Part shown: in pieces, positions 1-64,000 of the stretch | Position numbering within the stretch: position 1 is the stretch's first letter | Layout: every line of letters starts with the position of its first letter | Assembly: GCA_009377575.1 (NCBI GenBank) | Contig: WHTU01000014.1 | Coordinates: 1-64,000 of the forward strand | Length of the DNA: 64,000 bases | Reading direction: 5' to 3' | Source: Nitrososphaeraceae archaeon | Lineage (GTDB): Archaea > Thermoproteota > Nitrososphaeria > Nitrososphaerales > Nitrososphaeraceae | Position numbers and translations under genes: made by a program | The notes under the pieces: generated by a model | Database searches by the model: none | What the model saw: only the letters and a program-made list of their open reading frames with translations | What the model was told of the DNA's origin: nothing

Positions 1-1
1 T

Positions 2-615
2 GGTGGCAGTCCTGGAACAGCCGTCCAGAAGTTTACTCCTAACGGCACATTTATCACATCATGGGGTTCCACCGGCTTGGGTGATGGCCAGTTTATAGCT
101 CCAGGGGGAGTAAATATGGACTCTTCTGATAATGTATACGTTGGCGATTTGGTGAAAATAATCGCATACAAAAGTTTGACAGCAATGGAAATTTCTTAGG
201 TAAGTGGGGAACTACGGGTTCTGGCGATGGACAGTTCATAAACCCAGGGCTAGGCATCGCTACTGACTCATCGGACAATATCTATGTAGCAGACTGGGGT
301 AACAACCGTATCCAAAAGTTTGACAGCAATGGTAATTATATAACTAAATGGGGAACATCGGGTAGCGAAGATGGACAATTTAACAGGCCTGCAAATCTAG
401 CGCTAGACGTTTCTGGAAATATTTTCGTAGTTGACGAGGGTAACAACCGTATCCAAAAGTTTGACAGCAACGGGAAATTTATTACGAAATGGGGAACCGA
501 AGGGACAGGTGATGGACAGTTCGATGAGCCAACAGGTATTGCGATAGATTCATCAGGGAATGTATATGTGGTAGATCGCGGCAATAGCCGAATACAGGTA
601 TTTGCTCCTCAATGA
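2..615 (+). pseudogene. NHL-repeat beta-propeller protein, 5' cut, frameshifted
   Basis: The C-terminal part of a six-bladed beta-propeller of the NHL type, probably secreted or surface-exposed; the start lies before the window. About four blades are visible, each carrying a variant of G-Q-F-x-x-P, D-x-x-G-N-x-Y-V-x-D and N-R-I-Q-K-F-D-S-N-G, with a period of 141-144 bases. The sequence GGTAACAACCGTATCCAAAA recurs exactly at two blades. Up to about position 148 the codons run in frame 2; from about 150 to the stop at 613-615 they run in frame 1. Adding one T to the short T run at 148-150 restores V-G-D-F-G-E-N-N-R-I-Q-K-F, so one base is missing. This may be real decay or a sequence error. 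The end after V-F-A-P-Q looks natural for the family. The ligand cannot be told. Confidence 0.75.
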
Positions 616-661
616 TTTTAAGATTTCTGGAACGGACGATTTTATGTATTTTACCGATCTG

Positions 662-697
662 TTTGATAGTTTAGAGTTGTCTTTACTATTCTGGCAG
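662..697 (+). repeat. LQFWH-type C-terminal fragment, copy 1
   Basis: Reads F-D-S-L-E-L-S-L-L-F-W-Q on the plus strand, matching the family consensus F-D-A-F-R-M-S-L-Q-F-W-H at F, D, S, L, F and W. It lies just behind the NHL gene inside a 62-codon open frame with a hydrophobic tail. This is the most divergent copy and has lost the terminal stop. Confidence 0.35.
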
Positions 698-837
698 ATG
701 AACCGCGCTCACGCTCCTATTGCATTAACTATACTTTTGATCCCTTGCATACTTATAACGTATATTTTGGGTACTGCCATTTATGAGTAAATCACTTATG
801 ACCATAATGGAGCATCTTTTATCCATTTACTTGCAAC

Positions 838-845
838 GGAGGTGA
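838..845 (+). promoter_or_regulatory. Strong Shine-Dalgarno site
   Basis: GGAGGTGA sits eight bases before the ATG at 854 and fixes that start. Such a clear ribosome site is uncommon in this window, where most genes show TATA boxes close to the start codon instead. Confidence 0.7.
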
Positions 846-853
846 AAAAGTAA

Positions 854-1399
854 ATGAGAAAAGTAATTGTTAGCATTATGTTGTCCGTAGATGGCTCCTT
901 TGAAGGACCAAATAAAGAGTTGGACTGGCATGTATGGGATGACGAAATGGAAAAGTATATGGACAATTTTCTGAATACTGTGGACGCAATTTTATTGGGA
1001 CGTGTTGCCTATCAACTTTTGGCAGCTTACTGGCCATCCTCAACTGAGAACCTAGCTCCCAAGTTGAATAACTTACCCAAAATAGTTTTTTCAAAGACTT
1101 TGGAAAAGGTTGAATGGAAAAACTCAAGACTGATTAAAGAAAATATCGAGGAAGAAATGTTGAGACTTAAACAGGAGCCTGGCAAAGATCTGGTACTATT
1201 TGCTGGTGCCGACATTGCATCTACACTCCTGCAACTCGGTTTAATTGATGAATATAGAATCATAATCAATCCTGTTGTCTTAAGTAATGGCAAACCATTT
1301 TTCAAAGACGTAAAAGATAGACTTAGCCTGAAACTTCTGAATACAAAGACGTTTAATTGCGGCAATGTTATCCTTTACTACCAAACAGTAAAGAAATAA
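854..1399 (+). CDS. Dihydrofolate reductase-like (RibD C-terminal) protein
   Basis: A 181-residue single-domain protein of the RibD C-terminal/DHFR-like superfamily, whose members are NAD(P)H-dependent reductases. The N-terminus (M-R-K-V-I-V-S-I-M-L-S-V-D-G) is the family's first strand, followed by L-L-G-R-V-A-Y around residue 48, V-F-S-K-T-L around 77, L-V-L-F-A-G-A around 112, and a terminal L-I-D-E-Y-R-I-I-I-N-P-V-V-L-G-like segment (here V-V-L-S-N-G-K-P-F-F). Length is normal for the stand-alone family often annotated as YwjB/YyaP-like. A strong Shine-Dalgarno site supports the start. The substrate is unknown; these proteins are usually not true folate or riboflavin enzymes. The gene stands alone among accessory genes. 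Confidence 0.85.
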   Translation: MRKVIVSIMLSVDGSFEGPNKELDWHVWDDEMEKYMDNFLNTVDAILLGRVAYQLLAAYWPSSTENLAPKLNNLPKIVFSKTLEKVEWKNSRLIKENIEEEMLRLKQEPGKDLVLFAGADIASTLLQLGLIDEYRIIINPVVLSNGKPFFKDVKDRLSLKLLNTKTFNCGNVILYYQTVKK

Positions 1400-1410
1400 C
1401 AAAATAAAGT

Positions 1411-1433
1411 TCTCTGTAGTTCTGGCGTTAATG
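1411..1433 (+). repeat. LQFWH-type fragment, copy 2 (highly decayed)
   Basis: The bases TCTCTGTAGTTCTGGCGTTA match the better copies (TCTTTGCAGTTCTGGCATTA) at most positions. In the family frame the CAG codon has become TAG and CAT has become CGT, so only the DNA similarity remains. Confidence 0.35.
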
Positions 1434-1473
1434 AACCCGAAAGCTTGAAATATTTTGCAAGTCGTAGTTTGAC

Positions 1474-1845
1474 ATGGCAAAGCTAGTTGAGATGGATGAA
1501 CGAGTTGGAATCTTCGCGCAAATGGCTGAAAATGTCGGTCCAATTATATTGATAAATAAGTTCAGCGTAGGCCCAGAAGACTTCGATGAGTTTCTGAAAG
1601 CATGGGCCACCGAAGCCGAGAAATTTAAACAGCAGCCAGGGTTTATCTCGACACAACTACACAGGGGTATTGGTGGGAGCGGCACCTTCGTCAACTACGC
1701 AGTTTGGGAATCTGCCGCACTCTTCAAGAGGGCAGTTAATACCGTTATGAACCCACAGGACAGGATGTCTGCTTATCCTGCCAGCACGGTGGCATCCCCT
1801 CACCTATTCAAGAAGGTTGCAGTACCTGGAATCTGTGTAGAATGA
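1474..1845 (+). CDS. Antibiotic biosynthesis monooxygenase (ABM) family protein
   Basis: A 123-residue protein with one ABM fold (dimeric alpha-beta barrel). Family hallmarks are I-L-I-N-K-F-S-V-G-P-E-D near residue 25, Q-Q-P-G-F-I-S-T-Q-L-H-R-G at about 50-62, F-V-N-Y-A-V-W-E-S at about 70-78, and the closing S-P-H-L-F-K-K-V-A-V-P-G-I-C-V. Relatives oxidise small quinols or degrade haem, but many have no known substrate. The first 18 residues are not part of the domain, so a start at the ATG at 1522 is also possible. A decayed paralogue of its C-terminus lies at 4327-4464; both copies are followed by an LQFWH-type fragment, which suggests that the pair was duplicated together. Confidence 0.85.
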   Translation: MAKLVEMDERVGIFAQMAENVGPIILINKFSVGPEDFDEFLKAWATEAEKFKQQPGFISTQLHRGIGGSGTFVNYAVWESAALFKRAVNTVMNPQDRMSAYPASTVASPHLFKKVAVPGICVE

Positions 1846-1857
1846 ATCCTTATAATT

Positions 1858-1905
1858 GAAGCATTACGTATGTTTCTGCAGTTCTGGCACTCACCACCAA
1901 AATGA
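1858..1905 (+). repeat. LQFWH-type C-terminal fragment, copy 3
   Basis: Reads E-A-L-R-M-F-L-Q-F-W-H and then S-P-P-K before a stop. It starts 13 bases after the ABM gene. The CAT-stop of other copies is CAC-TCA here, so the frame runs four codons further. Confidence 0.5.
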
Positions 1906-1911
1906 ATTGGA

Positions 1912-2532
1912 CTAATCCAATTCGCCACCCCCATCATCACCTTCATCATCACCAGAGTTGTTACTTTCATCTTCATTGCTCCCCCCATCATCGCTATCAC
2001 TATCATCATCATCATCAGACGAGTCTTCCGACTGGGTATCACTGTCGTCATCATCCTGCCCTCCTCCTACTTGATCTGGCTGTTGTGCTCCTTCGTTTTC
2101 AAATGGTGTAGGAACTTGAGGTAGATTTGCTGACTGGGGGCCTGAGACTGGCGGCACCAGGGTTAGAGATGTAGGAGGGGAAGGAGAAGCAGGAGCAGAA
2201 GTAAGAGAGATATTGCACTGCTCTTCTGTCGGTGCTAAAACTCCATTAGGGCATTCAAAAGGCGTAGGTACGGCAATACAATCCCCTGTCTGGGGGGAGA
2301 TGATTACAAATTGATTTGGGGGACAATCCGCCTCTGTTGTCGGGTTAGGACATTTCATAACTGCTAGTATTACACTTCCATCTGGGCATATTGTAGTGCC
2401 TTGATCGGGTTGATTTGCATCTGAGATCGGGGTCGCATAGACAAAAGTTGGAATCATGAACAAAAATGTAAATACTACTACTACTACTACTGCTATCACG
2501 CCTAAACCAGCAAACGGTTTTGCAATCTTCAT
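1912..2532 (-). CDS. Secreted or anchored protein with acidic Asp/Ser tail
   Basis: About 206 residues from the ATG at 2532; a GGAGG about 13 bases upstream supports this over a TTG at 2553. Residues 1-35 form one hydrophobic segment ending near F-V-Y-A-T, a signal peptide or membrane anchor. The middle has a short Cys-rich part with two related units (C-P-D-G-S, C-P-N-P, C-P-P-N-Q and F-E-C-P-N-G, E-E-Q-C), then a Pro/Ser/Thr-rich linker. The last about 55 residues are almost only Asp, Ser, Glu, Gly and Asn. Such tails bind cations or keep surface proteins soluble, but that role is inferred. The opposite strand of the tail reads as a His-rich frame, which is only a shadow. No known family was recognised. 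Confidence 0.6.
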   Translation of the reverse strand: MKIAKPFAGLGVIAVVVVVVFTFLFMIPTFVYATPISDANQPDQGTTICPDGSVILAVMKCPNPTTEADCPPNQFVIISPQTGDCIAVPTPFECPNGVLAPTEEQCNISLTSAPASPSPPTSLTLVPPVSGPQSANLPQVPTPFENEGAQQPDQVGGGQDDDDSDTQSEDSSDDDDDSDSDDGGSNEDESNNSGDDEGDDGGGELD

Positions 2533-2721
2533 TTTCTCTTCTTGTCCTCCCAAGAATCTAAAAACCTACCTATAACATCATTCATCGTCCCATGCATCTG
2601 TCCTACCTTCTTGAGCCGCTTATGATTTTCACCAGTGACCTTAATCGTATTCGCCTTTGCAAGGTTCATAGCCTATCTGAAAGAGTAAACGGTATAAAGG
2701 TTACACACGCATAATTATAAA

Positions 2722-2928
2722 GTGAAAGTGTTTTGTCCGAGGTGTCAGACCGACGGAAAGAGAAGTAAGGTCATCACATATCTAGGCCAAACTATACCCA
2801 AGATGAAGTTCACTGATGGATATTGGAATGAGGAGGGGGATTTCGTTGAATTTAATGCGGAGATTAAACTGCCATAGTATATTTGTAGTAATGGACACGT
2901 AACGCCACGCAGTAAGATAGATAAATAG
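2722..2928 (+). pseudogene. Small zinc-ribbon-like gene with in-frame stop
   Basis: From GTG at 2722 the frame reads V-K-V-F-C-P-R-C-Q-T-D-G and runs 51 codons to a TAG at 2875. The same frame then continues for 16 codons, including C-S-N-G-H, to TAG at 2926. A C-x-x-C knuckle at the start and a C-x-x-x-H at the end are what a small zinc-binding protein of about 67 residues would need, so the first TAG probably breaks it. A 51-residue product without the second ligand pair is the alternative. No RNA-level recoding signal is visible. An LQFWH-type fragment follows seven bases later. Confidence 0.45.
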
Positions 2929-2934
2929 ACCAGG

Positions 2935-2958
2935 ATGAATCTGCAGTTTTGGTACTAA
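2935..2958 (+). repeat. LQFWH-type C-terminal fragment, copy 4
   Basis: Reads M-N-L-Q-F-W-Y-stop. Only the last part of the family is kept. A 14-base palindrome (GAAGCTATAGCTTC) lies 15 bases further on at 2973-2986. Confidence 0.4.
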
Positions 2959-3162
2959 CCGGTTAAGCAGTGGAAGCTATAGCTTCTTAACTCTCAGTGA
3001 CGTATTATCAGAAGCCCAGAAAATATAAGGGACATTCTAGACCTCAACTACTGCTGCTAGTGGTTTCCCACTATCACATTTAACTTCCATTCCTCAGTTC
3101 TTTGCAATCTGTTAAGTAAAGATCACTCCCATAAAATTATCGTATATTTATGCTAAGTATAC

Positions 3163-3173
3163 AATATATTTAT
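3163..3173 (+). promoter_or_regulatory. TATA box of the DoxX gene
   Basis: AATATATTTAT is centred about 32 bases before the ATG at 3200, in a very AT-rich stretch. This places the predicted transcript start within a few bases of the start codon, as expected for archaeal short-leader messages. Confidence 0.5.
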
Positions 3174-3199
3174 CCAATGATTAGTACAGTTATTATTAT

Positions 3200-3646
3200 A
3201 TGAATACTCAAAAACTCTCTTTGTATGGTCCGTTACCTATAAGGATACTTGCAGGAATAGCATTCATAGCACATGGTCTCCCGAAACTTGTTGATCCAGC
3301 AATGACCCAAGGCTTTTTTGGAAACATAGGTTTACCCCCTGAGATGGCGGTTCCTATTGGTGTCCTCAAAGTCGTAGGAGGCTTTGCCATACTACTTGGA
3401 ATATTAACAAGAATAGCATCAATTCTGTTTATAATAGAAATGATAGGGGCTCCCCTTCTGACTAAGATCTCTGAAGGGTTCGTAGGTGGTTATGAGCTGG
3501 ATTTACTTCTAATGGCCATATCAATAAGTCTCTTGCTTACTGGTCCAGGAAAAATTTCTATAGAGTACGATATTTTAAGACGAGAACTATTTCCTAAAGG
3601 GGAAGATCTTGTACGGCAGGTCAAATATCATGAAACTAATAGATGA
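3200..3646 (+). CDS. DoxX family membrane protein
   Basis: A 148-residue integral membrane protein of the DoxX/DUF417-like group with four hydrophobic helices. The first has the typical R-I-L-A-G-I-A-F-I-A-H-G-L-P-K-L followed by a loop with G-F-F-G-N-I-G-L-P, and the second has G-V-L-K-V-V-G-G-F-A-I-L-L-G-I-L-T-R. These proteins sit in the cytoplasmic membrane; roles suggested in bacteria include thiol stress and quinone-linked redox, but none can be assigned here. Length is normal. The downstream gene overlaps its last 17 bases, so the two are probably co-transcribed. Confidence 0.85.
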   Translation: MNTQKLSLYGPLPIRILAGIAFIAHGLPKLVDPAMTQGFFGNIGLPPEMAVPIGVLKVVGGFAILLGILTRIASILFIIEMIGAPLLTKISEGFVGGYELDLLLMAISISLLLTGPGKISIEYDILRRELFPKGEDLVRQVKYHETNR

Positions 3647-3908
3647 TCCTGACATAACTATTTTTCATTCGATGGAGTTCAGAAATGAGAACTGTAATTT
3701 ATCCATGCAGAGGGACAGTATTGCAACATCCTTCAGAGAAGATAATGATGGTAGGGTATTTCAGATAGAGCTCGATGCGTTAAATGCACTTATGTCAGAC
3801 GATTTCATAACCTTGCTTGAGGATAGTGTCGACCGTCATTTCGACGAATCGATTTATGAGGAAGTCATGGAAGATCCTAAACATTCGACTGAGACGATAT
3901 GGAGATAA
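3630..3908 (+). CDS. Small acidic protein, unknown
   Basis: A 92-residue protein from the ATG at 3630; an in-frame TTG at 3609 would add seven residues. It is rich in Asp and Glu, has no membrane segment, and matches no family I recognise. It overlaps the end of the DoxX gene, which implies translational coupling. After its TAA at 3906 the same frame stays open for another 32 codons (3909-4004), basic and Lys/Val-rich, before TGA at 4005. Either the stop is a recent nonsense change or the open tail is chance. Confidence 0.5.
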   Translation: MKLIDDPDITIFHSMEFRNENCNLSMQRDSIATSFREDNDGRVFQIELDALNALMSDDFITLLEDSVDRHFDESIYEEVMEDPKHSTETIWR

Positions 3909-4092
3909 GTCCCCAACGCTGTCAAGAAGTTTGACAAACTAGTAGAGATTAATAGGGCAAAAAAAAGAGTAGTAGAACTTAAACCATGGAAAGTGGTTAA
4001 CTTATGAATAGCTGAATCTCGAACGGTAAAAGAAGGTTTTGTGAGAAATATCTGTTAAATAATTTATTGGACAATAAATTCAGATTTAGGAC

Positions 4093-4299
4093 GTGACTGA
4101 GAAATCTTCAGTCAAAGAAGCAGCGGCATCTAAATCAGAGCGCTTGTCAAAAGACGATCTTCAATATCTCATGGGTTTGCTAGACAAAGCAGAAGAAGAG
4201 ATTGAAGCAGAAGGCGATGGAGAAAACCAAATAGCAGCGTCTTTGACTAGAAAAAGGATTACTCGTATAAAGTTAGCGTTGGTTGATCTCTATAAATGA
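4093..4299 (+). CDS. Small charged helical protein, unknown
   Basis: 68 residues from a GTG start. A TATA-like AATTTATT at 4061-4068 is 28 bases before the GTG, which fits a leaderless message and supports this start. The product is dominated by Glu, Lys, Ala and Leu, and reads as one or two amphipathic helices (L-L-D-K-A-E-E-E-I-E-A-E and R-K-R-I-T-R-I-K-L-A-L). No signal, cysteine pair or known domain is seen. Confidence 0.5.
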   Translation: MTEKSSVKEAAASKSERLSKDDLQYLMGLLDKAEEEIEAEGDGENQIAASLTRKRITRIKLALVDLYK

Positions 4300-4326
4300 G
4301 AGTGTCTATAGGATGACTATGTATAG

Positions 4327-4464
4327 ATTATTTCTTGTCGGATCTTTAATAATCCCGAGTTCCATCCAAACATGGCCAAGATACTTCCTAACACTGTGAT
4401 GTCTCGTCGCCTATTCAAAAAAGTTGCAATCCATGAGGTTTGTGTGAACCGAATCCCTGACTGA
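4327..4464 (+). pseudogene. Remnant of an ABM-family monooxygenase gene
   Basis: The frame closes with F-N-N-P-E-F-H-P-N-M-A-K-I-L-P and then R-R-L-F-K-K-V-A-I-H-E-V-C-V-N before a stop. It aligns with the last third of the intact ABM protein at 1474-1845 (S-P-H-L-F-K-K-V-A-V-P-G-I-C-V). A TAG at 4324 closes the frame upstream, and nothing of the first two thirds of the domain is present. An ATG at 4372 could give a 30-residue peptide, but that would be only a C-terminal strand. It is probably a decayed duplicate. Confidence 0.6.
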
Positions 4465-4471
4465 TCCTGTC

Positions 4472-4510
4472 TTCAATGGCTTCAGACTTTCATTGCAGTT
4501 CTGGTATTAG
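4472..4510 (+). repeat. LQFWH-type C-terminal fragment, copy 5
   Basis: Reads F-N-G-F-R-L-S-L-Q-F-W-Y-stop, a close match to the consensus. It lies eight bases behind the ABM remnant in a different frame, the same order as copy 3 behind the intact ABM gene. Confidence 0.55.
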
Positions 4511-4677
4511 AAGACTTATCCAAATCTTTGGATATGTTAGATTAGCAAGAAAACCTGCTAACCTAGTGTTACTAGTTAGGACAGGATTCATAATGTTTTC
4601 TTTGACAACTAAATTAGGTCTCTGAACTAGTAACCCTAAGTTTACAAAGTTAATAACTGCAGTTAGTGACTGCAGTT

Positions 4678-4767
4678 GAGAAAAGTGATGGTACATTGGA
4701 TAAAGAAATGTCTAGTCATGATAACATGTTTGATGCATTTCATATGTCTTTGCAGTTCTGGCATTAA
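4678..4767 (+). repeat. LQFWH-type C-terminal fragment, copy 6 (long)
   Basis: One of three long copies. In frame it reads E-K-S-D-G-T-L-D-K-E, then M-S-S-H-D-N-M-F-D-A-F, then H-M-S-L-Q-F-W-H-stop. Against the copies at 7369 and 7944 many base differences are in third positions, so the sequence once evolved as protein. An in-frame ATG at 4708 would give only 19 residues. Upstream, the sequence ACTGCAGTT occurs twice within 4657-4677. Confidence 0.6.
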
Positions 4768-4875
4768 TCAATAGTAAATCAGTCCGCTTTCGGTCTAGGA
4801 CGTCACTATAGTTTTATCAACGATCTATACTACGTTGTAATGACTCTGACTCAACGCTCTATGCTGTTTGCACAT

Positions 4876-5253
4876 CTAGCAGTGAGTAGGATCACCCGGA
4901 TTGCAGATTAATGCTTTCTTGGCTGAGTCCATATGTATTTGTGCCCCTTCTGTATCGCCATTCTGCAGCGCGGATTGTGCTTGGTTGATATGATATATTG
5001 CTTGTTGATTGGAGTTGGAAGAAGCACCGCTACTACTGCTGGAGTCAGGATTTTCTGTATTGCATCTAGGATCAATTGGAGAGCAGCCTTCGGCAGCTTC
5101 TTGATTGGAGTTAGAAGAACTGGGTCCGGGAGAGCCTCCATCAACAGAAGCCGAAACCATCTGAGAAGACGTCGAAACAAGTAATGCAACAATGGTTCCA
5201 AAAATCAACAGTATATACACTAACCGTAGACAGATCATGCTTTCCTTTTTCAT
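4876..5253 (-). CDS. Small secreted Ser/Asn-rich protein
   Basis: 125 residues beginning M-K-K-E-S-M-I-C-L-R-L, with a hydrophobic segment at about 9-28 and a likely signal-peptidase site near V-S-A-S around residue 36. The mature part has Ser/Asn-rich linkers, two cysteines in C-S-P-I-D-P-R-C, a helix (H-I-N-Q-A-Q-S-A-L-Q-N-G-D) resembling many thaumarchaeal exported proteins, and a closing C-N-P-G-D-P-T-H-C. Four cysteines could form two disulphides outside the cell. Function is unknown. Its base composition matches its neighbours. Confidence 0.65.
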   Translation of the reverse strand: MKKESMICLRLVYILLIFGTIVALLVSTSSQMVSASVDGGSPGPSSSNSNQEAAEGCSPIDPRCNTENPDSSSSSGASSNSNQQAIYHINQAQSALQNGDTEGAQIHMDSAKKALICNPGDPTHC

Positions 5254-5377
5254 ATTGGAACAGAAGCTGCTAATGTGCTATATATGCAGAGCTATCTGTG
5301 CCCTTGAAGAAGAGGCGGAGGTATCGTTTACTGCCCATTAATGACCCCCACCGAGATGTCCGTCACACCACAAGTTC

Positions 5378-5545
5378 AGACTATTTCTACAGTTCTGGGA
5401 CGAGCAAATATCATTTAAGAATAGGGTCCCACTATATCTAACTCGTGTGGAAATAAGATGCATTGACTGCGGCTGCAGTCCTCAAGAATGTATTCAGAGC
5501 AAATCATCGAAAGAGCGTCCACATTGTCTCCTAGACGTATGCTGA
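5378..5545 (+). repeat. LQFWH-type fragment, copy 7, with Cys-rich open frame
   Basis: R-L-F-L-Q-F-W is followed not by a stop but by a further open frame of about 48 codons with six cysteines (C-I-D-C-G-C, then Q-E-C, then H-C and C before the stop at 5543). The frame is open from 5345 but has no ATG; a GTG at 5447 would give 32 residues. Whether the Cys-rich part is a decayed zinc protein or chance is not clear. Confidence 0.35.
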
Positions 5546-5661
5546 TGCTGGTCGATTGTTCATGCATCTACGTAACAAACACCGGCCAGAAGTTAAACGG
5601 CAGGGCCTCAATAGTAGTTAACAAACCTATATAATATTTGGTCTACTGATGAATACATAGG

Positions 5662-6504
5662 ATGGAAGAGAGTTATCAAACAGCAAGAGTTTTACTTTTG
5701 ATGTCTCTAGGCATTGCAATCATCGCCGCGGGTATTATATTGATCCCAAACTCAGTTTTCGCCAGCACAGAAAACAGAACATTATTGAAACCTGCAGAAA
5801 TGAATCGCGAGACTACAGCAACGAGTACAAATGCCACGAATATCGTTCTAGTCCACGGTTCATTTGGTGATGGGTCTGTATGGAGCAAAGAAATTCCCAT
5901 TCTACAGAATGCAGGACATAATGTAACCGCAGTTCAACTTCCTCTTCAATCTCTGACAGATGACGTCGCTACTGTGACGCGCGCGATTGAACGCATAGGA
6001 GGACCCACGATTCTTGTAGGACATTCATACGGTGGAGTTGTAATCACCAACGCTGGTTATAATAACTCAAATGTCACCGGGCTTGTTTATCTGGCTGCTT
6101 ATGCTCCTGACCAAGGCGAATCTCTCCTCGATCTCGGTAACAACACTGCTGACCTTCCGGCAAACCTCTTTACAATCGATAACGAAGGATTTATGTTAAT
6201 GAATCCAGATTTGATCCGCGAATGGTTCGCTCAAGATGTTAACCCAACTGAAATAGATATAATGGAAGCTGTTCAGAAACCTGTAAATCTATCCACTGCT
6301 GAAGAAAAATCTGGTCCTCCTGCGTGGAAGCAGCTTCCGACATGGTATCAGGTCTCTGAGAACGATCGTGTTGTCCCTCCTGATCTTCAGCGCTTCTTCG
6401 CAGAAAGGATGAATGCTACTATACTCTCTCTTAATGCAAGTCATTTCTCTCAACTGTCACAACCAGATGAGATAGCCGAATTAATCCTAAATGCAACCAA
6501 ATGA
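5662..6504 (+). CDS. Exported alpha/beta hydrolase
   Basis: 280 residues: an N-terminal hydrophobic segment (about 9-30) with a likely cleavage site after V-F-A-S near 35, then an alpha/beta-hydrolase fold of the salicylate-esterase/EstC-like group. Visible landmarks are V-L-V-H-G-S-F-G-D-G-S-V-W (oxyanion side), the nucleophile elbow G-H-S-Y-G-G with Ser122, a probable acid Asp235 in N-D-R-V-V-P, and His261 in S-H-F-S-Q. It probably hydrolyses a small ester or amide outside the membrane; the substrate is unknown. N-x-S/T sites are common in the chain, fitting an archaeal exported glycoprotein. It is monocistronic. Confidence 0.85.
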   Translation: MEESYQTARVLLLMSLGIAIIAAGIILIPNSVFASTENRTLLKPAEMNRETTATSTNATNIVLVHGSFGDGSVWSKEIPILQNAGHNVTAVQLPLQSLTDDVATVTRAIERIGGPTILVGHSYGGVVITNAGYNNSNVTGLVYLAAYAPDQGESLLDLGNNTADLPANLFTIDNEGFMLMNPDLIREWFAQDVNPTEIDIMEAVQKPVNLSTAEEKSGPPAWKQLPTWYQVSENDRVVPPDLQRFFAERMNATILSLNASHFSQLSQPDEIAELILNATK

Positions 6505-6698
6505 AAACTATTAGGGGTCACTAACTTTATTGCCTTACCCTATGTGGTAAATGGTAGGCATCGTCAGTTCTTTACGCTAATCGATCGAGGATTACTGAGT
6601 ATTCTCATGACAATGGACCATATTGACATTACGAAATCACTGAAAAGATCTTCGTTTCCTGGACTTATTTGCAGAAATAGAAGACTATTTAAGACCTG

Positions 6699-7331
6699 TT
6701 ACGGACCTTTGAAATCTACTACCGCATAAAATGCGTTTTGTCCTGAGTGGTCAAAATTTATGCTTTGAGTTGTGATCCGCATTATCTTTGACTTAGCCGC
6801 CTCTGCAAGTTTCCAAATGAACCCTTTTGGTATTTGTATCTTTGTGTCTTGCTCTTCCCCAGTTACAGGATTTGTGAAACTTTCGGTCTGTACATCCATA
6901 ACACCTGGTACTGAAAAACTACTCTTTTTTCCATTTATATTGACTTTGATATCGACGTATTGTGGTTCAAGGAAGTATTTGAATGTCCCAGCAAATAGTG
7001 CAAAAGGACCATCTCCCTTTGCCTGGCCCGAAACAATATTTATGATCGCCTGTCTCTGCTCTTCATTAGCTTCATTGGTAATGAATAACTGGGCAGTGCC
7101 GTTTCCTTCATGGATCGCCTTTGGCCAATAAACTGCAGTGATAAAATCAAGACCATCAAGCCTAGTATCGCCAAAGCTTCCAGACCTAATATGATATAAT
7201 ATTATAGCTTGGCATGAACCATAAGTGGGAAAGCCATTAAAGTTGCATGGACATCCATAGTCACAGTTACAAGTTTCAACATCATCTGATTTCATATTCC
7301 ACTTGGGAATCTGAGCTGTGGTTGAAGACAT
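6699..7331 (-). CDS. DUF1326 domain protein
   Basis: 210 residues covering a full DUF1326 domain. The signature is C-N-C-D-Y-G-C-P-C-N-F near residue 21, four cysteines likely to bind metal, followed by G-S-C-Q-A. Other family traits are a G-x-F-G-D-T-x-L-D-G-L stretch and a closing S-x-N-F-D-H-S-G-Q-N-A-F-Y-A-V-V-D-F, often seen at the end of these proteins. Function is unknown; no signal peptide, so probably cytoplasmic. It is transcribed toward the alpha/beta hydrolase gene and stands alone. Confidence 0.85.
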   Translation of the reverse strand: MSSTTAQIPKWNMKSDDVETCNCDYGCPCNFNGFPTYGSCQAIILYHIRSGSFGDTRLDGLDFITAVYWPKAIHEGNGTAQLFITNEANEEQRQAIINIVSGQAKGDGPFALFAGTFKYFLEPQYVDIKVNINGKKSSFSVPGVMDVQTESFTNPVTGEEQDTKIQIPKGFIWKLAEAAKSKIMRITTQSINFDHSGQNAFYAVVDFKGP

Positions 7332-7368
7332 TACACTATTTCAGCTAAGTAGAAAAATAGTATATAAG

Positions 7369-7449
7369 CATTTGAAACTGGATAAAGAGGCTACTTCGCA
7401 TGACGACCTGATGGATGCCTTCAGATTAACGCTTCAGTTCTGGCATTAA
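7369..7449 (+). repeat. LQFWH-type C-terminal fragment, copy 8 (long)
   Basis: In frame it reads H-L-K-L-D-K-E-A-T-S-H-D-D, then L-M-D-A-F-R-L-T-L-Q-F-W-H-stop. It begins about 37 bases ahead of the minus-strand DUF1326 start, so it lies between two genes pointing the other way. This is one of the best-kept copies. Confidence 0.65.
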
Positions 7450-7499
7450 TCAGGAAGACTTTAAATCTGTGACTCATGAGTCGAAGGGAAGAAATCTGG

Positions 7500-7880
7500 T
7501 CATTTAATTCTCTCGACCCATTGAGATCGCCACTCAGGGGGTTCGAAAGGATCACCAAAGTAATACGTTTCACGTGCAACCTTACCATCCCTGAACTCCA
7601 TGATTGTTACTGCATTGACTGGACGCCCATCATAGGTAATAACTATTTCAGGTACCCCGAGATTTCCTTCTCCCCGTACCCGCAGAATCTTAAAACTAAG
7701 TTTAGCAGGGTAATGTGCCCTGAGTTCGTATATGTTGTGTTTACCAGAGATTCGTTCACCAGACTGTGGAAATTCAACTATGACGTCGTCATGATAAATG
7801 TCATGTGATCTGTCTATATCACGAGCCACAGCGGCCTCCCAGTAACGATCCAGGGCAGCACGTATTTCTTGATTATCCAT
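7500..7880 (-). CDS. NTF2-like/SnoaL-like protein
   Basis: 126 residues from the ATG at 7880; an ATG at 7895 would add five. A TAATAATC box at 7908-7915, 31 bases ahead, favours 7880. The chain has the NTF2-like order: helix (R-A-A-L-D-R-Y-W-E-A-A-V-A-R-D), Y-H-D-D-V-I-V-E-F-P-Q-S-G-E-R-I-S-G-K near 36, V-T-I-M-E-F-R-D-G-K-V and a final Y-F-G-D-P-F-E-P-P-E-W. This cone fold serves as hydrolase, isomerase or ligand binder; no specific role can be given. Length is typical. Copies 8 and 9 of the LQFWH fragment flank it. Confidence 0.8.
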   Translation of the reverse strand: MDNQEIRAALDRYWEAAVARDIDRSHDIYHDDVIVEFPQSGERISGKHNIYELRAHYPAKLSFKILRVRGEGNLGVPEIVITYDGRPVNAVTIMEFRDGKVARETYYFGDPFEPPEWRSQWVERIK

Positions 7881-7943
7881 TATCTTTCTAATCATCTCAA
7901 AAGCCTAGATTATTAGTCTTCTCTTCGAGTTCAAACTGCGATA

Positions 7944-8039
7944 GAGTATGGGGAAGGAACTCTAGACAAAGAAGCCACGTCACACGATGACGTCTTTGAT
8001 GCTTTCAGAATGTATTTGCAATATTGGCTAAGTAACTGA
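7944..8039 (+). repeat. LQFWH-type C-terminal fragment, copy 9 (long)
   Basis: Reads E-Y-G-E-G-T-L-D-K-E-A-T-S-H-D-D, then V-F-D-A-F-R-M-Y-L-Q-Y-W-L-S-N-stop. The upstream frame is closed by TAG near 7914 and offers no start codon, so this is not a complete gene. Compared with copy 8, GAC/GAT, GAA/GAG, GCC/GCT, TCA/TCG and CAC/CAT changes are silent. Confidence 0.65.
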
Positions 8040-8073
8040 GCTCTTCAGGTTATCGCTGCAGTTCTGGCATTAA
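8038..8073 (+). repeat. LQFWH-type C-terminal fragment, copy 10
   Basis: Reads E-L-F-R-L-S-L-Q-F-W-H-stop and follows copy 9 directly in another frame, so copies 9 and 10 form a tandem pair. Confidence 0.6.
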
Positions 8074-8179
8074 GGAATAATAAATGAAAATCTCACAGAA
8101 AATATCTAAGATTTAATTAGGAGCCAGATTTCGTGCAACCGAAATAAACTGAAATGCCTATCTTTGCGGTAGTCTAGTC

Positions 8180-8734
8180 ATGCATATCAAAGAGACAAGG
8201 AAGAAACACAAGTTTGCAATTCCCGCACTAGCAGTAATAACAGCACTAATGTTGCTTTCAACTACTGCCACAATAATAATGTCAACAACACAAAATGTAT
8301 TCGCAGAGAAATACGGCAAGAATCAAGCAACGTCACAAGCGAATGCTTGTGGAAATGAATTCTTGTCTCTGTATAAAGGCTGTCAGAATATACATTCCCA
8401 AGTCCAAGGAGATAAGAATGCGGTTGCTTTGTCGGCTGAACAAAGATTCCCAAACCCAAGTCCACCAAACCCACCAGACACATGCGAAGAGTGTTTTACT
8501 GCATTCCTTAGTAATACAGAGCTAGATCTTTTCCTGAATGAGCTGTCTGCTAATACATTAGGTCAATTAACCTCGCTCGAACAGTTATGTATGAATGTGA
8601 GTGGAGCCGCAGTAATAGAATTCGCTTTAACTAGCCTAGTAGAAAACAATCTAATAGATTCAGCCGTCGATGAACCCACGATTGACCAAGTAATGGCTTG
8701 TTTGAGAGCCTTCTTTGGCTTGCCACCGATGTAG
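8180..8734 (+). CDS. Secreted protein of thaumarchaeal type, unknown
   Basis: 184 residues. A basic start (K-E-T-R-K-K-H-K) and hydrophobic core to about residue 33 end at N-V-F-A-E, a good signal peptide. The mature part opens with K-Y-G-K-N-Q-A-T-S-Q-A-N-A-C-G-N, a motif shared by many exported proteins of ammonia-oxidising archaea, then a short C-Q-N-I, a Pro/Asn linker, and a helical domain starting at C-E-E-C with three further landmarks (L-C-M-N-V-S-G, C-L-R-A-F-F-G). Six cysteines suggest disulphides. Function is not known. Confidence 0.7.
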   Translation: MHIKETRKKHKFAIPALAVITALMLLSTTATIIMSTTQNVFAEKYGKNQATSQANACGNEFLSLYKGCQNIHSQVQGDKNAVALSAEQRFPNPSPPNPPDTCEECFTAFLSNTELDLFLNELSANTLGQLTSLEQLCMNVSGAAVIEFALTSLVENNLIDSAVDEPTIDQVMACLRAFFGLPPM

Positions 8735-9359
8735 ACAAATAGACTAAAAACATAGTCACCATTGATTTTTCTTTCTTCAGCCTTTCTTGACTCTTGACGA
8801 TGTCCAAATGACGCTATTCGCTAAAGCAAATGACTATAATCCGACGTTTGAATGGACTGAAATCAGTTGCTAACTAAGTTGGTAGATGCAGTTATTCGCT
8901 GAAATAGATGACGATTTAAGGCTTGCTTGAACTTGTCATATCTACAAAGATACTACACTAGTTGCTTCCGTTAATCCTGCTGCATAGGAATTTAAGTATC
9001 TCCCACTAATTTCCGTCCTCGCTTTTAGTATTTCATAGTTAACATCTGAGACAACCATATGTTACGAGGTCTCGATGTTGATATGATGAAGTTTTGGGTA
9101 GAGTGGTGTATACCCAATGACCAATAAAAAAGAAAACTGAATAGTACAATATCTAAATGAAACTTATTTACCAAGTAAACAAGTTTAACGTCTTCAAAGC
9201 CCCCCTGAGCTCAATGCGCTTTCTTCACGCTCTTTAATTTCACGATTTGCCACTGTGTCTTTCTCATTTTTGAGCTAGCCCCAAGTTTCTGGCCCACTCT
9301 TGAGAGGTAACAAATTCCTAACAAAGATAAGGGATAAATGATTCTGCAGCCTTAATACT
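8735..9359 (+). other. Intergenic stretch with a short direct repeat
   Basis: No convincing gene. Two imperfect direct copies built round TATTCGCT and ATGAC lie about 75 bases apart (8811-8837 and 8887-8915). A minus-strand open stretch at about 9200-9310 reads R-V-G-Q-K-L-G-A-S-S-K-M-R-K-T-Q and could be a decayed basic protein, but it has only weak starts. Confidence 0.4.
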
Positions 9360-9806
9360 ATGATGAAGAGGGATGAGACAGTTAAGAAGCAAGAAATACC
9401 TTTATCATTTCAGCAAAAATTGAGCCTTAAAGAAATCTGTCCTGTTTGGTCTTTCAAACTTCGGTCTGGATTTGATGAACAAGATGTGAAGACTCTCGTT
9501 CATGATTCAAAATACTGTATTGTCGGTGAAGCATGGGGATATACAGGTAGACAGGCAGGATACTATATAGCTATTTTAATTCCATTTGTAGGATGCTGGG
9601 AATGTGTGAAATTGGGAAGAGAAATGGGGAAGATTGCTAAAGAATCAGGCCCCTTCGCTGCTCCAGATCATCTTCAACCAACGATTTACTATTTTGTTGA
9701 ACATTGGAATTTGAAGCATTCAACAATATCCGGGAATCCAAGACTTGTAGAGATCTGGAAAAACATGTTGAAGCTTGATCTGCATTACAATGGCAAAAAG
9801 GCGTAA
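9360..9806 (+). CDS. Conserved-looking protein, unknown
   Basis: 148 residues (M-M-K-R at the start; either ATG is possible). It is soluble apart from one moderately hydrophobic stretch at about 67-80 (Y-Y-I-A-I-L-I-P-F-V-G-C-W-E-C-V). The order K-Y-C-I-V-G-E-A-W-G-Y before it and C-W-E-C after it gives a few cysteines that could bind metal or form a thiol pair. I do not recognise the family. No operon partner is close by. Confidence 0.6.
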   Translation: MMKRDETVKKQEIPLSFQQKLSLKEICPVWSFKLRSGFDEQDVKTLVHDSKYCIVGEAWGYTGRQAGYYIAILIPFVGCWECVKLGREMGKIAKESGPFAAPDHLQPTIYYFVEHWNLKHSTISGNPRLVEIWKNMLKLDLHYNGKKA

Positions 9807-9933
9807 AGCCTTCCTTGCCCCTTTACCTGGAATTGGCCCTTGCTATACTATAGACATCCCTCGTGTTACATAGAAACGATCTCATTTTGTCACCCGAAAT
9901 CGAAATCTCACACTGATCTCTGCAAATCATCGA

Positions 9934-10632
9934 TTATGTACTTGGTTTACTCGTTACGTTGACCAAGAAATTATAGATTACATATCCGCCTACATCCTCG
10001 TCCGCGCTAGTCGGATCCCAAGTAGCAGCGGATAAAAGCACGTATATTCCGTCATCTAGCATTATCTGAAATGTGCTAGTATAATTTTCTGCAGCATCCA
10101 AAACTGCTACTGGTGTATTGTCTAGAGTGTAAGCGGACACATCTAGACTGTTAGGTGGTAACGTTCTAGGTGTTCCTGTTATCACGAATTGAACGCATGA
10201 ATCTTTGTTCAGATTTACAATATTTGAGGGTAGATTTGCTGTATTATTTGTAGGAGAGGGTTGAAGCTCACTGATTGTCTCCCCTTCTCTGTAATTTGAC
10301 TCAGATAATTCGCCTTCATACTCACTACCTTTATAGATCATTGTAATTTCGGGGGGCAGCACGTTAAGCATCATGCTACGGTTCGTTCGACTGATATCTT
10401 CAGGATCATCACAGTTCGTTTGGCCGCTGTTGTGAGGGGCTTGGGATTGTGATTCTAATTCACTCGTATTTTCATCTGATACTGTTTCTGCAATTGTCTC
10501 TCCTTGAGTTTGTTGTGCAATAACTGTCATCACAATAGGTAGTCCAATTGCCATAGATGTCAAGAGCGAAAGTAGTATTCCAACGAACAATTTTTGTAAA
10601 GATTGCTGATTCAAAAATAACAAGTTGGACAT
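9934..10632 (-). CDS. Secreted protein, unknown
   Basis: 232 residues. A hydrophobic segment at about 16-38 ends at V-I-A-Q-Q, a signal peptide. Next comes an acidic, Ser/Glu/Thr-rich linker to about residue 75, then a beta-rich domain containing N-K-D-S-C-V-Q-F-V-I-T-G-T-P-R-T-L-P-P-N-S-L-D-like segments and a closing Y-V-I-Y-N-F-L-V-N-V-T. Two cysteines remain (C-D-D-P and D-S-C). It resembles an Ig-like exported domain by strand spacing, but no family match is claimed. Confidence 0.6.
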   Translation of the reverse strand: MSNLLFLNQQSLQKLFVGILLSLLTSMAIGLPIVMTVIAQQTQGETIAETVSDENTSELESQSQAPHNSGQTNCDDPEDISRTNRSMMLNVLPPEITMIYKGSEYEGELSESNYREGETISELQPSPTNNTANLPSNIVNLNKDSCVQFVITGTPRTLPPNSLDVSAYTLDNTPVAVLDAAENYTSTFQIMLDDGIYVLLSAATWDPTSADEDVGGYVIYNFLVNVTSKPST

Positions 10633-11192
10633 GTGTTAATCATCTGCATTCAATATATTAACTTATTATTCAAGAAGATCTATGAATGAAGTGGTTTGGT
10701 TGACATTATTCACATATTGAAATGTATCTCTAGTGATATTTATTTAGTTTCACTCCTAGGACTTAAATACTTTAACTAGTAACAAAATGGTACAGCGCTC
10801 AAAAGGTTGGAGTACTTGGGGCATTCCTACCTACGGTTTGCGATTTTATCTTACTATGTGCTTCAACACCAGTCGAGAATCAATAATAGATTGAATACAC
10901 CCCAAATACTGAGATTTCGTATCGGGTATTGAGAAATCAATAATCTCGATTGTAGTAGGAAGACCGAAAAGATTGGACCGAATTGGTCAACCTAACCCAC
11001 TATAGAATTAGAGAATAAAGTTTTGTAGGCTTAGTTTAGACCTACTAATTCCAGACCTGATGGTGTATTAATATTAAATTTTTGGTTGTCGTCTATCCTG
11101 GGAATATATCAACTGCCTCACCATTGTAATGATATACAATCCAATCTCCACCTGAAATTATCAAAATCATTCTAACAGATAAGGCTGCCTAT
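10633..11192 (+). other. Intergenic stretch, mostly empty
   Basis: No gene of normal size. A minus-strand frame near 11095-11170 reads M-I-L-I-I-S-G-G-D-W-I-V-Y-H-Y-N-G and ends D-I-F-P-G-stop (25 codons). It looks protein-like but is too short to call. The AT-rich part at 10660-10760 could hold the promoter of the secreted gene on the minus strand. Confidence 0.35.
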
Positions 11193-11339
11193 TCAGAACT
11201 GGGAGTTTAATCCTTCTTTCTCGAGTGCGTCATGTCCACTAGTCACTCTTACCCAGGTTGCTTTAGATGATGACGTACTTAAATTCGGATAGAATTCTTT
11301 CATGGGTTCGACTCCATAGTGAATCATACCGCCACACAT
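11193..11339 (-). CDS. Candidate 48-residue small protein
   Basis: An ATG-started frame of 48 codons opening M-C-G-G-M-I-H-Y-G-V-E-P-M-K-E-F-Y-P and later A-T-W-V-R-V-T-S-G-H-D-A-L-E-K-E-G. Its composition is protein-like and unlike the surrounding AT-rich spacer. It is divergent from the nitrilase-family gene, with only 38 bases between the two starts, so they would share a promoter region. No family is recognised. Confidence 0.4.
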   Translation of the reverse strand: MCGGMIHYGVEPMKEFYPNLSTSSSKATWVRVTSGHDALEKEGLNSQF

Positions 11340-11377
11340 TGCAAATGAATAATTACTGAGTAAACATATTTCTAGCT

Positions 11378-12154
11378 GTGGTCAATATTGGCCTTATCCA
11401 ATTGCGGGAATACGATAGACTTAGTTCCACTTCGAGAGATGATCTGATATTAGAGCATTTCAAAAGGCTCTTTCATAAAGCATCTCACAAATATGGTTCC
11501 AAAATAGATCTAGTCTGCCTGCCTGAGCTATGGTACACTAAAATAGTAAGAGATTTTGAAAGGGAGTTCAAAGTCATCCTCGATGTAGCTAGGGAATATG
11601 ATTTCACGGTGATACCTGGGGCATTCAAGGAAAAGATTTCCAACGACACTTACGTATCCTGTCCAGTTGTTACCCCAAATGGAAGCGTACTAAGAAGGCA
11701 ATTCAAAATCCATTTATTTGGCCTTCAAAGAAGGACATTTAAACCAGGTTCAAAAATGGAGCTCTTTGATATTGGCAAACTTAAATTTAGTGTGGCTATT
11801 TGCTATGATTTAGTGTTTCCGGAGATAGCAAGATCTGCCGTACGAGAGGGTGCAGATTTACTTTTCTTTCCGTCGAAGATACCAAAAAAAGGTATTAATC
11901 CTTGGCATTTGTATTTGCAGGTACGAGCTCTAGAAAATAGAATTCCAGTGGTAGCTTCGAACGTGTGCGGAGGATTATTTGGTGGAAGGAGCATGATAGT
12001 GGATCTCAAGTATGACAAGAGCACAGATATTGCGATCCCCAAAGTTAAGACTGCAGCATCTGTCAAAGAGCAAATAATAATTGTAGATATCGATCTAAAG
12101 AGATCAAGACAAATACGTCAAAGGAGATTTGCTGATTCTTTCAGGATTAGTTAA
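11378..12154 (+). CDS. Carbon-nitrogen hydrolase (nitrilase superfamily)
   Basis: 258 residues from a GTG. The nitrilase-superfamily triad is visible: Glu50 (L-P-E-L-W), Lys110 (F-K-I-H-L-F-G) and the nucleophile Cys142 (V-A-I-C-Y-D-L-V-F-P-E). A further family landmark is R-A-L-E-N-R-I-P-V-V-A-S-N. These cytoplasmic enzymes hydrolyse or transfer non-peptide C-N bonds, for example omega-amidases and N-carbamoyl amidases; the exact substrate cannot be read. Length is normal, with no fusion. A TATA-like TAATTACT about 26 bases ahead of the GTG fits a leaderless start. It is not in an operon. Confidence 0.88.
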   Translation: MVNIGLIQLREYDRLSSTSRDDLILEHFKRLFHKASHKYGSKIDLVCLPELWYTKIVRDFEREFKVILDVAREYDFTVIPGAFKEKISNDTYVSCPVVTPNGSVLRRQFKIHLFGLQRRTFKPGSKMELFDIGKLKFSVAICYDLVFPEIARSAVREGADLLFFPSKIPKKGINPWHLYLQVRALENRIPVVASNVCGGLFGGRSMIVDLKYDKSTDIAIPKVKTAASVKEQIIIVDIDLKRSRQIRQRRFADSFRIS

Positions 12155-12463
12155 AGAATGGATGTAGGGCGGAAACGGGAATTGCAATCAGCGGTTTGTT
12201 TACAATGAGCTATGATTCTGTATTTCATCTCTAATCACAATAATAGCATTTCATACTCGACTCTCCGAAGCGGGAATTAAGTAACATGCAACAGGTGAAA
12301 TAGTAATTAATTGGAATTATCAATTGGGATATCCGCAGATGCAGCTAAATCTTTCTAAGATTAAGTAGGCTCATGCGGCAGACTTTTAATCTTACCTGTG
12401 TCATAAGGCGGCTGCTGAATCGATTAGCGTCATTCCATCGTCAGCCTCACACTACACTTCACT
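12155..12463 (+). other. Intergenic stretch, nothing recognised
   Basis: About 310 bases of AT-rich spacer after the nitrilase-family gene. No RNA gene, repeat or clear frame was found. Confidence 0.4.
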
Positions 12464-12622
12464 ATGCTTAAATTTGATTATGTGTTAAGTGATGAATTGG
12501 TTGCAATGATGATTAAACTTCCATATCGTGCATTAGTTTGTACTTCTTCTTCATTTATTGAAACGCAATATAATACGTCACGTTACAGCTCATATCATGG
12601 AGTAAGTCTGCAAGACTTCTGA
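12464..12622 (+). CDS. Candidate 52-residue small protein
   Basis: An ATG-started frame of 52 codons (M-L-K-F-D-Y-V-L-S-D-E-L-V-A-M-M-I-K, ending S-L-Q-D-F-stop) ends eight bases before the receiver-domain gene. The spacing would allow a two-gene message. No domain or signal is seen; codon composition is plausible, but the frame is short enough to be chance. Confidence 0.25.
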   Translation: MLKFDYVLSDELVAMMIKLPYRALVCTSSSFIETQYNTSRYSSYHGVSLQDF

Positions 12623-12630
12623 GGGCGGTC

Positions 12631-13128
12631 ATGAACTTGACAGACCGGGAGAACCAAGAAAGTTCAAATAAGGACAATGTAACAGGTGATTCGATTTCTA
12701 AATATCGTATAATGGTAGTAGATGACAATAAGGACCTTCTACGAACGCTAAAGCTGGGGTTGGAGGGAAGTGGATTTTCGATAGATGCGTACTCTGATCC
12801 CTTTACAGTTCTTTCAGTTTTTAAGACTATTTACGGTAACAGGACTGAAACTCCTATTCACATGCCATACGATCTCTTACTGATCGATGTAAAAATGCCC
12901 GAACTCAACGGCGTGGAATTGACAAAAGAAATCAAAAAACTAGCGGCGAATGCAAATGTAACCCCTCCACCAATTTGTTTCATTACCGCCTTCGACGAGT
13001 ACTACGAGATCTTAAGGGACCTATTCCCAAATAATAAACATGATCTTGATACCTGTCTGATCCATAAGCCAATCGAGATTGAGAATCTCACGACAAGGCT
13101 GAAACATGAGATCGCCTTGCACAAGTAA
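12631..13128 (+). CDS. Stand-alone response-regulator receiver domain
   Basis: 165 residues. After a polar 25-residue lead the chain is a CheY-like receiver: acidic pair in V-V-D-D-N (about 34-36), phospho-acceptor Asp in L-L-I-D-V-K-M-P-E-L-N-G (about 91), a Thr/Ser position in F-I-T-A-F, and the conserved Lys in H-K-P-I near 148. There is no DNA-binding or enzyme output domain, so it would signal by protein contact. GAGGG nine bases before the ATG may serve as ribosome site. No histidine kinase is next to it; in these archaea kinases and receivers are often scattered. Confidence 0.88.
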   Translation: MNLTDRENQESSNKDNVTGDSISKYRIMVVDDNKDLLRTLKLGLEGSGFSIDAYSDPFTVLSVFKTIYGNRTETPIHMPYDLLLIDVKMPELNGVELTKEIKKLAANANVTPPPICFITAFDEYYEILRDLFPNNKHDLDTCLIHKPIEIENLTTRLKHEIALHK

Positions 13129-13544
13129 CTGGAGATTGTACTGATTGATGATTCCAGTGAGATTGGGAGTAATTTTAGCAATCCAGTCTTCATCGCCAAT
13201 TTGCAAAAAATACGGATTGTATATGGCTAATAGGACCAGCCTGTCACATTTCTGCAAACCTCTATCTATAGAAAGACAGGTTAACATTGGCAGATGCGCT
13301 CTGACCAGCAGCAACAATTCGGTCGGCGACGGCATGGGGTGACCGTAATTGAAATCCTTACTGGAAAACGGAACTGATGCGCCCACATTATTGCATAACC
13401 CCTTACAACATGACAGTTTCAGTTGTACAATATACACTATTACTTCCTTTAGTTCATTTGTTGATGATTTATATGTCTAGGTACTTCCGCTGAATTCAAT
13501 TTAATTAATTTCAAAATCGTATTATACTACTTGAGAGGCAAGAC
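13129..13544 (+). other. Intergenic stretch, nothing firm
   Basis: Overlapping frames exist on both strands (65 codons on plus, 138 on minus running into the receiver gene), but neither has a recognisable domain and the minus one is an antisense shadow at its end. No RNA gene found. Confidence 0.35.
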
Positions 13545-13883
13545 TCATAACGGCCCCGGTCCAGTGGGTATGATGAGTCCAGTCAATCCAGAAATAATCC
13601 AAATAATCAAAGCTATTATGAATGCCTTTATCCAACCGAAACTATACAGAGCTCTTAACGCGAGTAGCCATACAATGCCCCCAGCTACGGCAGACAAGAA
13701 GCCGTGGCCAAAAATGAAGTAGACTACGCTATAAACTGCCGAGCCTAATAGCGCGGCGGCGAAGGCATGCTTTATTCCTTCTTTTTCTCCAAAGAGTCTA
13801 GTTACAATGTAAATTATGACTGTCGAAATAACCAATCCTATGACAAAGAGTGCGATGCTCCATAGTGTATCTGCCATATTCAA
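13545..13883 (-). CDS. Small four-helix membrane protein
   Basis: 112 residues (start M-N-M-A-D; the second Met is equally possible). Four hydrophobic segments span about 8-28, 38-60, 63-82 and 86-105, with a short charged loop F-G-E-K-E-G-I-K-H between the first two. The fourth ends at a Gly/Pro tail. No transport or enzyme signature is seen. It begins the membrane-protein-rich region that holds the DUF308 paralogues. Confidence 0.65.
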   Translation of the reverse strand: MNMADTLWSIALFVIGLVISTVIIYIVTRLFGEKEGIKHAFAAALLGSAVYSVVYFIFGHGFLSAVAGGIVWLLALRALYSFGWIKAFIIALIIWIISGLTGLIIPTGPGPL

Positions 13884-14050
13884 CTAGTCCCATCTGGGTA
13901 TTTTTATTGTAACCCCCGGAAGGCCCGTTGCTGATGTTTTAATAAACGGGCTAAGAAAGAAGGCTTAAATAAGCAATTTTAAGAAGTTTCAGAAAGCTCA
14001 TTGCATTTTCTTAAAATAATTTGTATTACTACAAGGTTAATTTATAAGTA

Positions 14051-14060
14051 TTTATATTGA
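14051..14060 (+). promoter_or_regulatory. TATA box of small Cys protein
   Basis: TTTATATTGA is centred 28 bases before the GTG at 14083, which supports that GTG as a leaderless start. Confidence 0.45.
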
Positions 14061-14082
14061 TTTTTGATTTTAGTAAAAATCA

Positions 14083-14289
14083 GTGAGAACACCAGATTGT
14101 TACTTGCACGAAAATTGGCAAAGGATTCCGAATTACGGTGCTAGGTGCAGTATCAAATGCAATGTTACTTATTTTTTAGAACACACCGATCAAAAGGATA
14201 TGTGTAGAGAATGCTACCAGTACATTCACTCGATCGACACTTTCGAGATGGTGAAAAAAGAAGCAAGCAAGGAAATAGATGAATTCTAG
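14083..14289 (+). CDS. Small Cys-rich protein, possible zinc binder
   Basis: 68 residues from a GTG. Five cysteines fall at about 6, 22, 26, 41 and 44, including C-S-I-K-C and C-R-E-C, with His nearby (Y-L-H-E-N, L-E-H-T). A treble-clef or ribbon is plausible. The last third is acidic and helical. There is no signal peptide. No known family recognised; a partner in nucleic-acid or protein binding is only a guess. Confidence 0.5.
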   Translation: MRTPDCYLHENWQRIPNYGARCSIKCNVTYFLEHTDQKDMCRECYQYIHSIDTFEMVKKEASKEIDEF

Positions 14290-14389
14290 TCGGAGTTGTC
14301 GAGTGAACCGTTCAGAAAATTATACATAAAAGAGATGAGATATAATTCTCGCCTGAATCTAAGCAATAGACATAAGTTGTATCATCTGT

Positions 14390-14953
14390 TTATCTCTTGC
14401 CTATTAGTTGAGTTCTTTCTCCTTTAATTCCAGCGTAGATTATCTCTGCTCCTTGTATGACCAACGCCACGACCATAACTACCACCACTACAAATATCCC
14501 GAATTGTTGGTTAGTGAGTACGAACCCAGCCAACACAATGCATATTGCTCCTGTTGCTATTCGAAACATTCGCTGGGAGTTGCGCGGAAAAGACTTTCTG
14601 ATACCGTCTATTACGCGTATGACACCATTGAAAAGCAATGCTAATCCCACAATTAGAATAAGGAATTCTATACTATTTTGAGGGAAGGCAATAGTGATAA
14701 CTGCGAAGAAGAGTACAACCGCACCAATCCCAATATTTATCATCCTTGACCTTCTAGAAAGATATTCCGTTCCAACGCCGCTTGCGATTCTCTCTACTCC
14801 GACAGTGAACAGAACTATTGCAAAAATAATAATTGCTGTCACAGGAGCAAGCTTGGGTACTACTATAACTGCTATTGACAGAATAATGGCTGCTGATCCT
14901 ATTGCGATCTGAAGAATTCTAAGCCAGCGGGACTGGGCTGATACTTCTTTCAT
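14390..14953 (-). CDS. HdeD/DUF308 membrane protein, paralogue 1
   Basis: 187 residues with six hydrophobic helices arranged in three similar hairpins, as in the HdeD/DUF308 family. Typical stretches are R-W-L-R-I-L-Q-I-A-I-G, V-G-V-E-R-I-A-S-G-V at helix 2 and L-L-F-N-G-V-I-R-V-I-D-G-I at helix 4. The bacterial relative HdeD is linked to acid stress, but archaeal members are uncharacterised. This is one of four copies within 6.5 kb; the loop after helix 4 (I-R-K-S-F-P-R-N-S-Q-R) differs from the D-K-x-R-R-G-W-S-R-G loop of paralogues 2 and 3. Confidence 0.85.
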   Translation of the reverse strand: MKEVSAQSRWLRILQIAIGSAAIILSIAVIVVPKLAPVTAIIIFAIVLFTVGVERIASGVGTEYLSRRSRMINIGIGAVVLFFAVITIAFPQNSIEFLILIVGLALLFNGVIRVIDGIRKSFPRNSQRMFRIATGAICIVLAGFVLTNQQFGIFVVVVVMVVALVIQGAEIIYAGIKGERTQLIGKR

Positions 14954-15297
14954 CGATTTTATAAAGGCGTTACAGGGCCATTAATAATTGTATTCCCATC
15001 CTCAATTGGGTACTCGAACCGAACCAACTTCTGACTACTGCTACTGCTATCAACAATGAGCAGTTAAACTAAGTAGTATCAAACTATTTTGAATGAAGGG
15101 GTCCCCTAGCTATTTGAATGTGGAATTGAAAAATTATTGCGGAAAATCTTAGGTCCAAAATAAAGGCATAGCGAATTCAATTCATGCATCTCGACTATCA
15201 CTATTGTGTATTGCTATTGGTTAGCCAATTTATACTTCGCCTTCATCTCACCAACAGTCAATTGTATTGATTCCATTAAGGGCTCTTCGTTCCCAAT
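14954..15297 (+). other. Intergenic stretch between DUF308 genes
   Basis: About 340 bases with no gene seen. It holds the promoter of paralogue 1 at its left end and the 3' flank of paralogue 2 at its right end. Confidence 0.4.
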
Positions 15298-15861
15298 TCA
15301 TTTCTTGAATCCAGTGGTGGGAACGAGGCTTGTTTCCCTGCCAGAGAATCCTGCAACGATCATTTGGATACCAATTATTATCAGCGCTATTCCTATGAAG
15401 AAGCCAGCCAATACCAATCCGAAGAATGGAGACACTAATATCATCACTGATATGACTACCGCGAGAATACCTACACCAATACTAAAGCCCCTAGACCATC
15501 CTCTAAGTTGTTTGTCTGTGAATCCCTGAATAATCCGCGCGAAGCCATCAAACATCAACGCGAAAGCCATAAGGAATATTAGGAATATAGTTGCGCCAAC
15601 TGGGAAGGCTAGGGCGATTGAAGCAAGAATTATTACTAACACTCCTAGTCCAACTGTTGCCCATCTAGACTTGTGCTGGATAAAAATGCCACTTATGATT
15701 TTTTCAATTCCGACAAAAATTAGCACCACGGCAAGTAGAATAACAAGTGAAATTACGGTTAAACCTGGGAAAAATAATGCTGCTCCTGAGACGATTATTG
15801 CTAAAATACCTAAACCAATTTGTGCCGCTCTTTTCCAACCCGGTTCCTTTACTGAACTCAT
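15298..15861 (-). CDS. HdeD/DUF308 membrane protein, paralogue 2
   Basis: 187 residues with six hydrophobic helices. The start M-S-S-V-K-E-P-G-W-K-R-A-A-Q-I-G-L-G and the loop D-K-Q-L-R-G-W-S-R-G-F-S-I-G-V-G closely match paralogue 3 at 16457, so these two are the most recent duplicates although they now point in opposite directions. A TAAATAAG box on the minus strand at 15893-15900 lies 36 bases before the ATG, giving a leader of about nine bases. Membrane location is clear; the function is not. Confidence 0.87.
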   Translation of the reverse strand: MSSVKEPGWKRAAQIGLGILAIIVSGAALFFPGLTVISLVILLAVVLIFVGIEKIISGIFIQHKSRWATVGLGVLVIILASIALAFPVGATIFLIFLMAFALMFDGFARIIQGFTDKQLRGWSRGFSIGVGILAVVISVMILVSPFFGLVLAGFFIGIALIIIGIQMIVAGFSGRETSLVPTTGFKK

Positions 15862-16426
15862 CTTTTAGTTTACATTGCTTATGCAATCCGGACTTATTTA
15901 AATAAATAGACAAAACAATCTGATAGAATTGTCTAGATATATTTCCCTAAATGATACCATTTCTAAATATTGGAGCTTAAGCCATTGGCTTAATTATGCC
16001 GCAGAACACTGAGGTAAACATCAAGATGCAGACTTCCACAACGGTTTTTTACATCTGGTATGAGAAAGGGGCCTTCAAATGACTAATACACCATGCATCA
16101 ATCCCTATTGTCATCATCATCTCTATCCTTTTGAATTTCGCCTCATTTGTCTTATCTTTTCATGAGCAGGAGTCTTTACGATAGTTAGTGAAGCGATATG
16201 GAAAGCTAGTAATTTCATGGCAAATCAAGTATTGACAATTCTCTATAATAAATCACGAATTAGAATGGGAACAAAGCCTAGGACCCGCGTGTTATCTAGA
16301 TGATCCTGTTAATGAGAGGGAAAATTCTCTTGTGTGAAAGTGATTTTTGAGAGTGAAACAATAAGGCGTTCGCTATCTACCAGATGACAAATAGCTAATT
16401 AAAACTATGCCCAATTTATCAAAAAC
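15862..16426 (+). other. Divergent promoter region of DUF308 pair
   Basis: About 565 bases between two divergent DUF308 genes. It carries TATA boxes at both ends and a 28-codon ATG frame at 15996-16082 that is probably chance. No repeat or RNA gene was seen. Confidence 0.4.
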
Positions 16427-16435
16427 AATTTATAC
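16427..16435 (+). promoter_or_regulatory. TATA box deciding DUF308 paralogue 3 start
   Basis: AATTTATAC is centred 26 bases before the ATG at 16457 but only 17 before the ATG at 16448. An archaeal transcript would begin at or near 16457, so the downstream ATG is the likely start. Confidence 0.5.
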
Positions 16436-16456
16436 ATCTACGATATCATGAATGTA

Positions 16457-17017
16457 ATGAGTGATTTAAAAGCCCCAGGATGGGCTCGTGCAGCTCAAAT
16501 AGGATTGGGAGCGCTTGCGATAATCTTGTCAATAACAATTCTTGCTTTTCCCGGAGCAGTACTGGTTTCAATTATATTGATCGTAGGTATCCTTTTGCTA
16601 ATAGTAGGTATTGAAAGTGTTATCAGTGGGATTTTTGTAAAGAGCAGATCTCGTATGGCCAGTATTGGTTTAGGAATATTAGTTATCATACTATCTCTAA
16701 TAGTCATTGCATTTCCGACGGGAGTAGGCATATTTCTGTTAATACTTATTGGAATAGTGCTATTTATAGACGGTATATCAAGACTTGTGCATGGATTTGG
16801 AGATAAAGAACGCCGCGGCTGGTCAAGAGGATTCCGTATTGGTGTGGGGGCATTGGAAGTTGTCCTAGGCATCTTGATAATGGTATCACCTGGGTTTGGA
16901 GCCTCTTTCGTAGGCTTCATAATTGCAATAGCTGTGCTGATAGTAGGGATACAAATGGTTGTAGCTGGGATAACCGGAAGACGGATGAGAATGTTACCAA
17001 CCTCAGGACGGTCATGA
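16457..17017 (+). CDS. HdeD/DUF308 membrane protein, paralogue 3
   Basis: 186 residues from the ATG at 16457 (M-S-D-L-K-A-P-G-W-A-R-A-A-Q-I-G-L-G); an upstream ATG at 16448 adds three residues but lies too close to the TATA box. It has six membrane helices in three hairpins, with the loop D-K-E-R-R-G-W-S-R-G-F-R-I-G-V-G between helices 4 and 5. It is nearly co-linear with paralogue 2 and divergent from it. Family role unknown; a membrane-stress function is inferred only from bacterial HdeD. Confidence 0.87.
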   Translation: MSDLKAPGWARAAQIGLGALAIILSITILAFPGAVLVSIILIVGILLLIVGIESVISGIFVKSRSRMASIGLGILVIILSLIVIAFPTGVGIFLLILIGIVLFIDGISRLVHGFGDKERRGWSRGFRIGVGALEVVLGILIMVSPGFGASFVGFIIAIAVLIVGIQMVVAGITGRRMRMLPTSGRS

Positions 17018-17282
17018 TTAGAAGTCATTGACAATCCTAATAGGTTGAATGTCGTGAAGACAAAATCACTTTTTTATTGTTGTTAGGCTGCTTACTGAAT
17101 CATCCAGATTTTAGCATATTGTAGAGTACTGTTTCTTACCCATTACATAGTCTGGTAGCGCGTCTCTACCTAGTTTACGATTTATCCTGGTGTGTATTCA
17201 TCTATCTAGATTCATTAACAAGCACATTTGCTAGGACGGACTCGAGATGGAATTACATTTAGATGATCAACACACGTACTAT

Positions 17283-18023
17283 TCATTCAGTTTTCTCTCT
17301 AATGTCCAATAAGTTGAACTCTTTCAAGAAATCAGTCATGACATCCTTCGAAACATCTTCAACTCTAACCTCACCCGCCTTAACTTTTTTCAAGCTGTTT
17401 ACTATTCGAAAAAATCGTTCTACTGTCATGACCAACCCATAGTAATCACGAACTCTCTCTAGTGTAGTTTCATAATGTTTATTTATACCTGACGCGGTTG
17501 CATCTGAGATAAGGATCACATCATATCCGATATTAAAGGCGTCTCGCAACGATGTTTCGACGCATATTGACGTATCGACCCCGCATATTATTAGGGTATT
17601 TACTCCCTCGCTTTGTAACCAGACCCTTAATTCAGTATCTTGAAAAGCAGAGTCTCTTCTCTTAATAACGACGTGATCAGAATCGGCGGGTGTGATTTCA
17701 TCGATAGTTTTCGCATCCCACGTTCCCCTTACGCATATGGGTACTTTCAGTCGTTCCTCTCGTGTTACTGGAAGCAGCCTGTGCACTCGAGTTAAGAGAT
17801 CTATTCCACTGGGTTCTCTAATAGCCTCAGTAAAAAAAACAGGAATTAGATTCGTTCTACAAAAGTCAATCAGCTCCTTGGTTTTGGGTATAATATTCCT
17901 GTATCCTTCGGTATTCATCCCGAGCAGATCATAAGATCCTCCTTTGCTAACAAATCCGTTCTGCATATCGACCACTAACAATCCAAAATTAAATGCATAT
18001 TTACCAAGTTGAACTTCAAACAT
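17283..18023 (-). CDS. Isochorismatase-family cysteine hydrolase
   Basis: 246 residues of the isochorismatase-like hydrolase fold. The catalytic triad is visible: Asp19 (L-L-V-V-D-M-Q-N-G-F), Lys121 (V-V-I-K-R-R-D-S-A-F) and Cys154 (V-D-T-S-I-C-V-E-T-S-L-R-D-A-F), with the usual cis-peptide segment just before the Cys. Close families include nicotinamidase, N-carbamoylsarcosine amidase and ureidoacrylate hydrolase (RutB-like); the long chain and V-T-R-E-E-R segment do not decide between them. About 30 extra residues at the C-terminus form a charged helix. The protein is cytoplasmic and the gene monocistronic. Confidence 0.88.
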   Translation of the reverse strand: MFEVQLGKYAFNFGLLVVDMQNGFVSKGGSYDLLGMNTEGYRNIIPKTKELIDFCRTNLIPVFFTEAIREPSGIDLLTRVHRLLPVTREERLKVPICVRGTWDAKTIDEITPADSDHVVIKRRDSAFQDTELRVWLQSEGVNTLIICGVDTSICVETSLRDAFNIGYDVILISDATASGINKHYETTLERVRDYYGLVMTVERFFRIVNSLKKVKAGEVRVEDVSKDVMTDFLKEFNLLDIREKTE

Positions 18024-18598
18024 TTGAAGAAAATTCCTCTGGGACGTTTATAAGGATACTGTTACGTAGCGAGATATGTCCAGTTTATGGAAGTAACCCC
18101 CTCCTTCTAGATCACTACATCTATTCAGAACTTCGCAACGCTATTACCTGAGTGCAACGACAAGCACCTCCCTTTTAACAGTAAAGATATTTGAAATCGA
18201 ATCTTCTTGTGATATTAATTCAGCGCGGCAAAATAAACGTGTAGAGCGCATTCCAGAAGGTTGCTGTAGTTTGTATACGGATTGTTCATATTCTCTTGAA
18301 AATCCAATAAGGCAGCACTGTTAAATGCCATTCAACTACGTTTGATCCTAAAGCCCCTTTATCTTGTATCAACGAACCATGCCTCGAACTGTTTATCAAG
18401 CCCAGCGCTGGAATTCATTTTTGCGATGAGACGAATCTCAATCCCCTCGCCATATATCTTTGATTCTCATAAAGGTGTTCTATCATATACTTGCTAATTG
18501 ACACCTTGAGGTAGACATTGAAGCATGTTAACAATTACTTCCCAAGACAAGTGATTTTACAAACTTGAGTGTTGCATTTTTTTACCTATTTGTTATAC
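18024..18598 (+). other. Intergenic stretch, nothing recognised
   Basis: 575 bases between two minus-strand genes. Frames on both strands are short and broken, and no tRNA, repeat or inverted repeat stands out. The AT-rich part near 18025-18050 is the promoter side of the isochorismatase-family gene. Confidence 0.4.
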
Positions 18599-20342
18599 TT
18601 ACGTCTGTTTCAGTTCAGTAGTATTCAATGCTTTTACTGCAGGCCCTCGCATAAGCATTACAAGTATCGTAGCTACAACTGCCAAGGCAAGACCCACAAT
18701 GAAAACAATATTAAAAGCAGTAGGACTTGGGTACTGGCTAATAGTTCCGTCTACCTCAATTGGTATCAGAATAGAAGTTAAGATTACTGTCGCTATCACA
18801 GGGCCTATAGCTCCACCAATTATTCTCATATCACTAGTTGCAGCCGAGGATATACCTGTTAGCTCTCTTGGAGTTAGAGCTATGATAATATTGATCAGGG
18901 TGACAGGTAAAAGCGCCGCACCTATTCCAAAGAGGAAGAGTGACGCAGTGATATCTGACGAAGTATCATGGAATATCGTAACAAGTAAAAAGGATACTGA
19001 CATGATTACCATGCTCGGAATGAGCAGCTTCGTATTGAGTTTGCGATTCTTTGCTAACAACAACCCGAAAACTGGGCCAAATATCAATACTGCCAATGAT
19101 AAAGGTAACTGTAATAGCCCCACCATGTCAGCATCCAGTCCCAGACCAGACCCCTGCGGCGCAGCACCTAATTGTGGTACCGCCGTTATAATGATATACT
19201 GTATGATACCAAACATTAACATTGCTATATTTCCTGCAAATATTGGTGGCTGAAGTAGCAGCTTCAGAGGCACTAGGGGAGATTTAGCTCTTTTCTCTAC
19301 TAGAACGAATATTACAAGTGAGATAGCACCGATTACTAGAGGAATTGCAAATCCTAATGGATTTTCTGAGAGAGAGCCACTATTAGTTATCGCCACTAGA
19401 AAAGATACTAGCGAGACAGTCATCGTGACTATTCCTTTAATATCCAAAGCTATCTTACCCTTCTTTTTACCTACTCCGTTCTTGTCGACACCCTCCTTTC
19501 TACCAGCATCAGTATAGTCAGCATTAGGTGGAACATGTTCAGATATCTTGGCAGATTCATCAACTGGCAGAGCTCGCCAGCACAGAAAAAGTAGAATGGC
19601 TGCAATGGGGGCACACATAAAGAATATTGATTGCCAACCAATAGAGGCTACTATAATTGGTCCTAATACCACACCTATCGCCATTCCTCCTGAATATGCA
19701 GAAGTTACGATACTCTGACCAATTGAAAACTTTCCTTTTGGAAACTGATCTCTGATTATTTTTAGGGCTATTGGTGTGTTAGCAATAGCGATACCCTGAA
19801 TCGCCCTTATAATCAGTAAAGTGTAAATATCTTGAGAGAATCCTGCAAAAACAGTAGCAGCAGTATAGATCATCATCATGAGTAACAACATTTTTTTTTG
19901 CTCCAAAAATGTCACTGAATCTACCGATGAGTATAGTCATGACAGCTCCTGAGATCATGTAAACAGACATGACCCATGATGCAAGGGCCTGATCCACACC
20001 AAAATCGTCAGCTATAACTGGAATAGCAGGTGATAGAGAAGTATGTAAAAACAGGATCAGCAATGTAGTCCCAGTTAGTATTATCGCTGACTTCCACGCC
20101 GCAAAAGAAATCTCATCAGATTTGATGGCAGTACTGCTATCATGTGCTGTTGATATATCGCCGGTTAGGGATGTATAATATATTAACCTTATGTCAAGGC
20201 TCCTGGCATAGGAGATACTTATATAGGACCTGTTGATGCTGTGGTACGAGTAGGACAAAAATAATGCAAATTGTGAGGATTCCTCCTTGGCTGCGAATGC
20301 TCCAGATCGTACTGGGTTCAATTTCTGTTTTGTTAGCTGCAA
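18599..20342 (-). pseudogene. MFS multidrug exporter, split by frameshift at A9 run
   Basis: Two minus-strand frames together form one major-facilitator transporter of the DHA2-like group. The upstream frame holds helix 1 (A-I-I-L-T-G-T-T-L-L-I-L-F-L-H-T-S-L-S-P-A-I-P), helix 2 and the G-R-F-S-D-I-F-G-A-K-K loop; the downstream frame continues with M-L-L-L-M-M-M-I-Y-T-A-A-T-V-F-A-G-F and about ten more helices. They join at nine T's on the plus strand (19891-19899); removing one base gives G-A-K-K-M-L-L-L in frame. The upstream frame also lacks a near ATG/GTG/TTG start: the only ATG, at 20342, overlaps the divergent DUF308 gene, so the real start is probably near 20180 or lost. The remaining sequence is well kept, so the break is recent, an error, or a slippage switch. 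Confidence 0.75.
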
Positions 20343-20872
20343 TTATCTTGTTTGTTCCAGGCTCGTCTATTTCAACGACTGTGCTCCTCTTATCGCTCAT
20401 TTTGCTAATCATAGGAATTGAAAGAATCTGCTTCGGAGTGGTTAGAACAACTGTAACGACAGGCACAACTACGACAACTGCAATAAGTCGATCAAAGTAC
20501 AAATTTTCGAGAATCGCCAATATTGCACTAGGCCTATTAATTATTGCCCTATCAATCGTGCTTATGGAGTTTCCAGTATTCAGTGTAGCTTTAATGATCG
20601 TTCTAGCTGCCATAGCTCTTTTAGTTATCGGAATTTCGCGTATAATACATATATTTAGGGAAGATGATGGCCATCGGGCCACAAGGAAATACCTTAGTGT
20701 AGGTGTCGGAATTCTTTGTATTGTGGTATCCATTCTAATAATTGTAAATCCAACTACTTTCGGCTTGATGCTTCTTGTCTTCATGCTCTCTATTACGCTT
20801 ATAATAGTCGGGTTTAGCATGATAGTGAGAGGAGTTAAAGGCGGAGGTCGTTTTGAGAAGAAGATTTTGTAA
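20264..20872 (+). CDS. HdeD/DUF308 membrane protein, paralogue 4
   Basis: 202 residues with six hydrophobic segments. The start M-Q-I-V-R-I-P-P-W-L-R-M-L-Q-I-V-L-G matches paralogue 1 more than 2 and 3. A Thr-rich insert (about residues 66-75, T-T-V-T-T-G-T-T-T-T-T) between helices 2 and 3 is unique to this copy and would sit in a loop. Helix 4 is followed by I-I-H-I-F-R-E-D-D-G-H-R-A-T-R-K-Y. Its promoter region is shared with the divergent MFS gene. Membrane location is clear; function unknown. Confidence 0.83.
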   Translation: MQIVRIPPWLRMLQIVLGSISVLLAAIILFVPGSSISTTVLLLSLILLIIGIERICFGVVRTTVTTGTTTTTAISRSKYKFSRIANIALGLLIIALSIVLMEFPVFSVALMIVLAAIALLVIGISRIIHIFREDDGHRATRKYLSVGVGILCIVVSILIIVNPTTFGLMLLVFMLSITLIIVGFSMIVRGVKGGGRFEKKIL

Positions 20873-21223
20873 AATTCAGATACCATCCTTCCTGTTAGGG
20901 CAGTGATTCTCAACTATATTCCGGTTGGCGAATTATCTTGTCTTAACCACGATCACCTACTAATATAATTATTCTTTATTGCACGCATGCATAATACAAG
21001 TAACATAAGCTTCCTAATTGTGAAAAAAAAGCACCTGGAGAGATTAATTCACTGAATTAACTAGAATACTAGGGAGAGTACTCGATGAGTGCTCATCTCA
21101 CAGGGCAGAGGTTGTGATAGAATGGCTAGTAGACAGGCGCGTTATATGCATTTGACAAAAAAATTGAATCTAACACATACACAAGCACCGCTTATAATTT
21201 ACCGCTACCATTGCTGAATCCTT
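20873..21223 (+). other. Intergenic stretch, nothing recognised
   Basis: 350 bases between convergent genes (DUF308 paralogue 4 and the GH5 gene). No open frame of note; it presumably holds the terminators of both. Confidence 0.4.
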
Positions 21224-22996
21224 TCATTCAAATCGTCCCAGAGGAGTCAATGATGAGAAGATTCCACTAACTTCTTTAGGAAGCTTATTGGCTTGTACAT
21301 CATTTCTTTCTGCAATAACTAGAGTGTTACTGTCAGGCATCTTGGATGGTTTCCAGTATAACAGTTGGTCATCCACATCCCATTCTACAGACTCTTTTGT
21401 AGTTGACGTTGACCACACACAGAACCCCTTTGGATAGTGAGTATTTCTAGGCACATATATCACGGTTGGCTCGTCTGCTTCTATTACATTACCTTCAAGC
21501 ATCAGTGAAAAGTATTTGTTTTTGGTATCAAATGAAAGAAATGTTGGTTTGGCAGAACTCAGCAAAGGATATGGTCTGGTCGCAAGGTCTAGATGTCTTG
21601 GTTTTCTTTGTGGGCCTAGTAGTGAAAAATTCTCGAGATTCCAATTATCCTTCCCATCCTTGGTGTTATAGAGATCATAATTCCAGTAGGTAGAATTTAA
21701 CAACTGAGATTCAACTTGAATGTATTGCAGATTAATGTATGGCCCAATCTGTTCCGACTCTTGAGTTCCACCGAATTCTGTTAGAAATGGAATCAGATCT
21801 CTTTCATATCCTGCAGATACGATCCTTTCAAATACATCAGGCCAATCCTGCTTGTATTTTGATATATTGTCGGGGATCATGCCAAAGGATGACATTATAG
21901 CGCGAGGATCATAATAATGAAATGAAAATACTCCTCTTTCCAAAAATTCAGACGGCCAATCAGATTTCCCAGGAAGATATGTATTTATCTCCTTGGGAGG
22001 ATCCATGAGTCCTTTCTTTGTATATGTTCCTTCATCTAAAGGCGAGCGTATCATTTCCGTATCCCCGATGCGCAGAAATCTTCTTAGATCGAATTTCTTA
22101 GCCTTATCCCAGCCGGTCATTTTCTTGTTCATCTCTTCTGAAGAAAATGCAGTCCAATCAACGCGTGGCTCAACGAACACAAAGATCTTGTCATCATGCT
22201 TCCTTATTTCATGGAAAACATTTAGATAATACTCCTTCAATAGCTTTGATTCGAATTCAAGTTTGTCAATCCCTGCAGGGTGCGGCTCATTGAATAGATC
22301 GACACCAAAGATGGCAGGGTGACCTTCTCCTCCGTTTGCGTTCTTGAAGAATCTAATTGTCTGTCCTATGGTTTTTTCAAGATGAGTCCTTACCGGATAA
22401 TGAGAGAGCCTCATCTCATCATTAGTCAAATCGTTATGATAAAATGAAAATAGCGTGTTCTTGACGAGTTTATTTAGTTGGTATGACATGGCCCATAGCC
22501 TATTATTTTTCACCGGCTTATCTGGTCTCTTGACTTCGTTATTAAGGGCGAGAGCCCAGTCAGGAAATCCATCTCCACCACATACCTCATGAGCGATATC
22601 CTGATGGAAATCAAGTAGGACCAGGAGATTGCGCGAGTAAAGTTCATCAATGATCTGTTGTACGAGTCTCAGGTACTCTTCTCCCTCTGGTAGAATCCGA
22701 TCAAGGTCTGAATTAGGCGTAGGCTCTATGGCTTTCCAAGAGAGAATGAATCTAACCGCATTAAACCCAGACTCTTTTAAGAGGTCAAGTTCCCTGGTTA
22801 CAGACTCGATTTCACTCGTAAGCTCATTTGCAGATAGCGTCTTAGCATTAAGAGGGGAGATGGGAAGGTAAGGAGGAAGCTTGCTTCTCGAGCCAAAGTT
22901 CACGCCTCTGAACATGACATATCTTCCGAAAGAATCCCGAAACCAGTTATCCTTCTTATAAAGGGTTTGAGAATTTGGTATATTTTTCTTATCCAT
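21224..22996 (-). CDS. Glycoside hydrolase family 5, endoglycoceramidase-like
   Basis: 590 residues. A GH5 (clan A) TIM barrel spans about 15-480: R-G-V-N-F-G near 30, F-N-A-V-R-F-I-L-S-W-K-A-I near 78, L-L-D-F-H-Q-D near 127, the acid/base in L-F-N-E-P-H (Glu237), and the nucleophile in L-T-E-F-G-G (Glu407). The order and the Q-D-I-A-H-E-V-C-G-G-D-G-F-P-D-W segment are typical of endoglycoceramidase/EGCase-related GH5 members rather than cellulases. A C-terminal beta-sandwich (about 490-590) follows, as in EGCases. No signal peptide is seen, so it acts inside the cell or is exported in another way. The substrate may be a glycolipid, but an archaeal one would differ from ceramide. Confidence 0.85.
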   Translation of the reverse strand: MDKKNIPNSQTLYKKDNWFRDSFGRYVMFRGVNFGSRSKLPPYLPISPLNAKTLSANELTSEIESVTRELDLLKESGFNAVRFILSWKAIEPTPNSDLDRILPEGEEYLRLVQQIIDELYSRNLLVLLDFHQDIAHEVCGGDGFPDWALALNNEVKRPDKPVKNNRLWAMSYQLNKLVKNTLFSFYHNDLTNDEMRLSHYPVRTHLEKTIGQTIRFFKNANGGEGHPAIFGVDLFNEPHPAGIDKLEFESKLLKEYYLNVFHEIRKHDDKIFVFVEPRVDWTAFSSEEMNKKMTGWDKAKKFDLRRFLRIGDTEMIRSPLDEGTYTKKGLMDPPKEINTYLPGKSDWPSEFLERGVFSFHYYDPRAIMSSFGMIPDNISKYKQDWPDVFERIVSAGYERDLIPFLTEFGGTQESEQIGPYINLQYIQVESQLLNSTYWNYDLYNTKDGKDNWNLENFSLLGPQRKPRHLDLATRPYPLLSSAKPTFLSFDTKNKYFSLMLEGNVIEADEPTVIYVPRNTHYPKGFCVWSTSTTKESVEWDVDDQLLYWKPSKMPDSNTLVIAERNDVQANKLPKEVSGIFSSLTPLGRFE

Positions 22997-23423
22997 GCGG
23001 TTACTAAAGTAGTAAATTGCAGGCGTTAGATATAAATTTCGATCAAAGTGATTTTTTTCAGAGCGACTTTCATTTACCCTAGAACGTTGTAACAGACAGG
23101 TTAGATGTTAGGAGTGAAGCAATAAGTTTTTTTATCTAGCCTCAGTAAATGAAATTAAGCGTATTTGAATAAGAAGGCCTGAAGCTTCACATGATCGGTC
23201 ACCTTACAAATGTAAAAAATACTACTTTGAATTGGAAGGGCAGTAGTAATCCCCATCAATATTGCATTATTCTCAATATGGTTACTATTGTTGCTGTAGT
23301 GCCTGTTCTTGTTATTAGTGATATAATACGGTCTTTACGTTGTTCTCTGATTATTTCATTTAACTTGTATTTTGAATTTATCAATGGACAGGAACAAAAA
23401 CGACAAGACAAGAAGATGAGATT
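22997..23423 (+). other. Intergenic stretch, nothing recognised
   Basis: About 430 bases with the divergent promoters of the GH5 and Y-polymerase genes. A plus-strand frame at 23191-23442 is hydrophobic in part, but overlaps the polymerase start and looks like chance. Confidence 0.4.
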
Positions 23424-24803
23424 ATGTGTGCTTGTTATATGAATAATAATAGTGCTGCCCCAGACTTTACTCAAATCAATGAGTGCACGAACAGTAGCAG
23501 CGGCCAGTCAGATTCATGGAATAACAAGAGGATCGTAATTCACGTTGATCTAAATTCATTTTATCCATCATGCGAAGAGTTACGTTTGCCGTTGTTAATG
23601 GGTAAGCCACATGCGGTAATTATGACGCATGAAGAGCAAGGCCGAATCACAAAAGGTGTGGTAGCTTCATGTTCCTACGAAGCTAAGAAACTGGGAGTAA
23701 AATCTGCCATGCCCTTAACCTCTGCATTAAAAGCTTGTCCCGACCTTATCCTTAACCGAGTTGATATCCCGTACTACTTATCGATCTCCGAGAAAGTAAT
23801 GAACATTTTGCAGGATTACTCTGATATTTTGGAACAGACTAGTATTGATGAAGCCTACCTAGACTGTTCGAACAAGATCCATGCTCTAACCATACACAAG
23901 GATCAAGCGACAGATGCTGATGATTCGTCTCTAACAACTCGACCCTCAAAGATAGAAAGTAATGCAATTAACAATTTGAGTTATTCACATCTAATCGAGG
24001 ATTTTGCAATATCGATCAAAAATAAGATAAAGAAAGAGTGTGGTCTTTTAACATCTGTTGGGGTAGCATCTACTAAATCGATTGCAAAAATTGCTTCAGA
24101 CTTCAGAAAGCCAGATGGATTAACGATCGTTCTTCCAACAGAAATTCCTAATTTCCTTCAAAACCTCGAAGTAGAGAGAATTTCAGGTATTGGAACAATA
24201 ACTAGAAGATCATTAAAACTGATGGGTATTGAAACGATCGGACAACTCGCAACAACAGACGTCCAAATCCTGGTACAGCGATTCGGTAATAAATATGGGA
24301 TACGTATGTGGAAGATCGCAAAAGGCCTAGACGAGGATCCGGTACAACCTAGAGGTGAACATATTTCTTTGAGTACCGAATACACATTACCTGCTATTAC
24401 AAATGATCAAGAAACACTACTTGCTCATTTCAACGCCTTAACGGATGAACTATTTAGAAGGATACAAAGAAAAGGGTACCGATTCCGAACAGTAGGTATT
24501 AAACTGGTACACACAGATTTTGTAGTTGAAACAAGAGAGAGATCATATTTACGCCATCAAGAGACCAGACAAAGCATTAGCAATGCTATACCCGGCCTTC
24601 TGCAAAAGTTCTATTCCACAACTCCAGAAAAACAAGAAATGCAAGTTGTTACTGACATAATGGAGGACAAGCCTTCAAATTGTAGTACTGATCTTTTCAT
24701 TAACGTTCCAGTTAGGAAGATAGGCATAAGGATATCAAATCTGATACTAAAGAGAGGATCGGGCTTGGAGGAAGGCCAATCAAGTATGCTTGATTATCTT
24801 TAA
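23424..24803 (+). CDS. dpo4: Y-family DNA polymerase (Dpo4/DinB type)
   Basis: 459 residues; an ATG at 23439 is an alternative start. A polar lead of about 35 residues comes first, then the Y-family palm: H-V-D-L-N-S-F-Y-P-S-C-E-E (Asp42), S-Y-E-A-K-K-L-G-V-K-S-A-M-P, and T-S-I-D-E-A-Y-L-D (Asp142, Glu143) hold the metal-binding acids. The thumb helix-hairpin-helix (I-S-G-I-G-T-I-T-R-R) and little finger follow. The chain ends Q-S-S-M-L-D-Y-L, a PCNA-interacting (PIP) box. A loop at about 155-185, between palm strands, is longer than in Sulfolobus Dpo4. It performs translesion synthesis. It lies alone, with no damage-response operator visible. Confidence 0.93.
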   Translation: MCACYMNNNSAAPDFTQINECTNSSSGQSDSWNNKRIVIHVDLNSFYPSCEELRLPLLMGKPHAVIMTHEEQGRITKGVVASCSYEAKKLGVKSAMPLTSALKACPDLILNRVDIPYYLSISEKVMNILQDYSDILEQTSIDEAYLDCSNKIHALTIHKDQATDADDSSLTTRPSKIESNAINNLSYSHLIEDFAISIKNKIKKECGLLTSVGVASTKSIAKIASDFRKPDGLTIVLPTEIPNFLQNLEVERISGIGTITRRSLKLMGIETIGQLATTDVQILVQRFGNKYGIRMWKIAKGLDEDPVQPRGEHISLSTEYTLPAITNDQETLLAHFNALTDELFRRIQRKGYRFRTVGIKLVHTDFVVETRERSYLRHQETRQSISNAIPGLLQKFYSTTPEKQEMQVVTDIMEDKPSNCSTDLFINVPVRKIGIRISNLILKRGSGLEEGQSSMLDYL

Positions 24804-24860
24804 ACTCTATTAACGTGATCTAGGTACCAAAACCAGTAAGAATTTTAGGAGAGCCCCAAC

Positions 24861-25181
24861 TCATATACCTGTTATCTCAGGTTTCTTCAGTTCAATCACG
24901 ACTTTATCACCTACCTTAAGGCCCAAATCTTCATACTCCCTCATACTCAACTTGAAAGTTGGTGCATCGGCTACTCCCATTCCACTCCCAAGAACGTTTG
25001 ACATAGCTTTGGGTAAGTTTTTCATTAAATCTTCTGGAGAGGAAAAGGTCATTGCCTTAACTCCGAATGGGCTCATTGGTTGTTGTCTTTCCCCCGACGT
25101 CTGGTCCATAAAGCTCACATGAACGTAGGGCGTTCCATCGTGAGATGCTTCTATTCTTGATACGATAAATTCTTTAATCAT
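24861..25181 (-). CDS. Conserved-looking protein, unknown
   Basis: 106 residues, soluble, starting M-I-K-E-F-I-V-S-R-I-E-A. The C-terminal half (F-K-L-S-M-R-E-Y-E-D-L-G-L-K-V-G-D-K-V-V-I-E-L) looks like a small beta-barrel of the AbrB/translation-barrel type, where L-x-V-G-D-x-V is common. The first half is beta-rich too. No membrane segment or cysteine pair. The gene is tail-to-tail with the Y-family polymerase. The family was not recognised. Confidence 0.6.
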   Translation of the reverse strand: MIKEFIVSRIEASHDGTPYVHVSFMDQTSGERQQPMSPFGVKAMTFSSPEDLMKNLPKAMSNVLGSGMGVADAPTFKLSMREYEDLGLKVGDKVVIELKKPEITGI

Positions 25182-26106
25182 TTAACTACAGTACAAGAAG
25201 AAAGAATAACTTATAAGCCTTGACACTTGTGGAAAATATAATTTGGAGGTAATCTGGAAATTTACATTTTTGATGGATTTTGCAATAAGGGGGGGGAGCA
25301 ATCTATTAGTTGGTTAGTTAATTATACCAGAGTACCACCGGTATTTACAATGAATTTTACCATGTATTTTCCTTCTTCTAAATTCGACATTAACAACGTT
25401 TCTTAATTGCCACACTAGTAGTCAATGTGTTATATTGCGTCATTGTATTTCTTTCCCGAACATTCTCCATTTTCTTGTTTTCTGATCTTAATTGCTCTCC
25501 TTACGGCTGCCGGACCGAATCAGAATTTCGACTATTATACGGAGAAAACCTTGAATACATATCTAAATGGTGGATATGTTCTGTTTTATTATAATCAACA
25601 TTATTTGGATCTTATGGACCTAAAATTATTCAATGACTATTTCTTTACTATTTAAAATACATATGTATTTCCTATCCATGATTTTGATCCTTGCTTCCTT
25701 TCCTGTACTAGAATCTGACCATCTGACTATTTCAAGTAGTTGGCTTTTACCTATGTTAGATGGAACTATGCATACGTTTCATCGCTTGATATAATGGGCC
25801 TCATTTCTATGACCACTTAATATTGTTTCTATAGTCATAAATAATCCAGGGATTCTTATCTGGCGATTTACATATCAAGCTATAAGATTATCTCCTTTAC
25901 CTTAACCTAATCCTTTTCATGCCATCAATACTCACATTGTATGTTTTATTGGAAGACGAGATTATTTTTGGTTTCTAAATCCAATACTTGTCTTCATGAC
26001 GATAGCCATCTCTCAAAAAGTCAGATTTCACGATTATTGTGACTGAAAAGACATTATAGTAAATAGCTACTCATATTTCATATAGAGGTAAGTGGAAACT
26101 TTATCC
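25182..26106 (+). other. Long AT-rich intergenic stretch
   Basis: About 920 bases with many short broken frames. A 76-codon plus-strand frame at 25425-25655 has Phe/Tyr/Leu-rich, AT-driven composition and no ribosome site, so it is not called. A GAGGTA at 26085-26090 may help the CHRD gene. A GGGGGGG run sits near 25292. No RNA gene was identified. Confidence 0.4.
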
Positions 26107-26658
26107 ATGAACTCCGCATTTAAGCTAATGGTAGCTATGCTTACCATATTAGCTGCTGGGGGCTTGGCAGTGATCTCCTCAAATTATTCGCCTGGCTTCG
26201 CAAGCAACCTCGAGATAGCTGGAATATACTCCGCCTCGCTTGCTGGCGACGCAGAGATTCCTAAAGTAAATACAGATGCAACCGGGGAAGCTCTATTGGA
26301 ATCGAACGCACAAGCAGCTGTATTGGGAGATTCAGCTGCCACAGCATCAGGCAGTGACATTTCATATAAAATAGACGTCCAAAATATCGAAGAGATTTCT
26401 TCTGCTTATATCCATATGGGAAGGAGCGATGAAAACGGTCCAATAATCGCTTCGTTATTCAAGCCTCAAACACCAACCGGGAAAATAAACGGAGAATTGG
26501 TGAACGGGACGTTAAGTGCAGAAAATCTCGAAGGTCCACTAGTAGGCAAGCAAATTTCTGAGCTACTCGATCTTTTCGACAGGGGCGAAGCCTATGTCAA
26601 CATTCATACAGCTGCTAATCCTGACGGCGAAATTAGGGGAACAGTTCAACAAGGTTAA
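26107..26658 (+). CDS. Secreted CHRD-domain protein
   Basis: 183 residues from the ATG at 26107; a GTG at 26092 would add five. A hydrophobic segment at about 5-30 is a signal peptide. The rest is one CHRD domain (named after chordin): it opens A-S-L-A-G-D-A-E-I-P-K-V-N-T-D-A-T-G-E-A, has I-S-S-A-Y-I-H-M-G-R near the middle and ends V-N-I-H-T-A-A-N-P-D-G-E-I-R-G-T-V. Such exported domains are common in soil archaea and bacteria, but their ligand is unknown. The gene stands alone. Confidence 0.88.
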   Translation: MNSAFKLMVAMLTILAAGGLAVISSNYSPGFASNLEIAGIYSASLAGDAEIPKVNTDATGEALLESNAQAAVLGDSAATASGSDISYKIDVQNIEEISSAYIHMGRSDENGPIIASLFKPQTPTGKINGELVNGTLSAENLEGPLVGKQISELLDLFDRGEAYVNIHTAANPDGEIRGTVQQG

Positions 26659-26843
26659 CTGGTGTCTAATACACCTAATTTGCAGATCTCTCTCGTCTGA
26701 TGATGAATAGTTCAAATAAGTAAAATTGTAGTATATGGTCCATTCGATCGGGTTAGAGAAGAGTATCTAACTCACACAGAATGTACTCGTCGTGGAAATA
26801 AACATTTTTAAGTTGATCGCTTGAGCAGCAGACGTGTCGTCTC

Positions 26844-27644
26844 ATGACTGAAGCACGGTTTGACTTAATTTACTCTAACTCGTCATTGCATGGCTCTAAG
26901 TTCCCCACCCTTATCTGTGGCTTCCCTGGAAGTGGATATGTTGGTAAACTTGCAATAGATCATTTAATACATGAATTGAATGCATCACATCTAGTAGATA
27001 TTTACTCAAACACGTTCCCTCCGCAAGTTATGATTAAGCCAGATGGAACAGTAGATCTTATCAAAAACGCAATGTTCTATCACGAATCCCCCACCTCACC
27101 TTCTTTGAACATGATGTTCTTGACTGGAGACTCACAACCTTCTAATCCTGATGCAGAGTACCTGTTAGCTGAAACAATTCTCGAAATTGCATCTAAATTC
27201 TCTGTTCTACACGTATACGCTTTGGCAGCTTATATCACTGGAGTCTTTGTCCAAAAACCACGAGTATTTTGTACGGCTTCTGATATGGAAAGTCTTAGAA
27301 GTATCAATACACCAGATATTGCTGTTATGGATGGTGGAGCAATAACGGGGATGAATGGACTAATAATAGGATTGGCCAAATTGAAAGGAATGAGAGGTAC
27401 GTGTCTGTTAGGCGAAACCTCAGGGTATGTTGTTGATGCAAAAGCATCAAGGTCAATATTGGAAGTCTTGACTACGAGACTTGGTATAGAGATTAGCATG
27501 GATGCTCTGGATGCGAGAGCGAAAGACACAGAAATGTTGATAAAAACTATTGAACAGCAGATGGGACAGACTTCCGGTGGAAGGCTTGAAGGGCCAGAGC
27601 AAACCACACAAAGCGATCCTCGTAACACAGGGTATATCAGTTGA
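26844..27644 (+). CDS. PAC2-family protein (proteasome-assembly-chaperone-like)
   Basis: 266 residues with the PAC2 fold: F-P-T-L-I-C-G-F-P-G-S-G-Y-V-G-K-L-A-I-D-H-L-I near 20-42, F-P-P-Q-V-M-I near 58, and the G-G-A-I-T-G-M-N-G-L-I-I-G-L-A segment near 167, which mirrors the G-x-G-x-x-x-x-L core. Archaeal PAC2 proteins (PbaA/PbaB-like) include proteasome-related ATP-independent chaperones. The C-terminal about 40 residues are a charged helix and polar tail. No HbYX end is present (ends G-Y-I-S), so direct 20S docking by that motif is not evident. No proteasome genes are in the window. Confidence 0.83.
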   Translation: MTEARFDLIYSNSSLHGSKFPTLICGFPGSGYVGKLAIDHLIHELNASHLVDIYSNTFPPQVMIKPDGTVDLIKNAMFYHESPTSPSLNMMFLTGDSQPSNPDAEYLLAETILEIASKFSVLHVYALAAYITGVFVQKPRVFCTASDMESLRSINTPDIAVMDGGAITGMNGLIIGLAKLKGMRGTCLLGETSGYVVDAKASRSILEVLTTRLGIEISMDALDARAKDTEMLIKTIEQQMGQTSGGRLEGPEQTTQSDPRNTGYIS

Positions 27645-27718
27645 AGGCGATTTGTTGCGAGTAACATCGGCCTCCAATATTGAATGCTCTCTTATGGCAT
27701 CGGCATATGGGTGAATTG

Positions 27719-28063
27719 CTATGCCTTTCTAAGCTTACCATAACGCCCTATGTTCAGGCTATTATCTCCCCTAAAAGCTTGGGTGTAACCATTCTCAATA
27801 ATGACCGTATCACCCTCTTGAACCATATCTATTTGATCGTCCCAAAGTGACAACTTTATACTTCCGCTATCATCTGTTATAACCGCATCTGCTACTCGTG
27901 CAGTGCCTCCGGCCCTTAGGTTTACGGTCCTCGGTTCTGCTATGCTTTCTATTTTTCCTTCTACACTCACACCCCTTATGCCAGGCGTTAGTTCAGTTAT
28001 CTTCATTTCTTTAATTAGCTGTTCCTCATCCAAAATAAATATTACGTCTGGGATCATTGTCAT
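27719..28063 (-). CDS. Single-OB-fold protein, RPA/SSB-like
   Basis: 114 residues forming one OB fold: I-T-E-L-T-P-G-I-R-G-V-S-V-E-G-K-I-E-S-I, then A-R-V-A-D-A-V-I-T-D-D-S-G-S-I-K-L-S-L-W-D-D-Q near 57-80 and G-D-T-V-I-I-E-N-G-Y near 87. The D-x-x-G-x-I-x-x-x-x-W element is the usual nucleic-acid-binding strand of RPA-type proteins in archaea. No zinc motif and no second OB fold. It likely binds single-stranded DNA or RNA. An about 20-residue N-terminal helix precedes the fold. It points away from tRNA-Leu. Confidence 0.85.
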   Translation of the reverse strand: MTMIPDVIFILDEEQLIKEMKITELTPGIRGVSVEGKIESIAEPRTVNLRAGGTARVADAVITDDSGSIKLSLWDDQIDMVQEGDTVIIENGYTQAFRGDNSLNIGRYGKLRKA

Positions 28064-28153
28064 CTGTGCGAAGCATCAATTAGATTAAATTTTTATCAAG
28101 GTACCTTCCCAGTATAATGGAAACAAAACCCGATGCTTCAAATCACGTCTGGA

Positions 28154-28259
28154 GGAGGGGTAGCGAAGCCTGGTCAACCGCGCAGGACTCAAGATTACAC
28201 GATTTAGATGGGTGATCCCGTCCCTAAGGGGTTCGTGGGTTCGAATCCCACCCCCTCCA
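28154..28259 (+). tRNA. tRNA-Leu(CAA) with a 21-nt intron
   Basis: A class II tRNA. Acceptor GGAGGGG (28154-28160) pairs with CCCCTCC (28252-28258) and discriminator A is 28259, fitting Leu rather than Ser. The D-arm spans GCGAAGCC...GCGC and the T-arm GTGGG-TTCGAAT-CCCAC. The anticodon CAA is 28190-28192 with G37 after it. An insert at 28194-28214 in the canonical 37/38 position is an intron; removing it gives an 85-nt mature form with long variable arm (GTCCCTAAGGGGTTC). ACTC before the anticodon can pair with GGGT in the intron, as in a bulge-helix-bulge. The anticodon stem CAGGA/TCCCG carries one A-C mismatch. CCA is not encoded. Confidence 0.85.
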
Positions 28260-28475
28260 ATCCTTCAAGTGGTTGTAATTCATTTTCAACCTCACTGATT
28301 CTTTCTTGACACAACCCTGAATACTAGGTGGGAGCGGTCTGAGCTAAAGTAAATGACTAGGTTTATCGTATAGAAAGGAATGAAAACAAGATCCTCCAGA
28401 TTCTATAATATACAATGATCTTCATCTGTCGGTATTTATGCTCGTCTATTTTCCTTTCAGAAAGGGGAAGGGCCC

Positions 28476-29888
28476 TCACTTGTCTATGACGTAGAAGTCG
28501 TAGATTGGTGTTCCCTCGTTTCGGTTGTTTCTAAATGTATACTCTATAATCGAATAAAAAGCTGGAAATGTTTCTATGAGGCCTATGATCGGGCATAAGA
28601 ATAGGGTTTGAAAGTGAAAGAGAATTTTTTTCGATAATGATATCTGGCTGAATCGAAGATTTTGAAACAAGCCGAGCTGGTACGAGAACAACCAAATAAG
28701 TGATGAAAACAGAAGGAGTATTCCTGTAGCGAACTCAATTGGTCCTGCAGTAGTCCAATTATGTAATGGAGAATTGAAATAAAATTGCTGGAATGCCACG
28801 TTGAGATTATCCATAAAAGAGCTCACGATAGTATCACTTGCAATGCCGTTGCCAGTGCCAACACCACCAAAAGACAGAAACGATAGTACTATTGGCAGGT
28901 TTACATAAATGGAGACAATTGTTGATAGGACACCAGCAGCAAACCCCAAGAAATATGTCATAAGCTTATATGAAAGCTTGATTCTGTGAATAGTTGAAAA
29001 TTTGTCAACATTTTGAAGACTTCCTAGAACCCATCTTCTTCTCTGCATAAAATGGTCCTTTATGTTAAGAGGAGGTTGTTCAAGCAATATTCCACCATGC
29101 CAACCCATAGAATTTGGACCATATTTTTCATATACCAGGTAGCCGAATAATTGATCCTCAGCTAGTGTGGGACCAAAATTCCAGCCAATGTTATCCTCCA
29201 CATCAGATCGTACAAGGAGGTTACTACCATGCATATGTAACGGTGGAGTCTTGATAACTACTTTGTTGGTCATTTGCGAGACACAATCGTAGCATGTGAA
29301 CGGTCGAATCGACTCAGCTAATGCAGTTAGAACATTGGCACTTTCAAATTTAAGCGGATAGAAGATAGGCCCCTCAGACGCCACTCCTTTTCCATCCCGG
29401 ATGAACTTTAAGAGGGACAAAATTGTTTGAGTTGTAACAAAGCTTTCATCATCCATGTGATAGATCCATATCTGCTTCTTGTTTTCATCCCGGGATTTTC
29501 TATGAAGCAGCGCGTATTGAAGTGCTCTTCCTTTCTTGATTGCAGAAGTTTTGAACGATTTAGGTACAAATACTACCTCGCAACCGTATCCATCAAGTTC
29601 TGAATTATCGGTAGGGTCATCAGTTATGACTGATATCTTAAATCTGTCATATTCTACCTTCCTGCAGGATTCGAGTATGGATTGTATTCCTCTCTTGACT
29701 ACTGGGGTTTTTGTTGCAGACCTTGTAGTTATCTGAAATATGATCTTTGGATCATTTCTGATTCTCCTAAGGTCAGATGTTATGAACACTCTGTTGTTAG
29801 TTATAAACCTCAAGACGGCAAGGACGGCAATTGGTATATTGACTAACCATAGAAAGGTTAACAATCCAGCTAAAACAGTCTCTTGCAA
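28476..29888 (-). CDS. Membrane glycosyltransferase family 2, egghead-like
   Basis: 470 residues. One N-terminal membrane helix (about 5-27), a GT2 (GT-A) domain to about 300, then three to four C-terminal helices. Catalytic landmarks are H-M-D-D-E-S (metal-binding DxD-like) near 155, H-G-S-N-L-L-V-R near 220, L-A-E-D-Q-L-F-G-Y near 240 and Q-R-R-R-W (Q-x-x-R-W, processive synthase type) near 283. The order G-P-x-x-A-E-D...W-H-G-G...E-x-P-P...Q-R-R-R-W is that of egghead-like beta-mannosyl/glucosyl transferases. It likely moves a sugar from a nucleotide or lipid donor to a glycolipid or polysaccharide on the membrane. Monocistronic. Confidence 0.85.
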   Translation of the reverse strand: MQETVLAGLLTFLWLVNIPIAVLAVLRFITNNRVFITSDLRRIRNDPKIIFQITTRSATKTPVVKRGIQSILESCRKVEYDRFKISVITDDPTDNSELDGYGCEVVFVPKSFKTSAIKKGRALQYALLHRKSRDENKKQIWIYHMDDESFVTTQTILSLLKFIRDGKGVASEGPIFYPLKFESANVLTALAESIRPFTCYDCVSQMTNKVVIKTPPLHMHGSNLLVRSDVEDNIGWNFGPTLAEDQLFGYLVYEKYGPNSMGWHGGILLEQPPLNIKDHFMQRRRWVLGSLQNVDKFSTIHRIKLSYKLMTYFLGFAAGVLSTIVSIYVNLPIVLSFLSFGGVGTGNGIASDTIVSSFMDNLNVAFQQFYFNSPLHNWTTAGPIEFATGILLLFSSLIWLFSYQLGLFQNLRFSQISLSKKILFHFQTLFLCPIIGLIETFPAFYSIIEYTFRNNRNEGTPIYDFYVIDK

Positions 29889-30103
29889 GTCTGCATCTCA
29901 TATAATCTATAAGCAATAAGAGTACATCTTTTCTAGAATTGTCTTACATTAATTTCAACAAGAGCATCTCGTACAATAACAAGTTTGGATATCTAGGTTC
30001 TGTCTAGACACGATAAGAAAGTCATAATATTATGTACTATTTATTAGGTATTTCTGATTTCTAGAAAAAGTATGGATAAAAACCGTTAGAAGCTTTTTTC
30101 CGA

Positions 30104-31051
30104 ATGGAGCCCTGTGATACTTTGGTGCCGTCTGAAAGTAAGTTAAATGACAATGTGGATGCCGCTTTTTGCAATCAGTGCCAAAGCTACACAGTCATCT
30201 TTGATATGGTATCAAACGAGTTTGTTTGTAGCTCATGTGGTTGTGTCGTTGCAGACGAACTCTTAAGTTCCGAGCATTCCGGAAGTTTTCCATCTCAAAC
30301 AGGTTATAGCGACAAGGCAAGGACAGGAATGCCGGAATCTCTAGCGGTGCATCACAAAGGCTTATCCACATTAATTGGAATAGGTGATACAGATGCGCGG
30401 GGCAAAGCACTAGAGCCATCACAAAAGGTGAAAATGCAGAGGCTAAGGACTTGGAACAATAGATCTCAATTAAATGATTCCATTTCTAGAAACCTTGAAA
30501 AAGCACTGAAATTCTTGAATAATTTTGGTGATAAACTTTATTTAAGCCAAGCTGTAATCGAAAGTGCGGCATACATATATAGGAAAGCTGCCGTGAAGAA
30601 GCTCGCAAAGGGGAGATCTACCCTTGGGCTTGTAGGAGCAGCGCTCTATGCAGCGTGCCGAGAAACAGCGACGCCCAAGACTATATCCGACATCGCAACA
30701 GTTTGCAATCTTCCAACGAAAGATGTTATGACTCATTACAAACTCATATTGAAGGAATTATCGCTACAAGTGCCAGTTCTACATGGACCAGACTACGTTA
30801 CTCTTATTGCAAATAGACTAAGTCTTTCTGAAAGAACAAAGAGAGAAGCCTTGCGTATCTACTCAGACGTTCAAGAGAATCGGATATCTATCGGCAAGAA
30901 CCCAAGAGCCCTTGCAGGGGCAGTTATTTATCTTGCTTCTCAGAATTGCAATGAATTTCTGCGTCAGGTTGAAATATGCCAAGTCGCCGATATATCAACA
31001 GTATCTCTGAGGAAGCGCTGCAAAGAAATTAAGGTCACGCTCGGTATTTAA
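30104..31051 (+). CDS. tfb: Transcription initiation factor B (TFB)
   Basis: 315 residues. N-terminal zinc ribbon with Cys23, Cys26, Cys42 and Cys45 (F-C-N-Q-C...V-C-S-S-C-G-C-V); B-finger/linker with S-D-K-A-R-T-G; then two cyclin repeats at about 125-215 and 220-312, the first with L-A-K-G-R-S-T-L-G-L-V-G-A-A-L-Y-A-A-C-R and the second with G-K-N-P-R-A-L-A-G-A-V-I-Y-L-A-S. It bridges TBP-TATA and RNA polymerase. An extra about 20 polar residues precede the ribbon. Ammonia-oxidising archaea commonly carry several TFBs; this may be one of them. Convergent with the phosphatase gene, nine bases apart. Confidence 0.93.
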   Translation: MEPCDTLVPSESKLNDNVDAAFCNQCQSYTVIFDMVSNEFVCSSCGCVVADELLSSEHSGSFPSQTGYSDKARTGMPESLAVHHKGLSTLIGIGDTDARGKALEPSQKVKMQRLRTWNNRSQLNDSISRNLEKALKFLNNFGDKLYLSQAVIESAAYIYRKAAVKKLAKGRSTLGLVGAALYAACRETATPKTISDIATVCNLPTKDVMTHYKLILKELSLQVPVLHGPDYVTLIANRLSLSERTKREALRIYSDVQENRISIGKNPRALAGAVIYLASQNCNEFLRQVEICQVADISTVSLRKRCKEIKVTLGI

Positions 31052-31060
31052 CGATTCTAC

Positions 31061-32014
31061 TCATAAATAATGCATATGCTGCCGGAGATCATCCCCGCTC
31101 TTTAAGCGAATCATTTCGTCAGAAACAATATCCAAATAGGCTGCCTTTGACATTGGATATGACTCTTTACAGGAAAAAATTGTAAAGACCAATCCTTGAT
31201 GATCTATTTTGTATCCTTCACACGGCTCATGGCCCCTCAAGATCACCTTGGCATTAATTCTTCTCAACCAACTACTGCTTACTGCCCGACCAAAATGTTT
31301 ACCAATGCCTCTTCTGGACCGTTCAAAATCCCCGTTGTCGAAGATAGAATCTCGTGGATCGTTCCAGAGGATTTCTTCCATCGTTTCGGTCGTCATATGG
31401 TTAGCCTGAGCGTTAGCCAAAGTTTCTATAGCCTTCGGCCTGTCTTGGGGAACCTGAGCCGGTACGCCACCATGCACGATAATAAAACAATTCTCAATCA
31501 CCACAGATAGACATAGAGCATGAAAGAGCGGCAAAATCTTTTGATGATACAGAGACATCGATTGATCGTGGCCGAACAAATCCATAATTCTATAGGGGAA
31601 ATCATGCGAAGGAAATGGGAATTCTGCAGGGGCCTCATGATTTCCACGCATTAGGATTACCGATTGGGGAAATCTGGCTTTAAGAAAACATACTGCATAC
31701 AAAACTTCTGGAGACCTTCGACCCCTATCAATATAGTCACCCAAGAAGATAAGCTTGTTATGATCGTCTGATAAATACCGTTCATAGCCTATCCTGGACA
31801 AAATAGTGTTTAGAACACCATAATCACCATGGATGTCTCCGACCACTACTAACCTCTCAGGTATGTCTAACTTGATCAACGACCCAATTACTTTGCCTCC
31901 TGAGATTTGTCCAGCTGCATTTTGATTCTTCAGAATTTTAGTGCTGGTATCTATTGTGTTACAGAAATCTATTAGAGGGAGATCCTCACTAATTTCTCCT
32001 AAACCCCTTACCAA
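31061..32014 (-). CDS. PPP-family serine/threonine phosphatase
   Basis: 317 residues from a TTG. The PPP metal-binding motifs are G-D-I-H-G-D (59-64), G-D-Y-I-D-R-G (92-98) and R-G-N-H-E (123-127), followed by later His residues in V-H-G-G and R-G-H-E-P. It removes phosphate from Ser/Thr with two metal ions and is cytoplasmic. A family-typical length; the N-terminal 50 residues are extra and include a short helical segment. In archaea the matching kinases are often distant. No partner gene adjoins it. Confidence 0.92.
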   Translation of the reverse strand: MVRGLGEISEDLPLIDFCNTIDTSTKILKNQNAAGQISGGKVIGSLIKLDIPERLVVVGDIHGDYGVLNTILSRIGYERYLSDDHNKLIFLGDYIDRGRRSPEVLYAVCFLKARFPQSVILMRGNHEAPAEFPFPSHDFPYRIMDLFGHDQSMSLYHQKILPLFHALCLSVVIENCFIIVHGGVPAQVPQDRPKAIETLANAQANHMTTETMEEILWNDPRDSIFDNGDFERSRRGIGKHFGRAVSSSWLRRINAKVILRGHEPCEGYKIDHQGLVFTIFSCKESYPMSKAAYLDIVSDEMIRLKSGDDLRQHMHYL

Positions 32015-32454
32015 TTAGCGTATTGAAGCGTCTTGCCAGCTGACCAATAAAAATATTGCTGATATTTCAATGGGTATCTAGTTGGCAGTAGTCTTTGATT
32101 GGTTCAAATTTGTTACAATCAAGAGTAGAGACCTGCGTCCAATTTGAAGGTTTAACCGGAGAATTCCATTATTGTTTGCGTTGACAGAATTAACAGAATT
32201 GACACAATAAAGGAGTAAAGTTTGTAGAGAACGACCCTCATTCATAACTAAAAGGCACAGGCCTAAACGCTAGATCACATTTCCCACATAATTTCGTTGC
32301 AATCATTTTGACTCTAAGATACCGAGTTTTCGCATCGAAAAGCAGAGTATATGGACAGATTTATGAGCACGATAAACTAGTTAATTGGCATGACAACCGG
32401 AGAGTTGTCGGCCCCTTGTATATATACAGAAAATGAAGCTGTTCTAGATGACTT
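32015..32454 (+). other. Intergenic stretch, nothing recognised
   Basis: 440 bases between two minus-strand genes. It includes the promoter of the phosphatase gene at the left. No protein-like frame or structured RNA was noticed. Confidence 0.4.
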
Positions 32455-33921
32455 CTATACCAAAACTTGAAGATTTATACGTGGAATTCCATTTACTTTG
32501 TTCGTACTCAGTCCGAAGATAGGTCCCACCGGTGAAACAGGTCGTAAGAATAAGCTGCCGTTAATTAGATTGACATCAAATTTCAAATCTGCCTGAGCTT
32601 CTATAGGAGGATAGATCGCTTCTCTAGTTGTACCCACAAGAATAGAAAGATCTGTCTTCTCCTTAAGAAACGACAGCACGTTTGTCTGATGTTGCCTGAG
32701 CTCATCATCAAGTGATTTCAAATATTCATAATTGAAGATACTTAACATCAAGGATTCTGGATATCTTTTTCGGGCCATTTCTATACTCCTATCAATCAAG
32801 CTATACTGAGAGTTCTTTACAAGAGAATATTGGGTAGGATCAATATGCTGCTCTGAGTCTGTGATGTCAGACCATAATGTTCTGAAAATGTTATTGTCCG
32901 GGAAATATCCTAAATAGGATCTAAGAATCGCCATAATCGTCTCCGGAATAGCATGGCTAATTGGTTGGATAAGGACTGGATTATTTCTTTTTATGAAATT
33001 GGATATTGTTCTTGCAAGAAAGGTTGTTATCGCAGTCATGTGGATACTGGGATCAAATCTGAATACCACAATTCCCTTTCTGGGAAACCCTCCTTCTATT
33101 ACTGTATCCAATTCGGGATATCCTGATCGAATCCGTCCAAGCCCTCCAAAAGAGTAAGACTTCAGCTGATAATCTTTTCGCCGAGGTATGTCGTCTTGTA
33201 AAACTAGCTTGTTAAGAACATATTCAGAAGGCTTGTAAGTTTGAAAGCTGGTAAAGATGCTATTATTGAGCGAAAAATTATAAATCTGGTTTAATATTTT
33301 CACTCCTCTTAACTTGATCATTCTTATTTGTCGCAATCTGCATGAATCGTGTGTAGATTGGTCTAATTCCACGATACCATCAACTAAAAAGTCAAGTGTA
33401 CTGTACGAGGTATCCTCGCTTATGAAGATCAGTTTAGCACCTGCCCTTTCACGCCATGTTTGCAGGACTCGTTCATTATTTAGCCTAGCCTCCTTATCCA
33501 TAAATGAAGCGATAGCATCCCAGCTATCGATAATTATTATGGGAGCCTTGACATCCATCAGCTCGTTGGTTATACGCTCAAATAACGATTCAGGTTCATC
33601 AAGGCGTGCGTCTTCGAACATGGACATTTTGTACACCTGCTCTTCATGGTTAGAGGTGGGTTGGGGTTTTATTGCTTGAACAAAATGTTCCAACCATGGA
33701 TAGTACGTAAAGAGCTGTCTAGGAGATACTCTTGTAGAAATATAGAAAAAATTGCTTGCCTGACCTAAGGTTTTGAGAATAGTCAATGAGAGAGTTGTTT
33801 TGCCAGTACCAGCCTTTCCCTTGATAAGAAGAGCATAGGTATCGCGTCTAACAAAGCGCTCTAATTCATCGGGGATTCGGTTTGATCTGGGGACAAAACT
33901 ATGCCTAAGAGGTTCATTCAT
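32455..33921 (-). CDS. RecA/KaiC-superfamily ATPase (GvpD-like)
   Basis: 488 residues with two P-loop-type halves. The first has Walker A G-K-A-G-T-G-K-T-T near 34-42 and Walker B I-I-I-I-D-S-W-D near 130. The second begins Y-P-E-L-D-T-V-I-E-G-G-F-P-R-K-G-I-V-V-F-R-F-D near 265, the KaiC/RadA-type entry, but its P-loop is degraded (no G-x-x-G-x-G-K-T), so probably only the first half binds ATP. This is like GvpD and archaeal KaiC-like proteins. It may act as a signalling or regulatory ATPase; no specific process is shown. Codon use matches its neighbours. Confidence 0.8.
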   Translation of the reverse strand: MNEPLRHSFVPRSNRIPDELERFVRRDTYALLIKGKAGTGKTTLSLTILKTLGQASNFFYISTRVSPRQLFTYYPWLEHFVQAIKPQPTSNHEEQVYKMSMFEDARLDEPESLFERITNELMDVKAPIIIIDSWDAIASFMDKEARLNNERVLQTWRERAGAKLIFISEDTSYSTLDFLVDGIVELDQSTHDSCRLRQIRMIKLRGVKILNQIYNFSLNNSIFTSFQTYKPSEYVLNKLVLQDDIPRRKDYQLKSYSFGGLGRIRSGYPELDTVIEGGFPRKGIVVFRFDPSIHMTAITTFLARTISNFIKRNNPVLIQPISHAIPETIMAILRSYLGYFPDNNIFRTLWSDITDSEQHIDPTQYSLVKNSQYSLIDRSIEMARKRYPESLMLSIFNYEYLKSLDDELRQHQTNVLSFLKEKTDLSILVGTTREAIYPPIEAQADLKFDVNLINGSLFLRPVSPVGPIFGLSTNKVNGIPRINLQVLV

Positions 33922-34053
33922 CGGATATTAGGGAATAAGTAAGTCATGCTACTACAAAAACCATTTCAGCTGCTATGGTCCCATGATGTGTACAAGGGGT
34001 ACACAGTCTAATTTTTCTTCTTCCAATAAGAATAGCTTTAGGGTCACATTCGG

Positions 34054-35121
34054 CTACCAAGGATCCAATCCTCTTTGGAATGAAATCGCATCAATTAGAC
34101 CTTCGGCATAACCTACACTCAACACTGCTAGTTCATTTTTTCCCTGATTTAGAAATTTCTCGGCATCTTGAACATAGTATTCCGCATTGTCGAGTACGGC
34201 GTTAATTCCTTTGTATTGTGTTGAATCTGTAGGCAGTCGCTTTCTGAGCTCATTTATTGTCTTCTTAACGGAGGGAACGTACTTTTCAACCATTCTTGTA
34301 GAAATTCTCGTAACACGCGAAGAGTTTTCAGTTGGCTCATTCAATATAGAAGTTATATTTGAAATCGCCTCCTTTTCTACGAAATGTAGTCGTCCAGGCA
34401 CTATTAAGGAGTGAGGGCCAGTTCCGTAATTTATTTCTAGAAGGGATCGCGTCTGACCTGAAATGATCTTTTTATCTGCTGTTCCAATTCTTGACGCAAC
34501 AATTACGTAGGTTTCTTCCGTGAATGCCCGACTCCTTTGATCCTTTTCGACGTCCAATAACATCTTCAACGCATCATTAGGATCAAGAAAGAAAGGGGAA
34601 ATGTTATCCTTTGTTTCGTTATATTCGGTCAATATTAGGGTATGATTTCCCAATAATAAATTATCAAACAACGTGTTGTAAACACTGAGAGCTGACTGAG
34701 GTTCAGACATTATAGTTGAAGTCCTGCCAAACTTGTAAATCTGTAGCCCGCTCTCCCCGATCAGAGATGTGATCCCGGATGCAGAATGAATCACCTCAAC
34801 CTTAATGCTTCTCTTTGTAGCTCGTAAGAATAATTCAATGTAAGTAGTAGCAATTAGAGGGTCTCCATACACTATAATAGCTACTTCATTATTGCTGGCT
34901 TGCTCAAGTATATCACGACCATCTTCTACAAATAATCTTCCTACAACGTTCACAACATTATCATCATACTTGCAGTGGAGTCTCAATTCCCTCAATTCAC
35001 TTTCAGACAAATATCCTGTGAATCTCTCTATATAGATGAGGTTGCAGGTTTCTAGGATTGCTCGACCTTTCATACTCATCCCACCAAGGCCTTCTATCCC
35101 TAATCCGATTAACCATAACAT
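34054..35121 (-). CDS. dph5: Diphthine synthase with C-terminal DUF357-like domain
   Basis: 355 residues. The first about 260 are a diphthine synthase/DphB (tetrapyrrole-methylase-like) domain: L-W-L-I-G-L-G-I-E-G-L-G at 2-13, I-Y-I-E-R-F-T-G-Y, I-V-Y-G-D-P-L-I-A-T-T-Y and H-S-A-S-G-I-T-S-L-I-G. It transfers methyl groups from SAM to the modified His of EF-2, on the path to diphthamide. The last about 90 residues (R-M-V-E-K-Y-V-P-S-V-K-K to A-V-L-S-V-G-Y-A-E-G-L-I-D-A-I) are a helical unit like the archaeal DUF357 domain. The usual protein is about 260 long, so this is a fusion. Its stop and the upstream lysK start are 35 bases apart, making it a possible operon tail. Confidence 0.87.
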   Translation of the reverse strand: MLWLIGLGIEGLGGMSMKGRAILETCNLIYIERFTGYLSESELRELRLHCKYDDNVVNVVGRLFVEDGRDILEQASNNEVAIIVYGDPLIATTYIELFLRATKRSIKVEVIHSASGITSLIGESGLQIYKFGRTSTIMSEPQSALSVYNTLFDNLLLGNHTLILTEYNETKDNISPFFLDPNDALKMLLDVEKDQRSRAFTEETYVIVASRIGTADKKIISGQTRSLLEINYGTGPHSLIVPGRLHFVEKEAISNITSILNEPTENSSRVTRISTRMVEKYVPSVKKTINELRKRLPTDSTQYKGINAVLDNAEYYVQDAEKFLNQGKNELAVLSVGYAEGLIDAISFQRGLDPW

Positions 35122-35156
35122 TGTATTTTATACTTCACCGCGTATTATCATGTTCC

Positions 35157-36275
35157 CTAATGCAAATCTTTCTTCAGATGATGTATCCTAGAGATGTGGA
35201 ATAACGCCCTGGTATAAATTTCGATGCTCGATATGTATTCCTGGATCTTTATTCTTTCATTCGCAGTATGGGATGAGTGAGGATCGCCCGGTCCGTATGT
35301 CACCGCGGGCATATTGAGGGCATTTCCTAGAATGTTCATATCCCCAGTACCGGTCTTGCGTATTAGTGAAGGTCTTACCTTGCATATGTCCATGATCGAT
35401 AAGGAAAGTGCCCGCACCAGCACCGATCTAAATTCAGCTTCAAATGGCTCCGTCCGATCTTCGGTCCTGTATTTTATAACGCTCCCATTAGATTTGGAAA
35501 CCCTTCTTACCACAGAATCTATTCTCGCCAGAATTTCATCACAAGTGGTTCTCACAGGTATTCTGATGTCTATTGTAGCTTTGCATCGCTGCGGAGTGAC
35601 ATTGTGACTAGATCCACCCTCTATTTCTGTGATCGCGCAGGTCACGGAATCAGATCCACCCGTTAGAGATTCCCTTCCGCATAACTCAGCCCTTAACTCA
35701 TTCCACAGAGCGGACATCTCCTCAATAGAATTCCTTGCCAGCCAAGGTGCACTAGCATGAGCGCTGTTCTTTACATCGTATACAAGTCTTACCGCTAACC
35801 TCCCTTTATATGCAATGGTAATCTTGTCAATACCGCTGGGTTCACCGAAAATTGCATAATTCACGTCCAGTTTTCTAGAAACTAGGTGCTTTATCCCCGT
35901 TGCATTTCCTTCTTCATCGACCACCGCAGCAAAGATTATCGTTCCACGCTGTTTAGGAAACTCCGACGCTGCAAGTAACATCGAGATTAGTGGTGCTTTC
36001 GCATCAGATGCTCCTCGACCATAGATATATCCATCTTGTATTCTAACTGGGATACTTCCAGGAACAGTGTCCATGTGACCGCAAAGAAGGATCCTTGGTT
36101 CTCCATTACCCTTGGTAGCAATCATGTTTCCGACACTGTCTATGTATGCCTCTTCAAATCCTAACTCATCAATGCATTTTTCCTTAAGCGAAATAGCAAG
36201 TGATGACTCGGACCTGGATGGTGTATACTTTTCAAGAGAACCTTTTAGAAATTCTACTGCATAGCCGTAAGACAC
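35157..36275 (-). CDS. lysK: LysK, [LysW]-L-lysine/ornithine hydrolase (M20 family)
   Basis: 372 residues from GTG at 36275; a TTG at 36278 is also possible. An M20 zinc peptidase fold: G-H-M-D-T-V-P-G near 68, R-G-A-S-D-A-K-A-P near 88 and V-D-E-E-G-N-A-T-G near 119. These are metal ligands and the catalytic Glu. In LysW-carrier lysine or ornithine synthesis it frees the product from LysW. Context decides: it follows lysX with a gap of a few bases, in an operon with lysW. Length is normal. It is cytoplasmic. Confidence 0.9.
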   Translation of the reverse strand: MSYGYAVEFLKGSLEKYTPSRSESSLAISLKEKCIDELGFEEAYIDSVGNMIATKGNGEPRILLCGHMDTVPGSIPVRIQDGYIYGRGASDAKAPLISMLLAASEFPKQRGTIIFAAVVDEEGNATGIKHLVSRKLDVNYAIFGEPSGIDKITIAYKGRLAVRLVYDVKNSAHASAPWLARNSIEEMSALWNELRAELCGRESLTGGSDSVTCAITEIEGGSSHNVTPQRCKATIDIRIPVRTTCDEILARIDSVVRRVSKSNGSVIKYRTEDRTEPFEAEFRSVLVRALSLSIMDICKVRPSLIRKTGTGDMNILGNALNMPAVTYGPGDPHSSHTANERIKIQEYISSIEIYTRALFHISRIHHLKKDLH

Positions 36276-36280
36276 CAATT

Positions 36281-37168
36281 CTATCGATTTCTTGTTCCTG
36301 TTGAGTATTCAACAGCAAGCGCGGGTATATCTACCCCAGTTACCCGTACTGTATTTTTGAACTCTGTGGTGCTATTAACTTCATGTACCATTAATCCTAC
36401 CTCGTCGCTCTCCATCAGGTCCACTCCAACGATTTCTCCTCGAACTGCATCTGATGCTTTTAGGCATAGGTCTTCCAATTCATTAGTAACTGTGCATGGT
36501 TCAGCCTTGCCTCCAAGAGCCATGTTAGTTTTCCATTCTTCGTGTCCAGAATATCGATAGATGGCTGCTGCTACTCTGTTCCCAATTACGATCGCTCGGA
36601 TATCTCTAGGTGGTCGTTTTACAAACTCTTCAAAGAAATAAATTCGATAAAGTGGAAACATGTACTCTCTGCTTTCAATAACAGCTTCTGCAGCGTCTTT
36701 GTCACGTAGTAATCCTATCAATCTTCCCCAACTTCCTACAGTAGGCTTTATGACCACAGGATATCCGATTTTCTCTATTGCTGACAAAGCAGACTCCTCC
36801 GAGAAGGCCGTTATGGCCTTTGGTGTCTTGATACCGTTCTTCCTCAAGGTCACGTGTGCGAATAGTTTATTGCCACAGATGTTCGATGTTTCAAACGAAT
36901 TTACCACTCTATACCCCAAGCCTTCTAACATTGATGTTGAATGGATACTCCTGAAATAGCTAACACAGCGTTGGATAACAGTACTATTAGATAATATATT
37001 ATCTATTTTGTCTTCTAGTTTCAGAGATAATGCTTTACAATCTAACATAGTGACGTTTGTTCCTTTTTTCTTCGCTGCTTCGAATAGAGCCTTTTCTTCC
37101 CATCTGATATTATCGTAAAGAATTGTGAGAGAAGTTTTAGGCGTAGTATTAATTTTCTCTTTGTTCAC
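36281..37168 (-). CDS. lysX: LysX, ATP-grasp ligase of the LysW pathway
   Basis: 295 residues from the GTG at 37168, which overlaps the lysW stop as GTGA; a TTG at 37177 is an alternative. It is an ATP-grasp protein of the LysX/ArgX/RimK kind: G-Y-P-V-V-I-K-P-T-V-G-S-W-G-R-L-I near 133-150, F-F-E-E-F-V-K near 177 and closing E-V-N-S-T-T-E-F-K-N-T-V near 265. It joins the amino group of alpha-aminoadipate (or glutamate) to the C-terminal acid of LysW with ATP. Whether this one acts on aminoadipate, glutamate or both cannot be read with certainty; no second LysX/ArgX is in the window. Confidence 0.9.
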   Translation of the reverse strand: MNKEKINTTPKTSLTILYDNIRWEEKALFEAAKKKGTNVTMLDCKALSLKLEDKIDNILSNSTVIQRCVSYFRSIHSTSMLEGLGYRVVNSFETSNICGNKLFAHVTLRKNGIKTPKAITAFSEESALSAIEKIGYPVVIKPTVGSWGRLIGLLRDKDAAEAVIESREYMFPLYRIYFFEEFVKRPPRDIRAIVIGNRVAAAIYRYSGHEEWKTNMALGGKAEPCTVTNELEDLCLKASDAVRGEIVGVDLMESDEVGLMVHEVNSTTEFKNTVRVTGVDIPALAVEYSTGTRNR

Positions 37169-37332
37169 TGACCCCAATCCTCACCGACAACTTGGGCCGG
37201 TTTGATGTCAAACCCTTCCTCACGTTTTAACAGTTCATAACTTGCACCACAATCTGCACAAGTCACTATCTCTCCTTCCATCGAATCTTCTGGAATCTTT
37301 ACTTCAGCATCACATTCCGGACATTTTACCAA
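37165..37332 (-). CDS. lysW: LysW, amino-group carrier protein
   Basis: 55 residues from a TTG start, five bases after the homocitrate synthase stop and overlapping lysX by four bases. It has a zinc knuckle C-P-E-C (4-7) and C-A-D-C (25-28), then an acidic body rich in Glu/Asp that holds basic enzymes by charge, and ends E-D-W-G-Q. In known LysW/ArgW the end is E-D-W-G-E, and the side chain of the last Glu is linked to the substrate amine. Here CAG (Gln) replaces GAG/GAA. Everything else fits LysW, including location. Too short for most gene callers. Confidence 0.9.
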   Translation of the reverse strand: MVKCPECDAEVKIPEDSMEGEIVTCADCGASYELLKREEGFDIKPAQVVGEDWGQ

Positions 37333-37337
37333 TTTTC

Positions 37338-38555
37338 TTATCTTTCCTCAGTCTTAACTTTTGCAACAGCATCATTAAGTATCTTTCTCTCCAGCCTGTC
37401 ATCTAAGTACAACTCGAGTACGTCTCCCATTCTAAGTTCCTTTAGGCCTCGAGCTAGTGTCTCAGCTTCTTTCTTACCTGTATTCAATCCTAAGAGCGAC
37501 AGTAAGTAGCCGGCCCCATTCTTGCCTGCCAATTCCCCGAAAACTATCTTACGTCTATTTCCAACCAATTTAGGCTCAATTATCTCATAAGCAGAAGGAT
37601 TTCTTAGGATCGCAGCAAGATGTGTTCCAGCCTTGTGTTTGTACGCACTGTCACCGACGATAGGTTTCGATTCAGGCGTTTCTAGATGTGTGTACTGGGA
37701 TATCGTTCTGGAAAGGTCTTTTAACATGTGAAGTCTCAAGTCAGTTCTGCATTCGTATATGAAAGTTAATGCTACCGCAGTTTCTGCCAACGATGGAATG
37801 CCCGTTCTCTCCCCGAATCCGTCGATTGTAGTATGGATTTGATCAGCCCCTGCGTCACATCCAGACAATGCATTAGCTAATGCTAGTCCTACGTCATTGT
37901 GACAGTGAACGTCAAGAGAGGTCTTGGCCGCATCTATGTGACCAAGAATCAATGTTACCATATTGTGCATCCCTACGGGTCTCATGATGCCCACAGTGTC
38001 AGGAAGGCTTATCCTTTCAATTCCTCTCTTACTCATTTCGACACACATTTCTACCAAAAAATCAGGGTCAGTTCTACTTGCATCCTCCATTGTGAACCTC
38101 GATTTCAGTCCGTGCGATTTAATATAATCTGCAACTTCTAGGGCTCGAATCTTAGCTTCCTCTCTTGAAATTTTTAGTTTTGAAGCTAAATGAATGTCGG
38201 ATATACCTAAATAAGTGGCCACCCATGTTGCGCCACAGTCTATTGCCCGCTCTACATCAGTCTTAATCGCTCGGACATGAGCTACTATATCTGCCTTTAG
38301 TCCCTGCCTAATGATAGTCCTAGTAGCTTCATAGTGATCATTGGAAACGACTGGGCTTATCTCTATCTGATCAACGCCAAAAGAATCAAGCATCCATGCA
38401 ATCTGTATTCTCTGTTTGATAGTGAAAGATATACCGGGATGCTGTTCTCCCTCTCTCAGAGTTGAGTCTAGAATTCGAATTCTTCGCGATCTGAGCTCCT
38501 TTGATTCATTGTAAAGATTCGCGAAATGATTTGGATCATCTGATTTTAGCGACAA
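37338..38555 (-). CDS. lysS: Homocitrate synthase (first step of AAA lysine pathway)
   Basis: 405 residues from a TTG. It has the DRE-TIM metallolyase: L-D-S-T-L-R-E-G-E-Q near 29-38 (D-R-E helix), H-C-H-N-D-V-G-L-A near 217 and T-I-D-G-F-G-E-R-T-G near 241, with G-T-H-L-A-A-I near 303. The family also includes isopropylmalate and citramalate synthases; position in front of lysW-lysX-lysK points to homocitrate synthase, acetyl-CoA plus 2-oxoglutarate to homocitrate. The C-terminal domain is short and lacks the long LeuA regulatory region. A 153-base gap separates it from the Lrp-type gene, so a promoter may lie there. Confidence 0.9.
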   Translation of the reverse strand: MSLKSDDPNHFANLYNESKELRSRRIRILDSTLREGEQHPGISFTIKQRIQIAWMLDSFGVDQIEISPVVSNDHYEATRTIIRQGLKADIVAHVRAIKTDVERAIDCGATWVATYLGISDIHLASKLKISREEAKIRALEVADYIKSHGLKSRFTMEDASRTDPDFLVEMCVEMSKRGIERISLPDTVGIMRPVGMHNMVTLILGHIDAAKTSLDVHCHNDVGLALANALSGCDAGADQIHTTIDGFGERTGIPSLAETAVALTFIYECRTDLRLHMLKDLSRTISQYTHLETPESKPIVGDSAYKHKAGTHLAAILRNPSAYEIIEPKLVGNRRKIVFGELAGKNGAGYLLSLLGLNTGKKEAETLARGLKELRMGDVLELYLDDRLERKILNDAVAKVKTEER

Positions 38556-38708
38556 CTAATAACAATAAGTTCAACTTTCGCACATGTTATAAACCTTTTC
38601 GCAACTGAATCGACTAATTACGTTGGCGGCAACACCAATTCTCGATGGCCTATTACAGAATGTTGACTATAATCGCGAAGGAAATATTACTTAATGTCGA
38701 TTTCAGGT

Positions 38709-39122
38709 TCATCTAATAGTTTTTAAAATAATAACCGTATTTGTGTCTGATACCCCTTCAGTTTTTCGAACTTCGTCGATACACTTGTTAATCTGAGATA
38801 TAGAAGGTGCAGAAATAACAGCGGCTATGTCGTACTGTCCTGTGATCTCATAGATAACTTCTACACCAGCAAGCCCCATTAGTCTTCCGGAAACCAGTGA
38901 GGAATCCGATGTTGAATTGACAGAAATCAGAGTGATGGCGCTTGTTTTATCGCCACTATTTATTTCAACCGTAAATTTCTTGATGATTTCCCGCCTAGTC
39001 AGATTCTTTACCCGTCTCCTGACCGCCGACTCTGATAGGCCTATTTCATTTGCTATTTCTACAAAGGCTCTTCTAGAATCTGACTGAAGGATCTTGATTA
39101 TCTTGAGATCGATAGGATCCAT
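38709..39122 (-). CDS. Lrp/AsnC-type regulator in lys cluster
   Basis: 137 residues. N-terminal winged helix (I-D-L-K-I-I-K-I-L-Q-S-D-S-R-R-A-F-V-E-I-A, then L-S-E-S-A-V-R-R-R-V-K-N-L) and a C-terminal RAM ligand domain (A-I-T-L-I-S-V-N-S to V-I-I-L-K-T-I). In archaea Lrp-like proteins such as LysM regulate the lys operon by sensing lysine. It lies four bases after lysJ, so it is probably in the same message. Length and end are normal. Whether it senses lysine is an inference from location. Confidence 0.9.
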   Translation of the reverse strand: MDPIDLKIIKILQSDSRRAFVEIANEIGLSESAVRRRVKNLTRREIIKKFTVEINSGDKTSAITLISVNSTSDSSLVSGRLMGLAGVEVIYEITGQYDIAAVISAPSISQINKCIDEVRKTEGVSDTNTVIILKTIR

Positions 39123-39126
39123 GGAC

Positions 39127-40305
39127 TCAAACAGATCTTTTTTCTTCCTCCAATGATAACAGCTTGTCTAAGGTCGCAACGAATTTCGACACCAGTTCCC
39201 TATCAATTAGCAATGGCGGTAGTAGCCTGATGATATTTCTGCCTGAATACAACATCAGAATACCATTTGAAATCCCGTCCATAAGTATATTTCTCACATC
39301 AAATCTCAATTCTAATGCAAGCATCAATCCTAATCCCCTTACTTCTCTGACTATTTTGTGTTTTTCTTTTAGCTGAACCAACAAATTCTTGAAATAGTGT
39401 CCAGTATCTGCCGAGTTCTGGATCAATCCGTCGAGAACCAGGGCGTCAATTGATGCATTCGCAGCAGCACAAGCTAGTGGATTGCCAGCAAACGTCGAAG
39501 AATGTTCACCAATTTTCATACTCTCTATTATTTCGGGTCTTGTTATGGTTAATCCCATAGGAAATCCTCCTGCTATACCTTTCGCGACGCAGACAACGTC
39601 AGGAATAGTATTCCAATTCTCAGCTGCCCACATCTTGCCCGTTCTACCAAAACCGGATTGTATTTCATCGAAAATCAAGACGAGAGAATGTCTCGAACAA
39701 ATTTCCCTGACCTCTTGAATAAATCCCGGTGGAGGCACTATTATTCCGCTTTCGCCTTGCACAGGTTCCAAAATTACAGTTCCAGTCTTATCATCTATAG
39801 AGTCTATCAGTTTACGAGTATTTCCATAAGGAACAAACTTAATGTGGTCCAACAATGGCTCAAATGGCCTTCTATATTTTTCGCTGGAGGTTACGGATAG
39901 AGCACCAAAAGTTTTTCCATGATAGCCTCCATTCATCGAAATTACGCCCGGTTTGCCATTAAACTTTCGTGAAAACTTGAGTGCTGTTTCAACCGCTTCT
40001 GAGCCCGAATTTGAGAAAAACACTTTGTCTAAGCCAGCTGGGACTACTTTAGATAGTTTCTTGAGCATACTTGATCTGGCAGTATTATAAGTCGACATGT
40101 GGCAGACCATCAGTTTTTCTATCTGGTCTTTGATAGCTTCGACGACTCTGTCGTTACAATGTCCCACCAATGCTACCCCATAGCCAGCCATACAATCAAT
40201 ATACTCTTTTCCTGCATCATCCCACACTTTGGCACCCTTTCCGCGGTCGATTACAATAGGAAAACGTTGGTACAGGTGGCCCAGGAAGTCATCCTCACTA
40301 TTCAT
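39127..40305 (-). CDS. lysJ: LysJ, PLP aminotransferase of the LysW pathway
   Basis: 392 residues of class III aminotransferase type: F-S-N-S-G-S-E-A-V-E-T-A-L-K near 92, G-G-Y-H-G-K-T-F-G near 124, L-I-F-D-E-I-Q-S-G-F-G-R-T-G near 211 and PLP-binding Lys in V-A-K-G-I-A-G-G near 240. Converts [LysW]-aminoadipate (or glutamate) semialdehyde to the amine with glutamate as donor. It overlaps lysZ by eight bases and is followed by the Lrp gene. It resembles ArgD/LysJ in size. In this cluster it probably serves both lysine and arginine routes. Confidence 0.9.
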   Translation of the reverse strand: MNSEDDFLGHLYQRFPIVIDRGKGAKVWDDAGKEYIDCMAGYGVALVGHCNDRVVEAIKDQIEKLMVCHMSTYNTARSSMLKKLSKVVPAGLDKVFFSNSGSEAVETALKFSRKFNGKPGVISMNGGYHGKTFGALSVTSSEKYRRPFEPLLDHIKFVPYGNTRKLIDSIDDKTGTVILEPVQGESGIIVPPPGFIQEVREICSRHSLVLIFDEIQSGFGRTGKMWAAENWNTIPDVVCVAKGIAGGFPMGLTITRPEIIESMKIGEHSSTFAGNPLACAAANASIDALVLDGLIQNSADTGHYFKNLLVQLKEKHKIVREVRGLGLMLALELRFDVRNILMDGISNGILMLYSGRNIIRLLPPLLIDRELVSKFVATLDKLLSLEEEKRSV

Positions 40306-41110
40306 GTGCTGTGATCACCGTACAATTGTCATGAGCTAATAATTTGGATATGGGATTTTCTCTGGAACCACTGCCAACTATGGCCTCTCTAACGCCAAGC
40401 TCCAAAGCTTCAGTGCACGCTAAAATTTTCTTTTCCATTCCAAAACCGATCTTGGGGAGCATCCTTTTCGCCTCACCTAGAGTCAGATTTTCAATCAGTC
40501 TCCCGTTAATTAATAGGCCTGTTACATCAGTGAGGAATATAACTTTGTCTGCTCGCATATTCCCCGCTAGATGTGCGGCTGCTCTGTCCCCGTCAACATT
40601 AAGATATTCAAATTCTTCTCCTAATGCAATCGGTGAAATTACGGGTACAAAGTTTTTGTCAAGTAGGACCTCAATAAGCAAACTGTTTACGTGGTTAATT
40701 TTTCCTGTATAACCTCCATCAATAGACATTTTTCTTCCCTTGTCGTTGATGATCAACAATTTCTTCTTACGTTCGGCCCTTAGAAGGCCACCATCTACCC
40801 CTGCAATGCCAACTGCATTTATCCCCTGTTTTAGCAACTTTGTCACGATTGATTTGTTCACTTGCCCTGACATGACCATCGTGTATGCTTCCGCGGTGTC
40901 CCGATCTGTGTATCTACTTTTGATGCCTCCTGGGGAGACTATAAATCGTTGCTTCACACCTAACTTAGTAGCAACACTAGTAACCTGTTTTCCTCCCCCG
41001 TGTACAATAACTATCTTTTCGTTGCGCAACAACAATGCTACCATGTCATCAAAAATAGAAGCATGCAAACTATCGGATACTATACTACCACCAATTTTGA
41101 CTACTATCAT
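40298..41110 (-). CDS. lysZ: LysZ, [LysW]-aminoadipate/glutamate kinase
   Basis: 270 residues of the amino-acid kinase/ArgB fold: V-V-K-I-G-G-S-I-V near the start, V-H-G-G-G-K-Q-V near 40, a central L-N-V-D-G-D-R-A-A-A-H-L near 180 and K-V-I-F-L-T-D-V-T-G near 198. It phosphorylates the side-chain carboxylate of LysW-bound aminoadipate. The start overlaps the lysY end by four bases (ATGA), typical of coupled translation. No regulatory N-terminal extension, unlike arginine-inhibited ArgB. Cytoplasmic. Confidence 0.92.
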   Translation of the reverse strand: MIVVKIGGSIVSDSLHASIFDDMVALLLRNEKIVIVHGGGKQVTSVATKLGVKQRFIVSPGGIKSRYTDRDTAEAYTMVMSGQVNKSIVTKLLKQGINAVGIAGVDGGLLRAERKKKLLIINDKGRKMSIDGGYTGKINHVNSLLIEVLLDKNFVPVISPIALGEEFEYLNVDGDRAAAHLAGNMRADKVIFLTDVTGLLINGRLIENLTLGEAKRMLPKIGFGMEKKILACTEALELGVREAIVGSGSRENPISKLLAHDNCTVITAHE

Positions 41111-42159
41111 ACCGGAGTAATTGGCGTAAATTTTAGTCCATCTACTTCATTGAACCCGAACATCACATTCATATTTTGAATTGCTGACCCAGCAGCGCCC
41201 TTCATCAAATTATCGGATGCTGACAAGGCAACTATTCTCTTATTGTCCTCATCAATGTCAAAACCGATATCGCAGAAGTTTGAGCCAATAAGAAACTTGG
41301 GATCCGGGAATTTGTACAGTCCTTTTTTGTCTCGTATTAGACGTATGAAGTACTCAGCGCCATAGGATGCGCGATAAATTTTCCAGAGCTCTAATTCTGT
41401 GACATCTTTTTTCATAAAAACGTGGTTAGTGGTTAGGATACCTCGTACAATGTTAACAGCGTGAGGAGTCATACTGACCTTGATGGGGCACTTTGAGACT
41501 GTTTGTAATTCCTGCTCTATCTCTGCTGTATGTCTGTGTTTGGCTGGTTTATATGGCCTAATTACTCCATAACGCATAGCATGATGTGTACCTGCGTTTT
41601 CACTTGCGCCTGCTCCCGATGAGCCGATCTTACTATCGACAATGATGTGGTCAGTGTCAATTAGATCTTTTTCAATTAGGGGTCTTATCGAGATCAGTGA
41701 CGTAACTGCCATGCATCCTGGGCAAGAAACTAGCCGTGATACCTTTATCTTTTCCCTATTGAATTCTGGAACTCCGTACGCTGACACCGATAGCATTTCG
41801 GGGAAAGGATGTTCCCAACCGTACCATTTGACGTAATCCTTAGGATCCTTTAGCCGAAAATCAGCTGAAAGGTCAATAATTCTCATTCCACGATCATAGA
41901 GATCCTTTACGATACTACTTGATTTGCCATGAGGAAGTGAGGTAAAGACGAGATCGCATTTATCTGATAGCTTTTCTGTATCTAGGTTCGAGAAAGTCAG
42001 ATCTATGAACCCCTTTAGACTTGGATGAACACGATGAACAAGCTCGCCAGCTCTTTGTCTGGAGGTTATCATATTTACTTCAACTTTTGGGTGAGTAGAT
42101 AACAGCCGCAAAAGCTCACCTCCTACATAACCTGATGCTCCGATAACACCTACCTTCAT
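41107..42159 (-). CDS. lysY: LysY, [LysW]-aminoadipyl-phosphate reductase (ArgC-like)
   Basis: 350 residues. The N-terminal NADP-binding motif is G-A-S-G-Y-V-G-G-E-L-L-R-L-L near 8-21, and the catalytic Cys is in V-S-C-P-G-C-M-A near 147. A closing G-A-A-G-S-A-I-Q-N-M-N is the family ArgC end. It reduces the acyl phosphate from LysZ to the semialdehyde. Length is normal. It is the first gene of the lysY-lysZ-lysJ-Lrp string, so the promoter should lie just before 42160. It probably serves both the lysine and arginine routes. Confidence 0.92.
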   Translation of the reverse strand: MKVGVIGASGYVGGELLRLLSTHPKVEVNMITSRQRAGELVHRVHPSLKGFIDLTFSNLDTEKLSDKCDLVFTSLPHGKSSSIVKDLYDRGMRIIDLSADFRLKDPKDYVKWYGWEHPFPEMLSVSAYGVPEFNREKIKVSRLVSCPGCMAVTSLISIRPLIEKDLIDTDHIIVDSKIGSSGAGASENAGTHHAMRYGVIRPYKPAKHRHTAEIEQELQTVSKCPIKVSMTPHAVNIVRGILTTNHVFMKKDVTELELWKIYRASYGAEYFIRLIRDKKGLYKFPDPKFLIGSNFCDIGFDIDEDNKRIVALSASDNLMKGAAGSAIQNMNVMFGFNEVDGLKFTPITPV

Positions 42160-42599
42160 ATACTATTTTCATCAGTATGATCTTTTTAATCGTTTTATGA
42201 ATTTTTATGTCTTGATCTTGTCATATGCTTGTTCAACTGACACCCCATAGCTCATTGATTCTTATACCAATCACAGAGCGATGCCTTGTCTGGTCTTCTT
42301 GTCGGATCAACAATCTGCTACATTGTAGACATCAACGGGGACATGCCTGATTATCCGAGCTATAACTGTCTCCATTCTCGTCATCACCATCATGTGCATA
42401 GATCTTTTCCGTTGCTAGACTCTTTATGTTGGAATCATCAGAGTTAATCATTAGCAACATGTTCACTCCTGTTTGTTGTAACATTTTTTTAGAATTTTAA
42501 ATCCAGTTACAGAGTCTAATGATCGGCATGGCAAGAATTTGTGCTCAAATTCGACAGAACCATATCATTCACCACATCTGAGTGACAATGATCATCGCT
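42160..42599 (-). other. Spacer between argG and lysY
   Basis: 440 bases. A minus-strand 49-codon frame starts M-L-Q-Q-T-G-V-N-M-L near 42485 and ends A-C-P-R before TGA; after it the frame continues with C-L-Q-C. It is suggestive of a broken zinc protein but not firm enough to call. The left end should contain the lysY promoter. Confidence 0.35.
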
Positions 42600-43805
42600 T
42601 CAATCTTCTCCTAAGGGTTCAAATTTTGATATTATTTTGTTAGAAACGACTGATTGCTTTCCCCATAATTCTATGAATCCCTTCGCAAGCCTTTGATCGA
42701 AGACTGATCTCCTTGAATAGGTAGCTGTATCTGGGTCGTAAATAGCATTTTTTGAACTCCTTCCCACGACTCGGCAAGAACCATTTTGAAGTCTCAGCCT
42801 CACCTTTCCATTTACCCTTCTTTGGACCCTATTTATGAACTCATCCAAATCCCTTCTCAAAGGTTCAAGCCAGAGGCCTGAGTAAACCAGCCAGCTCCAT
42901 TTTTCTTCTATTATCCATTTGAAATTGATCTCATGATCAGTAAGTACTAAATTTTCCAGATCCTTGTGACATTCAATGAGTGAAATAGCGGCAGGTGCTT
43001 CGTACACCTCGCGAGACTTGATACCTACAATCCGATTCTCAACCAAGTCCACTATGCCTACCCCATGAGAGCCAGCTATCTTGTTCATTTCTTCAATCAA
43101 ATCCAGAAGATTCAAACTATGACCATCCAAAGCTATTGGTATGCCTGATCGAAACTCGATCTCTATGTATCTTGCTTCATTGGAACGGTTCTTGACAAAG
43201 TGGAATATACTCTCAGGGGGCTCTACGCTTGCATCCTCCAATTCTCCACCTTCTATGGCCCTCCCCCATAAGTTAACATCAATACTATAATTTTTCGCCT
43301 CCAACGGGATAGGTATGTTTTCTTCCATGGCAAATCTGAGCTCTTCATCACGAGTCAAATTCATGTCTCTGATAGGAGCAAGTATATTGAGGTCTGGATT
43401 AAGTGATTTTATAGTTATGTCAAATCTAACCTGATCGTTCCCTTTACCAGTACATCCATGTGCGACGAAGTTTGTAGCTTCGGTGGCTGCCACTTCGACC
43501 AATTTCGATGCTATTAGTGGACGAGCTAAAGCAGTTGCCAGTGGATACTTTCCCTGGTAGAGCGCATTCGCCTTGATGGATCTGCTAACATACTCGTTTG
43601 CGAATTCTTCCCTTGAGTCAATGTGAATATGCCTAGCTGCTCCAACCGCAAGAGCCCTATTTTCGATTTCATTAAAGTCTTCATCCTGTCCACAATCTAC
43701 TGTTACAGTCGTCACTATAGCATCATGTATCTTCTGCAAATATCTTATGCATACCGATGTATCTAGACCACCTGAATATGCTAGAACAACTTTTTTCTTG
43801 ACCAT
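42600..43805 (-). CDS. argG: Argininosuccinate synthase
   Basis: 401 residues from the ATG at 43805; a TTG at 43811 would add two. The start V-L-A-Y-S-G-G-L-D-T-S is the ATP-pyrophosphatase P-loop, followed by A-H-G-C-T-G-K-G-N-D-Q-V-R-F near 113 and E-A-P-A-A near 272. It joins citrulline and aspartate with ATP, the penultimate step to arginine. Its place beside the lys cluster fits shared use of LysW enzymes for ornithine. argH is not in the window. The 440-base gap to lysY suggests its own promoter. Confidence 0.93.
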   Translation of the reverse strand: MVKKKVVLAYSGGLDTSVCIRYLQKIHDAIVTTVTVDCGQDEDFNEIENRALAVGAARHIHIDSREEFANEYVSRSIKANALYQGKYPLATALARPLIASKLVEVAATEATNFVAHGCTGKGNDQVRFDITIKSLNPDLNILAPIRDMNLTRDEELRFAMEENIPIPLEAKNYSIDVNLWGRAIEGGELEDASVEPPESIFHFVKNRSNEARYIEIEFRSGIPIALDGHSLNLLDLIEEMNKIAGSHGVGIVDLVENRIVGIKSREVYEAPAAISLIECHKDLENLVLTDHEINFKWIIEEKWSWLVYSGLWLEPLRRDLDEFINRVQRRVNGKVRLRLQNGSCRVVGRSSKNAIYDPDTATYSRRSVFDQRLAKGFIELWGKQSVVSNKIISKFEPLGED

Positions 43806-44250
43806 TACCAATGCATGCGATTTATGACTCTAGATTTATGTTTTTTGGTCTTAAATTATTTTATCAACTAACTAGCCGAAGCTATCTAACAGACTTTCAG
43901 GAAACCATGTGGTATTTTCGCCACTGATTGTTATTTCACTATTTTTTCGTCCTGGAAAATAAAGTATAGGAACTAAAATGTATCTTGCATCGATCAAGTA
44001 CTGATCATTAGTATTGAATAGATTATCTGAAACTAGTTGGCGGTATATGTCGCATCATTCTCTACTTCAAAGCAAAAGTTTGATGCCGGACAATTAGATC
44101 TACAGGTTCCATAATATCACCTTGCATCTTGATTTGCGAACTGTTGTCTACCAACGGATCTAGAATAAACTTCGAGAGATCAAATGCAACCATTTTGTGT
44201 ACCAGTCCCAGCTCAGAACAGATTTATCATCCGGTTGTTGCTAACTTATC
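43806..44250 (+). other. Divergent promoter region argG / regulator
   Basis: 445 bases with no gene seen. The argG end has AT-rich sequence near 43840-43860. At the other end GATTTATCAT (44221-44230) lies about 26 bases before the GTG at 44251 and is a likely TATA box for a leaderless message. Confidence 0.4.
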
Positions 44251-45153
44251 GTGTATAGAAGATATACGTTTGAGGAGGTTAAGAGGAAAATCTTCGGTCT
44301 TCTTGAGTATCAAATGACAGGTATGTCCGGAGTCGAATTGGCAAATAAAACTGGTATCAATCGAATGACGATTACCAAGTATTTGAATCTATTGTATTCA
44401 ATCGGATTGATTAGAAAGAAGAAAATCGGGACAGTCAATGTATGGTTTCTTGAATCCGGGTTGAATTATCCTGGATCATTTATCAACTATAACGATCTGC
44501 AGCAGAGATTTATGAATGCAATTTTAATAGGTAATGATGAGTTGTCATCGAAATTGATCATGAATGCATTAAACTCAGGAGCAGATAGACTGAAGCTCCT
44601 CACAGATGTCTTCCTGCCGACAGTTAATACTATTGGCGAGCTTTATAGTAGAGGGAGACTGAACAGGGTAGAACGAATAAGCTTTCAAAGCGTCGTAATA
44701 TCGATATTGGATTTCATCAAATACAGTATTTACAATGGAGAAAAGAGACCTGAAGTTTCTGCGCTAATTGTCTGTGGATCTGAAGATACAACTATTCATT
44801 CAAAGATTATCGATTTGTCACTTCGCTTTGAGAACTGTGATACACGATATATTGGCAATGTCGAAGGGGCACTTGATCCATTCTTCGACATCGATTTTCA
44901 GCGCTACGTAACTAAAATATGGGGAAATAAAACCGGGGTTATCATTTTGTGTATTTGCTCATCTGTAGAGAGTTCACTTCGTTTTCTGTATTCAGCAGCT
45001 CATGTGCTTCGGAACAAACTTGCCGCTCGCCTCATCTTATGCTTGATGACCAATAGTGAACTAAAGGAAGCATATGATTTTGAACACGCAGATCACATTG
45101 CAGCTAGTCCCCTTGATCTACTAATGTGGCTAAGAGACTTACTTCAAAAATAG
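44251..45153 (+). CDS. HTH regulator with possible B12-binding-like module
   Basis: 300 residues from a GTG. Residues 1-80 are a winged helix (M-S-G-V-E-L-A-N-K-T-G-I-N-R-M-T-I-T-K-Y-L recognition helices, then K-K-K-I-G-T-V-N-V-W-F wing). Residues about 85-170 are helical and contain V-F-L-P-T-V-N-T-I-G-E-L-Y-S-R-G-R-L-N-R-V-E, the cadence of the cobalamin-binding helical cap (pa-x-x-x-i-G-x-x-w-x-x-G-x-x-x-v). The rest is alpha/beta (A-L-I-V-C-G-S-E-D near 171) as a Rossmann-like half would be, but lacks the D-x-H-x-x-G base-off motif. Regulation by a corrinoid or light is therefore only a suggestion. It is divergent from argG. Confidence 0.6.
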   Translation: MYRRYTFEEVKRKIFGLLEYQMTGMSGVELANKTGINRMTITKYLNLLYSIGLIRKKKIGTVNVWFLESGLNYPGSFINYNDLQQRFMNAILIGNDELSSKLIMNALNSGADRLKLLTDVFLPTVNTIGELYSRGRLNRVERISFQSVVISILDFIKYSIYNGEKRPEVSALIVCGSEDTTIHSKIIDLSLRFENCDTRYIGNVEGALDPFFDIDFQRYVTKIWGNKTGVIILCICSSVESSLRFLYSAAHVLRNKLAARLILCLMTNSELKEAYDFEHADHIAASPLDLLMWLRDLLQK

Positions 45154-45418
45154 TACTACCTGTTCTGCCTGTCCACTCCTCAAACTTTAAATCGTCTTCT
45201 CACACGCACATCAATCGTGCATGTATCTGAATATCTTATTGGCCTAGTTTATCAGGTTGCCTAGAGCTATCACTACCAGGAAATATTTGTGACTGGACTG
45301 ACACGAAGGACCATACAAAATTAGAGTGATTCGGCACTCGATCCATTACGAAGTATTATCAGCATCGAAGTTAATACTGTGTGAAACTATTGGAGCAATA
45401 ATATGCTATCGTTGTAAT

Positions 45419-46237
45419 TCAAAATCCTAACTTTACTAATTGTTTTAAACCTCTATTTTTGAATCGTACAAAGGTTACGTCTATTGGAAATCGCGATATC
45501 AAAATATTCTGGTGTGAATGAATCGGATAAATTTCTTGTCCATCTACAATTAAGTTGGTGTCATAGTTGCTTTCGACAACGATATTTTCAACAGGAACAA
45601 CAATACTAGGCATTCGATTAATTGATCCTACTGGAACAATTATTAGAGATTCCAGATTCTCCTGTAATAATGGACCCCCAAGAGAATAACAATGACCGGT
45701 AGAACCGGTCGGAGTTGACACCGCAACACCATCCATCCTTTGATTAATTTCATCGCCCAGAGTATTTATGGAGAAGTACGGGGTTCTCATAACATTTGAT
45801 CTTGTACATAAGATCTCGTTCAATGCAGGAAAGGTTTGTATTCCATTAGCGGTTGCAAAAATTCTGAGTCTTCGTTCCAAGAGGTAATCGCCGCTGAGCG
45901 TGTCGTGTATAGATTTTTCTATCATGTCTGCACCTATCTCAGACAGAATGCCTCTGTTTCCTCCAATATTCATGGGTAGTATCGGAGTATTGGGTGGCAT
46001 TCCTCTGCATGATCTTAGAGTAGTCCCGTCACCGCCGATTGCAATCGCGATATCTATATTAGCTTTTTCTAAGTCTGAATATGATACTGGAATTGATCCT
46101 TGAAGAGTTAATGGTAGGATTGAATATGAGCTGATGTTGCGCGAACCTAAGATCTTGACGATAACTTGAGCGGTCTCCTGCGCTTCCTTGCTATTCAACT
46201 TTGTTGCAATGGCCACTCTGTGGATGTCCTCAGACAT
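45419..46237 (-). CDS. nadK: NAD kinase
   Basis: 272 residues. It has the diacylglycerol-kinase-type fold of ATP-NAD kinases: G-G-D-G-T-T-L-R near 68 and A-V-S-T-P-T-G-S-T-G-H-C-Y-S-L-G-G-P near 173-190 (substrate-binding motifs). It phosphorylates NAD to NADP. Length normal, no extra domain. The start M-S-E-D-I-H-R is 137 bases from tRNA-Ile on the opposite strand. Probably monocistronic. Confidence 0.92.
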   Translation of the reverse strand: MSEDIHRVAIATKLNSKEAQETAQVIVKILGSRNISSYSILPLTLQGSIPVSYSDLEKANIDIAIAIGGDGTTLRSCRGMPPNTPILPMNIGGNRGILSEIGADMIEKSIHDTLSGDYLLERRLRIFATANGIQTFPALNEILCTRSNVMRTPYFSINTLGDEINQRMDGVAVSTPTGSTGHCYSLGGPLLQENLESLIIVPVGSINRMPSIVVPVENIVVESNYDTNLIVDGQEIYPIHSHQNILISRFPIDVTFVRFKNRGLKQLVKLGF

Positions 46238-46374
46238 GAGCTAATAGAAAATATCACTGAGCATACACTTAAATGCATTTACATCGGTTGTTGAAAAAAA
46301 ACTGTCTAATTTGTTTTCTGACGGAACCCACACGAATAAATAACGCAGGAATTGAACATCAATAGCACAATAAT

Positions 46375-46448
46375 GGGCCGATAGCTCAGCTTGGTGGAGC
46401 GTTCGACTGATAATCGAAAGGTCGAGGGTTCAACTCCCTTTCGGCCCA
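46375..46448 (+). tRNA. tRNA-Ile(GAT)
   Basis: A 74-nt cloverleaf without intron. Acceptor GGGCCGA pairs with TCGGCCC (46441-46447), discriminator A at 46448. D-arm GCTC...GAGC; anticodon stem TTCGA/TCGAA with loop CTGATAA, anticodon GAT (46409-46411 region); T-arm GAGGG-TTCAACT-CCCTT. CCA is not encoded. A GAATAAATAA stretch some 40 bases ahead may be its TATA box. Confidence 0.95.
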
Positions 46449-47379
46449 TACTTCTCATTTATCTCTAGAACTACCATTATTTACGAATTAGAAGAGGACA
46501 ATTTAGATCAGACATGGACGATCACATGATAATCAATATTCTAGACTCGGTGATAAAATAGCAGAACTATAAGAGAGCCTTTCACAAATGCCCAATTTTT
46601 TTTTGAACTTTGGAATCTGTGGATGATCTTATATGCATAATTAAGATGATGTGTCAAGAAGAAAGGAAATTCATAATGCACCACATGTTTATTCATTTAT
46701 ACGTTCTGAGATGGAAGATGAAGTAGAGAGAGATTCTTGATCAGCAATCAGTAAATACTACAATACGATCTTGCTATAAAGTGTTATGGATAGTCTAGTA
46801 TCAATCTGGAAAAAATATTCCATTGGATATTAATAAGGCGAAGAATTGCAAGTGGCAGATTATAACCAATAGAATCTGCTATGACGTGATCAGAAATTAG
46901 AATTAGTTCTGTTACAAAGGTGACTTAATTTGCACCGACGATAATTTTGTTAATATTTCATCTTCTGACCAGTTTACAATTTGACAGGTCGTCCCCTCTT
47001 GTTATTTGAAGGTGTCAAATGGACAACTAGATTTGGCGGCTGGCAATATCCATGAGCTGTTCTCCTTTAATCTTAACGAAATTTTGCAACCAATTCACAA
47101 ATCCGTAAGCTCCACAGCTTCATTATACTGCTTTCCGACCTGATATCTTTGGGGTATGAGGACAAGATGCATCTTCCTATGAGCATGAGGCAAAGTTATT
47201 TTCGATCTTAGGCATCAAGGGCGACAGTACAAATGAAAGCAAAAGTCAGTACCCATTAGGCGTCAGGAAGGTACCTTAAAAATTGGAAGCAGGTTCAAAT
47301 AATTTAGTTTATTACACAATATCAATTTACACCTAAATAATTCAAAGTGGCACACTAATTCCAAACGATTATAGTTATT
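46449..47379 (+). other. Long intergenic stretch, nothing firm
   Basis: 930 bases before cdvC. A T9 run lies at 46593-46601. On the minus strand at about 47040-47200 two adjacent frames read V-L-I-P-Q-R-Y-Q-V-G-K-Q-Y-N-E-A-V-E-L-T and then N-W-L-Q-N-F-V-K-I-K-G-E-Q-L-M-D-I-A, which could be a decayed gene with one frameshift. This is not called. No RNA gene beyond tRNA-Ile. Confidence 0.35.
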
Positions 47380-48642
47380 ATGAGTCTTGCTCCACAGGAA
47401 CTGGAAAATACTGCGAGCAAATTCGCAGCTGAAGCTATTAGCTTTGACTCGCAGGGTTCGAGAGGGATGGCTATTCAATCCTATCAAAGAGCCATAGACG
47501 CGTTGGTGAAATTGGTCCAAATTTATCCAGAGTATAGGTTAAATAGAGTATATAGAGAGCGAGCAACTGCTTACCAAAATCGAATACGCACACTTCAGCT
47601 TTCGACAGAACTGACTTCGAAGACCCCAAATAGAACTATTACCCTTATAACAAAGGATTCTCTGGGTCAAGATTCTAACGAATTGCGAAATGAGAGAAAA
47701 TCGAAGATGTCATCCATGAACTTCACCCGTCAAGGCGGCGGTTCAGATTCATCCACATCTTCAGAGCCGAATTTCGACGAGCTTGTGCTGAAAGAAAAGC
47801 CACATGTAAAGTGGGAAGAGGTAATCGGTCTAGACGATGCAAAACGAGCAATACGTGAGTCGATTGTCTATCCTACCAAACGGTGTGATTTGTTTCCACT
47901 AGGATGGCCTCGTGGAATACTCCTATTTGGCCCACCAGGCTGCGGTAAAACCTTGCTAGCGGCTGCAGCTGCTGCTGAAATTGACGGATATTTCTTGAAT
48001 GTGGATGCAGCAAGCATGATGAGCAAATGGTTGGGAGAAGCTGAGAAAAACGTATCTAAATTATTTATGCTGGCAAGGCGGCTCCATGAGAATGAAGGTG
48101 TTCCAGTTCTTTTGTTTATTGATGAGATTGATTCATTACTTGGAACTAGATCTAGTGAGATTGGTGGAGAAGTACGGGTAAAGAACCAATTCCTTACAGA
48201 AATGGATGGAATAAATGTCAAGACGAAAGATTCTCAGTTGTACGTGATTGGTGCAACAAACAAGCCTTGGACGTTGGAGTCAGGATTTCTTCGAAGGTTC
48301 CAGAAGCGCATCAATGTGTCACTTCCTTCCCTTCCGTCTCGAGTAGACCTATTTCGTCAATATACTCGTCCTCTAAATCGCGAAAGATCCTTAAAACCAG
48401 ATGATTTGGCTAAGCTATGTGAGGGTTATAGTGCTAGCGACATAAAGGACATTTGTCAGTCTGCCCAGCTTAGGGTTGTTAATGAATTATTTGAAAGTGG
48501 TATGGCTATGGATACCAAATCAAACCCTAGGTCTATAAGTGCAACCGATTTCAAGGAAATCTTCAAGGTTCGAAAACCTAGCGTAAGCGCAGAAATGCTC
48601 AAGGCCTACGTTAAATGGAGTGACCAATTCAAAGCACTCTAA
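47380..48642 (+). CDS. cdvC: CdvC, Vps4-like AAA ATPase of ESCRT cell division
   Basis: 420 residues. An N-terminal MIT domain (about 5-75: A-S-K-F-A-A-E-A-I...A-I-Q-S-Y-Q-R-A-I-D-A-L-V-K-L) binds CdvB tails. A polar linker of about 65 residues follows, then the AAA module: Walker A G-P-P-G-C-G-K-T (184-191), pore loop M-S-K-W-L-G-E, Walker B L-L-F-I-D-E-I-D (about 245-251) and the arginine finger in F-L-R-R-F. It disassembles ESCRT-III filaments during division. The gene stands alone; thaumarchaeal cdv genes are often apart. Its stop overlaps the convergent pyrophosphatase by four bases. Confidence 0.93.
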   Translation: MSLAPQELENTASKFAAEAISFDSQGSRGMAIQSYQRAIDALVKLVQIYPEYRLNRVYRERATAYQNRIRTLQLSTELTSKTPNRTITLITKDSLGQDSNELRNERKSKMSSMNFTRQGGGSDSSTSSEPNFDELVLKEKPHVKWEEVIGLDDAKRAIRESIVYPTKRCDLFPLGWPRGILLFGPPGCGKTLLAAAAAAEIDGYFLNVDAASMMSKWLGEAEKNVSKLFMLARRLHENEGVPVLLFIDEIDSLLGTRSSEIGGEVRVKNQFLTEMDGINVKTKDSQLYVIGATNKPWTLESGFLRRFQKRINVSLPSLPSRVDLFRQYTRPLNRERSLKPDDLAKLCEGYSASDIKDICQSAQLRVVNELFESGMAMDTKSNPRSISATDFKEIFKVRKPSVSAEMLKAYVKWSDQFKAL

Positions 48643-49202
48643 TGATTCCCGGCCGAATATCTGTCCGTCGCCTCCTTTATTTTTTGTCTGGCAACTTGAT
48701 CATTAGCATAACCCACTACTCTTACAAACTTTCCTGGTTCTAATTCTTTGTAGTGTTCAAAAAAGTGTCTAATCTTATCCAATACACTAGTTGGAATATC
48801 CGATAATTGTTTTACGTTTGAATAGACTGGGTCTACTTTCGGGCTAGGCACAGCAATAATCTTGGAATCCTTTCCTTTCTCGTCTTCAGTTAACAAGACT
48901 CCTAGAGGGGTAGCACGGACAACCGACAAAGGAAAGAGACTTTCGTCACCGATCAACAACACATCTGCAGGGTCTCCATCTTCCTCCAAGGATCCCGGCA
49001 AAAATCCATAATTAAATGGATATACCATGGAGGTGTACAGTTTTCTATCTACAAACAAAATTCCTGTGTCGTGATCTATCTCGTACTTGATCCTGCTATC
49101 CTTAGGAATTTCAACAACTACGTTGATATCTCCTAGAGGTTCGCTCATTGGCGGTATTTTATTTAGAATAGACAACTTTGGTAAAATATTATAGTGAGAC
49201 AT
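48639..49202 (-). CDS. ppa: Inorganic pyrophosphatase
   Basis: 187 residues from the ATG at 49202, favoured because the TATA box at 49231-49240 puts the transcript start near 49209, downstream of the other ATG at 49226. A family-I soluble pyrophosphatase: V-V-V-E-I-P-K-D-S-R-I-K-Y-E-I-D near 30, Y-G-F-L-P-G-S near 64 and the metal-binding E-D-G-D-P-A-D-V-L near 76. It hydrolyses PPi to drive biosynthesis. Codon use and position (next to ileS) fit a housekeeping gene. Confidence 0.92.
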   Translation of the reverse strand: MSHYNILPKLSILNKIPPMSEPLGDINVVVEIPKDSRIKYEIDHDTGILFVDRKLYTSMVYPFNYGFLPGSLEEDGDPADVLLIGDESLFPLSVVRATPLGVLLTEDEKGKDSKIIAVPSPKVDPVYSNVKQLSDIPTSVLDKIRHFFEHYKELEPGKFVRVVGYANDQVARQKIKEATDRYSAGNH

Positions 49203-49230
49203 TATTATGTTTCTATTGACGGACATGCCA

Positions 49231-49240
49231 AAAATATAAA
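49231..49240 (-). promoter_or_regulatory. TATA box deciding the ppa start
   Basis: On the minus strand this reads TTTATATTTT. Its centre is about 34 bases before the ATG at 49202 and only ten before the ATG at 49226, so 49202 is the likely start. Confidence 0.5.
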
Positions 49241-49270
49241 GAGGGTTAAAGAAAGATTGCTTCCATAGAA

Positions 49271-52200
49271 TTGGATTTGCTTCCTACTTTCGACGCTAAA
49301 GCTATAGAAAAATTGGTAAGAGAACATTGGGAAAAAGTAAATCTTCAACAACTTATCCAAAAAGAATTAGAAGCCTGCAAAAATCCACTTTTAGGTTTTA
49401 TTGAAGGGCCACCCACTATGAATGGGGATCCTCATCTAGGCCATTTACGGGGACGTATTATAAAGGATGCATGGTTCAGGATTAAGACACTTCAGAAGAA
49501 CAGAGTGGTATTCCGGGCCGGATGGGATACTCAAGGATTGCCAGTGGAGCTACAGGCAGAAAAAGAACTAGGTCTTACCGGTAGCAAGATTGAGAACATA
49601 CGTAAAGTGGGGGCAGAGAGGTTAGTGCAGGCATGTATAGATCTTATTCACAAATATAATGCCAAGTGGATCCAATCGGACGAATTACTTGGGATGTCTT
49701 TCGACTATTCGCAAGCCTACTGGACCTACAAAGATGAATACATTGAAAGAGAGTGGAGATATCTCCAAAGGGCGTGGGAGCAAGGCATATTGAAGGAAGG
49801 TTTTCGCGTTGTACCATACTGTCCATCGTGTCAAACTTCCCTTAGCAATGCGGAAGTTAACCAGGGTTATCAAAATGTGGAAGATCCATCTCTATATTAC
49901 AAGGTCAGGTTGAGAGACGAAAATGTATTTTTAGTAGTATGGACAACAATGCCTTTTACGCTTGTTACCGATGAATTAGTTGCCGTGAATCCTGAAGCAA
50001 AATATGCGTACGTCAATACAGGTCAGGAGATTTGGGTCTTGGCGCGAGAAAGACTAGAGGAGCTATTTGACTATCTGGGTATTCGGGAATTTGAAATAAT
50101 GAAAATTGTATCGGGAAAAGAACTTGAAGGGCAAAGATACATACATCCTTTCCTTACGATGATACCAGGATTAGAAACGTTAGCAAAAACAGGAAAGATC
50201 CATCTAGTTGTCGCTGAAAGCTTTGTTGATATTAACACTGGGAGCGGTATAGTCCATTTGTCTCCAGCCAATGGAGAAATGGACTTTCAAATTGCTACCA
50301 AGCGGAGCATTCCCATATTTGTTCCCATTGACGATAGGGTTATATTTACAGAGGACGCAGGTGTATTCAGTCAGCTATTTGTTAGAGATGCTGATGCTCT
50401 TGTGATTCAGAAATTAAAAGCCATCTGTCATTACATCAAAGCAGGACGAATTAAGCATCAATACCCAACTTGTTGGCGTTCTCATCATAAATTGGTATGG
50501 TTGTCCAGACGAGAGTATTTCTATATGACGGAAATGTTGGGCTCGAAACCCCTTGACGCAGCTCAGAGTGTTAAATATTTTTTCAACGCTCCCAGGAATA
50601 GGTTTATTGAGATTATTAAGGAAAAGGTACCATGGTGCATTACAAGAGAACGATTGTGGGGAACCCCTCTTCCCATATGGTCCTGTGTTAACTGTAAAAG
50701 GAAGGATCTGTTGTACTCACGGAAGCAGGTCATAGAAAGGGCAATTAGTTTGCCAGACGGGGAACAATTTCCATTGCATAGGCCCCAGTTGGACAGAATA
50801 AATCTTAAATGTGACTCATGTGGGTCGATAATGCGGAGAGAGCAATTTGTTCTGGATACCTGGCACAATAGTGGAGCTGCTCCATATGCTTCATTGACCG
50901 ATTCTGAATATCATGAACTTGTTCCATCCCCGTTCCTTACTGAAGGAATTGATCAGACCAGGGGATGGGGTTACACGATGCTGCTAGAGAATATTATTCT
51001 GTCAGGATCACCCATATCCCCTTATCAATCATTCCTTTTTCAAGGTCATGTGTTAGACGAAAAGGGTAATAAGATGAGCAAGAGTTTAGGGAACGTAATC
51101 GACTCTATAGAGTTCCTAAGCAATAATCCAGTGGATATAATTAGATACTACTTCTTGTGGAAGTCTTCGCCTGTCGAGTCACTGAATTTCGACGTTAAAG
51201 AAATGTTGAGCAGGCCCCATCAAATCATTAGCACACTCTACTATCTACACATATATTTTAGCCAGAACAGTAAGTATGACAAATACGATCCACAAAGTCA
51301 TAGTCTTGATTGGATAATAAGTAGAAATCTTCTATCAATCTCTGAAAGATGGATACTGTCCAAGTTTCAAGCTCTAATCTCAGGTTTTGCAGCAGCTTTT
51401 AAGGAATGTAGATTTCATGAAGCAGCAAAGTTGCTTGAGGAATTCATAATCAACCTTCTTAGTCAGACCTACATCCCTATTGTCCGAAATGATTTATGGG
51501 ACGACAATCAAGAATCATGGGAAAGACGACTATCTGTATACTCTGTACTCCATTATGTGCTAAAGAACCTTGACATCATGCTTCATCCAATTTCTCCTTT
51601 TGTAACAGAGTACCTATACCAGATGTGCTTTAAGGAGAATGAAAGTGTAATGTTCGAGAATTGGCCAATCCCTCACAATGAATATGTGGTTAGTGATGTG
51701 GAATCAGGATTTGATTTACTAAAGAACATTATTTCCCTTTCGAACGCAGCTAGAATGAAGGCCAAACTAAAACGAAGATGGCCCATTAATGAAGTTCTAA
51801 TATTCTCAACCGACATTCATTTTCTTGATAACCCTGATCTGATGGAGATCTTAAAAAACCAAGTAAATGCCCAGAACTGTAGACTAGTTGAAATTCCATC
51901 CTTCAAGTCTGAAACCTCGAAAGTGAATTCATTAATAGCGAAGGGTGCTCCTATCAATGTGGAGATGCATATTTCCACAAGAAGCGTTGCTCCAAGAGTT
52001 AAGAGCAAGATAACCCCTCTAATGCGAGATTTTAAGGAGATCGATAAAATCAAGGCTCTTCAATCCTTGGAAACAGAAGGCAAGATAACCGTTAATGTCC
52101 TAGACGAGAAAATCGAGCTAGTGAACAATGACCTTGTAATGGAGTATTTCCCTTCAGAGGGCTATTCTAGTGTTGAACTTGATGGTCTAGTTGTCTTCAT

Positions 52201-52486
52201 TTCGACCTCCCGATCGAATCAACTGATAAGGATGGGTTTTCTTAGAGATTTGGCTAGGAATTTGCAGCAACTGAGAAAGGAACATGGGCGCAACCCTACT
52301 GACATTTTACCCATTGCTCATGTAGCAAACCTTAACGAATCAGAAATGGAGGACCTTTCTGAACTAAAAGATGAACTGAAATTCCTGGTAAGAGTGAACG
52401 AGATTGTATTCTCAAAGGAGCCCTTAGCTGGTATCGACTATAAAGCTGTTGATCTAGATGGCCAGCAAATACTGATCTCCATATAG
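49271..52486 (+). CDS. ileS: Isoleucyl-tRNA synthetase
   Basis: 1071 residues from a TTG. Class I signature H-L-G-H near 57 (D-P-H-L-G-H-L-R-G-R) and K-M-S-K-S near 600 (G-N-K-M-S-K-S-L-G-N) bind ATP; the inserted CP1 editing domain lies between about 185 and 395 (T-T-M-P-F-T-L near 225, G-S-G-I-V-H-L-S-P-A-N-G near 325). Two zinc-like pairs occur (C-P-S-C near 184; C-V-N-C and C-D-S-C near 480-515). A long anticodon-binding and C-terminal part is present, as in archaeal/eukaryotic IleRS. Charges tRNA-Ile. Possibly co-transcribed with the next small gene (97 bases). Confidence 0.95.
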   Translation: MDLLPTFDAKAIEKLVREHWEKVNLQQLIQKELEACKNPLLGFIEGPPTMNGDPHLGHLRGRIIKDAWFRIKTLQKNRVVFRAGWDTQGLPVELQAEKELGLTGSKIENIRKVGAERLVQACIDLIHKYNAKWIQSDELLGMSFDYSQAYWTYKDEYIEREWRYLQRAWEQGILKEGFRVVPYCPSCQTSLSNAEVNQGYQNVEDPSLYYKVRLRDENVFLVVWTTMPFTLVTDELVAVNPEAKYAYVNTGQEIWVLARERLEELFDYLGIREFEIMKIVSGKELEGQRYIHPFLTMIPGLETLAKTGKIHLVVAESFVDINTGSGIVHLSPANGEMDFQIATKRSIPIFVPIDDRVIFTEDAGVFSQLFVRDADALVIQKLKAICHYIKAGRIKHQYPTCWRSHHKLVWLSRREYFYMTEMLGSKPLDAAQSVKYFFNAPRNRFIEIIKEKVPWCITRERLWGTPLPIWSCVNCKRKDLLYSRKQVIERAISLPDGEQFPLHRPQLDRINLKCDSCGSIMRREQFVLDTWHNSGAAPYASLTDSEYHELVPSPFLTEGIDQTRGWGYTMLLENIILSGSPISPYQSFLFQGHVLDEKGNKMSKSLGNVIDSIEFLSNNPVDIIRYYFLWKSSPVESLNFDVKEMLSRPHQIISTLYYLHIYFSQNSKYDKYDPQSHSLDWIISRNLLSISERWILSKFQALISGFAAAFKECRFHEAAKLLEEFIINLLSQTYIPIVRNDLWDDNQESWERRLSVYSVLHYVLKNLDIMLHPISPFVTEYLYQMCFKENESVMFENWPIPHNEYVVSDVESGFDLLKNIISLSNAARMKAKLKRRWPINEVLIFSTDIHFLDNPDLMEILKNQVNAQNCRLVEIPSFKSETSKVNSLIAKGAPINVEMHISTRSVAPRVKSKITPLMRDFKEIDKIKALQSLETEGKITVNVLDEKIELVNNDLVMEYFPSEGYSSVELDGLVVFISTSRSNQLIRMGFLRDLARNLQQLRKEHGRNPTDILPIAHVANLNESEMEDLSELKDELKFLVRVNEIVFSKEPLAGIDYKAVDLDGQQILISI

Positions 52487-52583
52487 CAACCAAGCTAGGC
52501 TAAGCAGGACTATTAGGAACAATTTTAGCTTTCCGTCAAGAATTGTAACCGTGGTAAATTAAATACAAAAAGCTGGAAAATGG

Positions 52584-52946
52584 ATGCCATTGATTAATAA
52601 TAAGCAGATTGCTCTTGATACCGGACAAGTTACTTTAGATCAATGGCTCATAGAGAGACTTCGAGATAAACTTGCAAAGACATCGCTACTTTCAGCAAGA
52701 CTACGCCATCCGATTCTATTGTACAGAAAAACTATCGAAGAATCTGAGCAATCAGCTGAGGAAGAAATCGCCACGGTCTGTAAGGATTTCATCATCGTAC
52801 AGGTAATAACATACGGTGGATTTATTTCCCCAAGTTTTCAACAGCAATACATTTTCACCCCAGACAAATTTGCGCCATGGGTTATGCATCGTAGCCGTGA
52901 ACTCGTGATGCAATGCCTTGAAAATATTGAAGAACTTTCTCAATAA
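52584..52946 (+). CDS. Conserved-looking protein, unknown
   Basis: 120 residues from ATG at 52584. It starts helical and charged (L-D-Q-W-L-I-E-R-L-R-D-K-L-A-K-T), then has a short beta region (F-I-I-V-Q-V-I-T-Y-G-G-F-I) and a C-terminal helix ending L-E-N-I-E-E-L-S-Q. One cysteine in the middle and one near the end. No signal or membrane segment. No family recognised; it follows ileS closely and may share its message. Confidence 0.55.
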   Translation: MPLINNKQIALDTGQVTLDQWLIERLRDKLAKTSLLSARLRHPILLYRKTIEESEQSAEEEIATVCKDFIIVQVITYGGFISPSFQQQYIFTPDKFAPWVMHRSRELVMQCLENIEELSQ

Positions 52947-53277
52947 TGTCAGGCTAATAAATCAATTTTCGGAAAATGGAGATTGATTACTATTAGAAAG
53001 ATCCTAAATCTCTGGAAGATTTGAATCGCATTTTTGTCTAAATTAGAGACTATTGCAAAAACTCATTTCCAATCATGCCTATTGTGGTATTCAATACCGA
53101 TATGATACGTGTCGTCATTTGATAGTTATGGGCTTGACACGGACACATATAAAACCTAATGTGGTAGGTTGGTTTAGATCCCCTAACGATATTTTTTTTG
53201 AGTGAAACTTCCGTTAAATAAAGTATTATGTTCATACGAGTTAACCACTTTTAAACATGATCTCCCTTTGCATTATT

Positions 53278-53643
53278 ATGAAGATATATACGGAGGATAG
53301 ACCATGGGGCAGGTTCGAAAAATTTCACGAAAATAAGATAAGCACGGTCAAATTGATCTATATCACTCCGAACCACCGGCTTAGTCTCCAATACCATACA
53401 CACCGAAATGAATTCTGGAGGATAATAAATGGAACTGCAGAAGTTGAGGTGGATGGAAAGACCTTTAGTGTAAAAGAGGGAGATGATATCTCTATTGGAT
53501 CAAAAAGTCATCACCGAATCAAAGCATTGGCAAATGGCTGCATTGTTCTGGAGATTTCCTACGGTCACTTTGATGAAGACGATATCGTGCGGATTGAGGA
53601 CGACTTTAACAGAATAAATTCAAGCAACCCACGATCATCATGA
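53278..53643 (+). CDS. Cupin, mannose-6-phosphate isomerase type II-like
   Basis: 121 residues from the ATG at 53278; an upstream ATG at 53257 adds seven weakly conserved residues. Single cupin: E-D-R-P-W-G-R-F-E at 5-13, the metal-site strand H-R-L-S-L-Q-Y-H-T-H-R-N-E-F-W near 36-50 (His, His, Glu) and G-D-D-I-S-I-G-S-K-S-H-H-R near 74. This matches the isomerase half of bacterial ManC/phosphomannose isomerase type II. It likely interconverts sugar phosphates, though a loss of enzyme role is possible. Stands 52 bases before EF-1alpha. Confidence 0.85.
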   Translation: MKIYTEDRPWGRFEKFHENKISTVKLIYITPNHRLSLQYHTHRNEFWRIINGTAEVEVDGKTFSVKEGDDISIGSKSHHRIKALANGCIVLEISYGHFDEDDIVRIEDDFNRINSSNPRSS

Positions 53644-53695
53644 CCCAGCTACGATCAACGAAATACAAATAAAGCCCTAATAGCGTTCTACCGTT

Positions 53696-55009
53696 ATGAG
53701 CGCAAGCAAGAAACCCCACATGAACCTAGTTGTTGTAGGTCATGTCGATAATGGTAAATCGACTACTGTTGGTCATTTAATGGTGGACTTGAAAGTTATT
53801 GATCAGCGGACTATTGACGCATACGCAAAGGAATCAGAAGCGACGGGAAAGGGTGACACCTTCAAATATGCTTGGGTCTTGGATAGCATTAAGGAAGAGA
53901 GGGATAGAGGAGTAACCATAGACCTTGCCTTCCAGAAATTCGAGACTCAAAAGTTCTTTTACACGCTTATTGATGCACCAGGCCATAGAGATTTTATCAA
54001 GAACATGATTACTGGGGCATCTGAAGCCGATGCTGCTGTTCTTGTAGTCTCTGTGAAACCAGGCGAGACCGAGGCTGCCACCGACCCCGGAGGCCAAGCA
54101 CGAGAACATGCATTTTTGTCCCGTACCTTAGGCGTGAGCCAAATAGTCGTAGCTTTAAACAAGATGGATGATGTCGCTTATTCTGAACAGAGATTTAAGG
54201 AAGTGAAAGACCTGGTAGAAAAAATGCTGAAGCTAGTCGGATATAACACGAGTAAAGTTCAATTTATTCCAGTTTCTGCTTGGAAAGGTGATAATTTGGC
54301 TAAACTTTCTGAAAATACGCCGTGGTACAAAGGACCCACACTTGCAGAATCTCTCGACATGTTTGAGGCTCCAGACAAACCAATCGGGAAGCCTCTTAGA
54401 ATTCCAATCCAAGACGTGTATACTATTACTGGCGTTGGAACAGTACCTGTGGGCCGAGTTGAAACAGGAGTTGTTCGGGCTAACGACAAGGTAATAGTGA
54501 TGCCGTCTGGAGTGACTGGTGAAGTAAAGTCGATAGAGACTCATCATACTCAAATGGATTCAGCTGAAGCAGGCGATAACATTGGTTTCAACCTACGGGG
54601 AGTCGATAGGAAATCAATAAAGCGCGGAGATATACTAGGATCAACTGATAAACCACCTTCTGTAGCTAAAGAATTTGAGGCACAAATAATTGTGATTCAT
54701 CACCCTACCGCGATGGCTCCAGGATACACACCGGTTCTACATGCTCATACCGCACAAGTAGCAGCTACTCTTTCTGAGTTTGTAGCAAAAATAGACGCGA
54801 AGACAGGGGGAATAGTAGAAGAGAAGCCAAAATTCTTAAAAACTGGCGATGCTGCGATTGTTAGAATAAAACCTACCAGACCACTTGCGATTGAGACCTT
54901 CAAGGAGTTCCCGGAAATCGGAAGATTTGCACTCAGGGATATGGGAACTACAATTGCAGCAGGTGTGGTTAAAGGGATTATAGAAAAGTATGATCCTAGT
55001 AAGAAATGA
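53696..55009 (+). CDS. tuf: Translation elongation factor EF-1alpha
   Basis: 437 residues. GTPase motifs G-H-V-D-N-G-K-S-T near 15, D-A-P-G-H near 98 and N-K-M-D near 157, then two beta-barrels to the end (G-R-F-A-L-R-D-M-G-T-T-I-A-A-G). Brings aminoacyl-tRNA to the ribosome A site. It is followed after nine bases by S10, the conserved archaeal pair; the TTG-started S10 gene is surely in the same message. Length normal. Confidence 0.97.
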   Translation: MSASKKPHMNLVVVGHVDNGKSTTVGHLMVDLKVIDQRTIDAYAKESEATGKGDTFKYAWVLDSIKEERDRGVTIDLAFQKFETQKFFYTLIDAPGHRDFIKNMITGASEADAAVLVVSVKPGETEAATDPGGQAREHAFLSRTLGVSQIVVALNKMDDVAYSEQRFKEVKDLVEKMLKLVGYNTSKVQFIPVSAWKGDNLAKLSENTPWYKGPTLAESLDMFEAPDKPIGKPLRIPIQDVYTITGVGTVPVGRVETGVVRANDKVIVMPSGVTGEVKSIETHHTQMDSAEAGDNIGFNLRGVDRKSIKRGDILGSTDKPPSVAKEFEAQIIVIHHPTAMAPGYTPVLHAHTAQVAATLSEFVAKIDAKTGGIVEEKPKFLKTGDAAIVRIKPTRPLAIETFKEFPEIGRFALRDMGTTIAAGVVKGIIEKYDPSKK

Positions 55010-55018
55010 GTGATTTAG

Positions 55019-55330
55019 TTGCCTCAAGAAGCAAGAATAAAACTAACCAGTAGCAATCTCTCTACCTTAGAAACTGTGTGCTCTGAAATTAAGGGCCTCG
55101 GAGAGAAAAACGGAATCAGGCTTAAGGGACCCCATCCGTTACCTACAAAGAAGATGAAGGTGGTAACAAGAAAATCACCTTGTGGACAAGGTACGAATAC
55201 GTATGATAAGTACGAATTGAGAATCCATAGACGTGTGATCGATTTGGGAGCAGACGACAGAGCAATTCGGCAGTTGATGCGTTTAAAAATACCTGACGAC
55301 GTGTATATTGAGGTCTCCTTAACCCAATAG
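55019..55330 (+). CDS. rps10: Ribosomal protein S10 (uS10)
   Basis: 103 residues from a TTG. Recognisable by A-R-I-K-L-T-S-S-N near the start, K-G-P-H-P-L-P-T-K near 39 and the basic closing region (R-I-H-R-R-V-I-D-L, P-D-D-V-Y-I-E-V-S-L). Binds 16S rRNA in the 30S head. It follows EF-1alpha by nine bases. A TTG start is used as in several nearby genes. Complete. Confidence 0.96.
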   Translation: MPQEARIKLTSSNLSTLETVCSEIKGLGEKNGIRLKGPHPLPTKKMKVVTRKSPCGQGTNTYDKYELRIHRRVIDLGADDRAIRQLMRLKIPDDVYIEVSLTQ

Positions 55331-55431
55331 ACCTTCCACAGTTAGATTACTGAATCAGAGCATCATTATTCTTCCGTAAGCACAAATCAGACTATTTGTT
55401 CATATCACTAGGTTACTTGCACACCATTTTT

Positions 55432-55758
55432 TTAATGCAGGTTCACTAACTTTTGAGCACTACTAAACAATATTTTTAGTTCAGACACTGGTCCGTGAAT
55501 TTCTAGCTTCTCTGTTCCCTGTATGCAGATTTTGGCCTTTCTAAGTAAAAATCCTTTTTCTGAGTATTCCAACCCATGCAGTGTGTCTAGCCTCTCGCTG
55601 ACTATATCATTTGACTTATGGATATGGCCTCGTTTAGCAAATAAAATGATCCTTCGGTCGGTTAATAATAATTTATACTTCTTTCCAGAGTATTCGACAG
55701 GACATTTGCCATAAAACTTTACATTCTCGACAGGCAAGAGAAAATCGTTCAAGGTCAT
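55432..55758 (-). CDS. PH-domain-like small protein
   Basis: 108 residues, beta-rich, ending in one helix (V-S-E-L-K-I-L-F-S-S-A-Q-K-L). The strand order (K-L-L-L-T-D-R-R-I-I-L-F-A-K-R near 30-44, then L-D-T-L-H-G-L-E-Y and G-F-L-L-R-K-A-K-I-C-I) resembles bacterial/archaeal PH-like domains, where T-D-R-R-I-I-L is typical. No membrane segment. Function unknown; these domains bind lipids or proteins in some cases. Convergent with S10. Confidence 0.6.
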   Translation of the reverse strand: MTLNDFLLPVENVKFYGKCPVEYSGKKYKLLLTDRRIILFAKRGHIHKSNDIVSERLDTLHGLEYSEKGFLLRKAKICIQGTEKLEIHGPVSELKILFSSAQKLVNLH

Positions 55759-55931
55759 GATTTTATGTGTATATATACATAGATTCTAGAATATATATCA
55801 AAACAAGTCTCAATTAATTGCCGATATGATGGACAAAAATTGATAACAGATTTATTGATTTTCCATAGCTGGCTAATTTCATGATCTCAAATACTGAATA
55901 TTTTATATCCATCGTTAATGATTGAGATATA

Positions 55932-58682
55932 TTGGAAAACACGCCGCCGCTCATACCATCATTTGAAAAAAGGAAAAGGTTCTATAATTTACCCGAACTT
56001 CAGGAGGGTCGGGTTGGGCTCCTCCTTTCATCTGTCTACGTAGGTGATGAACAGACAGTTTATCTCTTATTTTATGACCCGCAGGAGAATAGACTTGTAA
56101 CCTGGAGAGATAGAACCAATCATAAGCCTTACTGCTATACGAAGATGGAGTATAAGGGCAGAGCCGAGGCTATATGCAATGAGGATAAGAAGTTATCACT
56201 CCAACTAACAACGAAGCGAGATTTAATTAACGATCAGATTATTGAAGTCGTAAAAATCGTAGCTCCAGATCCGCTTTCAATTGGTGGAACGGATAATAGC
56301 GTAAGAGAAAGAGTTCGATCATGGGAAGCCGACATTAAATATCATGAAAATTATCTTTATGATTCTGGCCTAATCCCAGGCTCATACTATCGACGAAATG
56401 GTGAATCCATTGTCAATGAGGATTACGGAATTTCTGGAACAGTTAAGGAGGCATTAAAGCATCTTACTTTGAATAATAATAGTAGTAATAACAGTAGTGA
56501 AAATGGTAATAGATACGGACATATTTCAAGTAATGGCTATCAAGATCATGTTATCAGTTGGGCCAATTTACTGAACCAACCTGTGCCGGAACTCAAAAGA
56601 GTTGCTCTTGATATTGAAGTAGAATCGGAAGAAGGGCAAATGCCTACGCCTCGAGAACATGAAAGAAGAATAATCGCCGTGGGACTAGTTGGCACTGATG
56701 GTTTCAAGAAGATTCTTGTTTTGGGCAAGAGAAATTCAGATACAGTTGAGAAGGTGAATATGGCCGAAGCTGAACTGTGTCTTACCGAAAAGGAATTGAT
56801 AGAAAAGACGTTCGAGGTAATAAGCTCCTATCCGATAGTTCTCACCTACAATGGTGATGATTTTGATCTTCCCTATCTGTACGCCCGATCTCAGGATTCT
56901 AGGATCGATCCAATTTCCCATTCTGCTATCCCAAAAGAACAAGTACCAATTCTAGTAAAAAGAGATAGCTTTGTAAAACGAGGAACATTAGCAGAACCAG
57001 TTCACTTAAGGAACGCAATCCATCTTGATTTGTTTAGGACATTTCAGAACAGATCAATCCAGATCTATGCATTTGGTAATAAATATTCTGAGTATACGCT
57101 TAATGCGATCTCTCAGGCACTACTAGGTGAAGGTAAGCTCGATCTAGATTTGGACATTAGTGAGTTACCAGCACAGAAGCTAGCAGAATACTGTCTTAAA
57201 GACGCCGATCTAACATTTAGACTGACTAGCTTCGGCAACAATCTCCTTATGAAACTTTTGATAGTGATAGCCCGAATTGCACGATCATCCCTTGACGATG
57301 TTTCTAGATTTGGTGTCAACCAATGGATCAGAGGAATGCTATACTATGAACACAGAAAAAATAATTTTCTTATCCCAAGACGAGAGGAACTCGGTGCGAA
57401 AGGGTCTTCGTCGACCATTGCTATCATAAAAGAAAAGAAGTATCGTGGAGGACTTGTGGTAGAACCTAAGTTAGGAATTCATTTTAATGTGATAGTGGTT
57501 GACTTTGCTAGTCTTTATCCTAGTATCATTAAAGTATATAACCTATCCTATGAGACAGTCAACTGTCCACATCATGATTGTGAAAATGACGCAGGTCAGC
57601 GGATAGCTGGCACAACACATTGGATTTGTAAGAAAAATAAAGGACTTACGTCACAACTTATCGGATCTCTTAGAGATCTGCGTGTTAGGTATTATAAGCA
57701 ATTATCTAAGGAAATATCAATTGGTTTGGAAGAACGTCTGCTTTACGGCGTGGTAAGCCAGGCAATTAAGGTGATCCTCAATGCAAGCTATGGAGTGATG
57801 GGGGCCGAAATATTTCCGCTTTATTGCTTACCTGTCGCTGACGCGACTGCTGCGCTCGGGAGAATGACTACCTTTTCTGCCATCGAAAAATGTAAAGAAA
57901 TTGGTATCGATGTCATTTACGGGGATACCGATTCCTTATTCCTGAAAGGTCCGTCTCCAACTAAAGTAGATGAAATTACGAGATGGGCTAGAGCTAAACA
58001 TGGAGTCGATTTAGAGATTGATAAGACCTATCGTTATGTTGTATTCAGCGAATTGAAAAAAAATTATCTTGGTGTCCTCTCTGACGGGACGGTAGATGTC
58101 AAGGGCCTAACTGGAAAAAAGTCTCATACTCCCCCTTTTATTAGAAATGCTTTTTCCCATATGCTAGATATCTTGAGTAAAGTAAATTCCGAGAATGATT
58201 TTGAATCTGCAAGAGAAAAGATAAAAAGTATTCTCCAGGAGAATGCAAAGAATTTAGTAAGCCGCCGGATCCCGGTACAGGATTTGAGCTTTAATGTTAT
58301 GATAAACAAGTCACCTGATAAATATGGAAAGAAAATTGCCCCCTCGACTGTAAAATCCGGCTCAATCGATGGCACTGATGTCATCGGAAAGGATTCTCAT
58401 AAAGGCCTGCCACAGCATATCAAGGCAGCAAGATTTCTTGTTGAAAAAGGGCGAGAAATAAAGGCTGGCGGTATTATCTCCTATGTGAAAACTAGTACAG
58501 CGGAAGGTGTGAAGCCAGTCGAGCTCGCAAAGCCAGAAGAGATAGATACTGACAAATACCTTGAAACTATGGAGGTTACATTCGATCAGATACTCGCATC
58601 TCTAAACTTTAATTTTAAATCATTGGTGGGACAACCACGTCAATCCAATTTGGATGAGCTTTTTTGGGGAGGATCAGTCTAG
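55932..58682 (+). CDS. polB: Replicative family-B DNA polymerase
   Basis: 916 residues from a TTG (the N-terminus M-E-N-T-P-P). The 3'-5' exonuclease has D-I-E-V-E (Asp227, Glu229), N-G-D-D-F-D (near 308-312) and Y-C-L-K-D-A (Asp424). Polymerase region II is D-F-A-S-L-Y-P-S (Asp524) and region I Y-G-D-T-D-S (Asp665, Asp667). An Asn/Ser-rich insert (about 181-200) lies in the N-terminal domain. The end Q-S-N-L-D-E-L-F is a PIP box (904-911) for PCNA. No intein. It is the single B-family polymerase seen here and acts at replication forks with PolD in these archaea. Confidence 0.95.
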   Translation: MENTPPLIPSFEKRKRFYNLPELQEGRVGLLLSSVYVGDEQTVYLLFYDPQENRLVTWRDRTNHKPYCYTKMEYKGRAEAICNEDKKLSLQLTTKRDLINDQIIEVVKIVAPDPLSIGGTDNSVRERVRSWEADIKYHENYLYDSGLIPGSYYRRNGESIVNEDYGISGTVKEALKHLTLNNNSSNNSSENGNRYGHISSNGYQDHVISWANLLNQPVPELKRVALDIEVESEEGQMPTPREHERRIIAVGLVGTDGFKKILVLGKRNSDTVEKVNMAEAELCLTEKELIEKTFEVISSYPIVLTYNGDDFDLPYLYARSQDSRIDPISHSAIPKEQVPILVKRDSFVKRGTLAEPVHLRNAIHLDLFRTFQNRSIQIYAFGNKYSEYTLNAISQALLGEGKLDLDLDISELPAQKLAEYCLKDADLTFRLTSFGNNLLMKLLIVIARIARSSLDDVSRFGVNQWIRGMLYYEHRKNNFLIPRREELGAKGSSSTIAIIKEKKYRGGLVVEPKLGIHFNVIVVDFASLYPSIIKVYNLSYETVNCPHHDCENDAGQRIAGTTHWICKKNKGLTSQLIGSLRDLRVRYYKQLSKEISIGLEERLLYGVVSQAIKVILNASYGVMGAEIFPLYCLPVADATAALGRMTTFSAIEKCKEIGIDVIYGDTDSLFLKGPSPTKVDEITRWARAKHGVDLEIDKTYRYVVFSELKKNYLGVLSDGTVDVKGLTGKKSHTPPFIRNAFSHMLDILSKVNSENDFESAREKIKSILQENAKNLVSRRIPVQDLSFNVMINKSPDKYGKKIAPSTVKSGSIDGTDVIGKDSHKGLPQHIKAARFLVEKGREIKAGGIISYVKTSTAEGVKPVELAKPEEIDTDKYLETMEVTFDQILASLNFNFKSLVGQPRQSNLDELFWGGSV

Positions 58683-58847
58683 GTTCTTGAAAATAGATGA
58701 GGAAAATCGGTAAGTTTAATTAAACATGTACAAATCTTCTGTCGTAAAAATTATCAAAAAAGTTTCACCATGAATAATCTTGAGTAATGCTTTCGGCAAA
58801 ATTCGGGAAAAAATAGGAAATGGACCTATTTCTATCTGAAGTTACTC

Positions 58848-59675
58848 CTAATCCTCCTCTAACTGTGCATTCACGAATCCCGCCTTTAGACCTGTCCTAT
58901 CGACTATTGTAGGATACTTCCCAGATTTCTGAGTATACACATAGACCTGGATATCGTTTCCGTCAGGTCCAGGTATCATGTAAGAATCTTCGATATGATA
59001 TCCCAATGTGTTGAAGTGCAAGTCAAAATAGTCCTTGTCTTCTGCTTGTACTACAAACAAGCCTGCCGTAGCCTGAGTTGAATTTGTCGACAAATTATCT
59101 GGTGCGTTTCCAGGAGCAATGACATTTATTTTCCCCTTAGGAGCTGCTGGATCTGTGTTAGTGGGATCTGAAAATGTATATGTTCCTTGGGTGTCAAACG
59201 TGTACTCAACTCCATTTTTAAATGGTATGGTCCCATTAGAAAGAAGAACCTGATTATCGCTGTCTTGGACAAGTGAAATACCGTGAGGATTACCCTGAGG
59301 ACTCATTGTGCTATTGTCAGCATTAGACCAGATAACTTTCGTCCCTTCTACGATTGTCGCATCAAGAGGAAGGAATCCCTGATTAACTAATCTTTTATCA
59401 GGGAACAAAACGACGAGATTATGTACGTCAGAATCTAACTTCATGGAATTCGTCTGTGCAATGTCGCCAGCATTCAATCGTGGACCAGCAGTAGGAGCTG
59501 TACTCGAACCAACCCCTCCCTCACTTGAAGTAGTATTTGCGGGCTCTTCGGTCCCTGGTAAAACATTTACCTGAGCATAAACTGTCTCAACTGAGCTATG
59601 GGTACCAGCGCCTGACAAGACCAGGATAGCAGCGACAGAAACGGTAAGCGCTATGACACTCAAACTTATATTCAT
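58848..59675 (-). CDS. Secreted cupredoxin-like protein lacking copper ligands
   Basis: 275 residues from the ATG at 59675; ATGs at 59711 and 59858 exist, but the latter overlaps the ureohydrolase gene. A signal segment (about 1-30) precedes a Ser/Thr/Pro linker and a cupredoxin-like domain: V-V-L-F-P-D-K-R-L, G-T-K-V-I-W-S-N-A-D, N-P-H-G-I-S-L and Y-T-F-D-T-Q-G-T-Y-T-F-S-D-P. In copper proteins the end of that strand has C-x-x-H; here S-D-P-T stands instead, so only one His remains and copper binding is doubtful. A further about 60-residue beta part follows. Blue-copper-type proteins are abundant in ammonia oxidisers; this one appears to be a structural relative. Confidence 0.75.
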   Translation of the reverse strand: MNISLSVIALTVSVAAILVLSGAGTHSSVETVYAQVNVLPGTEEPANTTSSEGGVGSSTAPTAGPRLNAGDIAQTNSMKLDSDVHNLVVLFPDKRLVNQGFLPLDATIVEGTKVIWSNADNSTMSPQGNPHGISLVQDSDNQVLLSNGTIPFKNGVEYTFDTQGTYTFSDPTNTDPAAPKGKINVIAPGNAPDNLSTNSTQATAGLFVVQAEDKDYFDLHFNTLGYHIEDSYMIPGPDGNDIQVYVYTQKSGKYPTIVDRTGLKAGFVNAQLEED

Positions 59676-59818
59676 TTGGAGGCTGTAGGCAGACTCCCAT
59701 TTATAATGCATTGTGTTTGAAAGAGTTGACCTTCGTATCGTACAAGCACGGTCAAATTTAAAGGGAATAGTTAGCAATGCCTTAACATTTATACTATAAT
59801 TCGGTTCGATCTTATCCG

Positions 59819-60778
59819 TTGTCCATTTTGGAGGAGGTCCAGCCACTCTTCGTCTCACCAGAATTAGGAGATGTTGGAGTACCTTTTGCTGATTTTCCTA
59901 TGAAAGTTTCGCTTACCGACTCAAATGTGATAGTCTATGGAGTTCCATTGGACCTCACAACCTCCTTTGGAAAAGGGACCAGGGAAGGGCCCAATTCAAT
60001 CAGATTGACTTCTGCAAAACAGATAGAAACCTACTTATTTGAAGAAAATACTGATTTGGCTGACAAGGTCAAACTCTATGATTTCGGCGATCTTAAGATG
60101 CCTCAACTTGATTCTAACTGCAATCTGAGCTCCATTATTTCATCAATTGGGTCAAACATTACTATGACTGCAGATCATATAAAAGCGAGCAGCAAAATTC
60201 CAATTTTGTTAGGGGGAGAACACACCATCTCATACTACCAGCTTAAGGCGCTGGCCGACACAAAGCCTCTGATTCTCCATTTCGATGCTCATAGAGATTT
60301 GAAGCCTGAATATGGTGGGATGGTCATGTGTCATACAACTCCTTTTTACCATCTAATCAACGACGGACATATTCGTAGTCACGATCTAGTTCAAATTGGA
60401 ATAAGACAATGTGATCGACAGGAGAATCAATTTGCATTAAATAAAGGTGTCGTTACGTTCGATGCTTGGACAATTCATGATAACATTGATAAATTATTGT
60501 TATACATTAACGAAGTTACTTGCAATAGAGTTATCTATATTTCATTTGACATAGACGTTTACGATCTATCATATGTTCCGTGCACCGGATGTCCTGAACC
60601 GTACGGTTTGGACCCATTCCAGGTGACTAAAATAATAAAAAGCATAAGCTCCTCGGCTTTGCTCATAGGTATGGATATGGTGGAAGTTGCGGCTAGAAGT
60701 AATGATTATAGAGAAGGTACGCTGGCTGTCCAAACCCTTTACAGGATGTTGGTTAATCTGCAAAAGGCTTATTTATAG
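59819..60778 (+). CDS. speB: Ureohydrolase (agmatinase/arginase family)
   Basis: 319 residues from a TTG at 59819 (or the TTG at 59828). Two-metal ureohydrolase: G-G-E-H near 132-135, D-A-H-R-D (156-160) and S-F-D-I-D-V-Y-D (242-249) give the His/Asp ligands. Agmatinase, arginase and guanidino-acid hydrolases share these. Agmatinase for polyamines is the usual assignment in archaea, but a different guanidino substrate is possible. The start is divergent from the cupredoxin-like gene; TATACTATAAT near 59791-59801 is a likely promoter. Confidence 0.83.
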   Translation: MSILEEVQPLFVSPELGDVGVPFADFPMKVSLTDSNVIVYGVPLDLTTSFGKGTREGPNSIRLTSAKQIETYLFEENTDLADKVKLYDFGDLKMPQLDSNCNLSSIISSIGSNITMTADHIKASSKIPILLGGEHTISYYQLKALADTKPLILHFDAHRDLKPEYGGMVMCHTTPFYHLINDGHIRSHDLVQIGIRQCDRQENQFALNKGVVTFDAWTIHDNIDKLLLYINEVTCNRVIYISFDIDVYDLSYVPCTGCPEPYGLDPFQVTKIIKSISSSALLIGMDMVEVAARSNDYREGTLAVQTLYRMLVNLQKAYL

Positions 60779-60821
60779 TCGCTGGAATCCGCTACAAATG
60801 GGAGATTGTTTAGTGGTTGTG

Positions 60822-62756
60822 TTAGCCGGTGAATTGGGGTCTCTTAGAAAGTAACATAGGAAGGTTCAAGGGCAGATATGGCTTATCTGCAGTTTTATTT
60901 GTTATTTCATCGGCCAATCCATCTATTGTCATGGTTCTCCTTTCACTTGGATTTGAACGATCTCGGATTTGAAATTTTGCCTCTTCTACTTCAGTATCCC
61001 CTATAACAACGATATAATTAATCCATTCCATTTCTGCATCTCGGATCTTTTTTCCTACTGATTCATCCCGATCATCTAGATCTACTCTAATGTATTTTTT
61101 TGAAAGTGCATCAGCAATCTCCTTACAATAAGCGGTATGGTTTGAGGTCACAGGAATCAAACGCATTTGAGTGGGCGAAAGCCATAGTGGCAGCGTAGGC
61201 TTATCGCCAGTTTTTGAACTTTTTGCAGCCTTTTCTAGTAATGCATAAATTACACGTTCAACTGCTCCACTTGGTGAATTGTGCAGGATTACAGGATACT
61301 TTCTCGATCCATCTTCATCGACAAACGTTATGTTGTATCGTTTACTATTTTCAATATCGATCTGGTCCGTAGAAAGTGCAGAAGCTTTTCCTTGATTATC
61401 TATGAAGTTAAACTCCCATTTTAGGATAAAATAGAAGAACCGCTCTTTCCACAATTCCACCAGCACAGGACGATCAAATTTCCGAGCTAATTCAATTATC
61501 ATATCTTTATTCTCCTGGAAGCAAGCCTCGGTAAACCGTATTGCCATCTCAATGTCGCCACAGGTTGAAATTCCCAAATCATTTAAAACAGTGGTCGATA
61601 AATCAAATCTTTTTAGAAGCTCCGACTTGGCCTCCTCCATATCTCTGCAAAATGCATGACAATCAGGCATACTGAATGCTCTCAACCTTTTCAACCCTAC
61701 AATCTCTCCGGTCTTCTCTCTACGGAAACTATATCTGGTAAGTTCATAAAGTCGAAGGGGTAGATTCTTGTAAGATATCAATAAATCTTTTGCCATTAGA
61801 AACTGGCCAAAACATGCTGCAAATCTAAGGAAATAATGTTTCCCATGGTCAGTAACGATATTGTACTGTCTTGCGGGAAATCGGTTAAAGTAACTCTCCA
61901 GTGATGGATGTTTCGAATCATACATTATGGGAGTTTCTATCTCTATTCCGCCGTAGGCGCTCACCATTTTGGTAACGTACTGTTCTATCAATGACTTGAT
62001 CAAGCGACCCTTGGGGTAGAATCGCATATTCCCGGAATCAGATGCTGGTTCATAATCAGCTATAGCTAGTTTCCGCATCAATTTAACATGAGGTGGAATT
62101 TCATCAACAGCTCTCCTCTTCTCGATCTCGTAACTTATTAGGCTCTTTAGATTGCTTTGATTGCTCGAATATTTGTACTCCTTTAAAGGGATCATGTTCC
62201 CATCTGGTTTCAATACAAACCATTGTGATCGTAATGAATCCTCTGCGCTAAGCGCACTGGATATGCCTGTACCAGAACTATTCAGTGCTGTCTTTGATAG
62301 CGAACCACTCTCTTTATCTGAATATTTAGTAATAGAACTCTTATCATATGTTCTAAAATTCTCCGCTAAAGGATGTGCTTTGACTTTTACTGAAAATGAT
62401 TTTGTCCATCCGAACGGTGCCCTCCTGACTTCTATATCTTCTTTCATGGTTTCTTCTTTCATCCTGTTCATGATCTCCAAAGCTTGTTGTGGTGAGGCAA
62501 GATTCGAGCTCAAGTGCGAATAAGGGTAAATTAGGAGCTTATTGTTCTTAATCCCTTGCATATACCGCTTGATATCCTGCGCAGCAAATTTGACTATGGA
62601 AATATCATCGCCTTCCTCGATTGCTACAAGTGTAACAACCAAGTCTTGAAGTCTCACCTTATCGAGCGATACATCCTGATCGGCGTATTCTTCTTCTATC
62701 TCTCTAGTAACAGGCTCGTACTCGAAGAATTCAGCATGAAGTTGAAGTACTCGCAT
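60822..62756 (-). CDS. thrS: Threonyl-tRNA synthetase, archaeal type
   Basis: 644 residues from the ATG at 62756 (M-R-V-L-Q-L-H-A-E-F-F-E-Y-E-P-V), which is the usual archaeal start; an ATG at 62837 would add 27 residues. The N-terminal about 145 residues are the archaeal editing domain related to D-aminoacyl-tRNA deacylase. The class II core follows: motif 2 in T-R-Y-S-F-R-R-E near 340, and motif 3 G-A-V-E-R-V-I-Y near 523. A C-terminal anticodon-binding domain closes it (L-W-L-S-P-T-Q-M-R-L-I-P-V). A linker of about 40 residues rich in Ser/Asp joins editing and core. Charges tRNA-Thr and removes Ser. Confidence 0.95.
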   Translation of the reverse strand: MRVLQLHAEFFEYEPVTREIEEEYADQDVSLDKVRLQDLVVTLVAIEEGDDISIVKFAAQDIKRYMQGIKNNKLLIYPYSHLSSNLASPQQALEIMNRMKEETMKEDIEVRRAPFGWTKSFSVKVKAHPLAENFRTYDKSSITKYSDKESGSLSKTALNSSGTGISSALSAEDSLRSQWFVLKPDGNMIPLKEYKYSSNQSNLKSLISYEIEKRRAVDEIPPHVKLMRKLAIADYEPASDSGNMRFYPKGRLIKSLIEQYVTKMVSAYGGIEIETPIMYDSKHPSLESYFNRFPARQYNIVTDHGKHYFLRFAACFGQFLMAKDLLISYKNLPLRLYELTRYSFRREKTGEIVGLKRLRAFSMPDCHAFCRDMEEAKSELLKRFDLSTTVLNDLGISTCGDIEMAIRFTEACFQENKDMIIELARKFDRPVLVELWKERFFYFILKWEFNFIDNQGKASALSTDQIDIENSKRYNITFVDEDGSRKYPVILHNSPSGAVERVIYALLEKAAKSSKTGDKPTLPLWLSPTQMRLIPVTSNHTAYCKEIADALSKKYIRVDLDDRDESVGKKIRDAEMEWINYIVVIGDTEVEEAKFQIRDRSNPSERRTMTIDGLADEITNKTADKPYLPLNLPMLLSKRPQFTG

Positions 62757-62889
62757 TCTATGGAAGATAGTAGGAATACTTGGATGATTAAAGGCTTTTG
62801 AAGGATGGATGAGATACTCCTGAACCTGGATGGTCAAGAAATGAGTTGTTTAAGACCATCTTTGTGGCCTTTTTCAGCCTAAACGTAGG

Positions 62890-63099
62890 CTAGTCCCATC
62901 TCGCTCGCTCATTTTCTCGATCATCTTTGGTAGCTTTCTTCCAATCTTTATAGTGTTGTCTACAAAGGTAAATCCTTTTGTTCGAAGAATCGATCATTAG
63001 ATCAATGGCCATTGCGGCTTTACTTCCACTCATGGATCTAAGGGCGATCTGGTCACATCCTTGTACACTACATGCAATTCCTTTATCCACCTTACCCAT
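62890..63099 (-). CDS. Small Cys/His protein, possible zinc binder
   Basis: 69 residues from the ATG at 63099; an ATG at 63141 adds 14. The chain has C-S-V-Q-G-C near 10-15 and C-R-Q-H near 46-49, a spacing fit for one zinc. The C-terminal third is very charged (K-D-W-K-K-A-T-K-D-D-R-E-N-E-R-A-R-W-D). No known family recognised. It is upstream of thrS in the same direction, 133 bases away. Confidence 0.65.
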   Translation of the reverse strand: MGKVDKGIACSVQGCDQIALRSMSGSKAAMAIDLMIDSSNKRIYLCRQHYKDWKKATKDDRENERARWD

Positions 63100-63399
63100 A
63101 CTATTGTAAAATGAAAAGCGCTGGTATAAAACCTTGATCAAGCACTAATATCGGCATTAGAAATTGGGTATAATTCGGGAAATTACCCTCCTCTATAGTA
63201 TCATACAACAGACTAAATATCTATCCATTCAAAGTATACCATAATATTTAATAAGAAATTACTAGAAGAATACTTATTTATTATTCCCGACAGTTATATT
63301 CGATAAAATGATTGTATGCTTATCTTCGATTTACACTAACTTAAGATTTGGTATATGTTTTAGTTCATTATAAATACTTAATTCTCCAGGGGTTTGTGA

Positions 63400-64000
63400 A
63401 TGAAATCTATTAACGGATTGTTATCGCTGTTAATGATCAAACAATCAAATATGAAGGATAGTAACAATATTAGAAAAGCAAGTGTTTCCTTTACAGTATT
63501 CCTGATATTACTATCAATGATTTCGATGTCCGGTCTGGCCGGTGCTCAATCGATGTCCCACCAAGGCAACTTGAGTGTATCAGGAGATACTTCAAAAGTT
63601 CAAGACAAAACAAGTAATCCGAAGACAGAATGTAACGATCCGATCGATATCAAAAATGTATCGAGCAGCAACGTCGATAATGATAAAACCAATGTTATGG
63701 CTGCACAGTCGGCATTTGATAACGATGAGGATACAGAATGGTCTGAAGAGAGAGTAGGTGCATACCTAGAGTTCGACATTGGGACAATCAGATCAATTTG
63801 TGAGTTAAAGATCCTTTGGGACGAAGGAAATGAGAGATCATATAATTTTGTGATTTCTGTTTCCGAAAACGGTACTGAATTTACAGATAGGGTTAGAGCT
63901 GTAAGCAGTGGAAATTCTGGACTTCCAGAATCATACGCTATTCCAGATACCATAGCTAAACAGATCCGACTCACAGTCTATGGGAACAGTGAAGATGAAT
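63400..64000 (+). CDS. Secreted discoidin (F5/8 C)-like protein, 3' cut
   Basis: At least 200 residues, cut by the window end. A signal peptide-like stretch at about 30-48 ends near L-A-G-A-Q-S, preceded by a longer than usual polar lead of about 28 residues. After a polar linker comes a discoidin-like beta-sandwich: S-A-F-D-N-D-E-D-T-E-W-S near 107 (calcium-type loop), Y-L-E-F-D-I-G, I-C-E-L-K-I-L-W-D and Y-N-F-V-I-S-V-S-E-N-G-T. Such domains bind sugars or polymers at the cell surface. An ATG inside the lead (M-K-D-S, codon 18) is an alternative start. Confidence 0.7.
   Translation, partial: MKSINGLLSLLMIKQSNMKDSNNIRKASVSFTVFLILLSMISMSGLAGAQSMSHQGNLSVSGDTSKVQDKTSNPKTECNDPIDIKNVSSSNVDNDKTNVMAAQSAFDNDEDTEWSEERVGAYLEFDIGTIRSICELKILWDEGNERSYNFVISVSENGTEFTDRVRAVSSGNSGLPESYAIPDTIAKQIRLTVYGNSEDE

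Follow-up and report, generated by a model that had tools for sequence, protein, structure and literature searches.

At the 3′ end of a gene, CIMEs, ICEs, and genomic islands accrete in tandem; the elements are bounded by att sites in direct repeat and have lost their recombination modules or retain them in decayed form. In integrons, the site at the end of a cassette is the attC hairpin, with the motif GTTRRRY. Integron arrays, including archaeal integrons and CALINs, consist of short one-directional cassettes that each end in a recombination site, carry enzyme-type cargo, and are common to arrays in which their neighbors differ (PMC9668308). Counterparts of integrons and of phage-inducible islands might still await discovery in the Nitrososphaerota (Krupovic et al. 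2019, PMC6563490). The same study described NitKor-E1, a cryptic integrated element of "Ca. Nitrosopumilus koreensis" with TerS, TerL, a tyrosine integrase, and no other tailed-virus genes, and called the role of its terminase enigmatic; terL is not listed among its 14 insertions into protein genes (PMC6563490). In a further study, the genome growth of this lineage is put down largely to gene duplication, and a text search of that study gave no mention of mobile genetic elements, integrases, or transposases (PMC7603488).

Here we analyze a stretch of 64,000 nucleotides from a Nitrososphaeraceae archaeon (the window). We conclude, with a probability of roughly two in three, that mobile gene cassettes form an array in its region from 0.66 to 8.07 kb, each with a short piece of cargo (in many cases a single gene, in either orientation) followed by the last ∼30 to 100 bp of terL, and that such arrays arise when the 3′ end of terL serves as a place of site-specific recombination. 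This reading rests on the identity of TerL, on how the arrays are oriented and spaced, on the exchange of cassettes with break points at the site, on a shared fusion junction, and on the gene order of the full elements.

Results

Sites and cassettes in the window

A sequence-only reading of the window had described ten same-strand copies of the C terminus of one lost protein. R1, a sequence-only site model of 50 positions whose training set included several window copies, recovered nine of them on the plus strand, two marginally (Table 1). The copy at 1411 was missed by R1 at E ≤ 0.5 and rests on indirect evidence: the ABM gene is also flanked by two sites in two other genomes (G067:C15, locus L115, and G068:C708, locus L210), and for this reason we retained 1411 as a site. 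The R1 search of the window from 9 to 64 kb gave no site. With a position matrix made from 18 copies, several of them from the window, six window copies scored ≥19 and a seventh (2958) 14.9, and the other 55 kb of the window peaked at 8.4.

The cargo comprises RibD_C, ABM, DoxX, alpha/beta hydrolase, DUF1326, and SnoaL-like proteins, all with good Pfam scores and encoded in both orientations, and it shows purifying selection (dN/dS of ∼0.3 for SnoaL and ∼0.1 for RibD). According to the open reading frame (ORF) list and Pfam, no integrase is among the genes of the window units. The ABM and NTF2-like genes, which had been suggested as possible neighbors of an intact parent gene, do lie near the copies, as cargo of terL-end units.

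Table 1. Sites and cassettes between 0.66 and 8.07 kb of the window.
Feature	Position	Strand	Evidence and content
Site 1, terL 3′-end fragment	656–697 (R1 match 656–696)	+	R1 E = 0.11, marginal; start of RibD cassette, downstream flank common to G000:C166 and G068 arrays
RibD cassette	698–1430	+	Gene 854–1399 (+), RibD_C/DHFR-like, Pfam RibD_C E = 6e-26; ends in weak site 2
Site 2 (weak)	1411–1430	+	14/16 consensus match
ABM cassette	1431–1891	+	ABM monooxygenase gene 1474–1845 (+), Pfam ABM E = 1.7e-13; ends in site 3
Site 3	1853–1891	+	R1 E = 1.9e-4
Cassette with 213-aa gene	1892–2958	+	Gene 1912–2553 (−), from ORF list; ends in site 4
Site 4	2931–2958	+	R1 E = 0.011
DoxX cassette	2959–4510	+	DoxX gene 3200–3646 (+), Pfam E = 4e-17, plus two small ORFs; ends in site 5
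Site 5	4467–4510	+	R1 E = 6e-8
Short unit, no clear gene	4511–4768	+	Ends in site 6
Site 6	4660–4764 (terL codons 460–494); R1 4720–4768	+	tblastn E = 2.5e-9; R1 E = 9e-12
Cassette with 125-aa gene	4769–5401	+	Gene 4876–5253 (−); ends in site 7
Site 7	5375–5400	+	R1 E = 0.11, marginal
Cassette(s)	5402–7450	+	Alpha/beta hydrolase 5662–6504 (+), Pfam 3e-24; DUF1326 6699–7331 (−), Pfam 8e-56; ends in site 8
Site 8	7375–7446 (terL codons 471–494); R1 7402–7450	+	tblastn E = 7e-7; R1 E = 7e-12
SnoaL-like cassette	7451–8030	+	Gene 7500–7895 (−), Pfam SnoaL_2 E = 1.2e-11; fused to terL end (site 9)
Site 9	7926–8027 (terL codons 460–493); R1 7986–8028	+	tblastn E = 1.2e-10; R1 E = 6e-8
Site 10	8043–8073 (unit 8031–8073)	+	R1 E = 2.7e-8; 40 bp past site 9; right end of array

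Several familiar kinds of repeat or target were set aside. A noncoding RNA was rejected because an Rfam search of the window gave only tRNAs; as a possible tRNA or tmRNA target there is one tRNA-Ile, far off at 46 kb. Five inverted-repeat pairs were found; they are weak, and no pair of them encloses the copies in the manner of a transposon or MITE. Scattered transposition is a poor fit, as had been argued before.

The parent gene is terL

Read upstream, the longer copies lead to an intact ORF of 494 amino acids on contig C315 of the same genome. Its PHROG match is the terminase large subunit (phrog_2, E = 3.4e-23); Pfam scores for TerL, taken alone, fall under the cutoff, and the ATPase and nuclease motifs are conserved (alignment A2). 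A small helix-turn-helix gene lies near the C315 terL in the terS position. The parent of the fragments is thus TerL, and tblastn with the full-length protein matches sites 6, 8, and 9 in the window, in agreement with the proposal that the copies are C termini of one protein-coding gene.

The search for an intact gene with this C terminus, which the sequence-only reading had recommended, therefore succeeded, and the protein is not lost. Two intact TerL genes (494 and 493 amino acids) lie 2.2 kb apart on C315, decayed copies occur elsewhere in the genome, and intact TerL is also present in relatives; that no copy has a full frame holds within the window only. The two C315 copies differ with a dN of 0.15 and a dS of 2.2, so that TerL is or was under selection. 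The third-position bias described earlier is real and moderate: among 55 long copies from several genomes, differences at codon positions 1, 2, and 3 were 0.36, 0.27, and 0.56. Internal stops were found in 14 of these 55 fragments, some sites retain just about 25 to 30 bp of terL, and many are degraded.

Arrays of terL ends are abundant and polar in one genus

A genome-wide search for the motif, proposed with the original observation, found 29 terL 3′ ends in the source genome (G000) and 17, 84, 56, and 8 in four further genomes of the genus, versus 0 to 3 model sites in each of 65 other Nitrososphaeraceae genomes (per-genome counts at E ≤ 0.01). The same arrays are thus not seen in other genera, where the loci of G004, G001, and G064 show at most isolated or decayed ends. 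The genomes are all fragmented metagenome-assembled genomes.

In 783 kb of sequence from loci picked for holding sites, a choice that puts no bias on strand, 53 adjacent site pairs were on the same strand and 1 on opposite strands, with a median spacing of 619 bp and usually one or two genes between consecutive sites. Over 45 bp, identity was 61.2% within contigs and 60.5% between contigs (permutation P = 0.28). Of the five window copies tested, just one had its best partner inside the window, and there two other contigs held equally good copies. Since neighbors are no more alike than copies elsewhere, the copies look like draws from a shared pool.

Cassettes are exchanged with breaks at the site

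An all-against-all comparison found units recurring in different contigs and species. These recurring units have different neighbors, and their homology sets in at the terL stop codon or a few bases from it. Between L116 (G067) and L038 (G000), for instance, identity upstream of the site is near the random level and from the stop codon on is 86 to 90%; the same pattern was seen for window position 7446 versus G000:C367, L021 990 versus L111 7291, and L102 3186 versus L116 1984, and exchange with a break at the site is exemplified by G067:C670 versus G000:C6. At such break points, the last 50 bp of the sites match at 62 to 72%, and the DNA upstream matches at the random level.

Fifteen pairs of sites from different arrays (14 on different contigs) share a cassette start and have unrelated upstream DNA (25% identity at −150 to −90). 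Because these pairs were chosen by ungapped identity at +5 to +50, only the upstream collapse and the positions near the edge are informative: identity rises between −3 and +2 of the His-stop junction, and positions +2 to +4 agree in 80 to 100%, versus 37 to 52% in controls. Conservation of the site is confined to its left side; two arms are a requirement of most tyrosine recombinases. Much of the sharp 3′ edge of conservation, taken on its own, could result from coding constraint on terL.

The SnoaL-terL fusion of the window (7500 to 8030) is recognizable in eight arrays, from four genomes, and the DNA that follows it differs; L021 retains only the tail of this cassette. A cassette for an 82-amino-acid protein is found in both G000 and G067 arrays with different flanks. 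SnoaL cassettes also adjoin sites in G069.

Full elements with integrase and terL

A tyrosine integrase lies 5′ of terS-terL in the same orientation on six contigs (G067:C129, C513, C169, and C167; G066:C236; G000:C315). The gene order of the elements is cargo, tyrosine integrase, replication genes, terS, terL, site. Several of the six carry a replication-type gene (primase-like, PriX domain, or PolB/MCM-like by inspection), and terL copies are in tandem on C315 and G067:C169. Among the tested proteins from the interval between integrase and terL, none had a structural hit. The HK97-type capsid and portal families (PF05065 and PF04860) had no match in the five genus genomes, versus matches in 4 of 14 control genomes, although very divergent versions could escape this search. 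IMG/VR contigs that encode a related TerL have genes matching head, portal, or tail proteins after terL, and the strict site pattern had no exact match in IMG/VR, so that free viruses with the site were not found. In some G067 elements, TerL has a different nuclease half, yet an FWH-type terL-end fragment lies just downstream, a pattern to be expected if it is not the protein alone but also the DNA end that counts.

Tyrosine recombinases are present in the genus genomes, none of them within 1.5 kb of a strong site, and a search of the loci around integrases found no site there. In the integrase tree, the terL-element integrases are dispersed (10 changes needed) and no terL-element clade is singled out. 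Serine recombinases were rejected as candidates: each genome has one resolvase-family gene, and the ∼3-kb loci around it hold no site. No single contig of these fragmented assemblies carries a whole element with the site at both ends, so that attL and attR are putative.

Discussion

The sites would derive from integrative elements without recognizable capsid genes, whose tyrosine recombinase may take the terL 3′ end as its attachment site, and the crossover is predicted to fall no more than about 3 bp from the His-stop junction (TGGCAT|TA). This site forms the end of the last gene that the element itself carries. Insertion there would therefore keep terL intact and leave a new site, which would let elements and cassettes accumulate with a single polarity. 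Minimal cassettes would arise where internal deletions fuse cargo to the terL end, and these might then move as units, presumably through the element-borne recombinase in trans. The enzyme is probably the elements' own tyrosine recombinase, which makes for the simplest account; its identity, its action in trans, and its present-day activity are what we infer here.

Passive accretion and decay is an unlikely though not negligible competitor. Here, terL proviruses or elements would have inserted repeatedly at one another's terL ends and lost their middles, so that the arrays would be graveyards of cassettes immobile on their own. It would account for the numerous decayed terL genes and pieces of integrase that occur among the sites, and also for the tandem terL copies and the internal stops in long fragments. 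However, independent decay would give different junctions, and for this reason the single SnoaL-terL junction with its various downstream neighbors and the shared 82-amino-acid cassette count against it; moreover, the cargo consists of intact genes on which purifying selection acts. Decay alone, as invoked in the sequence-only reading, likewise leaves unexplained why whole units of gene plus terL end recur in other arrays and species and why they break at the site. That model as a whole, in which one C-terminal fragment was duplicated locally in series and then decayed, accords with the clustering, common strand, and coding signature of the copies, but we give it hardly any credence, with neighbors no more alike than copies on other contigs and with intact parent genes and cross-species cassettes in existence.

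The terL ends are direct repeats and could in principle recombine homologously, at an average identity of about 60%, shuffling the intervening DNA with no dedicated recombinase. This is improbable when breaks occur at sites so weakly matched over their last 50 bp, with random-level DNA upstream, and when some sites hold so little of terL. We consider it very improbable that the terL 3′ end is a packaging (cos-type) cut site, with mosaic arrays arising by TerS-TerL cutting and ligation. The conserved DNA does sit in a terminase gene, and terS and terL are present and under constraint though Pfam finds no capsid or portal gene; cutting at sites ∼600 bp apart would break the arrays up, however, and in IMG/VR the related TerL genes have portal, head, and tail genes after them. 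That the copies are ragged at the 5′ end and sharp at the 3′ end had also suggested 5′-truncated retrocopies, which fail to explain the shared cassettes and the polarity.

Recombination at the terL end, our preferred reading, suggests integron-like gene collecting without integron parts. In its widest form, which we offer tentatively and hold to be possible rather than probable, it would be integron-independent cassette capture: capsid-less integrative terminase elements of soil archaea would use their own terL 3′ end as a self-renewing attachment site, their recombinase would move single-gene cassettes in trans, and these archaea would accumulate and exchange metabolic genes in superintegron-like arrays. 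If true, this would be a cassette-based route of gene gain for the Nitrososphaerota that is not an integron, and it would offer a possible role for terminase genes of capsid-less archaeal elements.

Comparison with known systems

A literature search of incomplete coverage found nothing on integration at terL ends. NitKor-E1 was reported as a single element, and neither a terL end used as a site nor cassette arrays were described for it (PMC6563490). Tailed-virus proviruses of the Nitrososphaerota, such as Nvie-Pro1, share with our elements a homologous TerL and an integrase, and the ATPase and nuclease motifs of TerL are found here too; their head and tail genes follow terL, however, whereas here terL comes last and the HK97-type capsid and portal families were not found. 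An integrase, replication genes, terS, and terL without capsid genes would fit a phage satellite, but no helper was identified.

With integrons, the arrays share the succession of gene and site and exchange at the site (53:1 polarity, median 619 bp), one-directional short cassettes common to arrays with different neighbors, and enzyme-type cargo. The site here is the coding 3′ end of terL, unlike the attC hairpin: single-strand DNA folds of six terL sites were no better than those of shuffles (z of −1.00 to +1.24), and the terL-site consensus GTTCTGG differs from the attC motif. No IntI or attI was identified, and cassette genes lie on both strands. Since attC folding is lacking, we do not file the arrays as an integron. 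With CIMEs and accreted islands they share direct-repeat sites at a gene's 3′ end, in this case terL, and window units that have no integrase. Full elements that have both integrase and terL also exist and would be candidates for mobilizing such units. The arrays thus work like those of integrons or CIMEs without attC hairpins, and what sets them apart from CIME accretion is that the target is the element's own last gene, that copy number is high, at up to 84 per genome, and that units go down to about one gene.

Conserved segments in and near the cassette arrays

In several arrays the site (the FWH-stop 3' end of terL) is followed by a conserved cassette head of ~120 bp that starts TAGTCTGCCAGTAGACGCC..., and in some copies a short inverted repeat, TGGCA-TTAGTC-TGCCA, flanks the crossover. 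A segment of ~115 bp, with 70-82% identity between copies, was found at or near array ends in two genomes; it may represent another element that is associated with the arrays.

Features by locus (L, stretch of contig) or window
Feature	Locus	Position
Cassette head	L111	7291
	L103	1910
	L029	11015
	L031	11298
	L040	2242
	L021	990; 1501
	L030	4880
Array-end segment	Window	8808-8922
	L031	11570-11684
	L117	1562-1672
Swapped-nuclease TerL with FWH-type remnant	L114	1824-3546
	L117	3920-4332
Paralogous secreted proteins	L030	4972-5706; 7966-8739 (G000:C315)
NHL/beta-propeller-type repeat gene	Window	1-615
tRNA (Rfam)	Window	28154-28259

Other genes in the window

The contig opens with an NHL/beta-propeller-type repeat gene, which a stop codon near position 199 interrupts and which resumes in a different frame. 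Rfam called a second tRNA (39.6 bits) that was absent from the ARAGORN output and, because of its length of 106 bp, perhaps contains an intron.

TerL variants and terS-terL surroundings

At two loci (L114 and L117), TerL carries a swapped nuclease half ending in SLCNYELPKxNP, and a remnant of the FWH-type TerL C terminus lies within about 60 bp 3' of it, an arrangement read as modular replacement of the nuclease domain. The terS-terL of the source genome (G000:C315, L030) is flanked on both sides by paralogous secreted proteins, both containing a repeated PLQDGVLEQPP-like motif. Single contigs of G067, a genome of the same genus, hold tandem terS-terL or terL pairs (L182, L181, and L183), which suggests elements inserted behind one another.
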